Shown here piece by piece: positions 1 through 64,000 of a stretch of DNA of 64,000 nt. Origin of the DNA: Rhodohalobacter sp. 614A (lineage in GTDB: Bacteria > Bacteroidota > Rhodothermia > Balneolales > Balneolaceae); the NCBI RefSeq assembly GCF_021462415.1, contig NZ_JAKEDS010000001.1, forward strand, positions 1,584,273-1,648,272. Direction: 5' to 3'. The position numbers and the translations under genes were made by a program. Within the stretch, counting starts at the first letter, position 1; each line of letters starts with the position of its first letter. Below the pieces are notes generated by a model. That model had not been told where the DNA came from. It saw only the letters and a list, made by a program, of their open reading frames with translations, and searched no databases.

Positions 1-1
1 T

Positions 2-304
2 TTTGATTTTTGGGGTCACCAAGTGGTGGCGCATGTCAGCCCGGATGATGCAGGAAAATCAGCTTCCAACGAAGTGGACGGACACGAAGTACCGGCCAAA
101 CATTTTGGTGTAATCCTGGAATGGGATGAATTTTTTGAACTGGCCGACCGTCTGAAAGAACACGCCTTGGAATTTATTATCGAGCCGTATATTCGTTTCA
201 GGGGAAAACCCGGCGAGCAGGCTACGATGTTTTTCCTCGATCCCAGTGGCAATGCGCTCGAGTTTAAAGCGTTCAGGGATGAATCACAGATTTTTGCGAA
301 ATGA
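2..304 (+). CDS. VOC (glyoxalase/dioxygenase) family protein, C-terminal part
   Basis: The reading frame is open from the window edge, so the gene begins upstream. The visible 100 residues start with [13 protein letters not shown], a metal-ligand-type strand of the vicinal oxygen chelate fold, and end with the usual [14 protein letters not shown] strand carrying the conserved glutamate of VOC proteins. The first usable start in the window (GTG at 23) would cut through the fold, which supports a 5' truncation by the window edge. Family membership is clear, but the substrate (glyoxalase, dioxygenase or resistance type) cannot be read from this part. It faces convergently towards the serine hydrolase at 370-1371. 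Confidence 0.8.
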
Positions 305-369
305 CCCAACCGCTCCTTGTCTCGTGTTTTCGGGATAGGGAAGGGATTTGAGAGGATGGGGCCTTCAAT

Positions 370-1371
370 TCAAGAAGAGGTATCAACTCCGGTTTCTTCA
401 ATAAATGGAATCATCGTATCCCGCAAAAAATCAAAAATACGATCCTGGTAGCGTCTTGAACCGGTGCTTCTGCCTAAATCGGATGTAATGGAAATGATCG
501 CATCCAGCTCCGGTAAAATCATGATGTACTGCCCGCCATTTCCCCAGGCAAAGAAGATCTGATAATTTCCAACTGGCCGGCGCCACCACATGTAGCCATA
601 ATTATATGGGTTGAAATTACTGCGTGTGTATACTTGTACCGATTCCATGATCCAGTCTTTTGAAATCAGTTGTTGTCCACCGTACTCGCCCACATTCATC
701 ATTAATTCGCCGATTTTGAGAAGGTCGAGCGGAGCCACAGCCAGGTTATTTCCTCCCATATAATATCCTTGTGGATCACGATCCCAGCCGCCGATCCGGA
801 TATCCATCGGGCCGAAAAGGTATTCATTTGCAAACGCCCTTGTGGACATTCCGGTGGCTTTTGTCAGAATTACAGAAAGCAGATGAGAAGTGCCGGTACT
901 GTAGACCATTCGTCCGCCGGGCTGTTCTGCAAAAGGCTGATCAAGTGTAAATTCCACCCAGTTGCTGCTCATTACCCAACGGCCATAGTTGCGAAAACTG
1001 GTGGTTTCGAGTCCGCTACGCATGGTGAGCAAATCGCGAATTGTGATAGCCGCTTTGGCCGAATCAGGATTTTCCTCAAAATACTCAGGAAAGAAATCGC
1101 CGATTGTCTGATCAACACCTTCAATAAATCCTTTGTCAATCGCAATTCCCACCAAAAGTGAAATGATACTTTTTGAAGCTGATTTAATATTGGTGGGCTC
1201 ATCTCCCTCAATAGAACCCCGGTATTCTTCATAAATGATTTGATCATTCTTCTGAATAACCAGGCTTTGAACGGTACCAATATTGAAGATTTCATCGAGA
1301 GAATCCTGCTGAAAGGCAATTCCATCATCGATAAATAATGTAAGAAACAAGAAAGTCAGAACTAATTTCAT
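370..1371 (-). CDS. Secreted serine hydrolase, beta-lactamase/DD-peptidase fold
   Basis: This 333-residue protein has an N-terminal signal-like segment (MKLVLTFLFLTLF) and the class C beta-lactamase-type active site. The SxxK motif is S64-A-S-K67 and the YxN-like motif is Y157-S-T. A late WGNGGQYIMI segment sits where the KTG-type strand falls. Proteins of this kind are periplasmic or outer-membrane esterases, peptidases or penicillin-binding-protein homologues; true beta-lactamase activity is not implied. It is transcribed away from the glycosyltransferase at 1526, with about 150 bp between the two starts. The substrate is unknown. A second, lipoprotein-type homologue lies at 56741-57817. 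Confidence 0.85.
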   Translation of the reverse strand: MKLVLTFLFLTLFIDDGIAFQQDSLDEIFNIGTVQSLVIQKNDQIIYEEYRGSIEGDEPTNIKSASKSIISLLVGIAIDKGFIEGVDQTIGDFFPEYFEENPDSAKAAITIRDLLTMRSGLETTSFRNYGRWVMSSNWVEFTLDQPFAEQPGGRMVYSTGTSHLLSVILTKATGMSTRAFANEYLFGPMDIRIGGWDRDPQGYYMGGNNLAVAPLDLLKIGELMMNVGEYGGQQLISKDWIMESVQVYTRSNFNPYNYGYMWWRRPVGNYQIFFAWGNGGQYIMILPELDAIISITSDLGRSTGSRRYQDRIFDFLRDTMIPFIEETGVDTSS

Positions 1372-1477
1372 GGCTCTAAATACAACGGGTTTGGGTGAAT
1401 TTCAATCCTCATACGGCAAACGCAAACGAGATTTACAACGTTTTAAATTTTTTTGAAAAAGTGATTTCATAAACTCG

Positions 1478-1508
1478 TTTGAGTGACGCTTTCCATGTTG
1501 TATATTTG
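1478..1508 (+). promoter_or_regulatory. Bacteroidota-type promoter for the tandem glycosyltransferase
   Basis: TTTG at 1478-1481 and TATATTTG at 1501-1508 match the -33 TTTG and -7 TAnnTTTG consensus of the Bacteroidota primary sigma factor, with a 19-base spacer. The ATG at 1526 lies about 17 bases past the -7 box, so the 5' leader would be only about 10 bases. Confidence 0.65.
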
Positions 1509-1525
1509 GGGAAAGAAAAGCCCGT

Positions 1526-3808
1526 ATGACAGACTCCATCCAATTATCTATCATCTTAACGACTCATGCCAAGAGCAAACATTTTAATGCTCTTTTAAAC
1601 GATATTTTACAGTTTGAGCACGGAAAGTTTGAACTGATTGTGATTGATGATGCCTCCGATCCGGTCACTTCACAGGCCATCCAAAAAGGGATTGCCAAAA
1701 GTGATAACGAACGAATTTATCTGTTTGAGCATACCGAATCAAAAGGGCGCGGTACCTGTTTAAATGAGGCGCTCACCCAGGCGTCGGGTACAATGATATG
1801 GGCTCCGCTTCGGGCCGATCGCCTGAATGAATCACTCCTGAAAGAGGCGATACGCCGTTTCAAAGCTGATCCCGCTGCTTTTTGGGTGCTTGATTATCAC
1901 TTGCCGGATGAACCGGTCGACTGGATTCATGCCGCAGAAGAGGGAGATCTTCCGGACGATAGCTGCCTGGTTTGGAACCGGAATGTGATCCATCCCGAAC
2001 AACTTTTTTTCAATCCTTTTTTGGACCAGCTTCACGGGGCTGAACTGGCATTTCGTCTTGTCGAGAGCAATGTTTGGTACACCACCGATCCGTTTTTTGT
2101 GATTGCTGATGATCAGTCGGTTCATCCTTCACATCTTGATGTCCAGGAATTTTTGTACACCGCACTTCGCCTGAATGATGAAAGTGCGGTGAGAAAAGCT
2201 CTGCTGGATGAATTGCTGGACTCAGAATCACGAATGAAACGGCAGACTTCCGACGATGAATACCTGATTCAGGCCCGGCGTCTGCTTCAGCAGGGAGACG
2301 CCAACCGTGCGCTGGAAATGATCAACAAATTTCTGAAACGTAATCCCGAGCATCACGAAGGGAGCCGGATTAAAATTACAGCGCTTGAAAAACTTCGGCG
2401 CCACGTGGAAGCGGCCGAGCTGAAGCATTCTCTTCAGCGGCGTCCAAAAGAGCCTGAAGAGCAAGGTGAGTTATCACTACTTCCGGAGAATGAAACGGAA
2501 GATTTATCCTCCCAGAAAGAGAAAAAAGATATTGAGTTGTCGGTTGTTATTCCTACAACGGCTCATGGAAAAGAGCCACTCGAACTTGCCCTTTTACATC
2601 TGGAAAAGGCTGTGGATTCGGATACAACCGAGTTAATTATTATCGACAACGCCAGCATTGATGATACGTTTGATTACCTGGAACAGCTTCAGCAGGAAAA
2701 CTTTCTGAACATTAAGGTCATAACGAACAACGCCAATAATGGATTTGCAGCTTCTGTAAACCGCGGAATCGAAATGGCGAAAGGAGAGTACATCCTGGTG
2801 ATGCACAACGATGTTCAACTCTCAAAAAATAGTGTCGATCTTTTGAAACGAGGATTCGGAAAATCGAGCAGAACCGCTTTGACAGCACCGGTTTTGAATT
2901 CCACGCGAATCCAGGCGCAAAGCAAAGAGCCTTCTTCTGATACGCCATTATTGGCGGTCGAACGTGTAGACAGTTGCTGTTTTATGATCAAAAAGGATCT
3001 TCCGGTTCGGTTTGATGAAGAGTACCAGCTCAGTTATTTCGAGATGGATGATTTCTGCAAACAACTGACAGAAAGCGATTTGGAGCTTGTGGTGGTTCGA
3101 AATACGGTTGTAGAACACCAGCGTGGAACGACCATCAAACTGATGGGGCTTGAGCTTAATCCCGAACTGAAGTGGATGAATCGCGAGCGTTTCTTTAAAA
3201 AATGGGGATCGGACCGGCCCGTGAAAATGCCGGAACAGGGTACACATCCCGAGAGATTTCAACGTTTGGGAGCGCCCGATAATCCTATGAATCCTGATGA
3301 TGAATGGCTCGAAACGGTTCGGGGATATCTGACTAACGAAGTCCGGACCGAAATTCTCCGGGAAACCTGGACGGACGATGAGTTTTTTACCATCATTTTA
3401 ACGCTCTTGATTGCCGACGAACGAGAACTGCTCAGAACTCTTGAAGAACGGCTGGACGGGATGCAGCCCGACAACTCGCTGCTGGTTCTTTTTATCCACT
3501 ATTATTTCAAGAAAAATATCTATTCGCGCTGCAAACATTACATGAATTTGGCGGATAAAAATCTTCCGATTTTTGATCTTTACCGTCTCAAAATTTTTGT
3601 CGCTGACAAAGAGTTCGATAAAGCCATTCCGCTATTGAATGAAATGCTTGGTGAATTTCCATCGTGCCCGGAATTGTTTTACCTGGCGGGAGATATGTAC
3701 CAGAAAAGCAATGAGCAGGGCGAAGCCAAATCATTCTTCGCGATGGCTGCCCAGTTGGATCCTTTCCGTTTTCAGATGGAAGACAGTTCTTTTGAGCTGA
3801 AGTTTTAG
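1526..3808 (+). CDS. Tandem family-2 glycosyltransferase with TPR repeats
   Basis: This 760-residue cytoplasmic protein carries two GT-A domains. Domain 1 (about 6-220) has SIILTTHAKS and the nucleotide-binding strand ELIVIDDAS, but LRADR in place of a clean DxD. Domain 2 (about 337-545) has LSVVIPT, ELIIIDNASIDDT, a long NNGFAASVNRGI segment and MHNDV at the metal-binding position, which resembles rhamnosyltransferase or WcaE-type GT2 enzymes. TPR-like helices lie between the domains (about 240-300) and at the C-terminus (about 600-750). The likely role is transfer of sugars onto a surface glycan or protein, with the repeats as scaffold. Domain 1 may be weak or inactive. Single gene with its own promoter and no neighbouring glycan cluster. 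Confidence 0.85.
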   Translation: MTDSIQLSIILTTHAKSKHFNALLNDILQFEHGKFELIVIDDASDPVTSQAIQKGIAKSDNERIYLFEHTESKGRGTCLNEALTQASGTMIWAPLRADRLNESLLKEAIRRFKADPAAFWVLDYHLPDEPVDWIHAAEEGDLPDDSCLVWNRNVIHPEQLFFNPFLDQLHGAELAFRLVESNVWYTTDPFFVIADDQSVHPSHLDVQEFLYTALRLNDESAVRKALLDELLDSESRMKRQTSDDEYLIQARRLLQQGDANRALEMINKFLKRNPEHHEGSRIKITALEKLRRHVEAAELKHSLQRRPKEPEEQGELSLLPENETEDLSSQKEKKDIELSVVIPTTAHGKEPLELALLHLEKAVDSDTTELIIIDNASIDDTFDYLEQLQQENFLNIKVITNNANNGFAASVNRGIEMAKGEYILVMHNDVQLSKNSVDLLKRGFGKSSRTALTAPVLNSTRIQAQSKEPSSDTPLLAVERVDSCCFMIKKDLPVRFDEEYQLSYFEMDDFCKQLTESDLELVVVRNTVVEHQRGTTIKLMGLELNPELKWMNRERFFKKWGSDRPVKMPEQGTHPERFQRLGAPDNPMNPDDEWLETVRGYLTNEVRTEILRETWTDDEFFTIILTLLIADERELLRTLEERLDGMQPDNSLLVLFIHYYFKKNIYSRCKHYMNLADKNLPIFDLYRLKIFVADKEFDKAIPLLNEMLGEFPSCPELFYLAGDMYQKSNEQGEAKSFFAMAAQLDPFRFQMEDSSFELKF

Positions 3809-3853
3809 ATTTTACTCTTCCAAAAAAGAGACGCTCTGGCTTAATTCATCGGG

Positions 3854-5200
3854 CTAAGATGTAAGCCGTTGGACCAATTCGTCAACAAAATCCTCGTGTT
3901 CCTCTTTCATAAACACACTTCTAAGAATTACGGCATGCTCAGCATTTGGCTGGTAATCGGGAAAGTTTTCTAAGAATTCATCCGCAGGCACTTTAAAAAG
4001 ACTGAGGTGATATCCCGAGGTGCCCAGATTCATTCCGCGATCAAATATTTCGTGGCTGATTTGATTTAATCTAAGAATGGATTTTTCATTCGGCTCTTTG
4101 AAATAAGCCACAATATCGAGATCGGGATTTCTGTAAAGTTGCCATTTGGATTCCTCCTTAATTCTCGACGCAAATTTATTGGCAGCGTTAATCGTACTTG
4201 CAAGGATACTTCCAAGCCCCGATTTGGTTAAGGGCAAAAATTCCAGTGTTGACCAAAAAGCGGCAGCAGATGCGCCCGCCCGTGAACACTCCAGGCTGAT
4301 TTCTCCAAGATGCAAATCATCAGATGTGAAATAAGTGTAAGGCGAGTCGTGCTTGAAATATTTTCCAACGGCGGCATCTTTGTAAAGTACACTTCCGCAT
4401 CCATAAGGCTGCAATCCGTGTTTGTGCGGGTCAATCACGATACTGTCGCATTCGGAGAGGTAATCCCAATGCCGGCGGGAAGGAAGTTCGTCTGAAATCA
4501 GTTTAAAAAAACCTCCGTAAGCCGCATCGGCATGAACCCGAATATGATTGTTCTTTGCCACTTTTAAGATCTCTTGAAGCGGCTCAACAATTCCAAGACC
4601 GGTCGTGCCGAGGGTAACAACAATCGTCCCGATCTGATCCGCATTATTTTTAATAAAATCGATATCAGGAATTCCAAAATGATCTGCGGGTATTTTTATG
4701 AATTCGCAGTTCAAGACATGGCACATTCGTTGGTGAGTGTAATGTGCATTCGCCGACGCAGCCACCGCTTTTTTCGGATGAATTTCCCGGGCGATAAAAA
4801 GAGCTTCAAGATTGGCGATTGTTCCCCCGGAGGTCAGGTGGCCGAGGGAATTGGAATCGTAACCGATCATAGCAGCCATTTTTTGAATGACTTCCTTTTC
4901 CATTTCTGAGGTTGGCGGTCCGCCATCAAGCGCATGGTTATTTGGGTTGATGGTCATCGCCAATGCATACGAAAGCCAAGCCACAGGATGGGGAGGTTTC
5001 AGCATCTGGCCCGCATAACCGGGATGGTGAAACGGGTAATTTCCTTCAAGACGGACCGTCAGCCGGTCCGCTATTTTCTGTATTTGTTCAAACTGAGCAT
5101 CCGAAATGGATCCAGTGTCTTTGCCATAGGAAACTCTCCACGAATCCAGTTTTTGTAAAGCTTCTTCAAGAATCGGGAGATATGGCTCAAACTGATTCAA
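3854..5200 (-). CDS. Pyridoxal-dependent (group II) decarboxylase family protein
   Basis: This 448-residue fold-type-I PLP enzyme belongs to the glutamate/aromatic amino acid decarboxylase family. The PLP lysine is K260 in DPHKHG. The aspartate that pairs with the pyridine nitrogen is D224 in HADAAYGG. A cofactor phosphate loop is seen in LTSGGTIANLEAL. The short insert (GLQPYGCGSVLY) after the lysine and the substrate segment HPGYAGQM are typical of the bacterial branch, whose substrates include tyrosine, DOPA, glutamate and sulfinoalanine. The substrate cannot be assigned from sequence. It is the last gene of a minus-strand run, 6 bp after the DUF3078 gene, and probably co-transcribed with it. 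Confidence 0.85.
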   Translation of the reverse strand: MNQFEPYLPILEEALQKLDSWRVSYGKDTGSISDAQFEQIQKIADRLTVRLEGNYPFHHPGYAGQMLKPPHPVAWLSYALAMTINPNNHALDGGPPTSEMEKEVIQKMAAMIGYDSNSLGHLTSGGTIANLEALFIAREIHPKKAVAASANAHYTHQRMCHVLNCEFIKIPADHFGIPDIDFIKNNADQIGTIVVTLGTTGLGIVEPLQEILKVAKNNHIRVHADAAYGGFFKLISDELPSRRHWDYLSECDSIVIDPHKHGLQPYGCGSVLYKDAAVGKYFKHDSPYTYFTSDDLHLGEISLECSRAGASAAAFWSTLEFLPLTKSGLGSILASTINAANKFASRIKEESKWQLYRNPDLDIVAYFKEPNEKSILRLNQISHEIFDRGMNLGTSGYHLSLFKVPADEFLENFPDYQPNAEHAVILRSVFMKEEHEDFVDELVQRLTS

Positions 5201-5206
5201 AACTAT

Positions 5207-6082
5207 TTATCGGATTGAATAGGAAATTCCGAGCGAGAGAATTTGAGCAACTTGTATTTCGTCGGAGAAATCGTCGTCGTATGCCAAATCCAGGCTCAAA
5301 TTTGTATTCATATAGCTGTTAATCCGCCCGATCAATTTATTCGAAAAATAGACGTCGGTACTGCTGAGAGATCTGTTGAAGTTTGTAAATGTTTGAAGGC
5401 TTGATGAAAATTGTACATTCTCAAGAAGATTTGTTTCCAAACTTGCACCGATCGTTAAACCCGCTTCCGACCGAAACTGATCTCCTTCATCCAACCCGTA
5501 TGTTTCGGAGAGAGATTCATCACTTACATAGGTTTGTTTTAGTCCGAGACCTGCTTCAACAGAAAAAACATCATCGGGAACATATGCTATCCCAATATTT
5601 TCACTAAAATAAGCCGGGGCCATAAAGTCCGAAATAAGAATATCTCCGTCATCTTCGGCAGCGCCATAATCGTAGCCTTTATCGAATTGGGTTCGGAAGG
5701 AGAGATTTGTGAAGAGTTTTAGTTTGGGATTTTCTTCATTCAACGTATACAGAAATCGGTTGAGGAAATAAAGGCGGTCGGCAATTTTCCGGGTGCCCTC
5801 GTCTTCAATTCTTGTTTTTCCATAGCGGGTATCCAGCATGAGGCCGTATGCAAACTTTTGCTTTCTGTAAAGGTAAGTTAAGGTTGACGTACCGGTTGCA
5901 GAGATATTATTTGTGCCACCTTGCGACCAGTTTGAATAAGACGCTTGAGATCCGTTTAAACCAATAATCCAGGAGGTTTGTCCACCTCTCAGCGTGTCGG
6001 GAATTGTGACGGAATCCTGAGCAAATGATTTATCTGAAATAAAAAGAGTTACAATTATGATAAGAAATACAGCTTGTTTCAT
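5207..6082 (-). CDS. DUF3078 family outer-membrane protein
   Basis: This 291-residue exported protein starts with a clear signal peptide (MKQAVFLIIIVTLFISDKSFA) and then the DUF3078 signature GGQTSWIIGLNGSQASYSNWSQGG. The rest alternates polar and aromatic residues in strand-sized blocks and ends on an aromatic/charged strand, as expected for a small outer-membrane beta-barrel. The function of the family is not known. It lies 15 bp downstream of the PyrR-like gene and 6 bp upstream of the PLP decarboxylase. Confidence 0.82.
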   Translation of the reverse strand: MKQAVFLIIIVTLFISDKSFAQDSVTIPDTLRGGQTSWIIGLNGSQASYSNWSQGGTNNISATGTSTLTYLYRKQKFAYGLMLDTRYGKTRIEDEGTRKIADRLYFLNRFLYTLNEENPKLKLFTNLSFRTQFDKGYDYGAAEDDGDILISDFMAPAYFSENIGIAYVPDDVFSVEAGLGLKQTYVSDESLSETYGLDEGDQFRSEAGLTIGASLETNLLENVQFSSSLQTFTNFNRSLSSTDVYFSNKLIGRINSYMNTNLSLDLAYDDDFSDEIQVAQILSLGISYSIR

Positions 6083-6097
6083 GTCTTGATAGGAGTT

Positions 6098-6580
6098 TTA
6101 TTTTTCGATCAGTACCACTTCGTAAGGTGAATCATCTTTTAAGCGTAGCTCGACTTGTTCGTTTAGTTTAGTAGGAGCATCCACACCAACGATTCCCGCC
6201 AGGACAGGATATTTTCGATGGCCCCGATCCACCAATACCACTACAAAAATCTTTTCGAAGCCGGATAGTTCCGAAATTTTTTGAATTGATTTGAACATGG
6301 TTTGCCCGCTGAAGATAACATCATCAATCATAAAGAGAGCCGAATTTTTTACTTCATCCGATTTAAACTCAGGGATTGAATCATCGTGAGAGTCGAGCTG
6401 TTTTAAGGTGACGGAAGTGTCAAGCGCTTCATCAAGATTTGTTTTGATTTTTTGCGCCAGGGAATATCCTCTTTCATTCAGCCCCACCAGGCAAACGGAT
6501 TGAGTTTGTGCCTTCTCAAGAATTTGGTAAGACATTCGCTTGATGGTTCGTTCAATTCGATTTTTGTCGAGAAGAATCAT
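6098..6580 (-). CDS. PyrR-like phosphoribosyltransferase
   Basis: This is a 160-residue type I phosphoribosyltransferase. The PRPP loop is ALFMIDDVIFSGQTM, matching the acidic pair plus small-residue loop of the family. The N-terminus (LLDKNRIERTIKRMSYQILEK, then LVGLNERGYSLAQKI) follows the order of PyrR, the uracil phosphoribosyltransferase/pyrimidine-operon attenuator. It is slightly shorter than PyrR and has ERGY where PyrR has TRGV, so regulatory RNA binding is uncertain. It is the first gene of a minus-strand operon and diverges from the gene at 6709. No pyr attenuator was recognised in the window, although pyrF lies about 7 kb away. Confidence 0.75.
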   Translation of the reverse strand: MILLDKNRIERTIKRMSYQILEKAQTQSVCLVGLNERGYSLAQKIKTNLDEALDTSVTLKQLDSHDDSIPEFKSDEVKNSALFMIDDVIFSGQTMFKSIQKISELSGFEKIFVVVLVDRGHRKYPVLAGIVGVDAPTKLNEQVELRLKDDSPYEVVLIEK

Positions 6581-6708
6581 AAAATTTTAAGAATCAGAAG
6601 GGTTTTTTATAATTCGTTAAAATTATTCAATTTATTAGCGTAATAAAACAGAAACATTTCAAGAGCGTTATCCAAGAGTCAGCACATTCAAAATTGGGAG
6701 GTACAATA

Positions 6709-6990
6709 ATGAGACATCTGAAATCTTCACTTCTTTTCAGCAGCGGTTTTGCAGGTGGTGTACTTGCAGGCTGGATTTTTTCATCGTACAGAAATCCGGA
6801 TCTTCTTCAGGATCAGAAAGAACGAGCCGAAGCAGCCCTTGCCAGGTTTAACACTATGATGAAAGACAGAACAGAACGGCTGCGACAACTGAATGACCGT
6901 TTGATACGAGAACTCAAACATCCCATTCCGGATCTTTACCGGGCTACCGAATCGTTATCGCTCGATGAAAGCGATCTGATTTATGACTAA
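6709..6990 (+). CDS. Small membrane-anchored coiled-coil protein
   Basis: A 93-residue protein with one hydrophobic N-terminal segment (SSLLFSSGFAGGVLAGWIF) followed by a charged helix rich in Glu, Arg and Leu that looks like coiled coil. The layout resembles YtxH-type envelope proteins, but no family is recognised. The ATG at 6709 is preferred over an in-frame TTG at 6694 because a strong Shine-Dalgarno (GGGAGG, 6696-6701) sits at correct spacing before it and overlaps the TTG. The stop overlaps the start of the DUF2851 gene by 8 bp, so the two are translationally coupled. Confidence 0.75.
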   Translation: MRHLKSSLLFSSGFAGGVLAGWIFSSYRNPDLLQDQKERAEAALARFNTMMKDRTERLRQLNDRLIRELKHPIPDLYRATESLSLDESDLIYD

Positions 6991-8149
6991 ACCCAGCTCA
7001 TACCGGGAAGAACTCTTTCAGTGGATCTGGCAAAATCTGGAATTTGACTGTTCACAGTTACAAACCGCTTGCGGAAAGTCTCTGCAGATTGTAGATACCG
7101 GTGAATGGAATCACGGAGCCGGCCCCGATTTTTTGGGAGTACATCTTCAGATAGACGGAAAAGAGTGGTTCGGAAGTGTGGAAATTCATAAGAAAGCAGG
7201 CGAGTGGCTTCAGCATGCACACCATCTTGATGAAAATTTCAACAGTGTGGTTTTGCATGTGGTCTATCAGGATGAGCATTACTGGGAAATTTCAACTCAA
7301 GACGGACATAACCCGTTTACGCTTTTCTTAAAGCCATATCTCACCAAGAAAATGTATCGGTTGCTGGAGGCAAAACAGCAGAACGGAATTGCCTGCTCGG
7401 GCAACATTTCGTTTATCAACCAGGAAGCTTTTGAAGAACAGGTTAAAATTGCACACCGGGAGTACCTTGAATATAAGGTGGAGGAACTGTTGGAATTTTA
7501 TGATGCATCTCTGCCATTATCCAAAGCCTGGAAGCATTCTTTGATTGTTGGAGTGTACAAAACGTTAGGAATCCCGGGAAATAAAACTCAAATGGCGAGT
7601 CTTGCTCAAGAAATACTTTCTGGTGCGATTTCGCTCCGTGATTTTCAATTTGTAGAAGAAGTGGAGCAATTGGCTTTTCAACAAGAGAGCAAAATATGCT
7701 GGGTTCACAGTGGAATGCGGCCGGCCAGCCGTCCTAAAATCAGAGTAAAACAGGCGGCGGCACTTCATCAGGCAATCCATCAAATGCCATTCCGGATATT
7801 TTTTAAACAAGATACCGGGCAATCATGGAACCATCTTTTAAAAATGGCAGATCCCAAATTATTACCGGGAAACTCTCGGCTGGCTCTCATCAAGCAAATT
7901 GTTTTTTTGCCGGCACTGTATCTTCTTGGGGATCTGATTCATTCGATACAATTAAAAAAGCAGGTACTGGAGGCATGGAAGTCAGGTACTCAATACGTAC
8001 CGGAAGAGGTGAAAAAACCATTTAAAAGAGCCGGTTTTCAACTCAATAAAGCCACAAATGTAGTTGGTTTGGCTCATTATTATAAGAGATATTGCAGGGA
8101 GAAGAATTGCCACCAATGTGAAGTGTTTAAAAAAGCAATTCGTTCTTGA
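6983..8149 (+). CDS. DUF2851 family protein
   Basis: This 388-residue cytoplasmic protein matches DUF2851 throughout. The N-terminal FQWIWQNLEF, the GEWNHGAGPDFLGVHLQIDG segment and WFGSVEIHKK all fit, with a HH..D..FNSVVLHVV strand after them. The acidic/His arrangement (GPDF, then VEIH) recalls a nuclease-like PD-(D/E)xK core, which is my inference and not an established activity. The C-terminus has a cysteine cluster (YCREKNCHQCEVF) that could bind metal. It overlaps the upstream small membrane gene by 8 bp. The tRNA-Gln promoter starts inside its last codons. Confidence 0.82.
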   Translation: MTKPSSYREELFQWIWQNLEFDCSQLQTACGKSLQIVDTGEWNHGAGPDFLGVHLQIDGKEWFGSVEIHKKAGEWLQHAHHLDENFNSVVLHVVYQDEHYWEISTQDGHNPFTLFLKPYLTKKMYRLLEAKQQNGIACSGNISFINQEAFEEQVKIAHREYLEYKVEELLEFYDASLPLSKAWKHSLIVGVYKTLGIPGNKTQMASLAQEILSGAISLRDFQFVEEVEQLAFQQESKICWVHSGMRPASRPKIRVKQAAALHQAIHQMPFRIFFKQDTGQSWNHLLKMADPKLLPGNSRLALIKQIVFLPALYLLGDLIHSIQLKKQVLEAWKSGTQYVPEEVKKPFKRAGFQLNKATNVVGLAHYYKRYCREKNCHQCEVFKKAIRS

Positions 8150-8176
8150 TTGATAATCGATCTCTCTCTATCTTTG
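8145..8176 (+). promoter_or_regulatory. Promoter of tRNA-Gln
   Basis: TATCTTTG at 8169-8176 is an exact TAnnTTTG -7 box. CTTG at 8145-8148 lies 20 bases upstream and matches three of four -33 positions. The predicted start, about 7 bases downstream, leaves a leader of roughly 15 bases before the tRNA at 8198. Confidence 0.6.
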
Positions 8177-8197
8177 GAGTCTGTCGATAATACGATT

Positions 8198-8268
8198 TGC
8201 CCGGTCGTCTAATGGCAGGACAGCTGGTTTTGGTCCAGTCAGTGGGGGTTCGAATCCTCCCCGGGCAA
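8198..8268 (+). tRNA. tRNA-Gln (anticodon TTG)
   Basis: A complete cloverleaf can be folded. The acceptor stem is TGCCCGG (8198-8204) with CCGGGCA (8261-8267) and discriminator A. The anticodon stem is GCTGG/CCAGT with anticodon TTG at 8230-8232. The T-arm has GGGGGTTCGAATCCTCC. The D-loop has AATGGCAGGAC. CCA is not encoded. It is followed directly by a hairpin terminator. Confidence 0.93.
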
Positions 8269-8275
8269 CTCAGAA

Positions 8276-8310
8276 AAAAAGGATGCCAGGTTGGTACTCC
8301 TTTTTCTTTT
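8276..8310 (+). terminator. Rho-independent terminator of tRNA-Gln
   Basis: AAAAAGGA (8276-8283) pairs with TCCTTTTT (8298-8305), with an inner TGCC/GGTA stem and an A/T-rich tail to 8310. Its position straight after the tRNA fits termination. It also argues that the in-frame ATG at 8283, inside the stem, is not the start of prs. Confidence 0.6.
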
Positions 8311-8336
8311 ATAAAAACCATGACAATAACGTTTTT

Positions 8337-9269
8337 TTGGATACGCCATTAGCCATATTTGCAGGGAGAAGCAATCTTGCACTTGCCCGTGCAATTGCTG
8401 AGAATTATGGTACAGAATTGGGAGAGGTAACAATCAAATCCTTTTCTGATGGCGAGCTCTATGTGAAGTATGAACAGAGCATTCGTGGTGAGGACATTTT
8501 TGTGATTCAGTCCACACCGCCTCCCGGCGATAATATTATTGAATTACTGTTACTGCTGGATGCTGCCAAGCGGGCTTCGGTAAAACGGGTTACTGCGGTT
8601 ATTCCCTATTTTGGGTATGCCCGGCAAGACCGTAAAGACCAGCCCCGGGTTTCCATCGCATCAAAATTAATGGCCAATGTACTTGTTGAAGCAGGTGCCG
8701 ACCGTATTTTGACGATGGACCTGCATGCATCACAGATCCAGGGATTTTTCGACATTCCGCTCGACCACCTGTACGCAAGCCGGATTTTTATTGATTATTT
8801 TTCAAAAAATCCGATTGATAACCTGGTTGTAGTTGCGCCGGATGTTGGAAGTTTGAAAATGTCCCGCGCTTATTCCAAGAAACTTGGGGCCGGCCTTGCC
8901 TTTATAGACAAGCGTCGCCCCAAGCAGAATGTGGCCGAGGTGATGAACATCATCGGCGAGGTGAGCGGAAAGAATATTTTAATTGTAGATGATTTAATAG
9001 ACACGGCAGGAACCATTACCAATGCGGCAGCAGCTTTGAAAGAGCGTGGCGCCCTAAACGTGATGGCTACATGTACACATCCCATTTTGTCGGGACCTGC
9101 GTATCAGCGAATTGAAGATTCTCCAATTGATGAGCTCTTGGTAACAGATACGGTTCCGCTTCGGAAACCTTCGGATAAAATTAAGGTTTTAAGCGTAGCC
9201 GGAATTTTTGCAGAAGCTATTGAACGTATCCATACCAACGACACGATAAGTGCACTTTTTGATGATTAA
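8337..9269 (+). CDS. prs: Ribose-phosphate pyrophosphokinase
   Basis: Makes PRPP from ribose 5-phosphate and ATP for nucleotide, His and Trp synthesis. Class I motifs are present: IFAGRSNLALA, FSDGE, the ATP-binding YFGYARQDRKD, the DLHASQIQGFF catalytic histidine strand, and the PRPP loop ILIVDDLIDTAGT. Starting at TTG 8337 gives 310 residues, the normal length. A longer frame to ATG 8283 adds an unconserved stretch through the tRNA terminator. Another ATG at 8320 is out of frame, but one extra T in the 7-T run at 8332-8338 would join it to the gene. It heads a tight prs-rplY-pth cluster (18 bp to rplY). The product is certain; the start is not. Confidence 0.93.
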   Translation: MDTPLAIFAGRSNLALARAIAENYGTELGEVTIKSFSDGELYVKYEQSIRGEDIFVIQSTPPPGDNIIELLLLLDAAKRASVKRVTAVIPYFGYARQDRKDQPRVSIASKLMANVLVEAGADRILTMDLHASQIQGFFDIPLDHLYASRIFIDYFSKNPIDNLVVVAPDVGSLKMSRAYSKKLGAGLAFIDKRRPKQNVAEVMNIIGEVSGKNILIVDDLIDTAGTITNAAAALKERGALNVMATCTHPILSGPAYQRIEDSPIDELLVTDTVPLRKPSDKIKVLSVAGIFAEAIERIHTNDTISALFDD

Positions 9270-9287
9270 TCGATAACTGAAAAAACA

Positions 9288-9983
9288 ATGAATCAACCAG
9301 AATTATTTAAACTCGAAGGCGATAAAAGAGAGTTGGGCACAAAAAACTCCGAATCTCTGCGAGAAGAACTGAGAATACCTGCCGTACTTTACGGCCCTAA
9401 AATAGAGGAGAACATCCACTTTTCCATTAGTGAAGTTGAGCTGGAAAAGATTTTATCCGTCAGCCAGACAAAATTGCAGGAACTCACTGTAGACGGACAA
9501 ACCTACAAAACATTGTTAAAGGATGTTGAATTCGATCCCGTTTCAGATCGTGCACTTCATGCAGACTTTTATGTTCTGGATGCAGATACTCCGGTGAAAC
9601 TGAAAGTTCCGGTTCGCCTTAAAGGAATTGCAAAAGGTGTGCGCGATGGTGGTGGACGTGTATTCCAGCCGCTTCGAATTGTTCGCATCAAGGTAAAACC
9701 AGAAAAAATTCCTGCAATGTTCGAACTGGATATTACCAATCTTGAAATTGGTGATTCGCTTCACGTTAGCGAACTCGATATGGAAGGTATTGAACCTCTC
9801 GATGACCCGAGAAGAACGATTGTGACCATTGCTCCTCCAAAATCCGAATCACTTTTTACCACATCTTTGGTTACAGACGAAGCCGAAGAAGAGCTGCCTG
9901 AAGGTGAAGAGGCTGCTGCTGAAGGCGAAGAAGGAGCTGCTGAAGGTGAAGGCGAAGCCGGCGAAGAGGAAGAAAAAGAATAA
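9288..9983 (+). CDS. rplY: 50S ribosomal protein L25/general stress protein Ctc
   Basis: Long CTC-type L25 of 231 residues that binds 5S rRNA in the large subunit. The N-terminal L25 domain (about 1-95) has RIPAVLYGP and the FDPVSDRALHADFYVLD signature. The C-terminal TL5-type beta domain (about 96-185) has VPVRLKGIAKGVRDGG. The last 40 or so residues are a very acidic Glu/Ala/Gly tail with short EGEE-type repeats, a variable extension common in this group. It sits between prs and pth, the standard genomic neighbourhood. Confidence 0.93.
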   Translation: MNQPELFKLEGDKRELGTKNSESLREELRIPAVLYGPKIEENIHFSISEVELEKILSVSQTKLQELTVDGQTYKTLLKDVEFDPVSDRALHADFYVLDADTPVKLKVPVRLKGIAKGVRDGGGRVFQPLRIVRIKVKPEKIPAMFELDITNLEIGDSLHVSELDMEGIEPLDDPRRTIVTIAPPKSESLFTTSLVTDEAEEELPEGEEAAAEGEEGAAEGEGEAGEEEEKE

Positions 9984-10003
9984 ATGAAGCGGTTCGGCTG
10001 TTT

Positions 10004-10561
10004 ATGGCACTAATTGTTGGCCTGGGGAATCCCGGACTGGAATACAAAGGTACCCGCCATAATGTAGGCTTTGAACTGATTGATAACCTTTCTGAGAAAC
10101 TGACCATTACTCTGCAACAGGGTAATGGTCTTTTCTTTTTTGGGGAGGGCCAATTTAAAGGCCGACCTGTTGCCCTTCTCAAGCCAACCACCTATATGAA
10201 TAATAGTGGAAAAGCTGTGTCAAAAGCACTGGCTTTAACAGGAAATTCTCCTCAAGAGTGCATAATTTGTTACGATGATATACATCTGGAAATTGGTCGT
10301 ATAAAACTGAAGCCCTCGGGAAGTGCCGGTGGGCATAATGGAATGATTGATATTATTGAACGTCTACAGACCCGGGATTTTCCCCGGCTTCGAATTGGGA
10401 TTGGAAATGACTTTAAACGTGGCAGGCAATCCGAGTATGTATTGTCTCCGTTTACCTCATCTCAAAGAAACCAAATTGATGAGACGCTGGAAGTTGCTTC
10501 CAATGCAATTTTGACGTTTCTTCGGGGTGGCATTGAAGCTGCTATGAACCAATTTAACTGA
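10004..10561 (+). CDS. pth: Peptidyl-tRNA hydrolase
   Basis: Releases peptides from prematurely dropped peptidyl-tRNA. At 185 residues it is of normal length. The motifs are complete: LIVGLGNPG at the N-terminus, the catalytic histidine in GTRHNVGF, the KPTTYMNNSG asparagine, CYDDIHLEIG with the catalytic aspartate, and the tRNA-binding GSAGGHNGM segment. It starts 20 bp after rplY, so the three genes probably form one transcript. Confidence 0.95.
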   Translation: MALIVGLGNPGLEYKGTRHNVGFELIDNLSEKLTITLQQGNGLFFFGEGQFKGRPVALLKPTTYMNNSGKAVSKALALTGNSPQECIICYDDIHLEIGRIKLKPSGSAGGHNGMIDIIERLQTRDFPRLRIGIGNDFKRGRQSEYVLSPFTSSQRNQIDETLEVASNAILTFLRGGIEAAMNQFN

Positions 10562-10604
10562 TCTATCATAACAGATATCGCTAACTATAATCCAAGAAAT
10601 AATC

Positions 10605-12791
10605 ATGGTTAACTCAATTATATATTTCATCCCGATTGCAGGGGTTTTGGCTTTACTATATACCTTCTTTAAAACATCGTGGGTATCTAAACAAGAAATA
10701 GGTACCGAGAGGATGGAGAGAATAAGTAAAAGTATTGCATCTGGAGCAATGGCTTTCCTGAAAGCTGAGTATAAAGTTCTTTCAATTTTTGTATTAATTG
10801 TAGCTCTTCTTTTGGCATTTAGTGCCGATCCTGTAACCTCAAGCTGGATGATTTCAATTTCATTTATTATTGGAGCACTCTGCTCGGGACTGGCAGGGTT
10901 TATCGGAATGAAAGTAGCAACCAAAGCGAATGTAAGAACTACACATGCTGCACGCACAAGCCTTGGAAAAGGCCTCGAAGTAGCATTTGCCGGAGGCTCG
11001 GTAATGGGGCTCGGCGTGGTTGGACTCGGCGTTTTGGGATTAAGCATACTCTTCATTGTATTCAGCCAGTTATTTGGCCTTGAAGGAGCCGGTGCGGTAA
11101 ATAAAGTATTGGCTGTTGTAACAGGATTCTCATTTGGAGCTTCATCCATCGCCCTGTTTGCACGGGTAGGTGGTGGTATTTATACCAAAGCAGCCGACGT
11201 AGGTGCCGACCTTGTAGGTAAAGTGGAAGCAGGTATTCCTGAAGATCACCCCTTAAATCCTGCAACTATTGCAGATAATGTGGGGGATAACGTAGGTGAT
11301 GTTGCCGGAATGGGCGCCGACCTTTTTGAATCATACGTAGGATCCATTATCAGTACAATGGTTTTGGGTGCAGCATTTATGACAATTCCAGGTTGGAGCG
11401 ATAACTTTAACGGACTATCTGCTGTTTTACTTCCGCTCGTACTAGCCGGAACAGGAATTCTTACTTCTATTCTAGGCACCTTTTTTGTCCGGGTGAAGGA
11501 AGGCGGAAATCCACAAAAAGCATTGAATATTGGTGAGTTTGTTTCTGCTTTTGTAATGCTCGTGGCATCCTTTGTTATCATTCGATGGATGCTCCCGGCT
11601 GAATGGACATTCAATGGCCAGGCACTAACGTCTTTAGGTGTTTTTTGGGCCACGATTTTTGGTCTTGCAGCCGGTCTTCTGATTGGTCTTGTAACTGAGC
11701 ACTATACGGGAACAGGTACCCGGCCGGTCTGGTCCATTGTAAAACAATCTGTAACCGGTTCAGCAACAAATATTATTGCCGGCGTTGGAGTGGGGATGAT
11801 TTCTACCGCCATTCCTATTGTGATTATTGCCACTGCTATTATTGGCGCCTATCATTTTGCCGGATTATACGGAATTGCAATTGCAGCCGTGGGTATGCTT
11901 GCAAATACCGGAATCCAGCTCGCAGTGGATGCATACGGGCCCATTTCAGATAATGCCGGCGGTATTGCAGAGATGTCCGAATTGCCCAGCGAAGTTCGGG
12001 AACGAACAGACAAACTGGATGCCGTAGGAAATACCACTGCGGCTATTGGAAAAGGTTTTGCAATTGGATCGGCTGCATTGACTGCTCTGGCTCTTTTTGC
12101 CGCGTTTATCACAGCTTATGAAACTGTAAATCCGGGCGTTTCCGTATCCATCAATATTACAAATCCATTTGTAATGGCTTCCCTTTTTGTAGGAGCGATG
12201 CTGCCATTCCTCTTTTCTGCACTCTCGATGAATGCGGTTGGACGTGCAGCTATGAGCATGATTGAAGAAGTTCGCCGACAGTTCAAAGATATTCCTGAGC
12301 TTTCCAAGGCATTGGCTGCAATGAACAGAAATGAAGGCAAGAAACTGAAGGACTGGTCCACCGAAGACCGCCTCCTTTTTGAAGCCGCTGACGGTAAGGC
12401 AGAATATGAAAAATGTGTTGCGATTTCTACAACGGCATCTATTCGCGAGATGGTTGTTCCCGGACTTCTTGCCGTAATTGTGCCTGTGCTTTTTGGTTTC
12501 CTGGGAGGACCTGAAATGCTTGGAGGACTGCTGGCAGGCGTAACTTCCGCCGGTGTTCTGATGGCTTTGTTCCAGTCCAATGCAGGTGGCGCATGGGATA
12601 ACGCCAAGAAAATGATTGAAGAAGGTGTTACAATTGACGGTGTGAAATATGGAAAAGGCTCCGATCCACACAAAGCCGGAGTTGTGGGAGACACCGTAGG
12701 AGATCCTTTTAAAGATACTTCCGGTCCGTCATTGAACATCCTCATCAAGTTGATGTCGGTTGTAGCGCTTGTCATAGCCACATTGATTTAG
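10605..12791 (+). CDS. hppA: Membrane-bound ion-pumping pyrophosphatase (probably K+-dependent)
   Basis: Hydrolyses pyrophosphate and pumps H+ or Na+ across the cytoplasmic membrane. The 728 residues hold about 16 membrane segments. The PPi/Mg site is [11 protein letters not shown] followed by [24 protein letters not shown], and the third conserved motif is [10 protein letters not shown] followed by [19 protein letters not shown]. The [10 protein letters not shown] segment has Ala at the position where K+-independent pumps carry Lys, which points to the K+-dependent class. H+ versus Na+ specificity was not resolved. It follows pth by 43 bp and ends at a strong terminator. It would recover energy from the PPi released by biosynthesis. 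Confidence 0.95.
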
Positions 12792-12825
12792 GAATTTATA
12801 TTCGTACCGACTTTCAACTACACTT

Positions 12826-12864
12826 AAAAAAGCCCTGCAGAGTGAACTCTTTGCAGGGTTTTTT
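12826..12864 (+). terminator. Rho-independent terminator after hppA
   Basis: CCCTGCA (12833-12839) pairs with TGCAGGG (12852-12858). An inner GAG/CTC extends the stem, and TTTTTT follows, with an A-run before it. It closes the prs-rplY-pth-hppA region. Confidence 0.85.
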
Positions 12865-12940
12865 GTTTTAAAGAATCCCGCTCCGAAGGGACACTAGATT
12901 TGTTAACTTATCCAATGATTTAATCCTCTTACACAGTATT

Positions 12941-13600
12941 ATGAATATTTTCAAACTCTTCTTCGAACACGATTTGCGTCTCGACGAACTTCGTGAACGT
13001 CAGCTCGACCGCAACATTCAGGACGTCACCACAACCATTGAAGATTTTATGAAACCCGATCCCACATACTCCAAATTCTATTTGGCAGGGACGGTTTTAG
13101 AAGAGGAAAAATTCGGATTGAGTGTTCTAAAGCAATATCCCGAAATTATCCAAGCACTCTCCGAAGCATTGACTTCCCATCAGGCTTTTCTGGAAGATTC
13201 TCCCGTAACTATTCAAAAAGCCGTGTCGGAAGCGCAAGTCGGTTGGCCTATTCTTTTATCAGAAAAAAATGATATAGAATGGAACAGGGAAGAACTGGTT
13301 GTGAATCATGAAAGCAATATTGGCTACAAGAAGGCGAAACTTGCAGAAGTTCTCAAATCAGGTGATTTGGTTTTATATAAAGAAAAAGCTCACCAGGGAT
13401 TTGATCTGCACCTGTTCTCAAAGAAAAATATCTATCCAAAAATGTTTTATCCTTTGAGGGAACTTGTGGATGACGATTTCCGATTTTTTAGCATCAATGG
13501 AAAAAAGATTCGTACTGAAAGAAAATTTTATTTCGAAACCTGGACCCTGGAAAGGCCTCCGCATGGCGCTGAAGAGGTTTTTAGAGATACAGAAATCTGA
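12941..13600 (+). CDS. Hypothetical protein, 219 residues
   Basis: No family is recognised. The protein is soluble, with no signal peptide or membrane segment, and rich in Glu, Lys and Phe. It begins with a helical, charged N-terminus (FFEHDLRLDELRERQLDRN). The later part reads as a mixed alpha/beta domain ending in RKFYFETWTLERPP. It is monocistronic: the hppA terminator lies upstream and pyrF begins 147 bp downstream. A TAGATTTG box at 12895-12902 could be a -7 element, but no -33 match is at the right distance. The long uninterrupted frame with genome-like codon use makes it a real gene. Confidence 0.65.
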   Translation: MNIFKLFFEHDLRLDELRERQLDRNIQDVTTTIEDFMKPDPTYSKFYLAGTVLEEEKFGLSVLKQYPEIIQALSEALTSHQAFLEDSPVTIQKAVSEAQVGWPILLSEKNDIEWNREELVVNHESNIGYKKAKLAEVLKSGDLVLYKEKAHQGFDLHLFSKKNIYPKMFYPLRELVDDDFRFFSINGKKIRTERKFYFETWTLERPPHGAEEVFRDTEI

Positions 13601-13747
13601 TTTTTTTACCATTTAAAATCCGGGAAATTCTTTTCAAACCAAATTCCAGGACAGAGCTATGTTTTGGATAAATAAATGTATAGTAGTGATGAACGCCTTA
13701 TCTTATGCCATTAAGGTATATCTTGCAAAAAACATGATCGCAACTTT

Positions 13748-14587
13748 ATGACATTTACCGAGAAGTTGAAGAAGGCTGTTTCTGCCTCCAACTCCGTTCT
13801 ATGCGTGGGTTTAGACCCAAATCCCACTCTTATTCCCCAAAGCCTTCGGGAGCAGTTTTCTGAACCTCACGAGCTAATCCTTGAATTTTGTCGCAGAATC
13901 ATCGAATCAACCAAAGATTCAGCCTGCGCATTTAAACCAAATACGGCTTTTTTTGAAGCTCTTGGCAGCAAGGGATGGAAAGTTCTTGAAGAAGTCAGGC
14001 GACTTATTCCGGAGGATAAAATCATCATTGCCGATGCTAAACGCGGTGATATCGGCAACACAGCGCTCCAGTATAAAAAAGCTTTTTTTGATGAGTTAAA
14101 TGCCGATGCGCTTACAGTGAATGCGTTTATGGGAATGGATACGCTGGATCCTTTTTTGGATGAAGAAGGAAAAGCTCTTTTTGTGCTGGCAATGACATCG
14201 AACAGAGGGGCGGCCGATTTTTTGCAGCGAAGATTTGAAGGAAGGATGTCTCTTGGTGAATACATCGCCGAAGAGCTTGAAAAGAAACAAGAGAAAAGTG
14301 CTACACACCTCGGACTGGTGGTGGGCGCTACGCAAATTGCATCTGTCTCTCCGGTGATAAATGCCTTCCCGAATGCGCATCTTTTGATTCCCGGGATTGG
14401 AAAACAGGGCGGTTCTATTACTGAACTTCAGATGATTCTGAATGATCATCACGGAATTCCAATCATTAATTCGTCCCGGTCTATTATTTATGCCGGTGCG
14501 GATCATGAAAACTGGGAAGAAATCGTATCAAAAAAAGCAGCCGAAATGAAAGATACATTACAAACCATCACCCGGCGATATGTCTGA
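13748..14587 (+). CDS. pyrF: Orotidine 5'-phosphate decarboxylase
   Basis: Last step of UMP synthesis. At 279 residues it is the type 2 (longer) form. The catalytic Asp-Lys-Asp array is seen in IIADAKRGDIGNT, with LCVGLDPNP at the N-terminus, CAFKPNTAFFEALG for the second lysine, and the phosphate-binding LIPGIGKQGG near the C-terminus. The stop overlaps the start of rnhA by 8 bp, so the two are coupled. Confidence 0.95.
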   Translation: MTFTEKLKKAVSASNSVLCVGLDPNPTLIPQSLREQFSEPHELILEFCRRIIESTKDSACAFKPNTAFFEALGSKGWKVLEEVRRLIPEDKIIIADAKRGDIGNTALQYKKAFFDELNADALTVNAFMGMDTLDPFLDEEGKALFVLAMTSNRGAADFLQRRFEGRMSLGEYIAEELEKKQEKSATHLGLVVGATQIASVSPVINAFPNAHLLIPGIGKQGGSITELQMILNDHHGIPIINSSRSIIYAGADHENWEEIVSKKAAEMKDTLQTITRRYV

Positions 14588-15029
14588 TTCCCTTCCCACG
14601 GTCATTTTGTATACGGATGGAGCCTGTAGCGGAAATCCCGGACCGGGAGGTTGGGGGGCGTTACTTCTCTGGCAGGGAAAAGAAAAAGAGATGACCGGCG
14701 GCTCTCCAGATACAACCAATAACCGGATGGAAATGATGGCGGTTATCGAGGGATTGAAAGCCCTCAAAAAACCGTGTCACGTGAAAATACACAGTGATTC
14801 AGCCTTAATTGTCAACACGTTCAAAAAAGGTTGGATTCAAAACTGGATCAAAAGAGGCTGGAAAAAATCCGACAAGAAACCTGTAGAAAACCGTGATCTC
14901 TGGGAAAAAATGTTAAAGGCGATGGAACCCCACACCATTGAATGGGTCAAGGTGAAAGGTCACGCTGACAACATGCTCAACAACCGGGTTGACCGATTGG
15001 CTGTCGCGGCTTCTCAAAAGTTTAAATAG
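14580..15029 (+). CDS. rnhA: Ribonuclease HI
   Basis: Cleaves the RNA strand of RNA/DNA hybrids. The 149 residues include all active-site positions: D13 in YTDGACSGNPGPGGWG, E51 in NNRMEMMA, D73 in HSDSALIV, H128 in KGHAD and D138 in NNRVDRLA. A basic-protrusion-like Trp/Lys-rich helix (GWIQNWIKRGWKKSDKKPV) is present, as in the E. coli type. The gene overlaps pyrF and converges with the UspA gene at 15037 with only 7 bp between stops. Confidence 0.95.
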   Translation: MSDSLPTVILYTDGACSGNPGPGGWGALLLWQGKEKEMTGGSPDTTNNRMEMMAVIEGLKALKKPCHVKIHSDSALIVNTFKKGWIQNWIKRGWKKSDKKPVENRDLWEKMLKAMEPHTIEWVKVKGHADNMLNNRVDRLAVAASQKFK

Positions 15030-15036
15030 AAGTTGA

Positions 15037-15942
15037 CTACTCTTTAAAAATCGATTTCAGAAATTCCGTGTATTTCTCTTTATTTTTTTGAATTAATAGA
15101 GGAATTCCAAAATTATACCCGACCATTTTATCGGTAAAATCGTGACGGATCAGGTTGGGCAGCTTTTTTGTTTTTGATCCGATAATAATCATATCTGCCT
15201 GCTGACTGATGGATTCTTCATACACACAATCTGCGAGGCGTCCTTGCTGACGGCGGGTTAATACGAAATTCACATCTTCAGGAAAAGAGAATTGATCAAT
15301 AAACGTCGATTTTTTCTCTTTGATTTCATCATCAATTCTTTCTCTTTCCTCTTCCGATAGCATGTATGGAAAGAATTGCGCCCGGTATTCGTAAATATGC
15401 TGCGCCGTTACCGTTCCGTGTTTTACCAAACTTTGCGCAGCCTGTAAAGCTTTGGCCGATTGTTCGGAAAAATCAACGGGAACCAACACACTCTCCAAAT
15501 TATAACGACAGTTTTCCGGTACAAAAAGGATGGAGGTGGGTACATATTTTAAAATCCGTTTTGGAATGATTCCCTCCCCGGCATATCCAACTTTTTTGCC
15601 CATAATCAAAAGGTCGGGTTCAAGAGAGTTGACAACTTGCACAATTTGATCGGTTGGTTTTCCCTCTTTTATGATAAGTCTGATTTCGATGGAACTGTTA
15701 TTGAAATGGGCTTCAATTTTTTCGTTCAGTTCATTTCGGATGATCTCTTCAAATTCCTCTTTGGTTTCAATTTCAGGAAATTGTTCGACGATATTCAATG
15801 CCGTGGGGCCAGATTCAATCACGTGTAAAAAAGTGATTGTTTTTGGAGTTTTAACGGTGGATAAAAAAGAGCTGTATCCAACCAATATTTCGTCCATTTT
15901 TGACAGGTCGAGAGATACAATCCAATGATTTAAATTCTTCAT
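15037..15942 (-). CDS. Tandem universal stress protein (UspA family)
   Basis: At 301 residues it contains two Usp domains (about 1-145 and 150-290). Domain 1 ends with DLLIMGKKVGYAGEGIIPKR and is followed by VPTSILFVPE, which resembles the GxxG ATP-loop arrangement. Domain 2 begins SVLVPVDFSEQSAKALQAA and has ADMIIIGSKTKK with a degenerate loop. It lies 15 bp downstream of the BCCT transporter gene and is probably co-transcribed. In Halomonas the Usp protein TeaD accompanies the TeaABC osmolyte transporter, so a role in controlling the neighbouring carrier is a fair inference, not shown. Confidence 0.85.
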   Translation of the reverse strand: MKNLNHWIVSLDLSKMDEILVGYSSFLSTVKTPKTITFLHVIESGPTALNIVEQFPEIETKEEFEEIIRNELNEKIEAHFNNSSIEIRLIIKEGKPTDQIVQVVNSLEPDLLIMGKKVGYAGEGIIPKRILKYVPTSILFVPENCRYNLESVLVPVDFSEQSAKALQAAQSLVKHGTVTAQHIYEYRAQFFPYMLSEEERERIDDEIKEKKSTFIDQFSFPEDVNFVLTRRQQGRLADCVYEESISQQADMIIIGSKTKKLPNLIRHDFTDKMVGYNFGIPLLIQKNKEKYTEFLKSIFKE

Positions 15943-15957
15943 AATCTTCTCTGATTT

Positions 15958-17577
15958 CTATTTTTTCTGTTTTTTGATAGCGTTCGCTACAAGATCCCGG
16001 TAAGATTCTCGTTCTTTGGCTTTCGTTTTATCAACAAGATCTTTGTGTTCTTTATTCAATCCTTTCTGCAGGCTGTAACACATTACTAAAAGAACAATAG
16101 TAAAAGGAAGCCCGGTGCTTATCGCTCCCGCCTGTAGAGCACCTAACCCTCCACCCACCAGTAAAATAGCAGCAACAGCTCCTTCCGTGGTGGCCCAGAA
16201 AACCCGTTGACCAACAGGCGCATGCAATTTTCCGCCACTTGTTAAACCGTCAATCACGAGCGACCCTGAGTCGGATGAAGTAACAAAGAAACTCATGACC
16301 AAAATAATGGCAAGAAATGAGGTAATATTTGACAATGGAAACTGATCTAAAAGGATAAAGAGCGATGTGGTTTGATCGGCCTGAACGGCATTGGCTATCT
16401 CTGCAATGCCCCCGGTTTCGAGGAAGAGTGCACTGCCGCCAAAACCGCTCATCCAAAGAAATGTAACAAATGTTGGGATTAACAAAACACCTAAAACGAA
16501 TTCACGAATGGTTCGGCCTTTTGATATCCGGGCGATAAACATGCCTACGTATGGAGACCAGGAAATCCACCACGCCCAGTAAAATACAGTCCATGTGTTC
16601 AGGAACTCACCTTCTTCATAGGATTGCGTCCATGTTGCAAAACCGGCAAAGTTCTGCAAATAATGCCCGATGTTTTGCATGAAGGACGAAAGAATGTAAA
16701 GCGTAGGACCGACTACTAAAATAAAGAGTAAAAACAGGGCTGCAATTCGAATATTAAATTCACTCAGCACCTTTACTCCTTTATCAATACCCAGCACAAC
16801 AGAAATGGTAGCGATAGCCGTTACGCAAATAATAATGATGACTTGCAGGTTTATGGAGTTGGTTAATCCAAATACATATTCGATGCCCGCTCCGGCTTGA
16901 GCAGCTCCGAGCCCGAGAGAGGTTGCCAATCCAAAAAGAGTTGCCAATACTGCAAGTACATCAATGATATCGCCCATCCAGCCGTCAATTCGGTCGCCCA
17001 GTAATGGATAAAAAACAGATCGAAAGGAGAGGGGTAAGTCTCGGTTGAATGCAAAAAAAGCGAGAGCCAAAGCAACAATTGCATAGACAGCCCAGGCATG
17101 CAATCCCCAGTGCAGAAAGGTAATTCCCATCGCGTCACGTACGGCGTCGGTGGTTCCGGGTTCGGCATGCGGCGGACTTGTGAGATGCCACATTGGTTCG
17201 GCAACGGCGTAAAACATCAAGCCGATGCCCATACCGGCGCTAAAAAGCATGGCAAACCACGCCATGGTGCTAAAATCTGGTTCGGCATCTTGTCCTCCCA
17301 GACGGATTCTTCCAAATTTACTGAATGCGAAATACAGCGAAAATCCAATAAAAATATTAACGGCACCTACAAATAACCAATTTGCAGAACCTGTGATAAA
17401 TACTCTTGCCGAATTAAATGCTTGTTCGGCGGATTCGCCGGCTATTAGCGTTCCAATAATCAGGGTGGCAATTAATATAACAGACGGCCAGAAAACCGGT
17501 CCGTGAATATCAAAGTACTTGTTTGTGTCGGATTTGTTGGATGATGATTGACTATTCTTTTGTTGAGAGTTACTCAT
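15958..17577 (-). CDS. BCCT-family betaine/choline/carnitine transporter
   Basis: A 539-residue cytoplasmic-membrane carrier with 12 predicted membrane segments. BCCT hallmarks are the glycine-rich unwound segment in SAGMGIGLMFYAVAEP, the Trp-rich substrate box FYWAWWISWSPYVGMFIARIS, and the following GRTIREFVLGVLLIP. The Gly-x-Gly form of the unwound helix is the pattern of Na+-coupled betaine carriers such as BetP. The cytoplasmic tails are short, so the long osmosensory C-terminal helix of BetP is not evident. It is followed by a UspA gene and preceded by an outer-membrane protein gene. The likely role is uptake of compatible solutes. Confidence 0.92.
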   Translation of the reverse strand: MSNSQQKNSQSSSNKSDTNKYFDIHGPVFWPSVILIATLIIGTLIAGESAEQAFNSARVFITGSANWLFVGAVNIFIGFSLYFAFSKFGRIRLGGQDAEPDFSTMAWFAMLFSAGMGIGLMFYAVAEPMWHLTSPPHAEPGTTDAVRDAMGITFLHWGLHAWAVYAIVALALAFFAFNRDLPLSFRSVFYPLLGDRIDGWMGDIIDVLAVLATLFGLATSLGLGAAQAGAGIEYVFGLTNSINLQVIIIICVTAIATISVVLGIDKGVKVLSEFNIRIAALFLLFILVVGPTLYILSSFMQNIGHYLQNFAGFATWTQSYEEGEFLNTWTVFYWAWWISWSPYVGMFIARISKGRTIREFVLGVLLIPTFVTFLWMSGFGGSALFLETGGIAEIANAVQADQTTSLFILLDQFPLSNITSFLAIILVMSFFVTSSDSGSLVIDGLTSGGKLHAPVGQRVFWATTEGAVAAILLVGGGLGALQAGAISTGLPFTIVLLVMCYSLQKGLNKEHKDLVDKTKAKERESYRDLVANAIKKQKK

Positions 17578-17620
17578 GGAGTAAAAAATTCATTAAAAGG
17601 TTTTTATAATCGATCCATGT

Positions 17621-18772
17621 TTAAAAATAGAAACCGATATTAATATTGTAGCGGATGTTATATTCCGAGGAACCCGTTCCGAGATCTTCATGGCCAGGTC
17701 CCACGCCAATTCCGAAATTGTCTGTCAACCAGGGGTGATTGATTCCCTGAGCAATATCAAAATAAGTATACACAGGGCCGGCTGTTACAAGTAGGCCTGT
17801 TATATTTTGAATGGTCGACTGAAAGTTTTCTTCCAGGTCAAGCGAAGATTTCCCCGCGGTTAAGGTAGATCCCGATCCAATGCTATTCGCCATATAGCTG
17901 AAATCGTTGTAGAAGTTGAGGTTTGTGACGGGGCCCCACTCAACATCATAAGAGTACGAAATTCCAAGAGTAGCAATCCATGCTTCAGTAGAAACTTCGT
18001 AGGGAATAGCATAAGCCCCCATAAAGACAGTACTGATATTTTCACCGGCATCATTCCTGGTATCCATTTTATAATAGAGAATCTGTTGCAGAATATTAAA
18101 ACTTCCCGAGTTGATATCAGCATGCAGGGCCAAGGCGTATTGGCTGTCGAATTCATTCCGAACGCTGTTATATAGCTGACCGAACTGTACCGAGCCCCCA
18201 ATTTCACTTTCATCAAACTGATAAGCTGACCTTAGATTGAGCTGGTTTCGTTCGGTCAAAGATGTGTTTCCGTCGGGAATGACATCGTAGGAATATCGCC
18301 CCGGACCGCCACTGCCAAATGCCGCGGGTGGACCTTCCGGTTCAGCCTGAAAGAAATAGGCAAAATCCCATCGAAAATTGTCAGAACTATGCGTGATTTT
18401 TATTCCCATATCGTGATCATCTTCCAAACCAACATAATAGGGAAGGCTGAACCACCAGTTGTGTGAATTGTATTGAATATTGCCGAACGGAACCTGGGTA
18501 ACACCAAGCTGCCCCTGGGTTGATTCTGAGAACTGATATTCCAGCCATCCCTGTTTAATAAAATGGGTTCCAAATGTGGGATAAAACCGATATTCGAAGT
18601 TAAGCCCGATTCCTGCTGGATTATCGTACAAAACATTAATTCGCCAGGTGTCCAGAGTAAAGGAAGAACTTGTGGCGTTAATGCTGCTTTCGTAATCCTG
18701 AAGAATCATATTGAAACGAAGGGCCCCGCCAATTTGAAGAAAGGGTTCCTCATCTTCCGTTTGAGCATTCAC
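17621..18772 (-). CDS. Outer-membrane beta-barrel (porin-like) protein, N-terminus uncertain
   Basis: A 383-residue frame from GTG 18772 encodes repeated amphipathic strands with many aromatic ends and finishes in YNIRYNINIGFYF, a barrel-type C-terminal Phe. It resembles porins of the phosphate-selective O/P type in layout. From the GTG the protein lacks a signal peptide. The same frame stays open upstream and reads HSLVFLILLFLPSLVNAQ just before it, a convincing signal peptide with an AQ-type cleavage site. No ATG, GTG or TTG lies in frame before that segment up to the stop near 18898. ATT at 18862 or another rare codon may be used, or the start is mutated. It lies upstream of the BCCT gene and may supply its solute across the outer membrane. 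Confidence 0.75.
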   Translation of the reverse strand: MNAQTEDEEPFLQIGGALRFNMILQDYESSINATSSSFTLDTWRINVLYDNPAGIGLNFEYRFYPTFGTHFIKQGWLEYQFSESTQGQLGVTQVPFGNIQYNSHNWWFSLPYYVGLEDDHDMGIKITHSSDNFRWDFAYFFQAEPEGPPAAFGSGGPGRYSYDVIPDGNTSLTERNQLNLRSAYQFDESEIGGSVQFGQLYNSVRNEFDSQYALALHADINSGSFNILQQILYYKMDTRNDAGENISTVFMGAYAIPYEVSTEAWIATLGISYSYDVEWGPVTNLNFYNDFSYMANSIGSGSTLTAGKSSLDLEENFQSTIQNITGLLVTAGPVYTYFDIAQGINHPWLTDNFGIGVGPGHEDLGTGSSEYNIRYNINIGFYF

Positions 18773-19003
18773 TAACGAGGGTAAAAATAGCAGAATAAGA
18801 AAGACGAGGGAATGAGAGCGAGAGGAAAAGTGAGGAGATAAAGTTTGTAGGGTAAAATGAATTTTAAAAGAGGTTAAAGGATAAAATTTATATATGATTT
18901 ATTTTTATAAAGTATTGTTTAATATGGCTTTTTGATTGGTTCTTTCCAAGAAATTACTGCTAATAAAAGTATAAATGAGAGAAACAGATATTTTATTGAG
19001 AAA

Positions 19004-19030
19004 TAAAAAAAGCCCTCCATTTGGAGGGCT
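19004..19030 (-). terminator. Rho-independent terminator after pruA
   Basis: AGCCCTCC (19011-19018) pairs with GGAGGGCT (19023-19030) around a 4-base loop. On the minus strand the stem is followed by a T-run, starting about 25 bp past the pruA stop. Confidence 0.88.
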
Positions 19031-19055
19031 TTGAACATCAGAAATTGAAAGAGAT

Positions 19056-20687
19056 TTATTCTTCTCCCAAATAAGGATATTGCCACTTTTTAGGAGGAAC
19101 TCTTGTCTCTTTAATGGCTTGTGCCGATAACCATCGTAACATGTTAATCACGCTTCCGGCTTTATCATTGGTGCCGGATTTTCGGGAACCGCCAAATGGT
19201 TGCTGACCTACAATCGCTGCGGTTGGTTTATCATTCACATAGAAGTTTCCGGCTGATTGCTTAAACCGCTTGGCCATCGTTTCGAGTGCATATCGGTCCT
19301 GGGCAAAAATGGCACCCGTCAGCGCATACGGCGATGTATTATCACAGAGATCAAGCGTTTCCTCAAAATCCTCATCTTTGTATACATAAATCGTGAGGAC
19401 AGGACCAAAGATTTCCTCTTCCATTGTTTTGAACTTTGGATTGGTTGTAAGAATCACGGTAGGATTCACAAAATATCCCTCGGAATCATCATAGGTTCCG
19501 CCAACGAGAATTTCTGCATCCTCGGCGTCTTTTGCGTAATCGATATAACCGGTAATTTTATCAAATGCCTTCCGGCTGATAACCGCTCCCATAAAATTCG
19601 AGAAATCTTCCACATTACCGACCTTAATTTTTTTCACCTCTTCAATCAAAGGATCTTTGAAATCGGGCCAGATTGATTCGGGAATATACATTCGTGAAGC
19701 GGCCGAACATTTTTGTCCCTGGTATTCGAAAGCGGCACGCAAAGCTGCGATAACCAATGCTTCCGTATCTGCGGTGTTGTGAGCAAAAATGAAATCTTTT
19801 CCACCGGTTTCGCCGACAATTCTTGGATAGGTATGGTATTTGTCGATGTTATTTCCAATCGTTTTCCAAAGATGATTGAAAGTAGCCATTGATCCCGTAA
19901 AGTGGAGTCCGGATAAGTGAGGGCTTGAGATTGCCGGATCGCCAACATCGGCACCTTCACCAGGAAGGAAGTTGATCACTCCATCCGGAAGGCCGGCTTC
20001 CTGCAGCACTTTCATTACAAAATAGTTGGAGTAAACCGCTTCAGGCGACGGTTTCCAGAGTGACACATTTCCACACATGGCCGGCGCTCCGGGAAGGTTA
20101 CCGGCAATGGCCGTAAAATTGAACGGACTCACAGCAAAGACAAATCCTTCCAGCGGCCGGTAATCCACCCGATTCCACATACCGTCCGGAGAATAGGGTT
20201 GCTCATCCATAATTTTCGAGAGATACCACGGGCCAAAGCGGAAGAAATCGGCCAATTCACCCACAGCTTCAATTTCAGACTGATGGGGTGTTTTGGATAA
20301 ATTCAGCATCGTGGAGGCGTTCATTGTGTAACGCCACGGCCCGGTGATGATATCGGCAGCTTTTTGAAATATGGCAACGCGTTCCTGCCACGGCAATACC
20401 GCCCATTTTTTACGGGCCTCAAGGGCGGCCTCAATGGCCATGTTTACTTCTTTCTCACCACAATAATGAACGGTAGCCAATTTATGGCCATGCTTGTGTG
20501 GCATCACCACATCGGCGGTTCTGCCGGTCTTTACTTCTTTTCCGTTGATGATCGCAGGAATTTCTATGACTTCATCCTGCAGTTCTTTCAATTTTTCTTT
20601 CAGCTTTTTTCTTTCGGGAGATCCCGGTTCAAAAGCATTATAGGATTCGTTTTTTGGCTCCTGAATGTTAAAATAGGCGTTCGACAT
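19056..20687 (-). CDS. pruA: L-glutamate gamma-semialdehyde (1-pyrroline-5-carboxylate) dehydrogenase
   Basis: Oxidises glutamate semialdehyde to glutamate with NAD+, the second step of proline breakdown. The 543-residue length and N-terminal extension match the standalone P5CDH type (mitochondrial ALDH4-like). Catalytic residues are E293 in VGETGGKDFIFAH and C327 in EYQGQKCSAASRMY. The Rossmann segment FVFAVSPFNFTAIAGNLPG and the C-terminal QQPFGGSRKSGTNDKAG anchor are also present. No proline dehydrogenase (putA/prodh) gene is adjacent. It has its own terminator and about 120 bp of leader region. Proline is also an osmolyte, which fits the adjacent BCCT gene. Confidence 0.95.
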   Translation of the reverse strand: MSNAYFNIQEPKNESYNAFEPGSPERKKLKEKLKELQDEVIEIPAIINGKEVKTGRTADVVMPHKHGHKLATVHYCGEKEVNMAIEAALEARKKWAVLPWQERVAIFQKAADIITGPWRYTMNASTMLNLSKTPHQSEIEAVGELADFFRFGPWYLSKIMDEQPYSPDGMWNRVDYRPLEGFVFAVSPFNFTAIAGNLPGAPAMCGNVSLWKPSPEAVYSNYFVMKVLQEAGLPDGVINFLPGEGADVGDPAISSPHLSGLHFTGSMATFNHLWKTIGNNIDKYHTYPRIVGETGGKDFIFAHNTADTEALVIAALRAAFEYQGQKCSAASRMYIPESIWPDFKDPLIEEVKKIKVGNVEDFSNFMGAVISRKAFDKITGYIDYAKDAEDAEILVGGTYDDSEGYFVNPTVILTTNPKFKTMEEEIFGPVLTIYVYKDEDFEETLDLCDNTSPYALTGAIFAQDRYALETMAKRFKQSAGNFYVNDKPTAAIVGQQPFGGSRKSGTNDKAGSVINMLRWLSAQAIKETRVPPKKWQYPYLGEE

Positions 20688-20808
20688 GGTTCTCGTCTTC
20701 TATCTTAAAATGTTAGTTTTTCTGACTGAAAGATAAAGGATTCAGACCGATTATGAAGAGAAAAAACTATGCAGATAATATTCTACCCTGATGAAATATT
20801 ACCTTGTT

Positions 20809-23067
20809 TTAAAAACGATGAGTATACGAGAGCTTGATGGTTCCGCTTCGCTGAAGAGTTCTGAACCGGTCGAACTGATCATCGTTCAGCCAGTTGTGAT
20901 TGTAAACAAGATACAGGTCTGATCCCGGCCTGATAATCCACCGAAGACGATTGTTTGTGGCAAGCAGATCACTGAGGTTATCGAACTGAATATTGGTGGT
21001 GAAGAACAGGGAATTGGTAAAATCGATATTGGCTTCAAACCGGAAAAGGTCGGTCGAAAAACTCCCCTCTGCCAAATCAACATTGGTTCGGATATATTCA
21101 GGATTTAGTTCGAGGCCGGCAACCGGTCGCAGGCTGATATTTGCAGCATATTGAAATTGAGTGCCCGACCAGAATCCTCCCACAGCAACAGACGTTTCTA
21201 TGGATATTTTGCGGAAAGATGCCGTTTCTATCTCGGCTGTAGCTAACCAGTTTTCGTACTCATCCACCGGGATAATAATGGAGGCGTCTCGTTTGATGTC
21301 AAACGGTAACTCCAGGCGTTCGTAATTCCTGGAAACATCAAACCGGATTTGGTCTCCGCTCATAAAGGAGATGTCGAAGAGGGTAAACGTGAGATCCTGT
21401 GTCAGAAGGTCAAAATCGAGATCCATCAGGTGTTCGTATCGAATGCCCCAGCCAACTTCCTGGAAAATATCACTTTCAGGAAATTGGGGTGTGTATTGAA
21501 GGGATGGCTGCAATCTTCGGAATGCATTTCTCGGTGTGAACCCCACGGCCGGATCAAACGCATTCCCGAATTCGCGGTAAGAAACATGCCCCGACCACGG
21601 CTCGTTTGGATAGTTTAGTCGGATTCCACGCGATGTCCGGTCCCAGAATTCCGATTCAGAATTCTCGAAAGCTGAGTTATGGAAAACAAAAAAGGCCTGG
21701 AATTGCAGGTTTTTATCACCAAGAAAATTCGAAGTACCGAGTTCAAGATCGGCACCCAGAGTGTGGCGATCCTGGAGATCAATGTCAGGATCAAAATCAT
21801 CAGATGTGGACCGGCGCGTGTACACCACACCGATAGTACTCTCACTGCCGATATTTCGTTTGATTCGAGCCACCGAGAAATTTTCCGCACCTATGGTATT
21901 GGTTTCTCCCGTACGTACATGCAGGAGTGCGAGATTATATGGGCCGGTTGTACCGAGAAGCCGCGCGCCATATGTAATGGGTATGGGCTGACCGGCCGTG
22001 AGCCCGATCCGGCGGCTAAAGTATGGATTGATTCCACTCGAAGGTGCGAATTCATAGATATTGGATCCCTCAAGAAAGAAATCCCGTTGCTCGGGAAACT
22101 GCACGGCAAAGCGAGTGAGATTTACAATTCGCTGATCCACCTCGGCTTCCGCAAAATCGGTGTTGAATGTAAGAGAGGCTTTCAGGCTGGGAGTGATGCT
22201 GTAATTGATATCAAGGCCACCGTCAATTTCGCTGTCTGTTGTTTTGCCGGACGGGCTGTTCAGCTCATTTCCGGTCAGTATGCCGAAAGGCACAACTTCC
22301 AGGCCAAGTCCCTGAGACATGCCGTTCAGCCCGGTTAAAATTCCACCATCCTGCGGACGTGAAATTCCCTGGCTGCGCAGGTAGCCGGTCCAGAGTGCGG
22401 TTTCGTTTTTGCGACGGATCACCCGCATAAAATTCACACCCCACGTATCGCTGTTGGGATTGAAATTGAAAGTCCGGAATGGAATTTTAATTTCGGTCAT
22501 CCAACCCTGTTCATTGATTTCCGCTTTTGCATCCCAGATACCATCCCAATTCAGGTTGATACTCTCGCCCTGTCCGGTGGTTATCAATCCGTCCGTTCGG
22601 AGGGCATTCGGGTTCACCTCCATAAAATAAGCCGTGCGGTTGTCGTTAAACGTATCAAAAAACCATGTGAACCGTTCATCAGCTACAATGGGTACGTCTC
22701 TTCGCTTTTGAGTTGCCTTAATTCCCGACGGATCGCTGTCGTATAAAATTACACCCATGTAGAGATACTCATCATCATAGGCGATTCGTACTTCTGTTAA
22801 TTCGGTTGCTGGTTCTCCTTCCGATGGTTCCTGTTGACGAAAACGGGTAGCAGGCGCAATTTTCTGCCAAAAATCTTCTGTGGGATTTCCGTCAAAAATA
22901 ATTTTGTCGGAGTCGGTAAGCCGATAAGCCTGGATTTCATTGCGCTGATGATCAGCCTGGGCAAGTAGTGCGGAAGGCAGGGAAAAAGCCAAAACCAAGA
23001 GCAAGATAATTAGTTGAAAAGGAAATTTATTTGAGAAGATGTGCGGCTCTTTGGAGATTCGATACAT
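20809..23067 (-). CDS. DUF5916 outer-membrane protein with CBM9-like domain
   Basis: The 752 residues begin with a signal peptide (hydrophobic core about 19-36, ending ALLAQ). A family 9 carbohydrate-binding-like beta-sandwich follows (about 45-215: KIIFDGNPTEDFWQKIAP, VRIAYDDEYLYMGVILYDSD). The remainder is a DUF5916 domain predicted to form an outer-membrane barrel (TPSLKASLTFNTDFAEAEVD, FPEQRDFFLEGSNIY), ending in IKLSYTHRF with a terminal Phe. The family is widespread in Bacteroidota; the function is unproven, with a role in glycan or peptide handling at the surface often assumed. It is monocistronic. Confidence 0.85.
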   Translation of the reverse strand: MYRISKEPHIFSNKFPFQLIILLLVLAFSLPSALLAQADHQRNEIQAYRLTDSDKIIFDGNPTEDFWQKIAPATRFRQQEPSEGEPATELTEVRIAYDDEYLYMGVILYDSDPSGIKATQKRRDVPIVADERFTWFFDTFNDNRTAYFMEVNPNALRTDGLITTGQGESINLNWDGIWDAKAEINEQGWMTEIKIPFRTFNFNPNSDTWGVNFMRVIRRKNETALWTGYLRSQGISRPQDGGILTGLNGMSQGLGLEVVPFGILTGNELNSPSGKTTDSEIDGGLDINYSITPSLKASLTFNTDFAEAEVDQRIVNLTRFAVQFPEQRDFFLEGSNIYEFAPSSGINPYFSRRIGLTAGQPIPITYGARLLGTTGPYNLALLHVRTGETNTIGAENFSVARIKRNIGSESTIGVVYTRRSTSDDFDPDIDLQDRHTLGADLELGTSNFLGDKNLQFQAFFVFHNSAFENSESEFWDRTSRGIRLNYPNEPWSGHVSYREFGNAFDPAVGFTPRNAFRRLQPSLQYTPQFPESDIFQEVGWGIRYEHLMDLDFDLLTQDLTFTLFDISFMSGDQIRFDVSRNYERLELPFDIKRDASIIIPVDEYENWLATAEIETASFRKISIETSVAVGGFWSGTQFQYAANISLRPVAGLELNPEYIRTNVDLAEGSFSTDLFRFEANIDFTNSLFFTTNIQFDNLSDLLATNNRLRWIIRPGSDLYLVYNHNWLNDDQFDRFRTLQRSGTIKLSYTHRF

Positions 23068-23275
23068 GTAATGGTTTTTCCGTCAGTTCTGTTGTTTGTA
23101 ACCCCAGCAAAATATTTAAAATGAAGAAGTTATCTTTTACACGATACAACTTAAATTTGTATCAAATCTGAAGTAAAAATGAGAGTGGCAAGGTGCAGTT
23201 TTGCATAAATGATACGGAACGTTGACTCTGTGAATGAGTTTCTAAAGGTGAATAAAAAGAGATTCATAATCAGTT

Positions 23276-24208
23276 ATGAGTAAAAATTTTTTCAATAATT
23301 CCCTGCTGGTAATCAAAAAAGCCGGGAAGAATTTCATGAAAAATGATCCCATCACCCTTGCCGGTGCACTGGCATTTTTTTCTATCATTGCCGCTCCACC
23401 CATTTTGATTATGATTATTTTCCTGGTGGGGCTGATTACGGGTCAGGACATGGCCAGTCAGGAAGTATTCCAGATCATCCGGACATCCATCGGAGAGGAA
23501 GCCGCGGATTTAATCCATAACATTGTACGGAATTATTTTGTAGAAGGAATCGGCCTGATCCAGCAGATCGTAAGTATCATCATTTTTCTGTTTGCAGCCA
23601 GTACATACTTTATCATTATTCAAAACTCGCTGAATCAAATCTGGCAGGTAAGAACAAAATCGAGCCGTAATCTCAAAAGAGTTCTCAAAGACCGGCTGAT
23701 ATCATTCATCCTGATTGCGGTTATGGGCGTTGTACTGATGCTCTCACTTTTACTGGAAGCAGCCCTGGGTTTTGTGGGTAACAACCTGGATTACCTGATT
23801 CCGGGCGTTTCCCCTATTCTCATTCATATCTTTGGTTACCTGATCTCCTTTTTAGCGGTGGTGATTATCCTGGGAATGATCTACAAATTTTTGCCCGATG
23901 TAATTATTGAATGGAAAGTGGTTTGGACAGGTGCGGCCGTTACGGCGTTCCTGTTTACGCTTGGTAAATTTTTGATTACGTTTATCCTCACCAACAGCAA
24001 CATACAGGATATGTACGGAACAGCAGGCTCGACTGCCATTTTCCTGTTGTGGGTTTTCTATTCATCTTTGATCCTGTTTTTTGGGGCTGAGATCACCCAG
24101 CAATTTGCCATGGAATTCGCTGAAAATATTCAGCCGAAAGACCACGCCGAGAAAATTGTAACTCACAAAGCCGGTAAAGATTATATCGCCGATGAGCAGG
24201 GTGGGTAA
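23276..24208 (+). CDS. YihY/BrkB-family inner-membrane protein
   Basis: A 310-residue polytopic protein with about six membrane segments. Family landmarks are DPITLAGALAFFSIIAAPP near residue 23, FAASTYFIIIQNSLNQIW, and the late YGTAGSTAIFLLWVFYSSLILFFGAEITQQ. The family was once called tRNA-processing ribonuclease BN by mistake. Its real role is unknown, with suggested links to envelope stress or transport. The C-terminus is short and charged. It is monocistronic, with no terminator recognised. Confidence 0.9.
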   Translation: MSKNFFNNSLLVIKKAGKNFMKNDPITLAGALAFFSIIAAPPILIMIIFLVGLITGQDMASQEVFQIIRTSIGEEAADLIHNIVRNYFVEGIGLIQQIVSIIIFLFAASTYFIIIQNSLNQIWQVRTKSSRNLKRVLKDRLISFILIAVMGVVLMLSLLLEAALGFVGNNLDYLIPGVSPILIHIFGYLISFLAVVIILGMIYKFLPDVIIEWKVVWTGAAVTAFLFTLGKFLITFILTNSNIQDMYGTAGSTAIFLLWVFYSSLILFFGAEITQQFAMEFAENIQPKDHAEKIVTHKAGKDYIADEQGG

Positions 24209-24330
24209 ATGCTATCATCAACACTCGTGTGATTAATTTTTTAAGAACATCTAAAAAGCATCAAATAAAGCTCAAAGTGACAGAAAAGAAATAATTAAGA
24301 ATTTGAGTTGTACAATTGTTACATTTATGT

Positions 24331-24726
24331 ATGCTGATAACAATTGACACATCCGCAGTACTGGCAGTTCTTGTTAATGAATCTCATAAGCAAGTAATTA
24401 TTGAGCATACAGAGAACTCCGAGCTACAGTCACCGGAAAGTATAGATGCGGAGATCGGAAACGCACTATCAGCTATGCTAAAGCGCAAAAGAATATCCCT
24501 CACTAAGACGAAGCAGATTATTAATCAATTTGATCTCGTGCCCATTAGAAGAACACCCATTCGATTGAATGAAGCGCTCAAATTGTCAAAAGAATTCAAT
24601 ATTTATGCATATGATGGATACGTTTTGGATTGTGCAAAACAATACCGAACACCCTTACTTAGTTTGGACAGAAGAATGGTTGATGTTGCAAAAGAACTTA
24701 ATATTACAGTTTTAGAGGTCTCATAA
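24331..24726 (+). CDS. PIN-domain toxin, VapC-like
   Basis: A 131-residue PIN-fold ribonuclease toxin. The acidic site is seen as D6 in ITIDTSAVLAVL, a glutamate in PESIDAEIGNAL, and aspartates in YAYDGYVLDCAKQ and LLSLDRRMVDVA. The ATG at 24331 is chosen over an upstream in-frame TTG (24316) because the PIN strand begins directly after it. It overlaps the antitoxin gene by the A of TAATG, so the toxin is translated first, opposite to the usual vapBC order. TTGTACAA at 24308-24315, just upstream, could be an autoregulatory site. Confidence 0.85.
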   Translation: MLITIDTSAVLAVLVNESHKQVIIEHTENSELQSPESIDAEIGNALSAMLKRKRISLTKTKQIINQFDLVPIRRTPIRLNEALKLSKEFNIYAYDGYVLDCAKQYRTPLLSLDRRMVDVAKELNITVLEVS

Positions 24727-24947
24727 TGAAAGTTTACACATACTCTCAAGCTCGACAAAAGCTGGCAAAATTACTGGATGAAGCCCGAAATGAAGGAGAG
24801 GTGGGAATAAAAAAAAGAGATGGTCAAACCTTTGTACTGAAGCCTGTAGAAAAGAAAGGCTCACCCCTCGATATTGAAGGCGTAGAAACTGATTTAGATC
24901 TCAATAGTTTAAATGAAGCCGTTCGAGAAAGCAGAGAGCGCGGCTAA
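24726..24947 (+). CDS. Antitoxin, Phd/YefM-like
   Basis: This 73-residue protein directly follows the PIN toxin with a 1-bp stop/start overlap. The N-terminal half (YTYSQARQKLAKLLDEARN, then GIKKRDGQTFVLKP) matches the Phd/YefM DNA-binding fold: a helix followed by two strands. The acidic C-terminal part (EGVETDLDLNSLNEAVRESRER) is the likely toxin-neutralising helix. The assignment is from pattern and position; the family call is moderate. Confidence 0.78.
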   Translation: MKVYTYSQARQKLAKLLDEARNEGEVGIKKRDGQTFVLKPVEKKGSPLDIEGVETDLDLNSLNEAVRESRERG

Positions 24948-24988
24948 AACTGCTGACTGATCTCTTCCAAGTGCCACACTGTTAATAG

Positions 24989-25061
24989 TAACCCCGCCCG
25001 GACTTGAACCGGGATTTAAAGCTTAGGAGGCTTTCGTTCTATCCGGTTGAACTACAGGGTT
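24989..25061 (-). tRNA. tRNA-Arg (anticodon CCT)
   Basis: On the minus strand AACCCTG pairs with CGGGGTT as the acceptor stem, with discriminator A. The anticodon stem AAAGC/GCTTT encloses the loop CTCCTAA, giving anticodon CCT. The T-arm CCCGG-TTCAAGT-CCGGG is perfect. CCA is not encoded. It lies 75 bp from a tRNA-Thr on the same strand and next to the toxin-antitoxin pair. Confidence 0.93.
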
Positions 25062-25135
25062 ATATAGAACGTGAATTTCAATGTGATTTTGGTTAAACAC
25101 ACTCTTCATTTCCCTTTTAAGTGAGAAAGATATTG

Positions 25136-25207
25136 AGCCGGAGATCGGATTTGAACCGACGACCTACGCTTTACGAGAGCGTTGCTCTACCCCTGAGCTA
25201 CTCCGGC
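25136..25207 (-). tRNA. tRNA-Thr (anticodon CGT)
   Basis: On the minus strand GCCGGAG pairs with CTCCGGC. The anticodon arm ACGCT-CTCGTAA-AGCGT gives anticodon CGT. The D-arm AGCTCAGGGGTAGAGC and T-loop GGTTCAAATCC are canonical. The discriminator is T and CCA is not encoded. A CAAAAGTA at 25299-25306 (TACTTTTG on the minus strand) could be its -7 box, but no spaced -33 element is visible. Confidence 0.93.
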
Positions 25208-25456
25208 GGGTAAAGAATCGTAAATTTAGGCACTTTTTGGTTCAGATTAAACCTTTGGTGAATGAAAAGTTTTGTTCATTCTGGAACTTTGGTGTTACCA
25301 AAAGTAATACACAGAGTGTGCAACTGCTCTATTGTCCTTTTGTATGGATTCAAAAGAACAAAAAAATCAAGACCGATTGGTTGGTACAGAATTTCTTCAA
25401 TTGTTGAATGACTTGGGGTCATTCCAAAGTAAAAGAGTTGAAAGTTTTTTTCTGTG

Positions 25457-25466
25457 TAAACGTTTA
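25457..25466. promoter_or_regulatory. Perfect palindrome upstream of apbE
   Basis: TAAACGTTTA is a perfect 10-bp palindrome, 18 bp before the apbE start. Its centre (AAACGTTT) resembles operators of LacI-family regulators. No LacI-type regulator is encoded in the window, so a regulatory role is a guess. The rest of 25208-25484 shows no gene. Confidence 0.3.
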
Positions 25467-25484
25467 TTTTGAGAACGGTTTAAA

Positions 25485-26516
25485 ATGAACGACGGCTTGA
25501 TGTACAAAAGACTATTTCTTACCACAATTGTCTGGTTTCTGCTGGTGGGTGCACTGTTAGCCCAGGATTTGGAGCGCTATTCGTTTAGCTCAAACCACAT
25601 GGGCACCCGGTTCAACATCGTTCTGTATACGGACAATGAATCTGTTGCAAGCCAGGCATCAAAAGAAGCATTTGCCCGGATTGAGGAGTTGAATCAAATC
25701 ATGAGTGATTATCTTGAGGATAGCGAACTCAATCGTCTTGCAAAAACTTCAGGATCGGGCGAGGCCGTCAAAGTGAGCGAAGATCTGTTTACTGTTTTGC
25801 AGGAATCCATCCGAATGGCCAAAATGACGGATGGCTTGTTTGATATCACCATCGGCCCGATGAGCAAATTCTGGCGGGTGGTTCGGATGTCACCCGAGCC
25901 GGAATTGCCATCCAATGAAGAACTGGAAGAACTTCGGCAAAAAGTCGGTTACAAATACATCAAACTGAATGAAAAGAACCGAACCGTAGAGCTTCTTAAA
26001 CCGGGAATGCAACTGGATCTCGGTGGAATCGCAAAAGGTTACGCGGCCGAAGAGGCACTGGCCGTGATACGAACGCATGGAATTGAAAAGGCACTCATTG
26101 ATGCGGGGGGAGACGTCACTCTCGGAGATATGCCGCCCGGCCGTGACACTTGGGATGTGGCGGTTCCAAAAAATAAAACCAGGGGAGAAAACAGTTTTAT
26201 TACACTTCAGGTTACCAATCGAACGGTAACCACTTCCGGTGATTTATTTCAGTTTGTAGTGATTGATGGAGAACGATATTCACACATCTTAAATCCGAAA
26301 ACCGGGCTGGGCGCTACCCGTCAAATTCAGGCTACGGTCATTTCTCCCGACGGAATGCAGGCCGACGCCCTTGCATCAGTCCTCACCTTGATGGATCCAG
26401 AGGACGGAATAGAATTGGTCAACGGGCTGGATCACACCGAAGCCATTATTTTTATGAATGATGGCGGGAACATTCTTGAATGGTATTCGGTTAACAGTCG
26501 TATGTATCTCAAATGA
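25485..26516 (+). CDS. apbE: FAD:protein FMN transferase
   Basis: Attaches FMN covalently to Ser/Thr of redox proteins such as NqrB, NqrC and RnfD/G. The 343-residue exported protein has a signal peptide ending in GALLAQ and no lipobox. ApbE motifs are MGTRFNIVLY, FDITIGPMSKFWR, the GGIAKGYAAEEAL lysine loop, ALIDAGGDVTLG, and YSHILNPKTGLGA followed by DALASVLTLM. No flavoprotein target gene lies nearby. ATG 25485 is used; an alternative ATG at 25500 would shorten the signal n-region only. Its likely partner is a Na+-translocating NQR complex elsewhere. Confidence 0.93.
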   Translation: MNDGLMYKRLFLTTIVWFLLVGALLAQDLERYSFSSNHMGTRFNIVLYTDNESVASQASKEAFARIEELNQIMSDYLEDSELNRLAKTSGSGEAVKVSEDLFTVLQESIRMAKMTDGLFDITIGPMSKFWRVVRMSPEPELPSNEELEELRQKVGYKYIKLNEKNRTVELLKPGMQLDLGGIAKGYAAEEALAVIRTHGIEKALIDAGGDVTLGDMPPGRDTWDVAVPKNKTRGENSFITLQVTNRTVTTSGDLFQFVVIDGERYSHILNPKTGLGATRQIQATVISPDGMQADALASVLTLMDPEDGIELVNGLDHTEAIIFMNDGGNILEWYSVNSRMYLK

Positions 26517-26593
26517 TTTTGAAATCATTTTCGGTTTCATTTTCTTGATTAAGAAGTACCTGGGAGATCATTTACAACTTAATGGAGAGCCCC

Positions 26594-26830
26594 ATGAACG
26601 AGAATATCAGGATATTCGGCTGGTTACTTTTGGGTATGGGATTTGTACTTACCTTGTTAGGAGTAATGGCCATCATTGGTTTAGTTCACGTACAGATTGA
26701 CGCTTTCGGAGTAAATCTGGATACCATACAGGAGAGAATTGCCTGGGTTGTTTTATGGATCGTTGCCGCTGTAACCGGTGGATTGCTTCTCGGGTTAACG
26801 CGCCCGGAAGACCAGGAAAGATCGGTTTGA
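26594..26830 (+). CDS. Small two-helix membrane protein
   Basis: A 78-residue protein with two hydrophobic helices (WLLLGMGFVLTLLGVMAIIGLV and WVVLWIVAAVTGGLLLGL) joined by a short polar loop and ending in a charged tail. ATG 26594 is preferred because GGAGAG lies 7 bp before it; an in-frame ATG at 26582 overlaps that ribosome site. No family is recognised. It follows apbE by about 75 bp and may be co-transcribed. Confidence 0.6.
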   Translation: MNENIRIFGWLLLGMGFVLTLLGVMAIIGLVHVQIDAFGVNLDTIQERIAWVVLWIVAAVTGGLLLGLTRPEDQERSV

Positions 26831-27068
26831 GGTCGCTACTCTCGTTGAAAATGAAACCCTGAATTACAATCCCATACTCTGATTGTATTTCTATCGTTGC
26901 GGAACGCAGCTAATTCATTCTTCTTTTTTTGAGCAGTTATAGAATTTCCTCATCATTCGCTTTAGTGCTGTTTTTTCTCACCTAAAAATTATTATAATCT
27001 CCCCGAAACTTGTTGAGCTAAGCTCTCTAAGAAAGCGACTAATTATTTAAAGTGAGATTGGTTAAAGC

Positions 27069-29048
27069 ATGAAACTGGAATACCGGGCATCGGATGAAAT
27101 ACGCAATGTTATAAATCAAATCGGGCGGACGGAGGACATCAAATTTTCTCCCGGAGCTCGCAGTTTTATCATTGCTGAATTTCTTGCTAATACGCTGCAT
27201 CTATTCACTTTTGAGATTGACCGAACCATTTCTCCATCCGGTATATCTATTATGGGTTACAGCAAAATTACCTCTCCGGATATCAAAAATCCCCACGGGG
27301 TTTGTTTTTTGAATGAGGAATGGATTGTGGTTAGTAACCGGTCTGCGGGCGTTTCAATTTTCAAGCTTCCTGAGCCTGATGGTGAAATCAACAATTATGA
27401 GTTGTCTGCGGAGAAAGTCATCAGCGGGAAAGGGTTATTCACATCAAAAGTGAGTACACCCGGTTCGGTTCACAGTCACCAGATATCGGAAAATAAATTC
27501 AGAATTTTTGTTTGTAATAATCACAGGCATACGATTACATCTCATGTTATCAACCTGGAAAATGGCGTCAAAGTTAAGAACGAAGGGATTCTGATCGAAA
27601 ATTCACTCCGGTTTCCGGATGGGATTACTGTGAGCCTGGACGGGAAATGGATCGCAATCAGCAATCATGATTATGGGCAAGTGGCGATTTATGAAAATAG
27701 TGGTGAACTCAACAAAAAAACTTCACCAGCAGTGGCCCTTGACGGCCCGGTTTGTCCGCATGGGATTCGATTCAGTCCCGATGCAAAGAAACTGTACGTT
27801 GCGGATGCCGCTACACAATATGTCTATTTTTTTGAATCTGAGGATGGAAACTGGAGCCGTGTAAAGAATTCGCCAAAAGCTCTTAAACTGGTAGACGATG
27901 ACCAGTTCTACTATGGAAAAACCGGTGTGAAAGAGGGAGGTGTAAAGGGAATTGACATCGATCGTTCAAATGCTTTTTTGATACTAACCCACAGAATGGA
28001 AGTGGTTGGATTATATGATGTTCAGGCGTTAAATGAAATCAATCACAAACCGGATCCAAAAGAAATTGAAGAAATTAAACGTCTTCGGGATGAGACATTT
28101 AAAGCATCGGGAGAGAGCTTGTTGTTTAAGTACTGGCCGCAAGCGATTCCTTTCGTTCATTCGATAAAGCACAACAAGTATTTAAAGCCCGGTTATTACA
28201 AACAGCAGCGGAGGGAAGCTTTAGCCTTGCGTTCACTGAAATCTGAAAATCAGAAGTCCCGGCAGCCACTGACGGATCCGGCGGGTCCGGTTGTTTCTCT
28301 CACATCTCACGGTGTAAGAATTAACACGGTTTTCTATACGATTGAATCGATCCGGCGGGGAACTGTAAAACCATCGAGAATTATCTTGTGGCTCGATAAC
28401 GAGGATTTGGGAAAACTGCCTGAACCGTTGCGGCGGTTACAGAAAGTTGGCCTTGAGATTTATTTCTCTGAAAATATTGGCCCTCATAAAAAGTATTATA
28501 GTTTTCTTCAGCAAAATGAAGCGTTTGATAAACCTCTCGTTACAGCAGATGATGATGTTATTTATCCGCCTGATTGGCTGGAAAAATTGGTGGAGGTTCA
28601 CAAATCAAACACAGACGTAATTCACGCTTATCGCACCCTTCGGATGAGATTCAGTAACGGCAGGTTTATTCCTCCAAAAGACTGGAAGAATTCCGGAAGT
28701 ACAACTCCCGACTCCTTGAATTACATTTTGGGGGTTTCCGGTGTTATTTATCCTCCGGAATTTCTTGAGTATCTCAAACAAGCAGGGGATAGATTTCTTT
28801 CAAGTTGTCCTACGGTGGATGATGCCTGGCTGACTGTAAGTGCGTTAAGAGCGGGTTTTAAGATTGCCCAAGTAGAGAACGAGCCCCGGTTGTTCATGAC
28901 TATTCCCGGTTCCCAGAGCATGAGTCTGTATCAAAAAAATGTGGTTGAAGCAGGAAATCATTTTCAACTTCTCAGCACTTTTACAGATGAGGATATGCAG
29001 GATTTGAAAGTGGTTAGAAAAAATTGCTTTTTAGAAAAGGGCAGTTAA
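27069..29048 (+). CDS. Beta-propeller/glycosyltransferase fusion protein
   Basis: This 659-residue protein has two unlike halves. Residues about 15-320 form a lactonase/NHL-like propeller with repeated blades (NPHGVCFLNEEWIVVSNRSAG, FPDGITVSLDGKWIAISNHD, CPHGIRFSPDAKKLYVADA). After a charged linker (about 325-400), residues about 405-650 look like a GT-A glycosyltransferase: VVSLTSHGVRINTVFYTIES, then D494-D-D496 in VTADDDVIYP, and DDAW in the acceptor part. No signal peptide is seen. The propeller may present or sense a glycan or peptide acceptor. The reading frame is continuous. The TlpA-like gene starts 29 bp downstream. Activity is unassigned. Confidence 0.75.
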   Translation: MKLEYRASDEIRNVINQIGRTEDIKFSPGARSFIIAEFLANTLHLFTFEIDRTISPSGISIMGYSKITSPDIKNPHGVCFLNEEWIVVSNRSAGVSIFKLPEPDGEINNYELSAEKVISGKGLFTSKVSTPGSVHSHQISENKFRIFVCNNHRHTITSHVINLENGVKVKNEGILIENSLRFPDGITVSLDGKWIAISNHDYGQVAIYENSGELNKKTSPAVALDGPVCPHGIRFSPDAKKLYVADAATQYVYFFESEDGNWSRVKNSPKALKLVDDDQFYYGKTGVKEGGVKGIDIDRSNAFLILTHRMEVVGLYDVQALNEINHKPDPKEIEEIKRLRDETFKASGESLLFKYWPQAIPFVHSIKHNKYLKPGYYKQQRREALALRSLKSENQKSRQPLTDPAGPVVSLTSHGVRINTVFYTIESIRRGTVKPSRIILWLDNEDLGKLPEPLRRLQKVGLEIYFSENIGPHKKYYSFLQQNEAFDKPLVTADDDVIYPPDWLEKLVEVHKSNTDVIHAYRTLRMRFSNGRFIPPKDWKNSGSTTPDSLNYILGVSGVIYPPEFLEYLKQAGDRFLSSCPTVDDAWLTVSALRAGFKIAQVENEPRLFMTIPGSQSMSLYQKNVVEAGNHFQLLSTFTDEDMQDLKVVRKNCFLEKGS

Positions 29049-29077
29049 AGTACAACTTCCAACAAATCCACATCATA

Positions 29078-30106
29078 ATGAGAGATTTCACAAGAGTCAT
29101 TTCGCTATTTATTCTATTCATTTTCATTACATACAATTCCGCATTCGGGCAGGAGAACTCCACAGAAACAGATTCAACATTTGAAGCATACCATTCAGAG
29201 GTTTGGGATGAAATTGAGAAATCTGAATTTTCAGACAGCCTCCAAAATCAATATGCGGAGGAGTTTTTTGAGTATTACAAATCCCATAAAGGAACAAAAT
29301 CAGCAGAAAGAGCTTTTTCCTCGGCCTTTCTTATGTGGGGAAATACAGGAAATAATCAATATGTTGATGAAGCATTGGCAACTCTTGACAACAATTCAGA
29401 ATTGTGGACTTTAATATTGCGACCGCTTGGGAATATTTATGCAAGAAATGAGAATCTGGATTACGAGAATTATATCGGGTATCTGGAAAAAAAGGAGGAC
29501 GAGCTAACACAACCTACAAGCAAATCTCAGCTTTACTTAATCTTAGTACGGCATTATGAAGACCAAGATAAAAAAGACAAGATTCGTGATTACGCCCAAA
29601 AAATGGTGGAATTAGATGCCAAAGATTTTTTCGTAGATTTCGCGCTTGGTCAGCTTCATGAGCTTGAGTCATTGCAAATTGGTCAGCCAGCACACGTTTT
29701 TGCAGCAGAAACTGTTCAGGGAAATTCTTTTTCTCTGTCTGATTTAAGTGGGGAATTTATCTTGCTGCAATTTTGGGGTACCTGGTGCGGTCCGTGCAAA
29801 CCTGAAATACCTCACTTGAAAACATTATACGAGAAACACTCTGACAGAAATATGACGATTATTGGTGTTGCGTTAGATGAGAATGAGAAGTTAGTGCAGG
29901 ATTTTACCACAGAAAATGAGATAGAATGGCCGCAAATATTGCAACCAAAAAGATGGGGAGGGGAAATCGTCGAGTCTTATAATGTGGCTGGTGTTCCCAG
30001 AATGTACTTGATTGATCCCGATGGAAAAATTGTGGCTAAAGATCTTAGAGGCGAAGAAATGGTGAATGAAGTAGACCGAATGATTGCTGAGTACTTTGAT
30101 GAATAG
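29078..30106 (+). CDS. TlpA-like thioredoxin-fold lipid-side/periplasmic oxidoreductase
   Basis: A 342-residue exported protein. The ATG at 29078 gives a clean signal peptide (VISLFILFIFITYNSAFGQ); a longer frame to 29024 would overlap the upstream gene. Residues about 30-200 are helical and TPR-like. Residues about 205-340 form an AhpC/TSA-TlpA thioredoxin domain with the active site WGTWC237GPC240KPEIPHLK and the cis-Pro loop VAGVPRMYLIDPDG. It probably reduces periplasmic disulfides, as other Bacteroidota TlpA-like proteins do. It lies 29 bp after the propeller-glycosyltransferase gene and is likely co-transcribed. Confidence 0.88.
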   Translation: MRDFTRVISLFILFIFITYNSAFGQENSTETDSTFEAYHSEVWDEIEKSEFSDSLQNQYAEEFFEYYKSHKGTKSAERAFSSAFLMWGNTGNNQYVDEALATLDNNSELWTLILRPLGNIYARNENLDYENYIGYLEKKEDELTQPTSKSQLYLILVRHYEDQDKKDKIRDYAQKMVELDAKDFFVDFALGQLHELESLQIGQPAHVFAAETVQGNSFSLSDLSGEFILLQFWGTWCGPCKPEIPHLKTLYEKHSDRNMTIIGVALDENEKLVQDFTTENEIEWPQILQPKRWGGEIVESYNVAGVPRMYLIDPDGKIVAKDLRGEEMVNEVDRMIAEYFDE

Positions 30107-30152
30107 ATCAAACAAGATCCGCGAATCTGTAAAGGCTTAACGAATCTGATAC

Positions 30153-31094
30153 TCAAACCTCGAAATCATCAGCTTTTACATAGGCGTCAATCAGGGCCAG
30201 CTCTCCCTCTTTGCCACCTTTCGATTTTCCGTGTTCCATTCCCACGATGCCGTCAAACCCTTTATCATAAATGTGCTTGAAGATATTCCGGTAATTGATT
30301 TCACCGGTGTAGGGTTCATTTCTTCCGGGATGATCGCCCAACTGGAAATAGGGAATTTCATCCCACGCCGCATCGATATTCGGGATCATATTTCCCTCGG
30401 TAATAGCCTGATGATACGCATCATACAGGATCTTGCATGATGGACTGCCAACATGCTTGCAAATTCGATATGCCTGTGATGTTTTGTTGAGAATCATTCC
30501 GGGATGATCATGAAGTGTGTTCAGAGGTTCGAGAACCACTACTAAATCGTGTGGTTCAAGAATTTCCATAGCCCGTTTCAACGTATCAATAACATTGAGT
30601 TCCTGGTAATCCATATCAAGACGTTTGTCTACATGGCCCGGGACCACCGTCATCCATTTGGCATCCACCCGTTTTGCCACCTCAACCGATTCACGGATTT
30701 CATCCAGGAATTGTTCCAGGTAGTCTTTGTCTCCGGTACTTAAACTCGGTTCATTCCAGTAGATCGTATGAGCCACAAACACACCCATTTCCATCCCGAG
30801 ATCTTCCAGTTTTTGGCCGATTTGTTCTTGTGTCCGCCGGCTTCGGCCTTTCATACCGTTGTCTTCCAATCCACGGAATCCGATGTCACTCATAAATTGA
30901 AGCTGGTCCATTAAATCGCGGCCGGCATGATTCTCAAACATTCCGAAATGCGGGGAATATTTCAGTTTGAAATTATGCCTCGTCAGAAGATCTGATTTTT
31001 TAAGTGTCGAGGCATTTGCTTTAGTAAAAGCCGCACCGGTAGAAAGAGCTGTAGCTGCAAAAAGACTGTTTTTCAGAAAGGTTTTTCGATTCAT
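30153..31094 (-). CDS. Secreted TIM-barrel sugar isomerase/epimerase (hydroxypyruvate isomerase-like)
   Basis: A 313-residue AP-endonuclease-2/xylose-isomerase-like TIM barrel. The N-terminus NRKTFLKNSLFAATALSTGAAF is a Tat-like or Sec signal. Metal-site residues are seen in VLEPLNTLHDHPG, CKILYDAYHQAI, YFQLGDHPGRNEPYTGEINY and GMEHGKS, the order seen in hydroxypyruvate isomerases. It is downstream of the Gfo/Idh/MocA and SUMF1-like genes on the same strand. The pairing of an exported TIM barrel with an exported oxidoreductase is typical of keto-sugar or inositol-type breakdown. The exact substrate is unknown. A second homologue is at 49800-50678. Confidence 0.85.
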   Translation of the reverse strand: MNRKTFLKNSLFAATALSTGAAFTKANASTLKKSDLLTRHNFKLKYSPHFGMFENHAGRDLMDQLQFMSDIGFRGLEDNGMKGRSRRTQEQIGQKLEDLGMEMGVFVAHTIYWNEPSLSTGDKDYLEQFLDEIRESVEVAKRVDAKWMTVVPGHVDKRLDMDYQELNVIDTLKRAMEILEPHDLVVVLEPLNTLHDHPGMILNKTSQAYRICKHVGSPSCKILYDAYHQAITEGNMIPNIDAAWDEIPYFQLGDHPGRNEPYTGEINYRNIFKHIYDKGFDGIVGMEHGKSKGGKEGELALIDAYVKADDFEV

Positions 31095-31161
31095 AGGATA
31101 TGTTGGATTGCAGAATAAGAAATGGATGTACAGAAAAGGAGTCCCCTCTTGAGAGGAGATT

Positions 31162-31227
31162 CAGGGGTGTGCTATTTGTAGTCAGTTCAGACAATCTCCA
31201 TACTTACATCACACGGACACACCCCTG
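31162..31227. repeat. Inverted repeat in the gap between two exported-enzyme genes
   Basis: CAGGGGTGTG (31162-31171) is the exact inverse of CACACCCCTG (31218-31227), with a 46-bp spacer. A smaller CCTCTTGAGAGG palindrome precedes it (31145-31156). Together they look like an interspersed intergenic repeat; no T-tail makes a simple terminator unlikely. Confidence 0.5.
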
Positions 31228-31277
31228 CTAATTCGCTAAACGCTTTTCAACGGTCTCCTTTTTAGAAGGATTTCTCT

Positions 31278-32651
31278 TTACCCTTTACTCGCCGTTGATT
31301 CCGTTCCCAAAACATCTGTAACTCCCGGAGTTGGAACAGGATAGTTACCATTCTCATCAGGCATTACGGGAGGAGGAGTATCCCAGGTCATGTTGTCAGG
31401 AACCATTTTATCATTGGCGTTAATGGCTTGATCCCAGGTAATCATCTGGCCGGAATATGTAGCCATTCGTCCAAGAATAGCAGTCATTGTACTTTTTGCT
31501 CCGTATTCGGTGTCGTCAATGACTTCTCCGTTACGAATAGATGCAAAAAGTTTGTCATGTTCAACCTGGTATGGATTTGGATCGTTCATGCCCTCGTGAT
31601 CGTACAGAACAACGCCATCCCAATCTTTAATAACGGCTTTATTGTTGGAATCCAGCTCGATTGTGCCGAAGGCTCCCTGGAAATGCTCTGCTACACGAGA
31701 AAAGGTGTTGGGCTGATGACGGCACTGGCTGGCAATGACCGCTCCGCCCGGGTAAGTAAACTCTACAAAATGGTGGTCAAAAATCTGTCCGTGATCCTTT
31801 CCATTTCGAACTTCGCGTCCACCCATTCCCTGGGCAGAAACCGGATATTCGCCGATGAACCAGTTCGCAACATCGATGTTATGAATGTGTTGTTCCAGGA
31901 TATGATCGCCGCATAACCAGTTAAAGTAGTACCAGTTTCTGTTTTGATATTCAAGCTCACTCATACCCGGCTGACGTTCCCGAACCCAAACTCCGGCGCC
32001 ATTCCAGTAAACCTGTCCGGCCGTAATTTTACCGATGGCATTATCACGAATATGCTGAAGGGCTTCATTGTAATTATTTTGATAGTGCCGCTGCAATCCA
32101 ACAACCACATTCAGTTTTTTACGCTTGGCTTCGCGACCGGCCTGCAGAACGCGGCGAACACCATGAGCATCCGTTGCAACCGGTTTTTCCATGAAAATAT
32201 GCTTGCCCTGGCGTACTGCTTCTTCAAAATGCTCGGGACGGAATCCGGGAGGAGTGGCCAGAATCACAACATCAGCCAGCTCAATGGCGTGCTTGTATCC
32301 ATCAAAACCAACAAATTTGTGCTCTTCCGGCACTGCAAGGCGGTCGGTTTCATTGCTTGCTTTCAACCGTTCGGAAAGAGCGGTATAGCACTCATCCAGC
32401 CTGTCTCTGAAAAGATCAGCCAACGCTACAATTTTAACACCGTTATCGGCCGTAAGTGCCTGGTTTGCGGCACCGGTTCCTCGTCCGCCGCAGCCTATCA
32501 CGGCAACATTTAACGTATCATTGGCAGCAGCATAGGCACTTGATCCTATCGGAAGGCTGCTCAAAAGAAAACCGCCACCTGCAGCAAGCGATGTTTTCTT
32601 CATAAAATCTCTTCTTGTCAGTTTTGAGTTTAGCTGATTTTTGTTTTCCAT
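31278..32651 (-). CDS. Exported Gfo/Idh/MocA-family oxidoreductase
   Basis: A 457-residue NAD(P)-dependent oxidoreductase. The N-terminus has a twin-arginine signal (LTRRDFMKKTSLAAGGGF). The Rossmann loop is VAVIGCGGRGTGAANQAL, then MEKPVATDAHGVRRVL with the conserved EKP lysine, and later HNIDVANWF and the C-terminal domain. This Tat-exported, long form (over 430 residues) is common in Bacteroidota and Planctomycetes and usually works on sugars or glycosides in the periplasm. It is co-oriented with the TIM-barrel gene downstream and the SUMF1-like lipoprotein upstream. Confidence 0.92.
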   Translation of the reverse strand: MENKNQLNSKLTRRDFMKKTSLAAGGGFLLSSLPIGSSAYAAANDTLNVAVIGCGGRGTGAANQALTADNGVKIVALADLFRDRLDECYTALSERLKASNETDRLAVPEEHKFVGFDGYKHAIELADVVILATPPGFRPEHFEEAVRQGKHIFMEKPVATDAHGVRRVLQAGREAKRKKLNVVVGLQRHYQNNYNEALQHIRDNAIGKITAGQVYWNGAGVWVRERQPGMSELEYQNRNWYYFNWLCGDHILEQHIHNIDVANWFIGEYPVSAQGMGGREVRNGKDHGQIFDHHFVEFTYPGGAVIASQCRHQPNTFSRVAEHFQGAFGTIELDSNNKAVIKDWDGVVLYDHEGMNDPNPYQVEHDKLFASIRNGEVIDDTEYGAKSTMTAILGRMATYSGQMITWDQAINANDKMVPDNMTWDTPPPVMPDENGNYPVPTPGVTDVLGTESTASKG

Positions 32652-32695
32652 GGCTTCATGTTTTGGTAGTTGTTGTTAAAATTTGATGATGGCTG

Positions 32696-33841
32696 TTAAT
32701 TGTAATCCTGTATAGCATCAATCCAGTATTCTTCCATCTCATCAACTGAATTAGGTTCATTGACCGGCCTTACCACTCTGATGCCTACAAATGGCGCATT
32801 TGTATGCCACCAAAGACTTTTGGGAAGTTGAGGATCTCTCATTTTCCAGTTGGGATTAGAACCTCTCCGCTGAACACAGCTGGCCGATTCGGCAGGATCC
32901 ATCCACGACCCGCCACGAACACTTCTGGGATAAAGCTGGTCCGGTTTGAAAAAAGGATTATCGGCAGGGTTGTGTTCAAGCTGGGCGCCGTAATCTTCAT
33001 AATATTGATCGAAAGTCCATTCGGCAACATTGCCCAGCATATCATAAAGACCCAGAGCATTCGGTTCTTTACTTCCGGGTTGATGATATTTTCGTTCGCT
33101 ATTATCACGATACCAGGCAAACCGGTTAAGTTCGCTTTGATTGCTAATTGGTTCATATACATTCGGATTGGCAGCCCTGCAGGCATATTCCCATTCCGCT
33201 TCCGTTGGCAAACGATAGAAATTTCCGGTTTTTACAGTCAGCCATTTGGTAAACATAAATGCGGCATAATGCGTCATGCTTACGGCAGGGAAACCGTCCG
33301 TTCCCATTCCGGCAGTCATATCGGAATAGGGTGGAGATGGCAGCGAAATAATATCGGCAGGAATGTCATTATCACGAAGCAGATCAAGCGCTTCTTCCGA
33401 TAAGGTGGGAGATGAAATAGCATCCCCTTCAAGGTCAACGCCATATAGTTCCTTATAAACCTGTGTGCGGATGTCTTCAAGCACTTCATTTCTGAAGAGA
33501 TTGTATTCATCCCAGGTGATTTCGTGTTTAGCGATCCAGAAAGAATCTACTTTTACTTCGTGGATTTCTCCATTTTCAAACGGGCCCATTTCATAATTTC
33601 CACCGGGAACCAAAACCATTTCGATCTCTTCACCGCTTCCGGGAATTTCAGCCGTATATTCTTCCGTTTGGATGTCAGTTACAGCAACATTATTAGTTTC
33701 ATTTTGGGAAGTTGGTTCGGATTGAACCGGGGTATTATTTGTATTGACCTCAGAACTTTTACAGGATAGAATGAAAAATGGCAGTACCAGTATCCAAAAG
33801 AGGTTTGGGTTGTCCCAAACATTGCAAGCTTTCTTAATCAT
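32696..33841 (-). CDS. SUMF1/formylglycine-generating-enzyme-like lipoprotein
   Basis: A 381-residue lipoprotein (lipobox FFILSC, Cys27) with a sulfatase-modifying-factor fold. Landmarks are MVLVPGGNYEMGPF, WIAKHEITWDEYNLF, FRLPTEAEWEYACRA, GLYDMLGNVAEWTFDQY, VRGGSWMDP and the terminal VGIRVVRP. The paired cysteines that bind copper in true formylglycine-generating enzymes are not seen at the C-terminal position; only one Cys occurs there (SASCVQRR). It is therefore probably a structural member, like GldJ and GldK, and not a sulfatase activator. No sulfatase gene is nearby. It stands 44 bp upstream of the Gfo/Idh/MocA gene on the same strand. Confidence 0.85.
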   Translation of the reverse strand: MIKKACNVWDNPNLFWILVLPFFILSCKSSEVNTNNTPVQSEPTSQNETNNVAVTDIQTEEYTAEIPGSGEEIEMVLVPGGNYEMGPFENGEIHEVKVDSFWIAKHEITWDEYNLFRNEVLEDIRTQVYKELYGVDLEGDAISSPTLSEEALDLLRDNDIPADIISLPSPPYSDMTAGMGTDGFPAVSMTHYAAFMFTKWLTVKTGNFYRLPTEAEWEYACRAANPNVYEPISNQSELNRFAWYRDNSERKYHQPGSKEPNALGLYDMLGNVAEWTFDQYYEDYGAQLEHNPADNPFFKPDQLYPRSVRGGSWMDPAESASCVQRRGSNPNWKMRDPQLPKSLWWHTNAPFVGIRVVRPVNEPNSVDEMEEYWIDAIQDYN

Positions 33842-34093
33842 GTGAATGTAGGTATATCTTTTTCTCCAGTTGACAAAAGCCGTCTCATTAAATAAGCAAA
33901 ATAAAACTTAAAAGAGACAACCGAATTTTAGACTATACCTATAAAATAGGAGAGAGGAAAGAAAAAATAATAAGGAATTTCCTGAAAGTGATGTTTATCC
34001 GAATATTTTCTTTTTCTTTTTTTGAATCCTCATTTCTACTTTAATCGAGAATACTTCAACCAAGACATACAATTTTTAAATTTAACGGATGAT

Positions 34094-34474
34094 ATGATTC
34101 TTAGAGTTGCCAACTACCTGATGATTGTTCTTTTTCTTTTAGCTGTGGTTGTTCAGTATAATGATACGAATCCTTTTCGCTGGATGTTGATTTACGGTGC
34201 AGCAAGCCTGGTTTCAATTCTCTTTGCCCTCAAAAAACTCAACTGGATTGCAGCTTCATCGGTACTTTTAATAACCGGGGTTTGGGCTTTGATGAAGATT
34301 CCTCACCTGACCGGAAATGGATTCCGGCATATGCTGGATGAAGTACAAATGAATCAGGCGGGTGTAGAAGCTGCCCGCGAATTTTTGGGGCTTCTTATCA
34401 TCTTCGTATGGGTAGGGGTTCTGGCAATTTCCACTTATCGCAAGAAAGATAAAGCACCGCCAATAGCAGAATAA
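34094..34474 (+). CDS. Transmembrane protein, TMEM220-like
   Basis: A 126-residue protein with four hydrophobic segments. The pattern VVVQYNDTNPFRWMLIYG followed by NWIAASSVLLITGVWALMKI and a final FVWVGVLAIST resembles the TMEM220 family. ATG 34094 is preferred; the frame extends to 34022, but the extra residues are polar and unconserved. The function of the family is unknown. It converges with the SpoIIAA-like gene, whose stop lies 1 bp after its own. Confidence 0.7.
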   Translation: MILRVANYLMIVLFLLAVVVQYNDTNPFRWMLIYGAASLVSILFALKKLNWIAASSVLLITGVWALMKIPHLTGNGFRHMLDEVQMNQAGVEAAREFLGLLIIFVWVGVLAISTYRKKDKAPPIAE

Positions 34475-34475
34475 A

Positions 34476-34835
34476 CTAATTCTGAATCCAGATTTTAGCT
34501 TTTTTCTTTTCATCAAACGAGAAAGCCTCAACTTCAATTGAGGGAAAAAGGTGGTCAGAAATATCAATAATTTTTTCCAGCCATTTCTTGTCTGTTACGA
34601 GCGCTTCTTTGTCGAAGCGGTCCCAGTTTTGAAGTCCGAATTTCAGATCTTTAAAGAATGTTTCGGGTGACATTCCTCCCAAAGATTTAATTTCAGCATA
34701 GATTCGGACGGTGGAGTGCTTGCTCATTTTTTCTTCGAGACGTGCTGTTATGGCGTCAAATTCCTGTTCGCTGATTTTTCCATCTATTCGAATTCCAACA
34801 ACGTTATCTGCATCAATATCAATAAAGCCGGTCAT
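34476..34835 (-). CDS. SpoIIAA-like (STAS-fold) protein
   Basis: A 119-residue protein of the STAS/SpoIIAA-like family: NVVGIRIDGKISEQEFDAITARLEEKM at the start, then a VRIYAEIKSLGGMSP strand-helix, KEALVTDKKWLEKI, and VEAFSFDEKKKAKIWI at the end. Members are small soluble proteins associated with membranes or anti-sigma-like switching in some species; here the partner is unknown. It stands alone. Confidence 0.8.
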   Translation of the reverse strand: MTGFIDIDADNVVGIRIDGKISEQEFDAITARLEEKMSKHSTVRIYAEIKSLGGMSPETFFKDLKFGLQNWDRFDKEALVTDKKWLEKIIDISDHLFPSIEVEAFSFDEKKKAKIWIQN

Positions 34836-35045
34836 GTCTCTCCTTATTTATAGTATTGCATATTATATTTTTCGAAAATCTCTTTATTTAAAGGGAAGGC
34901 CATGAGAAAAGTTTCTTAAAACAGGCATTCTCTCTGAAGTCGGTTTCAATTCGGAATTCACTTTTTGAACACATTCAGGTTGTAGATTCTATATCTTTTT
35001 AAAAAGGATTATATACCTGATCAAACCTTAGCCAGCTCTCTAAGA

Positions 35046-37304
35046 ATGGATAAATCTCTCATTGTTCTCTTCATCATTATTATCACATTTGGTTTCATCT
35101 CTTGCCGGGAGTCATCTGAATCAAGTAATAATGAATATTTTTCACCACTCTCATACGTTGATCCGTTCATTGGCACGGCAGCTCACGGCCATACCTATCC
35201 CGGGGCAACAGTTCCATTCGGTATGGTGCAGGTAAGCCCGGATAACGGCAAAGACGGATGGGATTACTCCTCGGGTTACCATTATGAGGATTCGGTTTTA
35301 GCCGGTTTTAGCATGACTCATTTGAGCGGAACTGGAATCGGAGATCTTTCCGATCTGTCGTTTATGCCTCTTAACGGAACCGAACGCGACAGCGCAGCGG
35401 TTTACAACACGTATTCACACGAAAATGAATCCGCCAGTCCGGGTTACTATTCTGTGAAAATGGATGACGGTATTCGGGTTGAACTGACCGCAAGCAAACG
35501 AGTTGGTTTTTATCGCTATACTTTTCCCAATGATGAAGGACAGGCAGTTTCGTTGGACTTGGGATTTGCCATCAACTGGGATACCCCAACCGAAACTTTT
35601 CTTGAGATTGTAAACGACAGCTTGATTACCGGTTACCGTTTTTCTTCGGGATGGGCAAGAAACCAGTGGGTCTATTTTGCTGCTGAGTTTTCTAAACCGT
35701 TCTCAGAAGTAATTATCGAGAATGAGGGGGAAAAGCTTACGAATCCAACCGAAGCCAAAGGGCGTGAAACACACGGTTTCTTTTACTTTGATGAATCCGA
35801 CAGTAATGAACTCTTGCAAAAAGTAGCCATTTCTGCTGTGAGTATGGAAAATGCTTTAGAGAATTTAAAAACCGAGGTTCCCCATTGGGAGTTTGATGAC
35901 GTTCACAATCAAGCCGTTGGGATGTGGGAGAAGCAGCTTCAAAAAATTCAGGTTCAATCCGACGATGAAGCAAAGTTGAGAACGTTCTATACGGCACTTT
36001 ACCATGCCACTCTTGCACCCACTCTGTTTATGGATGTGAACGGGCAATATCGCGGCCCGGATAAAAACGTTCATACGGCAGACGGTTATGAACACTACAC
36101 CATTTTCTCCCTTTGGGATACCTATCGGGCGGAACACCCACTGCTCACCTTCATTGAGCCGGATCGGGTAAACGATATGATCCGAACGATGCTCAACTAT
36201 TACGATCAAAATGGTTTTCTGCCGATCTGGGATCTTCACGGGTATGAAACCGGCACGATGATTGGGTATCACGCTGTACCGGTTATCGCTGATGCTTACT
36301 TCAAGGGAATTCGGGATTATGATGTTGAGAAAGCTTTCGAGGCGATGAAGAAGAGTTCACTCGAGCAAAACGAAGAGATTAAACGATACAACGAGCTTGG
36401 ATATGTTCCATCGGATGAATTTGCAGAATCAGTTTCCAAAACGTTGGAATATGCCTATGATGACTGGGTCATTGCCCAAATGGCAAAAGCGCTTGGCAAG
36501 AACGAAGATTTTGAAATCTATTCAAATCGAGCACAAAACTATCTGAATGTATGGGATGAATCGACCGGCTTTATGCGTCCCAAACTGGCCAATGGCGAAT
36601 GGGAAACGCCGTTTGATCCGCTTGCCGCCCCCGAAGATCTCGACAAACGAAATTACACCGAGGCCAATGCGTGGCAGTATTTGTGGTATGTGCCGCAGGA
36701 CGTACCGGGACTCATGGACCTGATCGGAGGGAAGGAAAACTTTGTAGCACGACTGGATACCCTCTTTTCGATGGAATCAGAAACCAGAAGTGAAATTTCC
36801 GATATGAGCGGCCTGATTGGCCAGTACGTTCAGGGCAACGAACCTGCCCAGCAGATTCCCTATTTCTACAACTATGCGGATGCCCCGTGGAAAGCGCAGG
36901 AGATGGTTCGTACGATTGTGGATTCGCTGTACACCGATCAGCCCGACGGCCTGCCGGGGAACGAAGACTGCGGACAGATGTCGGCCTGGTATATTTTCTC
37001 CTCTCTCGGATTTTACCCGGCAAACCCGGCGAATGGCGTCTATGTAATCGGAAGCCCGGTGTTTGACAAAGCATCCATCAACCTGGCAGATGGAAAAACA
37101 TTTACAGTGATCGCCAATGGTGTATCCTCACAAAACAGGTACATTCAATCTGCAACGCTGAACGATGAGCCGTACGAAAAATCCTACATCACCTACCGGG
37201 ACATCATGGACGGGGCAACCCTTGAATTTGAGATGGGGCCGGAGCCGAACAAAGAGTGGGCAACAGGAGAAGATGCAAGGCCGCCGGTAACGGTTTATGA
37301 ATAA
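35046..37304 (+). CDS. GH92 family glycoside hydrolase (alpha-mannosidase type), lipoprotein
   Basis: A 752-residue lipoprotein (lipobox FGFISC, Cys20) of glycoside hydrolase family 92, exo-acting Ca2+-dependent alpha-mannosidases. Landmarks are YVDPFIGTAAHGHTYPGATVPFG near the start, GFSMTHLSGTGIGDLSDLSFMP, SLWDTYRAEHPLLTF, and the diagnostic GNEDCGQMSAWYIFSSLGFYP near the C-terminus. It probably trims mannose from N-glycan-like or fungal/algal glycans at the cell surface. No SusC/SusD pair is nearby, so this is not a classic polysaccharide-utilisation locus. A weak hairpin follows at 37318. Confidence 0.95.
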   Translation: MDKSLIVLFIIIITFGFISCRESSESSNNEYFSPLSYVDPFIGTAAHGHTYPGATVPFGMVQVSPDNGKDGWDYSSGYHYEDSVLAGFSMTHLSGTGIGDLSDLSFMPLNGTERDSAAVYNTYSHENESASPGYYSVKMDDGIRVELTASKRVGFYRYTFPNDEGQAVSLDLGFAINWDTPTETFLEIVNDSLITGYRFSSGWARNQWVYFAAEFSKPFSEVIIENEGEKLTNPTEAKGRETHGFFYFDESDSNELLQKVAISAVSMENALENLKTEVPHWEFDDVHNQAVGMWEKQLQKIQVQSDDEAKLRTFYTALYHATLAPTLFMDVNGQYRGPDKNVHTADGYEHYTIFSLWDTYRAEHPLLTFIEPDRVNDMIRTMLNYYDQNGFLPIWDLHGYETGTMIGYHAVPVIADAYFKGIRDYDVEKAFEAMKKSSLEQNEEIKRYNELGYVPSDEFAESVSKTLEYAYDDWVIAQMAKALGKNEDFEIYSNRAQNYLNVWDESTGFMRPKLANGEWETPFDPLAAPEDLDKRNYTEANAWQYLWYVPQDVPGLMDLIGGKENFVARLDTLFSMESETRSEISDMSGLIGQYVQGNEPAQQIPYFYNYADAPWKAQEMVRTIVDSLYTDQPDGLPGNEDCGQMSAWYIFSSLGFYPANPANGVYVIGSPVFDKASINLADGKTFTVIANGVSSQNRYIQSATLNDEPYEKSYITYRDIMDGATLEFEMGPEPNKEWATGEDARPPVTVYE

Positions 37305-37317
37305 TGGTTTTTTAATC

Positions 37318-37331
37318 GGGACAGGTGTCCC
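37318..37331 (+). terminator. Possible terminator hairpin after GH92
   Basis: GGGAC (37318-37322) pairs with GTCCC (37327-37331) around AGGT. It is followed by a T-rich but broken tail. Weak, but placed right behind the GH92 stop. Confidence 0.35.
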
Positions 37332-37357
37332 AGATGGGTTTGTTTTCTTCTTCTAGA

Positions 37358-37377
37358 GGACTGTCTCACAAAAAAGT
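37358..37377. repeat. Possible insertion-sequence end remnant
   Basis: GGACTGTCTCACAAAAAAGT resembles the terminal repeats of several insertion-sequence families. No transposase, second end or target duplication is visible. It stands next to tRNA-Pro, a common landing area. Confidence 0.25.
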
Positions 37378-37394
37378 ACGAAGGGGTTATAAAA

Positions 37395-37473
<79 letters not shown>

Positions 37474-37556
37474 AAAGATTAAAAATACGAAGTTGTGAAT
37501 TGAATGTACATCCCAAATATCTGAATTATTCGTCACCCATTCGAATAGATAAACTT

Positions 37557-38579
37557 CTATAATTTACAACCCCATCCTGAATGAGAACCATCCGTAGAAT
37601 TTCTTCCAAAAGAAGGCGGTTTGTGGTAAAGAGTCACTCCGCTGTTTGGCAATGGATGATCCAATTCTGGCAGATTTTTGCAATCCTGATTGTTTACAAA
37701 AAGTGAGTTTTGATAAATTTTTTCCAGATGACTCTGATAACCTCTGGCCAGTGAGGAGATATAATTTTCAGTCTGCCCCATGTCGTACACGGCAACCGTA
37801 ACCTCCGTTTGAAGAAACGAGGCAAGTTTTTTGTACGATTCTTCCGCGATCTGTTGAGCCAATTCTGAAGCAGGGACATCGGGATTTGTTTCCAGTTGCC
37901 GAAGCGGCTGATCTGACAAATGGGAAAGGTGCAGGTTTTGGGGCGATGCCACGAGATAATTCGTAATACCGGAAAGAGATTCCACCATGACCGGATTCCC
38001 GTTGTTACAGGTGGACAGAACTGTTACATCAAACGTATCACCAAAAAGCCCCAGATCATTCGAGAAGATTTCTGTGTTCAGCAGGTTGTAGGGGCTGGAG
38101 CTGTGGTAAACGAAATATGGTTTTCCAACAGGAATTTCGTGGCCGAAGTAGAGAAAAATATTTTTATTGGAAGATTCGGCCAGGCTTTTAGTAACGATTT
38201 CTGCTTCTGCTTTTAATCCACCATTTTTGGGTGAATAATTTCCTCCACCTACCAGTTCACCATTCCGAAAGTGGTAATAATCCCTGTCTTTTTGAGGGAT
38301 TAAAAACAGGAGTTTTCTTTCAGGTTTTTGATGGAAAATAAAAACTTCTCCATGCTTTGCATTTTGTCCGGTTTTGATGGCTTTATTCAGTACATCGAGA
38401 TCAGCTTTGCGGCGTTTTCCATTAAGGTGGTAGGTATAATTGGCATCCGCATGAACGACGTATACCAGCGAATATTGAACCTCGCGAGTTGATTCATCCA
38501 CCATCTGTTGGGAGGAAGAGCAGCCAAAGAACAGCACGAAAGCTGCAAGCAAAAAAACCAGACATAATTTTCTTTTCAT
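37557..38579 (-). CDS. Lipoprotein with clostripain/caspase-like fold (degenerate C11-type)
   Basis: A 340-residue lipoprotein (lipobox VLFFGC, Cys20). No family name is certain, but the middle part follows clan CD cysteine peptidases. A strand ends in IFLYFGH147, as in the His-Gly dyad strand. A strand TVLSTC191NNG comes next, then a helix (NPVMVESLSGI) and the strand NYLVASPQ, the same order as the DAC-x-M-x-x-x-E to YLVAS segment of clostripain. The His-Cys spacing of 44 residues is in the expected range. Other C11 features are weak, so activity is uncertain. It is downstream of a terminator from the gene at 38629, thus an independent transcript. Confidence 0.6.
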   Translation of the reverse strand: MKRKLCLVFLLAAFVLFFGCSSSQQMVDESTREVQYSLVYVVHADANYTYHLNGKRRKADLDVLNKAIKTGQNAKHGEVFIFHQKPERKLLFLIPQKDRDYYHFRNGELVGGGNYSPKNGGLKAEAEIVTKSLAESSNKNIFLYFGHEIPVGKPYFVYHSSSPYNLLNTEIFSNDLGLFGDTFDVTVLSTCNNGNPVMVESLSGITNYLVASPQNLHLSHLSDQPLRQLETNPDVPASELAQQIAEESYKKLASFLQTEVTVAVYDMGQTENYISSLARGYQSHLEKIYQNSLFVNNQDCKNLPELDHPLPNSGVTLYHKPPSFGRNSTDGSHSGWGCKL

Positions 38580-38605
38580 AAAAAAAGCGTGGCAGAACCA
38601 CGCTT
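38579..38605 (-). terminator. Rho-independent terminator between the two minus-strand genes
   Basis: AAGCGTGG (38585-38592) pairs with CCACGCTT (38598-38605) with a 5-base loop, and a T-run follows on the minus strand. It ends the transcript of the 38629-39075 gene and overlaps the start region of the caspase-like lipoprotein gene. Confidence 0.8.
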
Positions 38606-38628
38606 GATTTTAAAAACTCAACGATTGT

Positions 38629-39075
38629 TTACAGTAACAACAAGATAATGATAATCAGCAAAGCTGTTGTTAAACTAATGGTAACAACTCGGTCGGCCTG
38701 CTCAATATCTTGCTGAGCGAATTGGGCAAAATCATTCAGTTGGCTGTCAGGAACTCTTTCGTATCCGTTTGTTCCATTCAGCTCATCCTTTTTTTCCTGG
38801 ATGGTGTTTTTAAAATCAGCCAGTGCTTTTTTATCCGATTCCGGAACCCGGTTCATAGATTCTACCCGGTTGAATGCCGTGATGAGTTTATCAAAAGAAG
38901 TGTTCAGGATTTCTCTTTTTTCAACGGCTGTTTCTGCTTCTTTAACATTTTCAACCATTTTATTTATCTCGGTCTTCAGTTTGTCATGGGCATCTGAAGA
39001 TTGAGCCTGAACCTGAAGAGGCATGAACGTTGCTGTCAAAAATAAAAGTAAAAATGATATTGTAAGCTTTTTCAT
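38629..39075 (-). CDS. Exported helical protein with C-terminal membrane anchor
   Basis: A 148-residue protein from ATG 39075 (the frame extends to 39105, but the signal peptide begins here). It has a signal peptide (KLTISFLLLFLTATFMPLQVQAQ), then about 95 residues of charged helix (EINKMVENVKEAETAVEKREI and so on) and a final hydrophobic helix VVTISLTTALLIIIILLLL that reaches the C-terminus. A tail-anchored periplasmic coiled coil is likely. No family is recognised. It diverges from the gene at 39328. Confidence 0.65.
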   Translation of the reverse strand: MKKLTISFLLLFLTATFMPLQVQAQSSDAHDKLKTEINKMVENVKEAETAVEKREILNTSFDKLITAFNRVESMNRVPESDKKALADFKNTIQEKKDELNGTNGYERVPDSQLNDFAQFAQQDIEQADRVVTISLTTALLIIIILLLL

Positions 39076-39327
39076 AGTGTCATTTAAATTAATTAGTAAC
39101 ATCACTAATAAAACAAATTTTTAGCGATCATGTTCCATTTCGGACAAAAATTTACTCTTAAGATCCTAATTATCATATAATTACTTCATCAAAATTTTAA
39201 TGGATTTAAAGGGTGCTACAGCAGCTGAATCGGTAAAATATGATTGTATAAAGATACTTTTGCAATTTCGAAACTTCATGGGTGTCAGCATCGTAGCCAA
39301 GAGAAATCATCCATTAACCTTTTGCTC

Positions 39328-39876
39328 ATGACACAATCTCATCCGAAGTTTTCAAAAAAAATAATGTTGGTTGCAGGTTTTTTGTTTACGGCACTTTTGT
39401 TGCCGCTGCACTTGTCTGCTCAAAACCATTTTGGTGACCATGATATTGATGCCGATATAACTCAGCGTCTTCATCCCAGAGACGCCGAATATGCAATGAC
39501 AACCCGAGAAGGTTCCGTGGATTTATTGGTTACTGATGATGCTATTCAAATTCAATTTTCAGACCGTTTTCTTGCCGAACTTGAGGATGAAATTCGTGAC
39601 GATGAAGACCAGGATTATCACGAGGCATCCGTATTGGCAGATGTGATTAAATCGATGGTAACCACAGGTGTTAAAAAATTGTTGGATCACGCACTGATCA
39701 TTCCTTTGTATGAAATCAGTGAGGTTTATTACGATGATGGAAGACTTTATATCATTGATCGCGAAGGAGATGAAATTTTTGAAGACCTGGAAATCGACGA
39801 TGTGGATGTCATGGAAGATTTCTCACGGCGAGACGCCCGGCGGTTTGTAGCTGCTGTTGAGCGAAGAATGTATTAA
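39328..39876 (+). CDS. Exported acidic protein, unknown function
   Basis: A 182-residue protein from ATG 39328. It has a signal peptide (KKIMLVAGFLFTALLLPLHLSAQ) and a mature part very rich in Asp and Glu (DDEDQDYHEA, DREGDEIFEDLEIDDVDVMEDF), which suggests metal binding or salt adaptation. The mature domain may be a two-strand/helix fold (SVDLLVTDDAIQIQFSDRFL). The longer frame to 39244 is not convincing. It is divergent from the anchored helical protein and ends at a strong terminator. No family recognised. Confidence 0.65.
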   Translation: MTQSHPKFSKKIMLVAGFLFTALLLPLHLSAQNHFGDHDIDADITQRLHPRDAEYAMTTREGSVDLLVTDDAIQIQFSDRFLAELEDEIRDDEDQDYHEASVLADVIKSMVTTGVKKLLDHALIIPLYEISEVYYDDGRLYIIDREGDEIFEDLEIDDVDVMEDFSRRDARRFVAAVERRMY

Positions 39877-39929
39877 GGAAGAAACGTTCGATGATTGGAT
39901 CAAATCATCGAATTGTATGAGTGATCAAT

Positions 39930-39970
39930 AAAATCGCCCGGCGAAGAGTATTCGTCGGGCGATTTTTTTT
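39930..39970 (+). terminator. Strong rho-independent terminator
   Basis: AAATCGCCCGGCGAA (39931-39945) pairs with TTCGTCGGGCGATTT (39951-39965) around a 5-base loop, with one G-T pair, and an 8-T tail. It follows the 39328 gene. Confidence 0.9.
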
Positions 39971-40067
39971 ACCCCGAGTCGCCTGCACCTTCACAGAAAC
40001 GAACCCAAAAGTTGTTCTGTTTTTGTAGTTTAGAAGTAATAAACAGAATCAAAAAAAGAGGTTTAAA

Positions 40068-41066
40068 ATGGAGTATCGATTTTTGGGGCGATCCGGCCTG
40101 AAAGTGTCCGCCCTGTCATTTGGCTCATGGGTTACATTTGGAGAACAAATTGACGAACAACTTGCTACCGACTGCATGACGGAAGCGTACGATGCCGGTG
40201 TTAATTTTTTTGACAATGCCGAGGCCTACGCAGAGGGAAAATCCGAAACGGTTATGGGAAAGATCATCAAGAAACAAGGATGGAAACGTTCAGATCTTGT
40301 TTTATCAACCAAAATTTTTTGGGGTGGAGAAGGGCCAAACGATAGCGGGCTTTCTTATAAGCATATCATCGAAGGAACAAATGCGTCCCTCAAACGAATG
40401 CAGACCGATTATGTGGATCTGATTTTTTGCCACCGCCCGGACAAATTTACCCCGATTGAGGAAACTGTTCGCGCAATGGATCAGGTGATTCGTGAAGGAA
40501 AAGCATTTTATTGGGGAACCAGTGAATGGTCGTCCGAACAGATTCGTGAAGCGTATCATATCGCGAGAAGAGAGAATCTTCGTCCGCCATTGATGGAGCA
40601 GCCACAGTACAATATGTTCAAACGGGATAAAGTAGAAGGCGAATATGCGCGTTTATATGATGAAATTGGTTTGGGAACTACTATTTGGAGTCCGCTGGCG
40701 AGCGGCCTTTTGACCGGAAAGTATAATGACGGAATTCCCGATGACAGCCGCCTTTCTATGGAAAAATATGACTGGCTTCGCGAACGTCTCCTGGAAAGTG
40801 AAAGTGGAAAACAGCAGCTTCAGAAAGTAAAGGAACTTGCAGAGGTGGCGGATGAAGCCGGGATTTCCATGCCGGAAATGGCATTGGCCTGGTGCCTGAA
40901 GAATCCCAATGTGAGTACGGTTATAACCGGCGCTTCAAAACCGGAGCAGGTTCGCCAGAATATGAAAGCGATGGACAAAGTTGAAAAACTGACGGACGAT
41001 GTGATGGAAAAAATCGAAGAGATTTTAGACAACAAACCGGATGAAGAACCAGATTTTCGCCGATAG
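40068..41066 (+). CDS. Aldo/keto reductase (voltage-gated K+ channel beta-subunit-like)
   Basis: A 332-residue NADPH-dependent aldo/keto reductase of the AKR6/AKR14-like branch. The catalytic tetrad is visible: D of [13 protein letters not shown] in the same motif, K of [10 protein letters not shown] and H of DLIFCHRPD. The N-terminus [22 protein letters not shown] and C-terminal [15 protein letters not shown] cofactor segment are typical. It is the first gene of a plus-strand run; the Crp/Fnr gene starts directly after its stop, so the two are surely co-transcribed. The substrate is unknown, perhaps methylglyoxal or a related reactive carbonyl. Confidence 0.93.
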
Positions 41067-41702
41067 ATGAACCAGACATTTAATCCGCTCCGGAATCCCT
41101 CTCAACAAAAACCGGTCCCTGATATCATCCGGGAACTGAAAGAAGAGGGATATGAGCGGGAATTCAAAAAAGGGGATGTCCTTGTAAAACCCGGCAGCCC
41201 AATCTCGGACATTCCCATCATTTTGAAAGGTGCAATCAGTGTCTACCAACTGGATGATGATTACCGCGAAATGTTGCTCTATTATCTTGAGGAAGGGGAT
41301 ATGTGCATTATGTCGTTCATGGGCGGATTGTACAATGAATCAAGTAAAATAAAAGCGGTAGCCAGCGAGAAAAGTCATGTACTTCTTATTCCCGTCCAGA
41401 AAATTGGGAAAATTATTAAACATCATCCTGAATGGGTGGAATACATTTTTGATGTCTACCATCAGCGATTTCATGAACTGCTGGATGTAGTGAATGCAGT
41501 TGCGTTTAAAAAGATGGATGAAAGATTGGTGAACTTCATTGAGAAAAAGAGAGAAATTACCGGCAAATCTACCATCAAAATTACCCATGAAGAACTTGCC
41601 AACGAATTGGGAACTGCCCGGGTAGTGATATCCAGATTACTTAAAGAGCTGGAAAAAAAGGGAGTTGTGAAGCTCGGGAGAAATAAGATTACGCTACTGT
41701 AA
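41067..41702 (+). CDS. Crp/Fnr-family transcriptional regulator
   Basis: At 211 residues it has an N-terminal cyclic-nucleotide-like sensor barrel (about 25-130), a dimerisation helix, and a C-terminal winged helix (about 165-211) with recognition motif [25 protein letters not shown]. No Fnr-type four-cysteine cluster is present. A single Cys80 in GDMCIMSF sits where related Bacteroidota regulators have a conserved CxxS/T cysteine, so thiol sensing is possible. It begins right after the aldo/keto reductase stop and precedes DUF2892, thioredoxin and OsmC genes. A TGTAAC-N4-GTTACT palindrome overlaps its stop and may be its own operator. Confidence 0.9.
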
Positions 41703-41713
41703 CAAATGTTACT
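41698..41713. promoter_or_regulatory. Candidate Crp/Fnr operator overlapping the regulator's stop
   Basis: TGTAACAAATGTTACT contains the perfect inverted repeat GTAAC-AAAT-GTTAC. It lies about 120 bp before the DUF2892 gene and directly behind the Crp/Fnr gene. The half-site and spacing resemble targets of this regulator family. A weaker partial match occurs at 42930-42942, ahead of the Cys/Met enzyme gene. Confidence 0.45.
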
Positions 41714-41834
41714 GAGTTGGGAAAAACTGCTCTGTATATTTCTTTCTGTTGATTGAGTAACCAAGGATTTACCTGGCTATTTAATCTAAAAAGTCTCAGG
41801 ACATAATCGATAACAGAAGAAATCAAAAAGACAG

Positions 41835-42089
41835 ATGATGTTAAAAGAGCAGTTATTTTCAAACTGGTACCCCATGCGATGGTTTATGCTCATCCTTGGA
41901 TTTGTGCTTGGTTATAATTTCCTGGCAAGTGGATCATCCATTTCCGGTCTGCTTTCACTTGTTATTCTATTCCAGGCACTTACCAATACAGGCTGTTTGC
42001 TGGGGCATTGTACTCCTGCTGTTCATCATCAAACCAAATCTGATTTAAATCTTGATGACGTAACCTTTGAAGAAATCAAAACAGATTGA
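41835..42089 (+). CDS. DUF2892 (YgaP-like) small membrane protein
   Basis: An 84-residue inner-membrane protein with two hydrophobic helices (WFMLILGFVLGYNFL and SGLLSLVILFQALTNTG). It has the DUF2892 arrangement also found at the C-terminus of the rhodanese YgaP. A cysteine pair, GCLLGHC, sits at the end of helix two, as in many family members. The acidic C-terminus is cytoplasmic. It stands 3 bp upstream of the thioredoxin gene. YgaP handles sulfane sulfur, so a role in sulfur or thiol handling is plausible but inferred. Confidence 0.82.
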   Translation: MMLKEQLFSNWYPMRWFMLILGFVLGYNFLASGSSISGLLSLVILFQALTNTGCLLGHCTPAVHHQTKSDLNLDDVTFEEIKTD

Positions 42090-42092
42090 ACC

Positions 42093-42428
42093 ATGAACGA
42101 AACACAAACAAAAGAGATCACTTTTAATGATTTAATAAAAGGCGAAACACCTGTCCTGGTGGATTTTTATGCTGATTGGTGTGGTCCGTGCCGAATGATG
42201 GCTCCCATCCTGCAAGACGTAAAGAACCGTTTTGGCGATTCTCTGCAAATCGTAAAAATTGACACAGAGCGAAATCCTGACATCGCCATTCACTACAATG
42301 TGAGGGGAATTCCGAATATGATCCTGTTCAGTAAAGGAGATATTTTGTGGCAGCAGGCGGGTGTAGTTCAGGCTCCACAACTCGAATCTATCATCCGAAG
42401 AAAACTGGAGGAACATGCCGTTGCCTGA
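42093..42428 (+). CDS. Thioredoxin
   Basis: A 111-residue cytoplasmic thioredoxin. The active site is DFYADWC30GPC33RMMAP, with the cis-Pro loop VRGIPNMILF and the ILWQQAGV strand at the end. It has no signal peptide. It reduces protein disulfides, with thioredoxin reductase elsewhere. It lies between DUF2892 (3 bp upstream) and OsmC (14-bp overlap), so it probably serves the same redox module and is not the main housekeeping copy. Confidence 0.95.
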   Translation: MNETQTKEITFNDLIKGETPVLVDFYADWCGPCRMMAPILQDVKNRFGDSLQIVKIDTERNPDIAIHYNVRGIPNMILFSKGDILWQQAGVVQAPQLESIIRRKLEEHAVA

Positions 42429-42873
42429 TCACCATAATTACGACGTAAAACTAACTTGGAAAGAGGGGCGCATCGGGGAACTTTCAGCACCTGGAATAAA
42501 TGAGAAAATTGAAGTAGCTACCCCTCCACAATTTCCCGGAGGGGTTGATGGTGTTTGGTCGCCCGAGCATCTTTACACGGCATCGGTTGTGAGTTGTTTT
42601 TTTACATCGTTTACGGCCATTGCAGAATACTCCAAACTGGACTTTGTGAATTTAGAAGTAGAGAGTTCCGGAGAGATGAATCGGAATGAAGAGGGTAAAT
42701 ACATAATGAGCAAAGTGACGCTGAAGCCGGTTCTGACGATTGATGACGGATCGAAAGAGAAAAAAGCGTATCGCATTTTAGAGAAAGCAGAGGAGATCTG
42801 CCTGATCACCCGATCCATTCAATCAGAAATAATTTTCGAACCGAACGTTTACATTGCCCAAAAAGTGGGATAG
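42415..42873 (+). CDS. OsmC-family peroxiredoxin-like protein
   Basis: A 152-residue OsmC/Ohr-fold protein. The first catalytic Cys is in TASVVSCFFTSFTAIAEY. The second Cys appears in AEEICLITRSI. The N-terminal WKEGRIGELSAPG strand and the EHLYTASVV loop are typical. OsmC proteins reduce organic hydroperoxides with thiol cofactors, and some act on sulfane sulfur. The start overlaps the thioredoxin stop by 14 bp, so the two are coupled. Confidence 0.9.
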   Translation: MPLPDHHNYDVKLTWKEGRIGELSAPGINEKIEVATPPQFPGGVDGVWSPEHLYTASVVSCFFTSFTAIAEYSKLDFVNLEVESSGEMNRNEEGKYIMSKVTLKPVLTIDDGSKEKKAYRILEKAEEICLITRSIQSEIIFEPNVYIAQKVG

Positions 42874-42969
42874 ATTTAATGCCGATTACTTTTTCTTTTA
42901 TAATTGATTTGTGAAAGAATTAAGTTAAGTGTAAACAAATGGTTGAAAGAAAAATCGTACCTGATTATT

Positions 42970-44088
42970 ATGAAATTTGAAACGCTGGCTATACACGCAG
43001 GACTTGATATTGGTAATCCCTCAAAAGCCATTATCCCCCCCATCTCTCCAAGTACAATTTTTGAGATTGATGAAACCGGATTAAAAGAAGGAGATTTTCA
43101 TTATACGCGGCTACAGAATCCGAATCGCCAGCAGTTTGAACATGTAATTGCTGCGCTCGAAGGGGGAGAAGCTGCGGCCGCTTTTTCATCCGGAATTGCC
43201 GCTGCGGCAGCAATTTTACAATCATTGGAAACCGGCGATCATGTGATTATTCCCGAAGATGTATATGCCGGGAACCGGAAGATGGTAACATCAGTTATGA
43301 GCCACTGGGGGCTGGAATCCGATTTTATAGACATGACGGATCTGGAGAATATTGAATCGCATATCAGGCCGAATACAAAAATTATCTGGATTGAGACGCC
43401 CTCAAATCCGTTAATGCGAATTACAGATATTGCTGCTGTAGCCGAATTGGCAAAGTCGAATAACATCCGAACCGTTGCGGATAACACCTGGCCGACGCCG
43501 GTGAATCAGCTTCCTCTTGAATTGGGAATCGATCTGGTTCTTCACTCCACTTCCAAATATTTTGGCGGCCACAGTGATATTCTGGGCGGAGCCGTCATTT
43601 CAAAAAAACATGATGAATTTTTTGATCGGGTTTTAACGGTTCAAAAAATGGGCGGAGCCGTTCCCTCACCGCATGATTGCTGGCTGCTGAGCCGTAGTAC
43701 CCGAACGCTTTCCTACCGGATGAAAGGCCACAACGAGCATGCCGAAAAAGTGGCGGCTTTCCTGGTAGATCATCCGAAAATTGCGGATGTATTTTATCCC
43801 GGTTTGGAATCTAACAAAGGCCATGAAATTGCCAAAAAACAGATGAAAGGATTCGGTGGGATGATTTCATTCTTGGTTGATGGTGATTACGATGAGACAA
43901 TCAAAGTCGTGGGACGCACGAAACTGGTCAAACGTGCCACAAGTCTTGGCGGCGTGGAGACGACTTGGGAACACCGAAGAAGCAGCGAAGGTGAAGGATC
44001 CGTATCGCCGGAAAACATGGTTCGAATCAGTGTGGGCCTCGAACACCCGGATGATATTATTGAGGATCTGGAGCAGGCGTTGGGATAG
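42970..44088 (+). CDS. Cys/Met-metabolism PLP-dependent enzyme (cystathionine gamma-synthase/lyase type)
   Basis: A 372-residue fold-type-I PLP enzyme. The ATG at 42970 gives the usual start MKFETLAIHAGLD; the longer frame to 42904 adds unconserved residues. Landmarks are the YTRLQNPNRQQFE tyrosine-arginine loop, SSGIAAAAAIL, WIETPSNP, DNTWPTPV, and the PLP lysine in LHSTSKYFGGHSD. The terminal VRISVGLEHPDDIIEDLEQAL is standard. Cystathionine gamma-synthase, gamma-lyase or methionine gamma-lyase cannot be told apart with confidence. Being placed behind OsmC suggests a desulfhydrase-like or thiol-supply role. It converges with the symporter pair at 44201. Confidence 0.88.
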   Translation: MKFETLAIHAGLDIGNPSKAIIPPISPSTIFEIDETGLKEGDFHYTRLQNPNRQQFEHVIAALEGGEAAAAFSSGIAAAAAILQSLETGDHVIIPEDVYAGNRKMVTSVMSHWGLESDFIDMTDLENIESHIRPNTKIIWIETPSNPLMRITDIAAVAELAKSNNIRTVADNTWPTPVNQLPLELGIDLVLHSTSKYFGGHSDILGGAVISKKHDEFFDRVLTVQKMGGAVPSPHDCWLLSRSTRTLSYRMKGHNEHAEKVAAFLVDHPKIADVFYPGLESNKGHEIAKKQMKGFGGMISFLVDGDYDETIKVVGRTKLVKRATSLGGVETTWEHRRSSEGEGSVSPENMVRISVGLEHPDDIIEDLEQALG

Positions 44089-44125
44089 TCAGGTTACAAG
44101 TCTCAGGATTCAGGAAATTTTAACT

Positions 44126-44146
44126 TTCCGAAGGTCTCCTTCGGAA
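44126..44146. other. Hairpin between convergent genes
   Basis: TTCCGAAGG (44126-44134) pairs perfectly with CCTTCGGAA (44138-44146) around TCT. It has no T-run on either side, so it may act as a transcript-end structure in both directions but is not a typical terminator. Confidence 0.5.
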
Positions 44147-44200
44147 CACCCGGCCCGGAATCATTGCTTCAACCAAACACCAAACGTTGGCAAATTCTGA

Positions 44201-45676
44201 CTACTCGCCAGAATTCATAAACTTCTCAACCCGTTCCGGATCATCCGGTTTGGTCATGAAACTGATACTCACAAGAAGCACTATGTTTACGATCAATCCG
44301 TAAATTCCTTCATGCATGGGGAATGGCTTGATTTCAGGGAAGATCAAACAGATTGTGTTTACCAAAATTCCACCGAAAAGTCCGGCAAGGGCACCGGCTT
44401 TGGTCGCCCGCTTCCAGTAAAACATGGCAAATACGATGGGAAAAATTTGTGCAACTCCGCCGTAGGATGCAAGCAATAAGGCTACGATGGAAATCTCATT
44501 AGAAATGGCAAAAAAGTATGATATCAAACCAATGATGATTACTGAAACCTGAATCAACAGGCGTTCTTTTTGATCGCTTAAAGGCTTGCGCACCAATTGG
44601 CTGACACCATCCCGAATGCCAATGGAAGCCGCTGAATGAAGAATTGCATCTCCCGATGACATGGAAGCTGCGAGTGCTCCTGCACAAAACAATCCTACGA
44701 CAATGGCCGGGAGATCGAGTTGCATGAGAATGTAAGGCAAAATGCTGTCGGCTTGCTCTACTCCCGGAAATGCCACGATAGCGGAGAATCCAATCATCAA
44801 AATCGGGACAAGAAAAATCAAAAAAGTGGGATACAGAACCACGCTGAGCCGCAGAGAACGGGCGCTTTTGGCGGCATAACTCCGCATGAAAAGGTGCGGC
44901 CATGTCGAAAAACCGAATGCTGAAACCAGAACCGCAGAACTATATCCCCACCAGCTCCAGGCGGAGCCGTCGGAAGCTAATCCGGGTGCTTCGAGCATGG
45001 CTGTTTTTCCACTTTCCATAATGGCTGTAAACATTTCACCAATTCCGCCATACAGAGTGTTTGGAAGATAAATTCCCAGTACCCAAGCCATCACCATCAT
45101 GAACATTCCCTGGAATGCGTTTGACCAACCGACGCCCATCACACCGCTGAAGTAAACATAGATCAACACAACCAAATAGGTTACACCGGCTCCCAGCCAG
45201 TATGGAATCAGTCCTTCACTAATCACATTCAAGACATAACCGGCCCCGACCATTTGCAGCGTGAGATAAGGAATAAAAACCACCACGCTTAGCAGTGCCA
45301 GCATCACCGACATAAATTTACTGTCGAACCGGTCGGAGAGGAGTTCTGCCTGGGTTACATATCCGTATTTTTCGCCCAATCGCCAAGTTCTGGGGCCGAA
45401 AAAATAGAAGGGTACAATTCCAATCACTCCGTAAGCAATGATGTAAAAAGCCGCAGCACCACGTGAATACGCCCAGCCCGGCCCTCCCAGAAAAGCGAAT
45501 GACGAAAAGATAGATGCTCCCAATACAAAATAGAGAATAAACACATTCATGCTGCGGTCGCCGGCAACATACCCGCTCACACTTTTCGAAATTTTTAGCG
45601 ATGGCAATATGCCTGTAAGAAGAGAGATGAACAGGTAGATCCCAACAATGAGGAGAATAATTGTGCTGGTTTCCAT
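44201..45676 (-). CDS. Sodium:solute symporter (SSS family)
   Basis: A 491-residue inner-membrane carrier with about 13 membrane segments. SSS hallmarks include GYVAGDRSMNVFILYFVLGASIFSSFAFLGGPGW near the start, the Na2-site region AGALAASMSSGDAILHSAASIG, and LLLASYGGVAQIFP. It directly follows a small DUF3311-like gene on the same strand (adjacent stop and start), an arrangement seen for many SSS carriers of the YhjB/PanF-like type. The substrate is unassigned. Confidence 0.92.
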   Translation of the reverse strand: METSTIILLIVGIYLFISLLTGILPSLKISKSVSGYVAGDRSMNVFILYFVLGASIFSSFAFLGGPGWAYSRGAAAFYIIAYGVIGIVPFYFFGPRTWRLGEKYGYVTQAELLSDRFDSKFMSVMLALLSVVVFIPYLTLQMVGAGYVLNVISEGLIPYWLGAGVTYLVVLIYVYFSGVMGVGWSNAFQGMFMMVMAWVLGIYLPNTLYGGIGEMFTAIMESGKTAMLEAPGLASDGSAWSWWGYSSAVLVSAFGFSTWPHLFMRSYAAKSARSLRLSVVLYPTFLIFLVPILMIGFSAIVAFPGVEQADSILPYILMQLDLPAIVVGLFCAGALAASMSSGDAILHSAASIGIRDGVSQLVRKPLSDQKERLLIQVSVIIIGLISYFFAISNEISIVALLLASYGGVAQIFPIVFAMFYWKRATKAGALAGLFGGILVNTICLIFPEIKPFPMHEGIYGLIVNIVLLVSISFMTKPDDPERVEKFMNSGE

Positions 45677-45922
45677 CTACTCCGGTTTTGATTTATAATC
45701 GGACCTGTAAAGCAAAAGCAAGGCGATGAATCCTGCGATGGTGCTGAAAATAATCCATGCAAATGATAGCGGAAATCCCAGGATAAATGGTGTCGCAGAG
45801 GAGAAAATCGTGTATCCCGGCCAGATAATCATGAGGGAAATCAAGGTCATCATGATGCAAAAAATGACTCTCGAAGTGCGATAGGATGATGAATTGTCTG
45901 TACCGTTACGGTTTTTAACCAC
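45677..45922 (-). CDS. DUF3311-like small membrane partner of the symporter
   Basis: From GTG 45922 the product has 81 residues with two hydrophobic helices (FCIMMTLISLMIIWPGYTIF, FAWIIFSTIAGFIALLLLY). Size and layout match DUF3311 proteins, which are commonly encoded beside SSS carriers. The same frame extends to an ATG at 46090, but that would add 56 unconserved residues and make it overlap the priA start codon, leaving no room for either promoter. The GTG start is therefore preferred, with modest certainty. It ends exactly where the symporter starts. Confidence 0.65.
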   Translation of the reverse strand: MVKNRNGTDNSSSYRTSRVIFCIMMTLISLMIIWPGYTIFSSATPFILGFPLSFAWIIFSTIAGFIALLLLYRSDYKSKPE

Positions 45923-46088
45923 GCCTTTTAATGAGTTATTAAGGATTGAATTCAGCGTGAATATAGTTTTTAAAAGCTTAAACTGAAAGATCCCGAAAGT
46001 TTTCAAAATTTTTAAAAAGTTGTCCGGTGACTCCTTATTGCTGAAGATTCTATTCAACTTTTCCTGCCAGATTCCATAGCTTTCCACC

Positions 46089-48515
46089 ATGCCAAAAACC
46101 TACGTTGATATCGCATTTCCAACGGCCGTTCGCCGATTGTTTACCTATCATATTTCTGATTCTCAGAACATTCAGCCGGGCATGAGGGTTTGGGTTCCTC
46201 TGCGAAAGGAATTTGCAATCGGGATGGCTGTGCAGGTTCACACTCGAAAACCGGATTTTAAAACCAAATGTGTTGAACAGGTTTTGGATGAAGAACCAAT
46301 CATGGATCAAACCATACTTCAATTGACAGAGTGGATTCATCGGTTTTACTATTGCAGTTGGGGCGAGGCCATTCAGGCGGCACTTCCGGTTGGGCTGAAT
46401 TTTACGTCGGAGAAAAAATTGAGGGTAAAGAAAACGGATCGCGATTCACTTACTCAAAAAGAGAGAGAACTTCTTGGGGATTTGGAATCCGGGGATTACA
46501 CATTACAAAATGCCCGAAAACGATGGCGAGACGGATCAGAAAAAAAAATCCTGAAAAAAATCATCAAACTGGGTTGGGTGGAAGTGTGGGAGCAACCCCG
46601 GCAGCGGGTGGATTATAAAACGGCAAAACACTGGCGGATTTCGGATTCCATCCATCCGGAGGAAATTTTGGACGAACTTTCTGAAAAAGAACAGGCCAAA
46701 AAATGGGTGCAGGCGTTTGAAGAACTCTCGAAACTGGATCTGCCAAAAACTCATCAGGAGCTTTTGAGCGACGAACTTTTTACGTCTTATACGCTGAATC
46801 GAATTGAAGAAGAGGGCTGGATTGAATCCGTTGACCTGCCGGTTGAGACGGAATCAAACCACAACGGGATTCATGAACCAAATAAAATCAAAACGCTATC
46901 AGAACAGCAGGGGGTTACTTTTGAAGAAATCAAACAACCTCTTGATGCTCGTGAATTCAAAAGTTTTTTGCTTTATGGCGTGACAGGATCAGGAAAAACA
47001 GAAGTGTACATTCATGCTCTGAAACATGCTTTGGATCAGGACAGGGGCGGGTTGGTCTTAGTGCCGGAAATTGCACTCACGCCTCAAACAGTTCAGCGAT
47101 TTTTCCAGATTTTTGGGGATCAGATTGCCGTCCTTCATAGTCGTTTGAGTGATCGCGAACGTTTTGAAGCGTGGCAAAGCCTGAAATCCGGGGAGAAGCG
47201 AATTGCCATTGGCCCGCGTTCGGCAGTGTTTGCCCCGGTACAGAATATCGGTTTGATTGTTGTGGATGAGGAGCACGATACCTCCTACAAACAGTTTGAT
47301 CCATCGCCACGATATCACGCACGGGATGTGGCGGTCATGCGGGCCAGTATGGAAAATGCAGTTGTAGTTTTAGGTTCGGCTACACCAGGAATGGTTTCTG
47401 TGAAAGCGGTGATGGAGAAAAAACATGAGATGTTGCAATTGCCACTGCGGCCAACCGGGACCATGCCCGAAGTAAAAATTCTGAATCTCCTGGAATACAA
47501 ACACGCGATGAAAGGTTCGCTAACGGCCGAACTTCACCTGGAAATCGAGAAAGCACTGGATAGAAAAGAACAGGTCATTTTGCTCTATAACCGGCGCGGA
47601 TATTCTTCTTATTTGCAATGCGAAGACTGCGGGCACATCCCGCAAAGTCCGCACAGTTCAACCAGTCTGACATATCACAAAAAGAAAAATATTCTGCTGT
47701 GTCATTATAGCGGCTATTCGCGTCGTGCCGATACGCATTGTGAAAAATGCGGATCAGAAAATTTGGTAATGAAAGGCAGTGGAACTCAAAAAGTAGAAGA
47801 AGAGATGAAGGACTTATTTCCAGACGCTCGATTGCTGCGGATGGATCGCGATACGACATCAGGGAAGTTTGGGCATCAGAAAATTTATGAGAAATTCCTG
47901 AATGGCGAAGCTGATATTCTGATCGGCACCCAGCTCGTAGCAAAAGGCCTCGACTTTCCGAATGTGACGGTTGTAGGAGTTATAAATGCTGATACTGAAT
48001 TGGCCTTTCCCTCATTTCGTGCGGGCGAGCGAATGTTCCAATTGTTGAGCCAGGTAGCAGGACGTGCAGGTCGGGCTGAGAAACCGGGCGTGGTTTATGT
48101 ACAAACCTGGAAACCGGATCATCCTGCTATCGAGTGTGCGCGAACACACGATTTTAAAACATTTGCCAAATATGAACTGGCTGACCGCGAAATGCTGGAA
48201 TTTCCACCTTACTCAAGAATGATTGTATTCCAGTTTAAGGCAAAGAGTTTATCGAAAGTGCAATTGGTGGCAAATCGTTTTTGTGATGCCATGAGAAAAG
48301 TAACGGGTGAGGCTTCCGTTATGGGACCGTCACCGTCGGTGATTGAATGGATGAACGGGCAGTATCAATGGGAGGCGAATATTAAGCTGAAGCGGACGTA
48401 TAATGCGCATGTGATCGAAAAATTATTGGATAGTATTTTTGAGCAGTACGAATCTATGAAGCCAAAAGGAGCGTCATCGGTGAGAATAAATGTAGATGTG
48501 GATGCGGTGGAATAA
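46089..48515 (+). CDS. priA: Primosomal replication-restart helicase PriA
   Basis: An 808-residue 3'-5' DNA helicase that restarts stalled forks. The N-terminal DNA-binding part has VDIAFPTAVRRLFTYH and WVPLRKEFAIGMAV. The helicase core has Walker A LYGVTGSGKTEVYIH, DEEHDTSYKQ, GSATPG, and motif V/VI VAKGLDFPNVTVV and QVAGRAGRAE. The zinc module (511-554) keeps the exact spacing of eight metal-site positions. But only C511, C514, C538, C551 and C554 are cysteine; 520, 523 and 541 are serine. One site (first and last pairs) can be intact, while the second cannot be a four-cysteine site. It diverges from the DUF3311/symporter pair. Confidence 0.95.
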   Translation: MPKTYVDIAFPTAVRRLFTYHISDSQNIQPGMRVWVPLRKEFAIGMAVQVHTRKPDFKTKCVEQVLDEEPIMDQTILQLTEWIHRFYYCSWGEAIQAALPVGLNFTSEKKLRVKKTDRDSLTQKERELLGDLESGDYTLQNARKRWRDGSEKKILKKIIKLGWVEVWEQPRQRVDYKTAKHWRISDSIHPEEILDELSEKEQAKKWVQAFEELSKLDLPKTHQELLSDELFTSYTLNRIEEEGWIESVDLPVETESNHNGIHEPNKIKTLSEQQGVTFEEIKQPLDAREFKSFLLYGVTGSGKTEVYIHALKHALDQDRGGLVLVPEIALTPQTVQRFFQIFGDQIAVLHSRLSDRERFEAWQSLKSGEKRIAIGPRSAVFAPVQNIGLIVVDEEHDTSYKQFDPSPRYHARDVAVMRASMENAVVVLGSATPGMVSVKAVMEKKHEMLQLPLRPTGTMPEVKILNLLEYKHAMKGSLTAELHLEIEKALDRKEQVILLYNRRGYSSYLQCEDCGHIPQSPHSSTSLTYHKKKNILLCHYSGYSRRADTHCEKCGSENLVMKGSGTQKVEEEMKDLFPDARLLRMDRDTTSGKFGHQKIYEKFLNGEADILIGTQLVAKGLDFPNVTVVGVINADTELAFPSFRAGERMFQLLSQVAGRAGRAEKPGVVYVQTWKPDHPAIECARTHDFKTFAKYELADREMLEFPPYSRMIVFQFKAKSLSKVQLVANRFCDAMRKVTGEASVMGPSPSVIEWMNGQYQWEANIKLKRTYNAHVIEKLLDSIFEQYESMKPKGASSVRINVDVDAVE

Positions 48516-48618
48516 GGAAATAGCACTGTCACAGTGAGAGTGTCATCTGTCTTCCGAGAAACTTTTTTGATGCAGTTCAATTAAAAACGGTGATCTGCCA
48601 AAAAAAAAAGGAGCTCAC

Positions 48619-49338
48619 ATGAGATATAGAATTCAATTACTATTTCTTCTAATAGGTAGTGTTTTGATTGGGTGTAACCCAAAATACTATGTACCCAATA
48701 CACAAAATGTTCCGGTTATCACATCCAAGGGACAGACGGATCTGACCGCTGCGGGAAATGCAAATCAATTGGAGTTTTTGGGAGCCTATGGGCTTACGAA
48801 GAATATAGCTATTCAAGTGAACGCTACACGTTTTTCACCAGGTACGGAGGATAATGGTGATGGAGGAACGGGAAATTTTGTAGAAGCCGGCATTGGATAT
48901 TACACGAATATCAGCCCATCGTTTGTATTTAGTACATATGGACTTGCGGGAGTGGGTTCAATAGAGAATCAATTTCCCAGAACGGTGGACGAAAATCCGG
49001 CTACAACCGGGAATATATCTGCAAATGCTACACGGTTTGGTGTTCAACCTGTATTAACCTATCATAGCAAATATGTATCTGTTTCCGGCTCCACCCGGCT
49101 GATGAATCTCAATTATTCAAATGTTGAGGGGAATTTGATTTTTGATGGAGAAGATCAAGTAAACTATTTAACGGAGAACCGTTCGAATATTCTTCTTGAA
49201 CCTGGAATTACAGTTCGCGGAGGCTTGGAAAGAATTAAACTTCAATTGCAATTGCTTCAAAGCATTAACCTCTCGAATAGTGATTTCAAACAGGACAATA
49301 CTCTCCTGACAATAGGAGTAAATTTCAGGTTTGAATAG
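48619..49338 (+). CDS. Outer-membrane-type lipoprotein/beta-barrel, unknown
   Basis: A 239-residue protein with a lipobox-like signal (FLLIGSVLIGC, Cys19) and then strands with alternating pattern: VPVITSKGQTDLTAAGNANQ, LEFLGAYGLTKNIAIQVNATRF, and a terminal LLTIGVNFRFE. It resembles small 8- to 10-strand barrels of Bacteroidota. GGAG at 48610-48613 precedes the ATG. No family name is certain. Confidence 0.7.
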   Translation: MRYRIQLLFLLIGSVLIGCNPKYYVPNTQNVPVITSKGQTDLTAAGNANQLEFLGAYGLTKNIAIQVNATRFSPGTEDNGDGGTGNFVEAGIGYYTNISPSFVFSTYGLAGVGSIENQFPRTVDENPATTGNISANATRFGVQPVLTYHSKYVSVSGSTRLMNLNYSNVEGNLIFDGEDQVNYLTENRSNILLEPGITVRGGLERIKLQLQLLQSINLSNSDFKQDNTLLTIGVNFRFE

Positions 49339-49393
49339 TTTCTTTGTATCAGTACAAACAGATGAAATTTCAAAAGGGAAATTGAGGAAAAAA

Positions 49394-49732
49394 TTAATTC
49401 CAGAATTTCAAATACCCAATCTCTTCAAAAATCCATCTCGTAAATTTTTTCCCTTTAAACCAACCGAAGAGAGCACAAAGCCCCAGGAATGCCAGGAAGT
49501 AGGGATTTTTGAACCAATAAAAAGCATGCCCAATGGAAACCACCACAAATATTTTGGCTCCGTAGAAGAATACATGGAAGAGAGCGATACCTAATACAAC
49601 GGAGGTTAAGGCATTTCTGAATCGCTCCGTGAGTGTCGGCCTTTCTTCGGGCGGACCAAAGTTCTTTTCGAATTCATCGAAATAAGGAAGCGGGTCTTTT
49701 ATGTTTCTCATTGGAGCCATAAATCTTTCCAA
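49394..49732 (-). CDS. Small membrane protein, unknown
   Basis: A 112-residue protein with a polar N-terminal third (DPLPYFDEFEKNFGPPEERPT) and two or three hydrophobic helices (NALTSVVLGIALFHVFFYGAKIFVVVSIG, YFLAFLGLCALFGWF), ending in a basic/aromatic tail. An open frame on the other strand (49331-49594) has low-complexity Lys/Pro-rich residues and is rejected. No family is recognised. Confidence 0.6.
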   Translation of the reverse strand: MERFMAPMRNIKDPLPYFDEFEKNFGPPEERPTLTERFRNALTSVVLGIALFHVFFYGAKIFVVVSIGHAFYWFKNPYFLAFLGLCALFGWFKGKKFTRWIFEEIGYLKFWN

Positions 49733-49740
49733 AAGATGGA

Positions 49741-49755
49741 CAAGCTAAACGCTTG
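49741..49755. repeat. Short hairpin repeat CAAGC-N5-GCTTG
   Basis: CAAGCTAAACGCTTG is a small inverted repeat. A close relative, CAAGCGAGACGCTTG, occurs at 54294-54308. Both lie at the 3' end of a gene, suggesting copies of an interspersed intergenic element. Confidence 0.4.
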
Positions 49756-49799
49756 CAGCAGAATGATGTGTCTTAAATTTCAAGGCTAAAGACTTTGTT

Positions 49800-50678
49800 T
49801 TATACATCACAAATCTCAACTCCCTGTTCGAGAGCAGCCATCTTATCATCCCAGGTTGGAATAAACTCCTGGCCGATATAACCGTCATAACCCGTTTCCA
49901 GAATAGCTTCAACAATAGCGGGATAGTAAAGCTCTTGGGTTTCGTCGATTTCATTCCGTCCGGGAACGCCGCCAGTGTGATAATGCGCAATATATGGATG
50001 ATAATCGCGGATGGTTCGGATTACGTCGCCTTCCATAATCTGCATATGGTAGATATCGTATAACAATTTAAAATTGTCCGATCCAACCCGGTCAACCAAT
50101 TCTACTCCCCATGCCGTGTGATCACACATATAATCGGGATGATCGATTTTACTGTTCAGCAATTCCATGCAGACCGTCACGTTGTACTTTTCGGCAGTGC
50201 TCATCAATCGTTTCAGGCCGGTTGTACAGTTTTCCAGGCCGGTTTCATCGTCCATTCCATTTCGGTTGCCGGAAAAACAGATGATCTTATCCAAGCCTGC
50301 ATCCGCCGCGAGCGGGATCACTTCTTCATAGCTTGCCAGCAGCTCATCATGCAAATCGGGATTGTTGAATCCCTCAACAATTCCTTTCCCCGCTCCCCAC
50401 GGCATGGCACAGGTGAGGCCATATTTTTTTAGAGTCGGCCATTCGTCAGGCCCAAGAAGTTCAATGGAATGCATTCCGAGATCTCGTACTCCGGCGCAAA
50501 ATTCTTCCAGCGGAATATCATTGTAACACCATTTGCAAACCGAGTGCTTCACCCGGCCTTTCAGTTCTTTGCCTAAATAATATTCTACATTTTTAATTCG
50601 ATCGAGAAAACCGGCCACTACACTCGAACCCATCATGGCACTCATCACATTGATTGCTTTTCGTCTGGTTATATTCAT
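49800..50678 (-). CDS. Secreted TIM-barrel hydroxypyruvate isomerase-like protein
   Basis: A 292-residue sugar phosphate isomerase/epimerase-type TIM barrel with a twin-arginine start (NITRRKAINVMSAMM). Metal-site motifs are seen in CMELLNSKIDHPDYMCDH, FKLLYDIYHMQIMEGD, YHTGGVPGRNEIDETQE and GYIGQEFIPT, the hydroxypyruvate isomerase order. It is monocistronic. It is a relative of the 30153-31094 protein, but the two are not near-identical, so the family has diverged in this genome. The true substrate is unknown. Confidence 0.88.
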   Translation of the reverse strand: MNITRRKAINVMSAMMGSSVVAGFLDRIKNVEYYLGKELKGRVKHSVCKWCYNDIPLEEFCAGVRDLGMHSIELLGPDEWPTLKKYGLTCAMPWGAGKGIVEGFNNPDLHDELLASYEEVIPLAADAGLDKIICFSGNRNGMDDETGLENCTTGLKRLMSTAEKYNVTVCMELLNSKIDHPDYMCDHTAWGVELVDRVGSDNFKLLYDIYHMQIMEGDVIRTIRDYHPYIAHYHTGGVPGRNEIDETQELYYPAIVEAILETGYDGYIGQEFIPTWDDKMAALEQGVEICDV

Positions 50679-50892
50679 AAAATTATTTATTTGATGTTAT
50701 GTTTCACAATTCTTTTGTGAAAGTAAAATGGCAGAGGTCCATCACAGGGTTGTTAGTCTCATTGTGATGTAGATTGATCCAAATTGAAGAATTCCCGGCT
50801 CCATCCTTCGGAAAAATGATCAGATAAGAATAATGTAATCGAAAAAGAATGGACTGCAAAAAATGAGATGGTTTGTGAAGCCGGTCGATTTA
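50679..50892. other. Intergenic region upstream of the RlpA-like gene
   Basis: Most of the 332-bp gap between 50678 and 51011 holds no gene. It contains a small hairpin (TTTCACAA, 50702-50709, with TTGTGAAA, 50714-50721) with no T-tail, and A/T-rich sequence before the promoter at 50893-50925. Confidence 0.5.
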
Positions 50893-50925
50893 TTTGTTAA
50901 TAAAATAAAATCTGTGTTACCTTTG
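50893..50925 (+). promoter_or_regulatory. Promoter of the RlpA-like gene
   Basis: TTTG at 50893-50896 and TACCTTTG at 50918-50925 match the -33 and -7 consensus with a 21-base spacer. The leader to ATG 51011 is about 80 bases. Confidence 0.6.
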
Positions 50926-51010
50926 GTTGCAAGAATTTAAAAAACACCGTTATCCAGGAGTAAACGAAAGCTCAAAACCTGTTTTTCCCGCTTGTGGAAA
51001 AATCATTTAA

Positions 51011-51568
51011 ATGATGAATACATTTTGTGCTAAATCACTGTTATTATTGTTCTTTCTTTGGATGGGCTGCGCAAACATGGTTTGGGCTCAACCGGAAGTT
51101 GAGGCAACGTTTGTTGAGTCCGGGTTAGCAAGCTGGTACGGCCCGGGACTTCATGCAAATACAACAGCAGGAGGTGAAGTGTTCGATATGAATAAACTCA
51201 CCGCCGCGCACCCTTCACTGCCATTTGATACGCGCGTGAAAGTCACCAACCTCAGGAATAAAAAATCGGTGGTGGTTCGGATTAATGATCGCGGGCCATT
51301 CATCAAAAACCGGATTATTGATGTTTCCAGGGAGGCCGCTCGTAAACTTGACATTCTCCATTCCGGAGTTGCGCGGGTGAGAGTTGAAGTTTTGGATAAC
51401 GAGATTGCGGAAAATATTCGACTTACCCATTCACTCGTTTCCATTCCTAAAAAAAGTATCGGGCTTCCATTCGGGCTGACAGAGCCGCTTCAAAACGAAG
51501 CGTTTTCCATTTCTGAACTGAATCGGAATTTCCCTTATGCCGCTCCGGGAAATAGCGAAACAGATTAG
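51011..51568 (+). CDS. RlpA-like double-psi beta-barrel protein
   Basis: A 185-residue exported protein with a signal peptide (LLLFFLWMGCANMVWAQ, containing a Cys) and a double-psi beta-barrel (about 37-130). Motifs are GLASWYGPGLHANTTAGGE, LTAAHPSLPFDTRVKVTNL, and VVRINDRGPFIKNRIIDVS with the conserved Asp of RlpA. RlpA proteins act on peptidoglycan glycan strands at division sites. The C-terminus is short and lacks a recognisable SPOR domain. It converges with the MBL gene at 51590. Confidence 0.88.
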   Translation: MMNTFCAKSLLLLFFLWMGCANMVWAQPEVEATFVESGLASWYGPGLHANTTAGGEVFDMNKLTAAHPSLPFDTRVKVTNLRNKKSVVVRINDRGPFIKNRIIDVSREAARKLDILHSGVARVRVEVLDNEIAENIRLTHSLVSIPKKSIGLPFGLTEPLQNEAFSISELNRNFPYAAPGNSETD

Positions 51569-51589
51569 GCAGAGTGAATCAAATATTCA

Positions 51590-52645
51590 TCATTTCTGAA
51601 GCCTAAACGTGTCGCCTTCGGTCAACAGTTTAAAATTTACTCCGGCATTTTCAGGTTTTTGCATGGCTTCGTAGAAATCATTGGCCGGTTCTTCCATGCC
51701 GTCATCTGCCAGCGGAAAAGTTCCGAAATGCATGCCAAAACTAATCTCCGCGTTCACATCTTTGTGAATTTGTATCGCCTCAGCAGGATTTACGTGGATC
51801 GGTCCCATGAACCATTCCGGTTTGTACGCCCCGATGGGAATCAGCCCAACTTTGACCGATCCAAATTTCTCTCCAATCTCTTTAAAGAAATCATCATAAC
51901 CGGTATCGCCGGCGAAGTACACATTGCCAAACGGCGTTTCCAAAACATAACCGGCCCACAGGGTTTTGTTTCGATCAAAAAGTCCGCGGGCTGAAAAATG
52001 CTGTGCCGGAACCGAGTTTACAACTATGTCTTCAGAAACGGCTTCCTGATCCCACCAATCCAGCGCCGTGGTTTGGGAAATACCTTGCTTGTTCAGGTAG
52101 AGATCCACGCCGAGTGGCACAATAAAATCCGGCGCGTATTGGGTATTGATTTTTTTGAGTGTTTCAATATCCAGGTGATCGTAATGATTGTGGCTGAGGA
52201 TGACGAGGTCAATTTCCGGAAGGTCTTCGAATTTCAATCCCGGCGGCCGCATCCGTTTTGGTCCGGCAAAACTCAAAGGACTGACACGCTCGCTCCAAAC
52301 CGGATCAAGAAGAATGTTTAATCCACCGGTTTGAATGAGAAATGTGGCGTGGTTCACGTATGTAATTGCCAGAGAATTGGTAACTCTGGAGGCAGGTTTC
52401 TCAGCAAAGGTTGCGTTCTCTTCCGTCAGTTCTGTCCACTCGCCCGGTTCCCGGTTCAGTGACCACTTTAAAACTTCCAGAGTGCTTTGCGTTGTAGCTC
52501 CGCTGGGATTCACAAATTTGGATCCGTTAAAATGATCGGAAACCGGACCGCTATATCCCGGTTCGGAAAACCACCATCCGGCAATCACAATAAATAAAGC
52601 GGCGAAAATGAGAAGACCTAAAATCCAGAGCATTAATTTTTTCAC
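51590..52645 (-). CDS. Metallo-beta-lactamase-fold hydrolase, NAPE-PLD-like
   Basis: A 351-residue protein with a single N-terminal anchor (MLWILGLLIFAALFIVIAGWWF) and an MBL fold of the N-acyl-phosphatidylethanolamine phospholipase D type. Motifs are YVNHATFLIQTGGLNILLDPVW, VILSHNHYDHLDI for the HxHxDH zinc site, FAGDTGYDDF, and the late SFGMHFGTFPLADD. It is probably a membrane-attached hydrolase of phospholipid-like or metal-bound substrates. The substrate is not known for bacterial members. Confidence 0.9.
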   Translation of the reverse strand: MKKLMLWILGLLIFAALFIVIAGWWFSEPGYSGPVSDHFNGSKFVNPSGATTQSTLEVLKWSLNREPGEWTELTEENATFAEKPASRVTNSLAITYVNHATFLIQTGGLNILLDPVWSERVSPLSFAGPKRMRPPGLKFEDLPEIDLVILSHNHYDHLDIETLKKINTQYAPDFIVPLGVDLYLNKQGISQTTALDWWDQEAVSEDIVVNSVPAQHFSARGLFDRNKTLWAGYVLETPFGNVYFAGDTGYDDFFKEIGEKFGSVKVGLIPIGAYKPEWFMGPIHVNPAEAIQIHKDVNAEISFGMHFGTFPLADDGMEEPANDFYEAMQKPENAGVNFKLLTEGDTFRLQK

Positions 52646-52675
52646 TTAGATTGAATCAGTTTTAAAAATTAGACT

Positions 52676-52765
52676 GTGAATGATAAGGGTTTTGAATGAT
52701 GAATAGCGAACAAGGAAGTCAGAATTCAGAAGTTTCGATATTCGTTATTTCTTTAGCAATCACTG
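52676..52765. repeat. Possible interspersed intergenic repeat
   Basis: The gap after the MBL gene has stuttered sequence (GAATGATGAATAGCGAACAA, then ATTCAGAAGTTTCGATATTC). Its style resembles the start of the gap at 56578. No coding capacity is seen. Copy number can only be settled by a genome search. Confidence 0.3.
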
Positions 52766-52834
52766 TTTGCTCGCATTATCCTTTTAATTTCGCCTGGAAA
52801 GAGAAATCACCTTTCATAGGTATTAAGTATTTTA

Positions 52835-52863
52835 TTGACAAGTGATATAAATCCATTTAGAAT
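52835..52863 (+). promoter_or_regulatory. E. coli-style sigma-70-like promoter before the amidohydrolase gene
   Basis: TTGACA (52835-52840) and TAGAAT (52858-52863) stand 17 bases apart, a textbook sigma-70 geometry and unlike the TAnnTTTG promoters elsewhere in the window. It might be chance in A/T-rich sequence. Confidence 0.35.
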
Positions 52864-52889
52864 GAGATAGAAATAACTATTAAAAGTTA

Positions 52890-54281
52890 ATGGTGCTTAC
52901 CATAAAGAGAATAAATAAAAAACATTTCCGCCTTCTAATCATTTGTCTTTTTTTGATTGGATGTAATGAAGAATACCAGATGCAGACGGTTTTAATTAAT
53001 GGAAACATCATTGATGGAACAGGTACTGAACTTAAACAAGACTGGGACATATTAATTTCTGATGATAAAATCACAAAAATAGGTCCAAATCTTGCAATAC
53101 CTCAGCATGCTACAACTGTTGATGTTTCAGGTTTAACGATTCTTCCCGGACTTATTGACATGCATGGGCATATTTATGCTAACCTGGGATCAACAAATGG
53201 GATAAGCAATCAGAAATCGTATCTGAAGTTTTATTTGGCTGGCGGGGTAACCACAATTTACTCTCCAGGTGAATATGATGCCGAAGGAACTTTAGATCTA
53301 CAAAACAGAGTAAGTCAAGGCCAGGAAGTTGGACCAAATATTCTAACTACAGGTCCTTATTTTGATCATAGCCCCTCACAAGTTCCATGGATCAATGGGA
53401 TTAAATCTGTTGAAGAACTCGAATACCAGTTTAACAAATGGAGTGGAAAAATCGACGGGGTTAAAGTTTATACAAGCATCACTTCCAAAGAGCTGAGCAG
53501 ACTTGTTGAATTAGCTGACAGTCATGATCTGCCGGTGACAGGACATTTGGGATCAGTTACTGCTAATGAAGCCATTGATTTAGGCATTCATGGGCTTGAA
53601 CATGGTATTTTTGGGATGCCGGAATTTTTTTCTTCTGGGTTTACCCCGAGTAGCATAGCCTGCCAAAGTGGAGATTTTGCTTTGACGCATCCTGAGATAA
53701 AAATGTTAATTGATAAAATTATTGACAATCAGGTTTATTTGACTCCCACCATCATAACATTTCAGGCTATGTTAGTTAATTCGGAACCGGTTACTACAGA
53801 CTGGCAAAAATATTTAAGTAGCGATGTTTTAAAGTCGATTTCAAAATTTGAGAAAAGGTTGATGTCTAACCAAAACATGCAAGATTGTCTTGAAAACGGT
53901 CTTAAAAAACAAAGTAAGCTATTAAAGGAAATTTATGATAGAGGAGGCTTAATTGTAGCAGGCACAGATCCCGTTGGGCCTATGATTATTCCGGGATTTG
54001 GACTTCACCGCGAAATGCAACTTTTGGTTGAAGCAGGCCTTCCTCCGATGGCAGCTATCCAAGCGGCAACAATAAATGCGGCCAAAGCATTACGAAAGGA
54101 TGCTGAGTTTGGTTCAATAGAAACAGGAAAATTGGCGGACTTAATTGTAGTGGAGGGTGATCCATCCCAAAATATTAACCATATTGGAAATACCGTAATG
54201 GTTTTTAAAAACGGGAAGCAGTTTAATCCTTCAGAACTACGTGAATCAGTTATCGGTAAAATTGGTGGTGTTGAAGATTAA
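52890..54281 (+). CDS. Amidohydrolase family lipoprotein (imidazolonepropionase-like)
   Basis: A 463-residue protein with a lipobox (LFLIGC, Cys28) and an amidohydrolase TIM barrel. Metal-site motifs are ILPGLIDMHGHIYANLG, a lysine in KIDGVKVYTSIT (likely carbamylated), VTGHLGSVTANEAI, GIHGLEHGIFG, and IVAGTDPVGP. The C-terminal strand GSIETGKLADLIVVEGDP is standard. Such exported proteins act as carboxypeptidases, dipeptidases or cyclic amidases. The gene is visibly richer in A/T than its neighbours and has a different type of promoter, which could indicate recent transfer. No mobile element is attached. Confidence 0.85.
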   Translation: MVLTIKRINKKHFRLLIICLFLIGCNEEYQMQTVLINGNIIDGTGTELKQDWDILISDDKITKIGPNLAIPQHATTVDVSGLTILPGLIDMHGHIYANLGSTNGISNQKSYLKFYLAGGVTTIYSPGEYDAEGTLDLQNRVSQGQEVGPNILTTGPYFDHSPSQVPWINGIKSVEELEYQFNKWSGKIDGVKVYTSITSKELSRLVELADSHDLPVTGHLGSVTANEAIDLGIHGLEHGIFGMPEFFSSGFTPSSIACQSGDFALTHPEIKMLIDKIIDNQVYLTPTIITFQAMLVNSEPVTTDWQKYLSSDVLKSISKFEKRLMSNQNMQDCLENGLKKQSKLLKEIYDRGGLIVAGTDPVGPMIIPGFGLHREMQLLVEAGLPPMAAIQAATINAAKALRKDAEFGSIETGKLADLIVVEGDPSQNINHIGNTVMVFKNGKQFNPSELRESVIGKIGGVED

Positions 54282-54293
54282 AAAATAATAGCA

Positions 54294-54340
54294 CAAGCGA
54301 GACGCTTGCGCCATCCCTTCTCACTTCTCACTTTTGCCTT
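54294..54340. repeat. Hairpin and stuttered repeat between two genes
   Basis: CAAGCG-AGA-CGCTTG (54294-54308) is a perfect small hairpin, followed by CTTCTCACTTCTCAC-type direct repeats. It resembles 49741-49755. No T-tail follows, so it is unlikely to be a simple terminator. Confidence 0.4.
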
Positions 54341-54341
54341 T

Positions 54342-56429
54342 TCACTCCTTAAGCTCCTCCTCAAAAAATTCAAAAATTCGCCGATACTCATCATACCATG
54401 AATCCGCATCAGTAAAACTGTGCGGTTCAGAAGGATACATCATCATATCGAAGTCTTCGTTGCCGGATTGAATCAACTTTTCGATGTACTGCACGGCATC
54501 CTGGAAACCGACATTGTCATCCTCTAATCCGTGGAGTAAAAGGGCCGGATGTTTTAATTCGTCCGCATAGGTGAGGGGGGAACTTTGGTCATAGTGTTCG
54601 GGGACTTCTTCGGGATCACCCAATCGCGGCAGTGTGTACCATGGATTGGCGTAATAGTAATTCCTCCAGTTGGTTACGGATCGGAGTCCGGCACCGGCAT
54701 GGAAGCGTTCGGGAGCTGCGGTGAGGACATAGAGCGACATGAATCCGCCGTAACTTCCACCGTAAATTCCAACCCTGTCTAAATCAAGGGCGCCGCCGGT
54801 ATGTTCTTCAGCCCAATCGAGGCCGTCCACGATGTCTTCCGTTTCATACTTGCCCATCCAGTTGGTGACATCTGCGCGGAAATCACGTCCGTAGCCGAGG
54901 CTGTGTCGGTAATCTACTTCCAAAACGATGAATCCGTGTTTGTTCAACAATTGATTAAACATGTATTCGCGCCAGTAGTTGTTGGACCATCCTTTGTACA
55001 CATTCTGAAGCGATCCCGCCCCGTGTACAAAAACCACAACGGGGTATTCTTTGGTTTCGTCATAATCCAGCGGATAAAGAAGCGAAGCTGAGAGTTCGGT
55101 CTCGCCATCGCGTCCTGTAAATCGAACGTATTCTTCCTGCTGCCAGTCGTAATCATAAAAACTTTCCGGAACAGAATTTGTCAATTGAATTTCTTCATCG
55201 GGATCTTCCAAATCGAGACGGTACAAATCATACGGTTGGTTAAAAAACGTCTTCGCATAAATCAGACTGGATCGATCCGGCGTCAGGTAAAACTGATATC
55301 GGTAGGCTTCCTCATCGGTGAGCTGATACACAGCGCTGTCATCCACATCCAATGTGTAAATGTGTCGGACCCCGTAATCTTCCTCATTGCTCGCGAAAAC
55401 AATCGATTCGTCATCCAGCCACTCGGCCCATGGAACGTAATAATCACCTTCCGTATGTTGAGTGAGATCGGATCCGTCCGCATGCACGGTGTAAATGTGG
55501 TTCCATCCGTCCTTCTCCGACAAAAAGAAAAGCTGATCGCCTTCCGGGGCAAATTCCATCTCACGTTCATCAATCCAGCCGTCGGTTGAGTCTTCAAATA
55601 CAACCGTTTTTGAATCCTCCTGCAGATCATGAATAATAATTTTTCGGTGTTTCAACGGAGCGTCCGCCCAGTCGATGGCCACATAACGTCCGTCATGAGA
55701 AGCGCTGAGTGATGATCGATGAAGGCCGGTTACAAGGGTATCAAGAGCGGTTGTATCGAAAGAAGCAACATAAACAGAAACCTCAGGGATGCCGCGACTA
55801 TTTCCACCCGGGACAACAAATTCATCTACATACTCGGGGAAATAGATGGTTCGCGCACCTGAATAATCATATTGAGAGAGAACCAGTTTTTCATTTCCGG
55901 CCCACGAACTCAGAGAGAAATTGGGATCATCGTCTCCTTTTTTCGTGATCTGTTGAATGGAGGGCGAATGTACGTTTGTCACCCAAACATTTCCGTCCAT
56001 CACAAACGCCAGTTTTTGGCTGTCGGGAGACCATTCCAGTCCGTATTCACTATCCTGCGATTGAACAATCATCTGTTCGTTTGATCCGTCTGCCTCGGCG
56101 ATAAAAATACCGTCATCTTTGGTATAGGCAATCTTTGATCCGTCGGGGGAGTGAACCGGCCGGTGAATGTCGTCATCCTCCACATCTTCCAGGTTATTTC
56201 CGTCCCAATCCACCGAATACAATCCGGTTTCGAAATAGGAAGAATCATTCCATTCAAAGAAAATCCTGGATTGATCACCTGAAACAAATTCAAAGTTGGG
56301 GCGAATGCCGGGAATCATGGGTTCCAGGAAAATCTTTTTAAGGGTGAGATCTGTCGGTACAGATTGCGAGAAAATGGTTGAGGGAATAAATCCAACGAGA
56401 AGAATTAGGGAGAATAGGAAACGTTTCAT
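54342..56429 (-). CDS. S9 family peptidase (dipeptidyl peptidase IV/prolyl oligopeptidase type)
   Basis: A 695-residue exported serine peptidase. The start is placed at ATG 56429, giving a signal peptide (KRFLFSLILLVGFIPSTIFSQ); the frame extends to 56504, but only through unconserved residues. Residues about 40-450 are an eight-bladed-propeller-like domain with WD40/TolB-style repeats (HSPDGSKIAYTKDD, WSPDSQKLAFVMD). Residues about 460-690 are the alpha/beta hydrolase: GIYGGSYGGFMSLYVL with the nucleophile Ser, GLEDDNVGFQDAV for Asp, and MYPSEPHSF for His. It removes dipeptides or cleaves short peptides in the periplasm or at the surface. It is monocistronic. Confidence 0.93.
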   Translation of the reverse strand: MKRFLFSLILLVGFIPSTIFSQSVPTDLTLKKIFLEPMIPGIRPNFEFVSGDQSRIFFEWNDSSYFETGLYSVDWDGNNLEDVEDDDIHRPVHSPDGSKIAYTKDDGIFIAEADGSNEQMIVQSQDSEYGLEWSPDSQKLAFVMDGNVWVTNVHSPSIQQITKKGDDDPNFSLSSWAGNEKLVLSQYDYSGARTIYFPEYVDEFVVPGGNSRGIPEVSVYVASFDTTALDTLVTGLHRSSLSASHDGRYVAIDWADAPLKHRKIIIHDLQEDSKTVVFEDSTDGWIDEREMEFAPEGDQLFFLSEKDGWNHIYTVHADGSDLTQHTEGDYYVPWAEWLDDESIVFASNEEDYGVRHIYTLDVDDSAVYQLTDEEAYRYQFYLTPDRSSLIYAKTFFNQPYDLYRLDLEDPDEEIQLTNSVPESFYDYDWQQEEYVRFTGRDGETELSASLLYPLDYDETKEYPVVVFVHGAGSLQNVYKGWSNNYWREYMFNQLLNKHGFIVLEVDYRHSLGYGRDFRADVTNWMGKYETEDIVDGLDWAEEHTGGALDLDRVGIYGGSYGGFMSLYVLTAAPERFHAGAGLRSVTNWRNYYYANPWYTLPRLGDPEEVPEHYDQSSPLTYADELKHPALLLHGLEDDNVGFQDAVQYIEKLIQSGNEDFDMMMYPSEPHSFTDADSWYDEYRRIFEFFEEELKE

Positions 56430-56577
56430 AAAATACGAATTGTAATTATGGGTCATCGGAGGAGGATTTATAAATTGAATGCTAAAAAGAGTAAAAACTC
56501 TCACCCGATGAACTTTCTTGCTTCAATTTTATTTCGGGTACGATAACGGGATTCCCAATTGGAATCAAGCGAAATGA

Positions 56578-56735
56578 ATGAGGAATAGTGAAGAAGGTAG
56601 GACAAACACGTCACTTTGAGCGCATTGGAGCACAGCGGAAAGTAGTCGAGAAGTCTCGACCAATACGGCGAAGTTTTCGGCTTCCTCTTCGTTACAACTC
56701 AGAGTGCACTCAAACTGACGAATGTTGTCATGTGT
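56578..56735. repeat. Possible interspersed intergenic repeat
   Basis: The gap holds a palindrome GTCGAGA-AG-TCTCGAC (56645-56660) within GC-rich stuttered sequence of the style CACTTTGAGCGCATTGGAGC. This resembles repeats scattered between genes in this bacterial group. No coding capacity. Copy number is unchecked. Confidence 0.4.
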
Positions 56736-56740
56736 GTTCC

Positions 56741-57817
56741 TTATTCAAGAGTAGCCTGATCTACCCCGTCCATCAATCTTGTAAAAAATTCTTCATCGCT
56801 GATTCCCCCGACTAAAAAAGTACCGTATCGAACAATGACCAGGTTCAGAGAAGGACAGATATAGAGTTTTTGGCCAAATAAGCCCGACATCATAAAAAGA
56901 TCATCGGGCATGATGTCGGATATCATCTTGCCCGTAGCCAGACTTTTTGCATGATCCGGCAGATCCATTGTTGATCGTTTCTGTGATCCGACCGGTGTGT
57001 TGAGCCAGAATGTAATTCCGTAACCCGGATTGGCTTCAGTGGGGGTTAAAAGTTCGGCTAATAATTCACCCGAAATGATTTCGGAATTCCCGTTTAAGGT
57101 GCCGCCATTCATCAGCATAATGCCGATTTGCAGCCAGTCAAGTGCAGGATAGTTGCCTCCGTAAGCCATATTCGGATAAAAGAAATTCATGTTCGACCAT
57201 TCACCACGAGATACACCAAGCGGGATAAAGAGGTGCTCTTCCAGGTAATCGATAGGATTGATCTCAAAGACCTCAACAAAAATCCAGGACAGAATATAAA
57301 ATGGGGTAGGGCCGTAGGCAAAGGTTGATCCGCGCTCATGCTCCATCTCAACAGCAAGCCATTTCTCGGCCGTTTGGACCGTGCCTGCCGAAGCTGTTTC
57401 AATTCCTGAGGTGAGGCTGAGAAGCTGGCGGATGGTAACCTTTCCTCGCTCGCTTTCAGGATCCCATTCGGGGATGAGTTCGCCTAAAGTAGTATCAAAT
57501 GTGAAAAGTTCATTTTTCACGGCAATTGTAGCCAGTAAACCGGCAAAACTTTTTGATCCGCTAAAGATTGTGTGAAGTTGTTGACGCTCAAACTGTTTGC
57601 CATATTCTTCCAGCAAAATTTCGCCATTGTGCCAGATGATGAGTGCTCGGCCTGTAGGACTATCATTTGTCCCAAGGGCGTACTCCTGAACAGCTTCGAG
57701 ATTTTTATGAGGAATCAGGCCTTCCCCTTCTTCCGGGCCGGTGGATGAGTTGTCGCAGCCCGACAAGAAGAATAGCAGAAACAAGACAACGGAGGTAAGA
57801 GAAAGTTTATGGTTCAT
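56741..57817 (-). CDS. Serine hydrolase lipoprotein, beta-lactamase fold
   Basis: A 358-residue lipoprotein (lipobox LFFLSGC, Cys21) with a DD-peptidase/class C-like active site: S86-G-S-K89 in TIFSGSKSFAGLL, and a YGPTPF segment at the YxN position. The C-terminal MSGLFGQKLYICPSLNLVIVRYG strand is typical. Homologues act as esterases or peptidases. It lies 89 bp downstream of the oxoamine-synthase gene on the same strand. A relative with a signal peptide is at 370-1371. Confidence 0.85.
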   Translation of the reverse strand: MNHKLSLTSVVLFLLFFLSGCDNSSTGPEEGEGLIPHKNLEAVQEYALGTNDSPTGRALIIWHNGEILLEEYGKQFERQQLHTIFSGSKSFAGLLATIAVKNELFTFDTTLGELIPEWDPESERGKVTIRQLLSLTSGIETASAGTVQTAEKWLAVEMEHERGSTFAYGPTPFYILSWIFVEVFEINPIDYLEEHLFIPLGVSRGEWSNMNFFYPNMAYGGNYPALDWLQIGIMLMNGGTLNGNSEIISGELLAELLTPTEANPGYGITFWLNTPVGSQKRSTMDLPDHAKSLATGKMISDIMPDDLFMMSGLFGQKLYICPSLNLVIVRYGTFLVGGISDEEFFTRLMDGVDQATLE

Positions 57818-57906
57818 AGCAAAAAAATATCTCTGCCGGATTCATCTAATGGATAAATTCAACAGAGATAAAGTATAAAAAGTGCTAAAAAATTCCTGCT
57901 GTGGGA

Positions 57907-59136
57907 TCAGGCAGAAATTTTCTCACTGATATTCTGGAAAACAATCGGCTTAATGGCTTCAAACGCATCGAGTGTTTTTTCAATGTGCTCGTCTGTATGC
58001 GATGCCATCGGAATCAGCCGGATCAAAACCATTCCACGCGGAACGACCGGGTAGGCCACGCCACTCACAAATACACCATGCTTCTCGCGCATTTCACGCA
58101 TAATGGTTGTACAGAGATCGGTGCTTCCTTCCGTCAAAACCGGGGTAACCGGACTTTCTGACGGCAGAACGTTATAACCGATTTTTCGGAGGCCGTTTCT
58201 GAGTTTCAGTGTATTTTCCCACAATTTTTCTCTCCACTGGGGATTTTGTCGAATTAGTTTGATTCGTTCCCGGGCCGTTTCAACAATGGCAAGTGGAAGA
58301 GATTTTGCAAAAATCTGGCTTCGTGCGTTTGCTTTCAAAAATTCTTTTACCCGTGGCTCGGTAGCTACAAAAGCGCCGATCAATGCAACGGATTTGGCAA
58401 ACGTTCCGAAGTAGATATCAATTCCATCCTGGCAGCCGAGGTGTGTTCCGGTTCCCGAGCCGTCTTCGCCAAGGGTTCCGAGTCCGTGGGCGTCATCAAC
58501 CAAAAGACGGAAATCATATTTTTCTTTGAGTGCGATGATCTCCTTGAGCTTCCCGAGATCGCCTGTCATGCCAAAAACGCCTTCTGTAACCACCAAAATG
58601 GAAGAGTTCTTTTTGGCTTTGGAGGTAGCTCTTTTCAGCTGTTTCTCCAGGCTGTCGATATCGTTGTGTTTGTAAACGGATTTTTCGCTCATGGCGAGTT
58701 GCTTTCCGTCAACGATACAAGCGTGGCTTAGTTCATCGTAAATCAGAAAATCGTTACGGTCTACCAGGCAGTGAATCACACTCATGATTCCCTGATAACC
58801 GTAATTGAGCAGAAGTGCATCCGGTTTATGAACGAAGTCAGCGAGTTCTTTTTCAAGTTCTTCATGCTGATCAGAGTTTCCGGTCATAAGCCGTGCACCC
58901 ATTGGTACGCTGAGTGAATGTTTTTTTGCTGCCTGAGCGTCTACCTCGCGAATTTTTGGGTTGGCGCCGATGCCAAGATAGTCGTTAATACTCCACACGA
59001 TGACATCTTTACCGTTGAACCGCATTTGGGGCCCCAAGGGTCCTTCCAGTTTGGGGAATGTGTAATAGCCGTATCCGTCTGAAGTAAATTCACCCAACGG
59101 TCCTGGACGGTTTTCCAGCTTTTTAAATAGATCCAT
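57907..59136 (-). CDS. Alpha-oxoamine synthase (serine palmitoyltransferase-like)
   Basis: A 409-residue PLP-dependent acyl-CoA:amino acid condensing enzyme. Landmarks are WSINDYLGIGANPKIRE, GARLMTGNSDQHEELEKELA, DELSHACIVDG, VVTEGVFGMTGDLG, LLVDDAHGLGTLG, and K248 in IYFGTFAKSVALIGAFVA. The TFxKS form around the lysine matches serine palmitoyltransferase better than glycine C-acetyltransferase or BioF, which suggests the first step of sphingolipid synthesis, as in Sphingobacteria. Substrate choice cannot be settled from sequence. No ceramide or other sphingolipid genes are adjacent. It is the first gene of a short minus-strand run. Confidence 0.85.
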   Translation of the reverse strand: MDLFKKLENRPGPLGEFTSDGYGYYTFPKLEGPLGPQMRFNGKDVIVWSINDYLGIGANPKIREVDAQAAKKHSLSVPMGARLMTGNSDQHEELEKELADFVHKPDALLLNYGYQGIMSVIHCLVDRNDFLIYDELSHACIVDGKQLAMSEKSVYKHNDIDSLEKQLKRATSKAKKNSSILVVTEGVFGMTGDLGKLKEIIALKEKYDFRLLVDDAHGLGTLGEDGSGTGTHLGCQDGIDIYFGTFAKSVALIGAFVATEPRVKEFLKANARSQIFAKSLPLAIVETARERIKLIRQNPQWREKLWENTLKLRNGLRKIGYNVLPSESPVTPVLTEGSTDLCTTIMREMREKHGVFVSGVAYPVVPRGMVLIRLIPMASHTDEHIEKTLDAFEAIKPIVFQNISEKISA

Positions 59137-59279
59137 AAAAGAAAATTAAGCTAAATTTTTTTTGCCCGATTATTATTTTAAGCGTTACTATTTTTTTAGA
59201 AAAGTTTGATTGTTCAAAAGTAAGGAAATTGGAAAGCATGTCAAAAGTAATGAGACATCTATAATTTCTGAGATATTAT

Positions 59280-60197
59280 TTAAGGTACGGGTTCTCCCTG
59301 CGATGCTTCAAGCAAATGAAACCAGTCCTGCCGATCCAGATCTACATCCCAAGCATTAACCGCCTTGATAATACGTTCTTTTTTACCCGTTCCCAACACC
59401 GGTTGAGGATTGCAGGGAAGTCTCAGGCACCAGGCAAGCGCAAGTTGGTCGAGTTCGATTTCATATTTCTGACAAAGTTTTTTTCCAACTTTCTTGATGC
59501 GTTTGACTCTTTTTCCATCCCCTTTAAAAAGCTTTCCGCCTGCAAATGGGGACCAAAGCATCGGCGAAATGCCATATTCCTGGCATTGATCGAAAGTGCC
59601 GTCATAAATAGGATCAAGGTGTAAAACGGAGCATTCCACCTGGTTTGTGACCAGTGGAATATCCAGTTTACTTTGAAACATCTGAAACTGTGACGGAGTG
59701 AAATTGGATACGCCCACATGGCGGATTTTTTGTTCCTCCCTGAGCTTCATGAAAATGTCGGCCATTTCTGATGCATCCATGAGCGGATCGGGACGGTGAA
59801 TAAGAACCAGATCCAGATATTCTGTATGCAACTCTTTCAGGGAATTTTCTACCGATTTGCGGATGTGTTCAGCAGTTGTATTGTAATGCTGCATTTTATG
59901 CTCCGGTCGACTTTTCACCGGCAGGCAAATTCCACATTTTGAGACCAGTTCCATTTGGGAGCGTAGTTCTGGTTTTTCTCTCAAAGCCTTTCCAAAAATT
60001 CCTTCATTTTGATAATTGCCGTAAATATCAGCGTGATCAAAGGTAGTAATGCCATGTTCAAGGCAGGTTTCAATGAAATCGATGAGATCAGGTGTAGACA
60101 TATTCCACTCGTTAAGCCGCCAGAAACCAGCTGCGAGTTTCGAAAATTCGGGGCCGTCTTTGTGGAGTTTTAAGCGTGTTTTTGCAGTTTGAGTCAT
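59280..60197 (-). CDS. Aldo/keto reductase (YdhF-like)
   Basis: A 305-residue NADPH-dependent reductase. The tetrad is D and Y of TFDHADIYGNYQNEGIFGK, K of MELVSKCGI and H of DLVLIHRPDPLMD. Residues VGVSNFTPSQFQM and the C-terminal PVLGTGKKERI cofactor loop are typical of the YdhF branch. The start overlaps the last codons of the interrupted choice-of-anchor-B gene by 4 bp (ATGA), so it is in the same transcript. The substrate is unknown. Confidence 0.92.
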   Translation of the reverse strand: MTQTAKTRLKLHKDGPEFSKLAAGFWRLNEWNMSTPDLIDFIETCLEHGITTFDHADIYGNYQNEGIFGKALREKPELRSQMELVSKCGICLPVKSRPEHKMQHYNTTAEHIRKSVENSLKELHTEYLDLVLIHRPDPLMDASEMADIFMKLREEQKIRHVGVSNFTPSQFQMFQSKLDIPLVTNQVECSVLHLDPIYDGTFDQCQEYGISPMLWSPFAGGKLFKGDGKRVKRIKKVGKKLCQKYEIELDQLALAWCLRLPCNPQPVLGTGKKERIIKAVNAWDVDLDRQDWFHLLEASQGEPVP

Positions 60198-61504
60198 GGT
60201 TCAAATCTTAGAATAAAAAGCCCCTGTTCAATATCACTCACAATGATTTTATCTCCTGAAAGCCAGGGGTAAACAGACCAAAGGCCGCCGAAGGTTAATA
60301 AATCTTCCTCTGGAGTTTCCGGGGTTGTATCAAAATATCCAATTTCAAAAATATTTTGAGGATTTGGATTGCTAACATCCAGAATCCGAAGTCCGGACAT
60401 GTAATTCGCCTGGTACATCATATTATCCTCAACATACAGATTGTGGTCTCTCGATTGAGTGTCGTGCTAGTAAAATCCAATCATCTCAGGATTGTCCAGA
60501 TCCTGTATATCCCAAACATAAGTACGGGTATTATGATGAAATCGTGCTTCATCCAGTTCATCATTCATAAAGAAAGTTTGCTGGTCTTCAGACAACCATC
60601 CCTGGTGCATGTAGGCCTGGCCCGGATAATTTCCAATTGAAATGGTGGATACGTTTTCTTTATTGCTTACATCCGAAATCAAGAAAGCACTTTCGCCTGA
60701 ACTGAAACAGATTTCCTTTCCATTGTGCTCTTCATCCGGTCCGGTGTATATCACACATTGAGTGTCGTGAATGTATCCAGATTCAGTTATTCCGCCAGCA
60801 TTTTCATCAAAATAACACCCGCCATATTCGGGTTGAAGGGGTTCGGAGATATCAATCATATGGAGTCCGCCACGTTCTGCACACAGCGAACCGGTTGTGC
60901 TTCCAACGGCATAAAGAAAATTGCTATCGCTGTTAATGTTGATGTTATGAGCATTTCCAAAATCGGTATAGCGCACATAATTGGAGAATGTGATACCCGT
61001 TTTGCTCACAATTCGGAGCTGAGTCAGATCGAAGACCTGCAGTCCATAATTATTTTGTTCGCTGACAATGTAAAGCGTGTTATTATGGACTTTCATATCA
61101 CGCCAGGGAGAGTTCTCCTTGAAGCCTTCGCCATCATCATGAGCTTGAAAATCGGGCGATTTTGCAGGCGTTTCATTTGCATCCGGGATAAATCCAACGA
61201 CAACGGGTTCGGAAGGAACGGTCACATCTACGATATCCACGCCACTATTCATGCCAATAATCGCGTACTCGCTGCCGGTTATCGGGTCAATCCAACCCCA
61301 AATATCGTTTAAATAATCACCTGAAAGTTCGGAGACCGGAACGTGCGCATAAAGCCCGATATTATTACAGGGATAAGATTCAGCCTTTCCATTTTCACAA
61401 GGGGTGTAATCAAGATCTGCCGGGCCTGTGCTTGGGTCACAAGCTGTCAAAAGTATTGTAAATAAAAGGCTTATTAGGAGGAAATAACGAAACATTTTGT
61501 TCAT
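60194..61504 (-). pseudogene. Choice-of-anchor-B/LVIVD-repeat lipoprotein interrupted by an in-frame TAG
   Basis: Two open parts lie in one frame: 61504-60467 (345 residues) and 60421-60194 (75 residues after a Met, 90 codons counted from the stop). The TAG at 60469-60467 is the only stop between them; reading through gives GFY-stop-HDTQSRDHNLYVEDN, which restores the expected DHN-to-NYxxGLRILD family ending. The N-part has a lipobox (ILLTAC, Cys22) and repeats such as YAIIGMNSGVDIVDVTVPS and LHMIDISEPLQPEYGG. Loss by one point change, sequencing error or readthrough are all possible. The intact protein would be a surface or secreted propeller-like protein of about 436 residues. Confidence 0.85.
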
Positions 61505-61621
61505 TAAACTCGTTATAAATAGTGATATGGCTAAAAAAAGTGGATGTTAGAACTTGACTTAACGAGCACTTCTTCCATTTTTATAATACGATCACACAAC
61601 CAATAATATACAATATTTATT

Positions 61622-61822
61622 ATGTCTGATTCTGATATTGAGATGTATGAGGAAATGATAGAAAATCCAACGAAGCACCAAATGAAAGCCATCCGTCATG
61701 CACGGGAACGAGCTTGTATTGATGCCATGAAATCATCTTCTTCCAAAAATCCACATAACAAGGGTTCCAATCTTGCCGGATTGTGGAATTACGTTTACGA
61801 AGAGTACTATCAGATTCAATAA
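61622..61822 (+). CDS. Small conserved-looking protein, unknown
   Basis: A 66-residue soluble protein, charged and helical (DSDIEMYEEMIENPTKHQM, then ARERACIDAM), ending in LWNYVYEEYYQIQ. It has no signal or membrane helix. A short opposite-strand frame (61620-61835) is a shadow. It converges with the lipid kinase gene, overlapping 7 bp at the 3' ends. No family is recognised, and its small size makes the call moderate. Confidence 0.5.
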   Translation: MSDSDIEMYEEMIENPTKHQMKAIRHARERACIDAMKSSSSKNPHNKGSNLAGLWNYVYEEYYQIQ

Positions 61823-62721
61823 TCTTCAGGAACAATCACATTTAATGAATTTTTTTCTACGGTGAGTTTTAATTTGCGGATGTCCGTTCCCAAATGCTCA
61901 CCGTCTCTGTGAACCGCCAAAGGAACGGCGCTCGATATTTCAAGATTTGTGGTTCGGCTTTTTTCTACACCTTTCATCCATTTTGCAGGCCCCCATCGAA
62001 ATCGGAGGAGGTAGGCCAGCAACAACAGTTGTGGGACTTTTTTAACGGTCAGAATATCAAGTTCCCCATCCTGCAAGTCTGCATCCGGTGCAACCAGAAA
62101 ACTCCCGCCTTCCCATTTTCCGTTGCATGCAGTTATCATTAAAAAATTATTTTTTTCTTCATCGTTATGCGATTTTATCTGCATTTCTGATCCATGAAAT
62201 TTCAGAATGGCTTTTAAAGCGCCATAGTAATAGGTGATTCTTCCTTTTAACCACGACGTTTGATGCGCATAGAAATTTGCCCATCCGTCAATTCCAATCC
62301 CGATAGTATTGACACACCAACCCTGTATATCGCCCTCGTATCGAATCAGGTCAATTTTTGTGGTATGATTTTGATGAAGAACTTTAAGGCATTCCGTAAG
62401 TGATTTTTTTAACCCAATTGATTTCACAAAATCATTGCCGGAACCGATGGGGAGTACACCCAGAGTTCCACTCGTTTTCGCCAATCCATTGACGATTTGA
62501 CTGATTGTGCCATCTCCGCCACAGGCTACAATGACATCAAACTCTTTTGATTTTTTTCTTGCAAGACCGGAAAGGGAATCGCGCTTATCAGCGATAACAA
62601 TTTCATGGTTTTTCCAAAGCTTGGAAGCCTCCTGTCTCAGCCACTCGGCATTTTTTGCAGACCGATGACGATCGGCCGCCGGATTGATGATAAAGCAGAT
62701 CCGTGTATTCTGATTTTGCAT
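61816..62721 (-). CDS. Diacylglycerol kinase-like lipid kinase (YegS/BmrU type)
   Basis: A 301-residue DAGK-catalytic-domain protein. Motifs are ICFIINPAADRH at the N-terminus, VIVACGGDGTISQIVNGLA for the nucleotide site, LPIGSGNDFVKSIG, and LVAPDADLQDGELDILTVKK near the C-terminus. It phosphorylates diacylglycerol or a related lipid on the inner leaflet. It is the last of the minus-strand genes, 75 bp after the DsbA-like gene. Confidence 0.92.
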   Translation of the reverse strand: MQNQNTRICFIINPAADRHRSAKNAEWLRQEASKLWKNHEIVIADKRDSLSGLARKKSKEFDVIVACGGDGTISQIVNGLAKTSGTLGVLPIGSGNDFVKSIGLKKSLTECLKVLHQNHTTKIDLIRYEGDIQGWCVNTIGIGIDGWANFYAHQTSWLKGRITYYYGALKAILKFHGSEMQIKSHNDEEKNNFLMITACNGKWEGGSFLVAPDADLQDGELDILTVKKVPQLLLLAYLLRFRWGPAKWMKGVEKSRTTNLEISSAVPLAVHRDGEHLGTDIRKLKLTVEKNSLNVIVPEDY

Positions 62722-62796
62722 ACCGGATACTACATCAAAAGAAAGGTATTTAAAAGCTGTTTAACCCACAGAAAGGGTTGTCAGCGCCCGGGTTCG

Positions 62797-63444
62797 TCAG
62801 TTCTGAAGTTTCTGGATATTGTTGAGCAGATGATGCAGGTGAGATTCCAAAGTGTCAAAGGGCCGATATCCGCGGGAGAGAATTCCGATTTCATCACCAA
62901 TTTGAAGAAGCAGAGTGGGAAAAGCTGTGGCGCCGTGCTTTGCACACCATTCAAAATTCTGTTCGGTTATCTCTTTCATGTTTTCACTCTGGTAGAGCGT
63001 TTTAGCATCTTTGAGATTAACTGGAAACTCTGAAAGTATTTCTTCAAATGTGTCCCATTCATTCAGGTTTTTCCCATGTATAAAAATGGCTTCCTGAAGC
63101 CGCCCGGCAAATTCTAGAGCTATATCAGGATTAAGTTCATTCACTACATTTTGAATACGGCAGGAAGGCTCGGAGTTCATGAGATACGAACCCTCTTCAA
63201 GCAGAAGCTTGAAATTTTTTCCATACGTAATGCCGGTTGTTTTTTCTGCCTGAGGGAGTAGAGACAGCAGGTTGGGATATCCTTCCTCAACAGTTTTAAC
63301 ATTTTCTTTTGTAGCAAGGCCGCCCGGTATAATTTTCAGGTTTAACTGATCAGAAAATCGATCGGTTAGTTGTTTTATAACCGGATGAAAACCAAAACAC
63401 CACCCGCAAAGCGGATCAAAAGCATATATCAATGTGGGTTTCAT
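62797..63444 (-). CDS. DsbA-like thioredoxin-fold oxidoreductase
   Basis: A 215-residue cytoplasmic protein of the DsbA/2-hydroxychromene isomerase/FrnE-like family. The active site is YAFDPLCGWCFGFHPVI with CGWC, and the cis-Pro loop is GATAFPTLLLQIG. No signal peptide is seen, so it works in the cytoplasm, unlike true DsbA. The start overlaps the antiporter stop by 4 bp (ATGA). Confidence 0.88.
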   Translation of the reverse strand: MKPTLIYAFDPLCGWCFGFHPVIKQLTDRFSDQLNLKIIPGGLATKENVKTVEEGYPNLLSLLPQAEKTTGITYGKNFKLLLEEGSYLMNSEPSCRIQNVVNELNPDIALEFAGRLQEAIFIHGKNLNEWDTFEEILSEFPVNLKDAKTLYQSENMKEITEQNFEWCAKHGATAFPTLLLQIGDEIGILSRGYRPFDTLESHLHHLLNNIQKLQN

Positions 63445-64000
63445 GGAGTACTGTCTGCTTCTTTGTTATCAATTGCCGCACTTAATTCAGCCAGCCGCTC
63501 ACCTGCCTCTTTGATAGGAATAGAGACGGCGCTGGCACCGGCTTCTTGCATAATTTGTGCTTCCTCTTCGCGCATGGTTAACACATAAATCAATCCATCG
63601 AAACCGGTTGCACGAAGGGTTTTTGTCGCATTTTCTTTCACTGTTTCATTGCCCATTGCAATCATTACGGATTTGATGTTTTCCAGATCGAGACTTATCC
63701 ATAAATCTCTGTCCTGAATATCACCATATACAACACGTCTGCCTGCTGCAAGGTTTCGCTCGATGCGTGCGGGGTCAATATCCATCCCTACAACTGCTTT
63801 TCCATCGGCTTTTAATTTATCATAAGCGGCGCGGCCGGCGTTGCCCATTCCTACAATCAGGAATTCGGCAGAACCAAGGGAAACCGTTTCGTGTTCGGGG
63901 TGTCTGCCGGCTCGTTCGAATTTTATCAAGTAGTCATGCCACTTGGTCCAGAGTCTCTCTTCCTTGATGCTGATGGGAGAGTTCATGGCATAAGAAATGG
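63441..64000 (-). CDS. Kef-type K+/H+ antiporter, C-terminal TrkA-N (RCK) domain, partial
   Basis: The reading frame is open to the window edge. The visible 186 residues begin ISYAMNSPISIKEERLW, which fits the end of the last membrane helix and following cytoplasmic linker of a CPA2 antiporter. Then comes an RCK/TrkA-N domain: AEFLIVGMGNAGRAAYDKLKA with the NAD-binding GxGxxG, VVGMDIDPARIE and VYGDIQDRDLW. It ends with a charged tail. The ATG at 63986 may be internal to a gene that starts outside the window; a stand-alone RCK protein is the alternative. It is upstream of the DsbA-like gene, with a 4-bp overlap. Confidence 0.75.
   Translation of the reverse strand, partial: ISYAMNSPISIKEERLWTKWHDYLIKFERAGRHPEHETVSLGSAEFLIVGMGNAGRAAYDKLKADGKAVVGMDIDPARIERNLAAGRRVVYGDIQDRDLWISLDLENIKSVMIAMGNETVKENATKTLRATGFDGLIYVLTMREEEAQIMQEAGASAVSIPIKEAGERLAELSAAIDNKEADSTP

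Follow-up and report, generated by a model that had tools for sequence, protein, structure and literature searches.

In the known structures of PriA, the replication restart helicase, the zinc ligands of the cysteine-rich region (CRR) are paired outer with outer and inner with inner. From the E. coli sequence we take the inner site to bracket a beta-hairpin and the PriB contacts to adjoin the outer site, with Asp438 lying between the first two cysteines and residues 481 to 483 after the last. The E. coli CRR contains a hairpin that is needed for unwinding, lines the single-strand pore in part, and contacts PriB through Asp438, Ser481, Thr482 and His483 (PMC10175261). Cys-to-Gly mutants of E. 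coli PriA are helicase-deficient, according to the title of Zavitz and Marians 1993 as cited in PMC7290993. Here we describe a PriA of Rhodohalobacter sp. 614A (Balneolaceae), encoded in a stretch of 64,000 nucleotides (the window), in which most of the inner site has been lost. In the literature searched, which is a part of the whole, no description of this zinc-site loss was found.

The PriA gene of the window and its metal positions

The product of the complete gene exceeds the equivalog threshold of TIGR00595 (replication restart helicase; 580.2 bits against a cut-off of 230.35) and the cut-offs of Pfam PriA_3primeBD (PF17764), DEAD (PF00270), Helicase_C (PF00271) and PriA_C (PF18074). The closest solved structures found by Foldseek are those of E. 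coli and Klebsiella PriA (8fak, 4nl4, 6dgd), the TM-score of the model against 8fak being 0.90 when normalised by target, and the helicase motif residues (Walker A K303/T304; D393, E394, H396) are invariant in a 40-sequence alignment that includes the window protein. Judged by orthology, this is a PriA in variant form; the family assignment rests on the whole protein, the eight cysteines being merely typical. The window genome gave one full-length PriA match and three weak ones, and no second, zinc-binding (C+) copy was seen among the matches listed for it. The features are as follows; the S-clade comprises the Balneolaceae with Ser or Thr at position 541.

46089..48515, + strand: priA, complete gene, 808 aa, ATG start (ORF list, Pfam, TIGR00595, AlphaFold, Foldseek)
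46089..48515, + strand: PriA domains present, namely 3'BD, helicase domains, CRR and C-terminal domain
47619..47750, + strand: CRR metal module, residues 511-554, CxxC-x5-SxxS-x14-CxxS-x9-CxxC
47619..47630, + strand: C511 and C514, Zn1 ligands, outer pair intact; Cys in all Balneolaceae and outgroup sequences read
47646..47648, + strand: S520 (AGT), canonical Zn2 ligand position; of 58 S541 tree rows 56 have Ser, and all eight-Cys rows have Cys
47655..47657, + strand: S523 (AGT), canonical Zn2 ligand position; at least four changes on the tree
47670..47699, + strand: beta-hairpin of strands 528-530 and 535-537, flanked by the lost ligand positions; folded in the AlphaFold model, taken to correspond to the E. 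coli wedge hairpin (PMC10175261)
47697..47699, + strand: L537; Arg in 28 of 28 eight-Cys Balneolales compared, Leu, Met or Ile in 55 of 55 S-clade rows
47700..47702, + strand: C538 (TGT), last remaining Zn2 cysteine of the window PriA; Asp in many relatives, at least six changes, eight losses if never regained
47709..47711, + strand: S541 (AGC), canonical Zn2 ligand position; Ser or Thr across the whole S-clade
47721..47732, + strand: stretch with R545 and D548, which all 55 S-clade rows share; eight-Cys relatives varied at 545, mostly Pro at 548
47739..47750, + strand: C551 and C554, Zn1 ligands, outer pair intact; sole exception at 551 is L099, of a different family

Positions 511, 514, 520, 523, 538, 541, 551 and 554 read C C S S C S C C at the canonical spacing, the codons being TGC TGC AGT AGT TGT AGC TGT TGC in that order, with the first at 47619-47621 and the last at 47748-47750. 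Instead of two four-cysteine sites, the protein has the outer four cysteines and Ser at three of the inner four positions. The codon readout confirmed what the sequence-only reading had described, i.e., exact spacing with Ser at 520, 523 and 541, AGT/AGC codons each one T-to-A change away from Cys, and intact first and last cysteine pairs. At 551 the alignment of L099, which comes from outside the Balneolaceae, looks shifted. The Zn_ribbon_PriA model (PF18319) gives the window protein 23.4 bits, under the gathering threshold of 26 bits, and its scores drop with each lost ligand: 51.6 (L024) and 44.1 for proteins with eight Cys, 35.3 and 31.8 with two inner Cys, and no match in the Pfam search for L007 and L042, which have no inner Cys.

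Distribution and history of the inner ligands

PriA was searched for in 92 Balneolaceae genomes and in a draw of 392 across the phylum, and sequences were taken from most of the Balneolaceae, with a sampling of other families, of other classes and of further members of the phylum. All four inner positions are Cys in each of the 90 PriA sequences read from outside the Balneolaceae; against this background the Ser residues of the window protein go far beyond what chance would give. Within the family, all eight Cys are present in 15 tree rows (genus g3 together with G035, G038 and G074) and C541 is lost in 58; in 56 of the latter C520 is lost too, giving S520 with S/T541, and in the two rows of genus g20 C541 is lost alone. 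When 55 of these S520 rows of the S-clade were compared column by column, S523 was found in 24 and Asp538 in 19, with C523 retained in 31. No inner Cys is left in 17 Balneolaceae rows, and the family presents a series that begins at eight Cys, passes S520/S541 and then S520/S523/S541, and ends at zero inner Cys. Loss of C511, C514, C551 or C554 was seen in no Balneolaceae sequence read. At the level of sequence these data agree with the established outer/outer, inner/inner ligand pairing, since erosion affects the inner four and in no case the outer four.

The exact state of the window protein recurs in Rhodohalobacter sulfatireducens (L002/L074) and in L003, at 86-87% protein identity. Its presence in two other genomes excludes a sequencing error and, together with the open frame and strong purifying selection, rules out a pseudogene. 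This alignment of Balneolaceae and Bacteroidota PriA is the comparison that the sequence-only reading had called for; Cys is not universal among the close relatives, which share or extend the losses, and the claim that the inner site is lost with the outer one kept is borne out.

PriA matches were merely weak in G051, G056, G059, G062, G063, G066 and G079. A contig ends just inside the PriA start in G056 and near the neighbouring gene in G051 and G062, and because contigs end at or near PriA its absence from these three genomes is likely to be missing assembly. One in-frame TAA is present in each of two further matches (G343:C56:6365-8770 and G319:C54:29033-31480). One MAG with 9% contamination (G045) contains two different PriA genes (L014 and L065) and is probably a mixed bin.

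A PriA tree was built without the CRR columns, followed by topology tests. The free tree divides the S-form into two Balneolaceae groups, as separate origins would; yet a constraint placing all S541 rows in one clade was not rejected (p-AU 0.53) and scores a slightly higher likelihood, and for these reasons a single origin of the C541 loss is preferred. On the tree constrained to the S541 clade there is one loss of C541, two changes of C520 (a loss and a regain, or three losses if it was never regained), at least four changes of C523, and at least six changes of C538 to Asp (eight if Cys was never regained). Read on this tree, the inner (second) zinc site was worn away in steps, and the outer site remained unchanged. 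One matched event of three changes is ruled out, as the changes sit on different branches. The three matching changes on which the earlier reading had laid weight are indeed present as three Ser in the window protein, but the loss of C541, and of C520 in all but two rows, is common to the S-clade; the notion of a single set of changes has to be given up, C523S having followed later in several lines and C538 having turned to Asp repeatedly in sister lines.

The small-genome genus g20 (G089 and G090; L164 and L165) has C520, C523 and C538 together with S541, seven Cys in all, and forms a long branch within the S-clade. Its placement outside the S-clade, as a surviving intermediate, was rejected (p-AU 0.003). 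Given the position inside, the C520 of g20 looks like a regain, or else C520 was lost in parallel in other lines.

At position 538 Asp is the sole replacement in the S-clade rows read, and since it also requires two base changes (TGY to GAY) its recurrence is notable; the window protein, like its two nearest relatives, keeps C538 as an orphan cysteine. Across the S-clade, position 541 is Ser by both AGY and TCN codons and Thr by ACN, so that the recurring feature is a hydroxyl residue and not one base change, which suggests that the hydroxyl is maintained while the codons shift. The distance of one T-to-A change from Cys, noted for the window, holds there but not for position 541 throughout the clade.

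Constraint on the altered module and readings of the loss

Between the window protein and its nearest relative (L002) residues 515-550 differ by 17 synonymous and 0 non-synonymous changes, with a pN/pS of 0 compared to 0.116 in the remainder of PriA. Other S-clade pairs likewise have a lower pN/pS in 515-550, except L063/L064 (0.209 against 0.153); these ratios are rough, synonymous sites being near saturation in several pairs. By this measure the altered module is under purifying selection and is not decaying. The earlier suggestion of a selected variant, as opposed to decay, is thus supported for the purifying selection acting on the module, although no advantage of the zinc loss is demonstrated. 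Residues 519, 522, 537, 545 and 548 co-vary in the S-clade with respect to the eight-Cys relatives, 522 being acidic in 52 of 55 S-clade rows, and T528, H530, H539 and Y540 remain fixed.

AlphaFold models of the window PriA and of the eight-Cys L024, made with the same 40 sequences as input, have a mean pLDDT of 86.8 and 86.4, respectively; by tens over residues 511 to 550 the values are 93, 88, 85 and 91 in the window protein and 90, 88, 84 and 90 in L024. Strands 508-511, 528-530, 535-537 and 544-546 are identical in both models. Because AlphaFold ignores metals and is inclined to reproduce the fold of the family, the same strands show only that the predicted CRR fold is independent of the Cys.

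We consider it probable, at roughly three chances in four, that this is a PriA in which the second zinc site has been replaced by non-metal contacts that hold the wedge hairpin, with function retained. The inner four cysteines bracketing the hairpin would have been dismantled in steps inside the Balneolaceae, with the hydroxyls at 520 and 541 and the hydrophobic residue in place of Arg537 substituting for the metal, helped by newly fixed charged residues (acidic 522, Arg545 and Asp548). Of the two zinc sites the first, presumably adjacent in E. coli to the PriB-docking residues, would be kept, leaving one zinc per PriA monomer instead of two; the hairpin would still be placed for strand separation and PriA would still restart forks. 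Invariant helicase motifs and selection argue for retained helicase and primosome function, and in view of the helicase-deficient E. coli Cys-to-Gly mutants retained helicase activity is not guaranteed. As to why the loss was tolerated, PriB was not found in the window genome, the one genome searched for it, and so the constraint from this partner may be absent in the window lineage. A bolder proposal is that the metal-free second CRR subdomain anchors the wedge by a new hydroxyl, charge and hydrophobic network and that the coupling of unwinding to helicase loading has changed in this lineage, in which no PriB was found; this is tentative, and we would rather expect it not to hold.

It is highly improbable that the inner site has been rebuilt and still binds metal through C538, His530/His539, Asp538 or, in the proteins that have it, C523. 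All 40 aligned sequences have H530 and H539, Asp538 arose repeatedly, C523 is kept in more than half of the S-clade rows, and C538 with the two histidines could in principle hold metal weakly in the window PriA. However, both histidines are equally invariant in the eight-Cys proteins and so are not new ligands, Arg537 has turned hydrophobic, 17 relatives are without any inner Cys, and the existence of relatives with S520/S523/D538/S541 argues against weak binding.

That all four inner ligands have gone, step by step, in parallel lines would also fit a site that is degenerating because wedge hairpin and helicase function are no longer needed, S-clade PriA then being mainly a fork-binding scaffold like the Deinococcus pseudohelicase, which is without helicase motif residues (PMC4504706); the deficiency of the E. 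coli mutants, as cited, points the same way. The odds are long against this, as the helicase motifs are invariant in the alignment, with one exception the S-clade pairs compared have less non-synonymous change in 515-550 than elsewhere in the protein, and T528, H530, H539 and Y540 stay fixed while new invariant residues have arisen.

Replacement of the second site by non-metal contacts is compatible with an unlikely cause, namely that a dispensable site was shed, along with other zinc sites, under zinc scarcity in the habitat. Zinc-free ribosomal protein variants have been discussed in such terms (PMC3087516), and the window genome encodes zinc-free (C-) ribosomal L31 (G000:C4:115687-115890; L231) and L36 (G000:C8:11581-11694; L232). 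Yet L36 was found in five eight-Cys Balneolaceae and is of the C- form in four of them, as it is in most relatives and in other families, so the L36 state does not track the PriA loss; moreover DnaG of the window genome keeps its zinc ribbon and the first zinc site of PriA is retained throughout. Judged by the sequences of L31, L36 and DnaG, the three other proteins checked, a link to zinc economy is not supported. Zinc-type L36 was present in G074 alone among the genomes read.

Comparison with known systems

The window PriA is like canonical PriA of E. coli and Klebsiella in its domains, helicase motifs, CRR spacing, outer Cys4 site and predicted fold. It differs in that the inner Cys4 site is down to one Cys (zero in sister lines), in the hydrophobic residue that replaces Arg537, and in that no PriB was found in its genome. 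In the Balneolaceae the inner ligands range naturally from four down to zero with the first zinc site fixed, and therefore the roles of the two zincs, in the wedge hairpin and in partner docking, can be separated, and one can study how a structural metal site is replaced while the fold persists. The series suggests that ordinary protein contacts can take the place of a metal site which none of the outside relatives read has lost.

The zinc-site loss is real and lineage-wide, the altered module is under selection, and this PriA variant is analogous to the C- ribosomal proteins such as S4, in which the ligands are replaced and the protein is still conserved (PMC3087516). PriA differs from these in that one of two zinc sites is affected, in a DNA helicase and stepwise within one family, and in that no C+ paralogue was seen in the window genome. 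In Deinococcus, too, one lineage departs from a PriA trait that is otherwise broadly conserved (PMC4504706); its pseudohelicase PriA has lost ATPase/helicase motif residues, whereas the S-clade PriA of the Balneolaceae keeps those and loses a structural zinc site.

Follow-up and report, generated by a model that had tools for sequence, protein, structure and literature searches.

The question raised by this locus in the salt-loving bacterium Rhodohalobacter sp. 614A is whether an in-frame amber codon within a conserved lipoprotein gene reflects a loss of the gene, an error in the assembled sequence or a stop that ribosomes can pass. An earlier note had listed a very recent loss, a sequencing error and a readthrough site as the options; our analysis supports this choice of candidates and ranks the recent loss as most likely. 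In the window (the whole stretch of DNA that was analysed, 64,000 nucleotides), the minus strand from 61504 to 60194 forms a single 437-codon frame encoding a choice-of-anchor-B (TIGR04312) lipoprotein, with one internal stop, a TAG at 60469-60467 (codon 346), and a terminal TGA at 60194-60196. The features of the locus are the following.

60470..61504, minus strand: part 1 of the choice-of-anchor-B gene, the 345 codons ahead of the stop; TIGR04312 positions 1-278, E 8.4e-91
61439..61450, minus strand: lipobox-like LTAC, residues 19-22, read by eye; Cys conserved in the genus
60467..60469, minus strand: in-frame TAG, codon 346 of 437; in relatives, Gln in L003 and L004, Glu in L005 and L006
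60419..60421, minus strand: nearest ATG downstream of the stop, a weak candidate for an internal start; GAGG 5 nt upstream, absent from four congeners
60194..60466, minus strand: part 2, 90 codons and the terminal TGA, corresponding to the usual C-terminus of the family; TIGR04312 positions 282-363, E 4.4e-30
59280..60197, minus strand: aldo/keto reductase gene; PF00248, E 1.2e-52; shares 4 bp with the end of part 2

The two parts lie in one frame with the TAG alone between them, as had been noticed from the sequence, and translation reproduces the residues quoted as directly following the stop, HDTQSRDHNLYVEDN and then NYMSGLRILD. Reading all 437 codons revealed neither a frameshift nor a second stop, and further disabling changes, looked for both in the frame and in a 39-row family alignment, were not present, in keeping with the view that the rest of the gene is intact. 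The N-terminal signal peptide of part 1 ends in LTAC, which we take to be a lipobox-like motif and whose Cys22 aligns with the Cys of relatives. At the other end, the reductase gene starts at 60197 and overlaps the stop of part 2 by the 4 bp previously described. On the TIGR04312 profile (364 positions, curated cut-off of 100 bits), the two parts match back to back, at 1-278 and 282-363, and far beyond chance; part 1 scores 305 bits, part 2 105.2 bits and the whole frame read through 415.3 bits, all above the cut-off. The profile and the family alignment agree in placing part 2 as the normal C-terminus, which confirms that the sequence after the stop is a conserved family ending. A genome-wide scan with the same profile returned one full-length match (1-363, with '1 TAG') and two further matches below the cut-off, close together at C1:1559170-1560576; with these as the only extras, a redundant second copy in the genome is ruled out. 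Searching the literature for choice-of-anchor B by name brought up no paper, and the portions of PMC8078820 and PMC2447325 available to us give only fold modelling and repeat length for the LVIVD repeats.

The family has a patchy distribution: 11 of the 58 genomes searched (the strain's own included) contain a match, and so do 5 of the 27 other genomes of the genus, one of these matches being a long variant. The short lipoprotein gene is unbroken in four congener species (L003-L006), and among named organisms it is Rhodohalobacter sulfatireducens WB101 that has the closest relative of the window gene. The earlier note had asked for a comparison with sister strains; made at the species level with the four congeners, this comparison gives a sense codon at the TAG site throughout, Gln in two species and Glu in two, and TAG at codon 346 in none. 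Relative to intact orthologues, a disabling change is therefore present, and it is the TAG itself. Across the wider family the codon 346 column varies (some of its alignment rows are misaligned), so the identity of the residue is not critical. For this codon-column comparison, the automatic choice of open reading frames was wrong or misaligned for at least L048, L078, L080, L087, L091, L117 and L122, and three entries duplicate others, L048 being the locus L004, L049 the locus L005 and L077 the locus L011; because the choice excludes stops by construction, it gives no count of interrupted members elsewhere in the family. In one genome (G020), an apparent TAG in the reductase was discarded, as it sits just upstream of the start codon and not in the gene.

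The gene order and the 4-bp overlap between lipoprotein and reductase are kept in all four congeners carrying the short lipoprotein, and the aldo/keto reductase is present in 26 of the 28 genomes of the genus. The lipoprotein gene is thus an accessory gene ahead of a near-universal one, and this optional gene is nevertheless tied to the reductase by exactly 4 bp in each of the four. The long variant, of about 800 residues, occurs at three loci (L012, L013 and L014, in genomes G003, G033 and G032), of which L012 is the fifth match within the genus. It has the same C-terminal domain, and a repeat-rich N-terminal half, which by eye we take to be FG-GAP-like, replaces the N-terminus of the short lipoprotein. 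The long variants were rejected as the origin of part 2, which in the alignment, by eye, is nearest to the short gene of the same genus.

To what extent would the stop damage the product? AlphaFold2 predicts the read-through protein as a confident closed propeller (pLDDT 90.0, pTM 0.87), and in VIA-align 2 comparisons residues 46-436 of the model match WD40 propellers, including those of EED (5ttw; Z 30.1, rmsd 2.7, 310 aligned) and WDR5 (8q1n; Z 29.4, rmsd 2.5, 290 aligned). The propellers of EED and WDR5 have seven blades. The stop falls at the end of predicted strand 340-346, and beyond it lie 7 of the 29 beta strands listed for the model, ring closure among them, together with 12 of the 46 invariant residues, including the DHN motif at 353-355. 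Judging from the model, a chain ending at residue 345 could not close the ring, and we infer that it would be non-functional. By Foldseek and sequence profile, the nearest solved structure is the haloalkylphosphorus hydrolase (phosphotriesterase) of Sphingobium sp. TCM1 (5hrm), with a Foldseek E of 7e-13 and an hmmsearch E of 5.4e-5, the latter, though, arising through weak LVIVD-like repeats alone; 5hrm is absent from the best 50 VIA-align 2 rows. Given the invariant His, Asp and Glu residues, a metal-dependent hydrolase is a lead for the function of the family, and only a lead.

Substitution patterns were used to estimate the age of the stop. When the window gene is compared with its congeners, synonymous sites are near saturation, while dN stays at 0.24-0.33 upstream of the stop and 0.17-0.24 downstream. 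By a three-point estimate, tip dN over the whole gene is 0.119 for the window and 0.109 for the sister, a difference of 0.010 (bootstrap 95% -0.031 to 0.049); after the stop the values are 0.111 and 0.078, an excess of 0.033 (bootstrap -0.051 to 0.104), a result that would suit either a very young change or a gene that is no pseudogene. The reductase shows the opposite (0.060 for the window, 0.084 for the sister), a comparison that slightly enlarges what may be a small excess. Because the tip dN is near that of the sister, any neutral period would have been short relative to the divergence of the sister species. Past the stop, the profile score falls to an extent usual for the family, and it falls further in 19 of the 38 other rows of the 39-row alignment. 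Arg352, six codons past the TAG, is unique among the 39 rows, the 38 others having I, V, S or T, and hints at relaxation, as a single residue.

We conclude that the TAG is probably a real and recent nonsense substitution in an accessory gene for a surface lipoprotein. We place it as recent since both halves have kept their constraint, and as tolerated because the gene is absent from most species of the genus. Translation would stop at codon 346 and yield a 345-residue product without the last part of the beta-propeller; with its ring unclosed, this truncated propeller would probably be misfolded and degraded, and the allele would be effectively null. Expression of the downstream reductase may fall somewhat, through polarity or lost translational coupling. 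A sequencing error, or a stop that ribosomes read through, would predict the absence of erosion just as well. An assembly or base-calling error, with a sense codon and an intact gene in the living strain, would likewise account for a gene that is otherwise intact, for constraint on both sides of the TAG and for the conserved operon layout; we consider it unlikely, given an assembly of good quality (4.69 Mb in 10 contigs, 99.3% complete, 0.04% contamination) that contains no other same-frame break in the 440 kb scanned by codon usage. Lone substitution errors are probably rarer than natural nonsense alleles in such assemblies. The scan itself sought same-frame stops; its stricter first form missed the lipoprotein TAG, and the looser form, which was used, listed 20 across the 440 kb. 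On visual inspection of the peptide that follows each one, we judged the lipoprotein TAG to mark the sole interrupted gene; after the remaining 19, the peptide resembles the start of a next gene. A general decay of the genome was rejected on the basis of this one same-frame break in the 440 kb sampled, and by the same token there is no pattern of decay to back the reading of a recent loss.

Could the amber codon instead be decoded? A change of genetic code is ruled out: TAG terminates 34 of 178 long open reading frames in the 440 kb sampled, prfA (RF1) is intact, and no CUA-anticodon tRNA was found. Rfam places 43 tRNAs in the genome, and ARAGORN assigns an anticodon at 42, none of them CUA; the forty-third, a weak match of 35.4 bits, holds no CTA. 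The PylS profile gave two matches, of 24.9 and 20.6 bits, both under its cut-off of 178.15, and some match to it also occurs in 13 of 14 control genomes. Neither a tRNA reading UAG or PylS nor conservation of the stop in orthologues, the two marks of a recoded amber codon, is found here. That some ribosomes nevertheless pass the amber codon and make the full-length lipoprotein, the stop lowering its dosage, would fit the constraint seen downstream and the argument, in the part of Belinky et al. 2021 (PMC7918605) available to us, that bacteria widely carry in-frame stops with dN/dS below 1; that same text describes most such stops as short-lived and without functional recoding. We regard such readthrough as very unlikely, since suppressor tRNA and PylS over the cut-off are both lacking, RF1 is intact, TAG is common as a terminator, the RNA fold around the stop is ordinary (z 1.13 over 91 nt beginning at the stop, -0.91 over the 201 nt surrounding it), none of the four short-gene congeners has the stop, and constraint accrued before a recent mutation fits the data equally well. 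A fission of the gene, in which translation restarts at 60421 and the two chains assemble or act separately, could draw on the ATG ATG 15 codons past the stop and on the GAGG 5 nt upstream, which is missing in the congeners. Such a fission appears extremely improbable: the cut lies in predicted strand 340-346, part 2 is without a signal peptide and would remain cytoplasmic, and a Shine-Dalgarno signal is not enriched at the starts of this genome (16 of 148 long open reading frames, against 10% in shuffles). There are 12 promoter-like matches where 6.8 would be expected (sd 2.6), including one ahead of the reductase at 60273-60246; this signal is too weak to rely on. We also hold it highly improbable that the amber is functional in the broader sense that occasional readthrough or restart at 60421 keeps a low dose, full-length or two-chain, while the truncated form dominates; if true, the stop would be a dosage switch revertible by one substitution.

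The weak tRNA match (L138:9751-9828, minus strand, corresponding to G000:C2:99750-99827) adjoins a tRNA-Gly(GCC) and is 84% identical to it, with an altered anticodon arm that ARAGORN cannot read. Its sequence suggests a pseudo-tRNA derived from tRNA-Gly, or else a tRNA that serves a different role. The related genomes G003 and G014 have several neighbouring full or partial tRNA matches.

With a recent nonsense substitution as the preferred reading, the interrupted lipoprotein gene is an ordinary case. For annotation, the two fragments belong together as one interrupted gene and not as two proteins, and there is little import beyond this. If the stop is real, it offers a clean and very young loss of a patchy lipoprotein, and a case for measuring any effect on the overlapping reductase gene; if it is an error, a base has been flagged for checking.

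Comparison with known systems places the locus in the same way. Like TIGR04312 (LVIVD repeats) proteins, the frame has a full-length profile match over both parts, a probable signal peptide and a putative lipobox-like anchor, and it differs from them in the TAG that interrupts it between profile positions 278 and 282. The TAG cases in the part of Belinky et al. 2021 (PMC7918605) available to us share with ours a sense codon in relatives and purifying selection in the gene, but theirs occur in two or more genomes and ours in one. Similarly to a unitary bacterial pseudogene made by a single nonsense codon, the gene has one in-frame stop, intact orthologues and no second copy; unlike such a pseudogene, it has so far undergone no further decay, and its status hangs on one base in one assembly.
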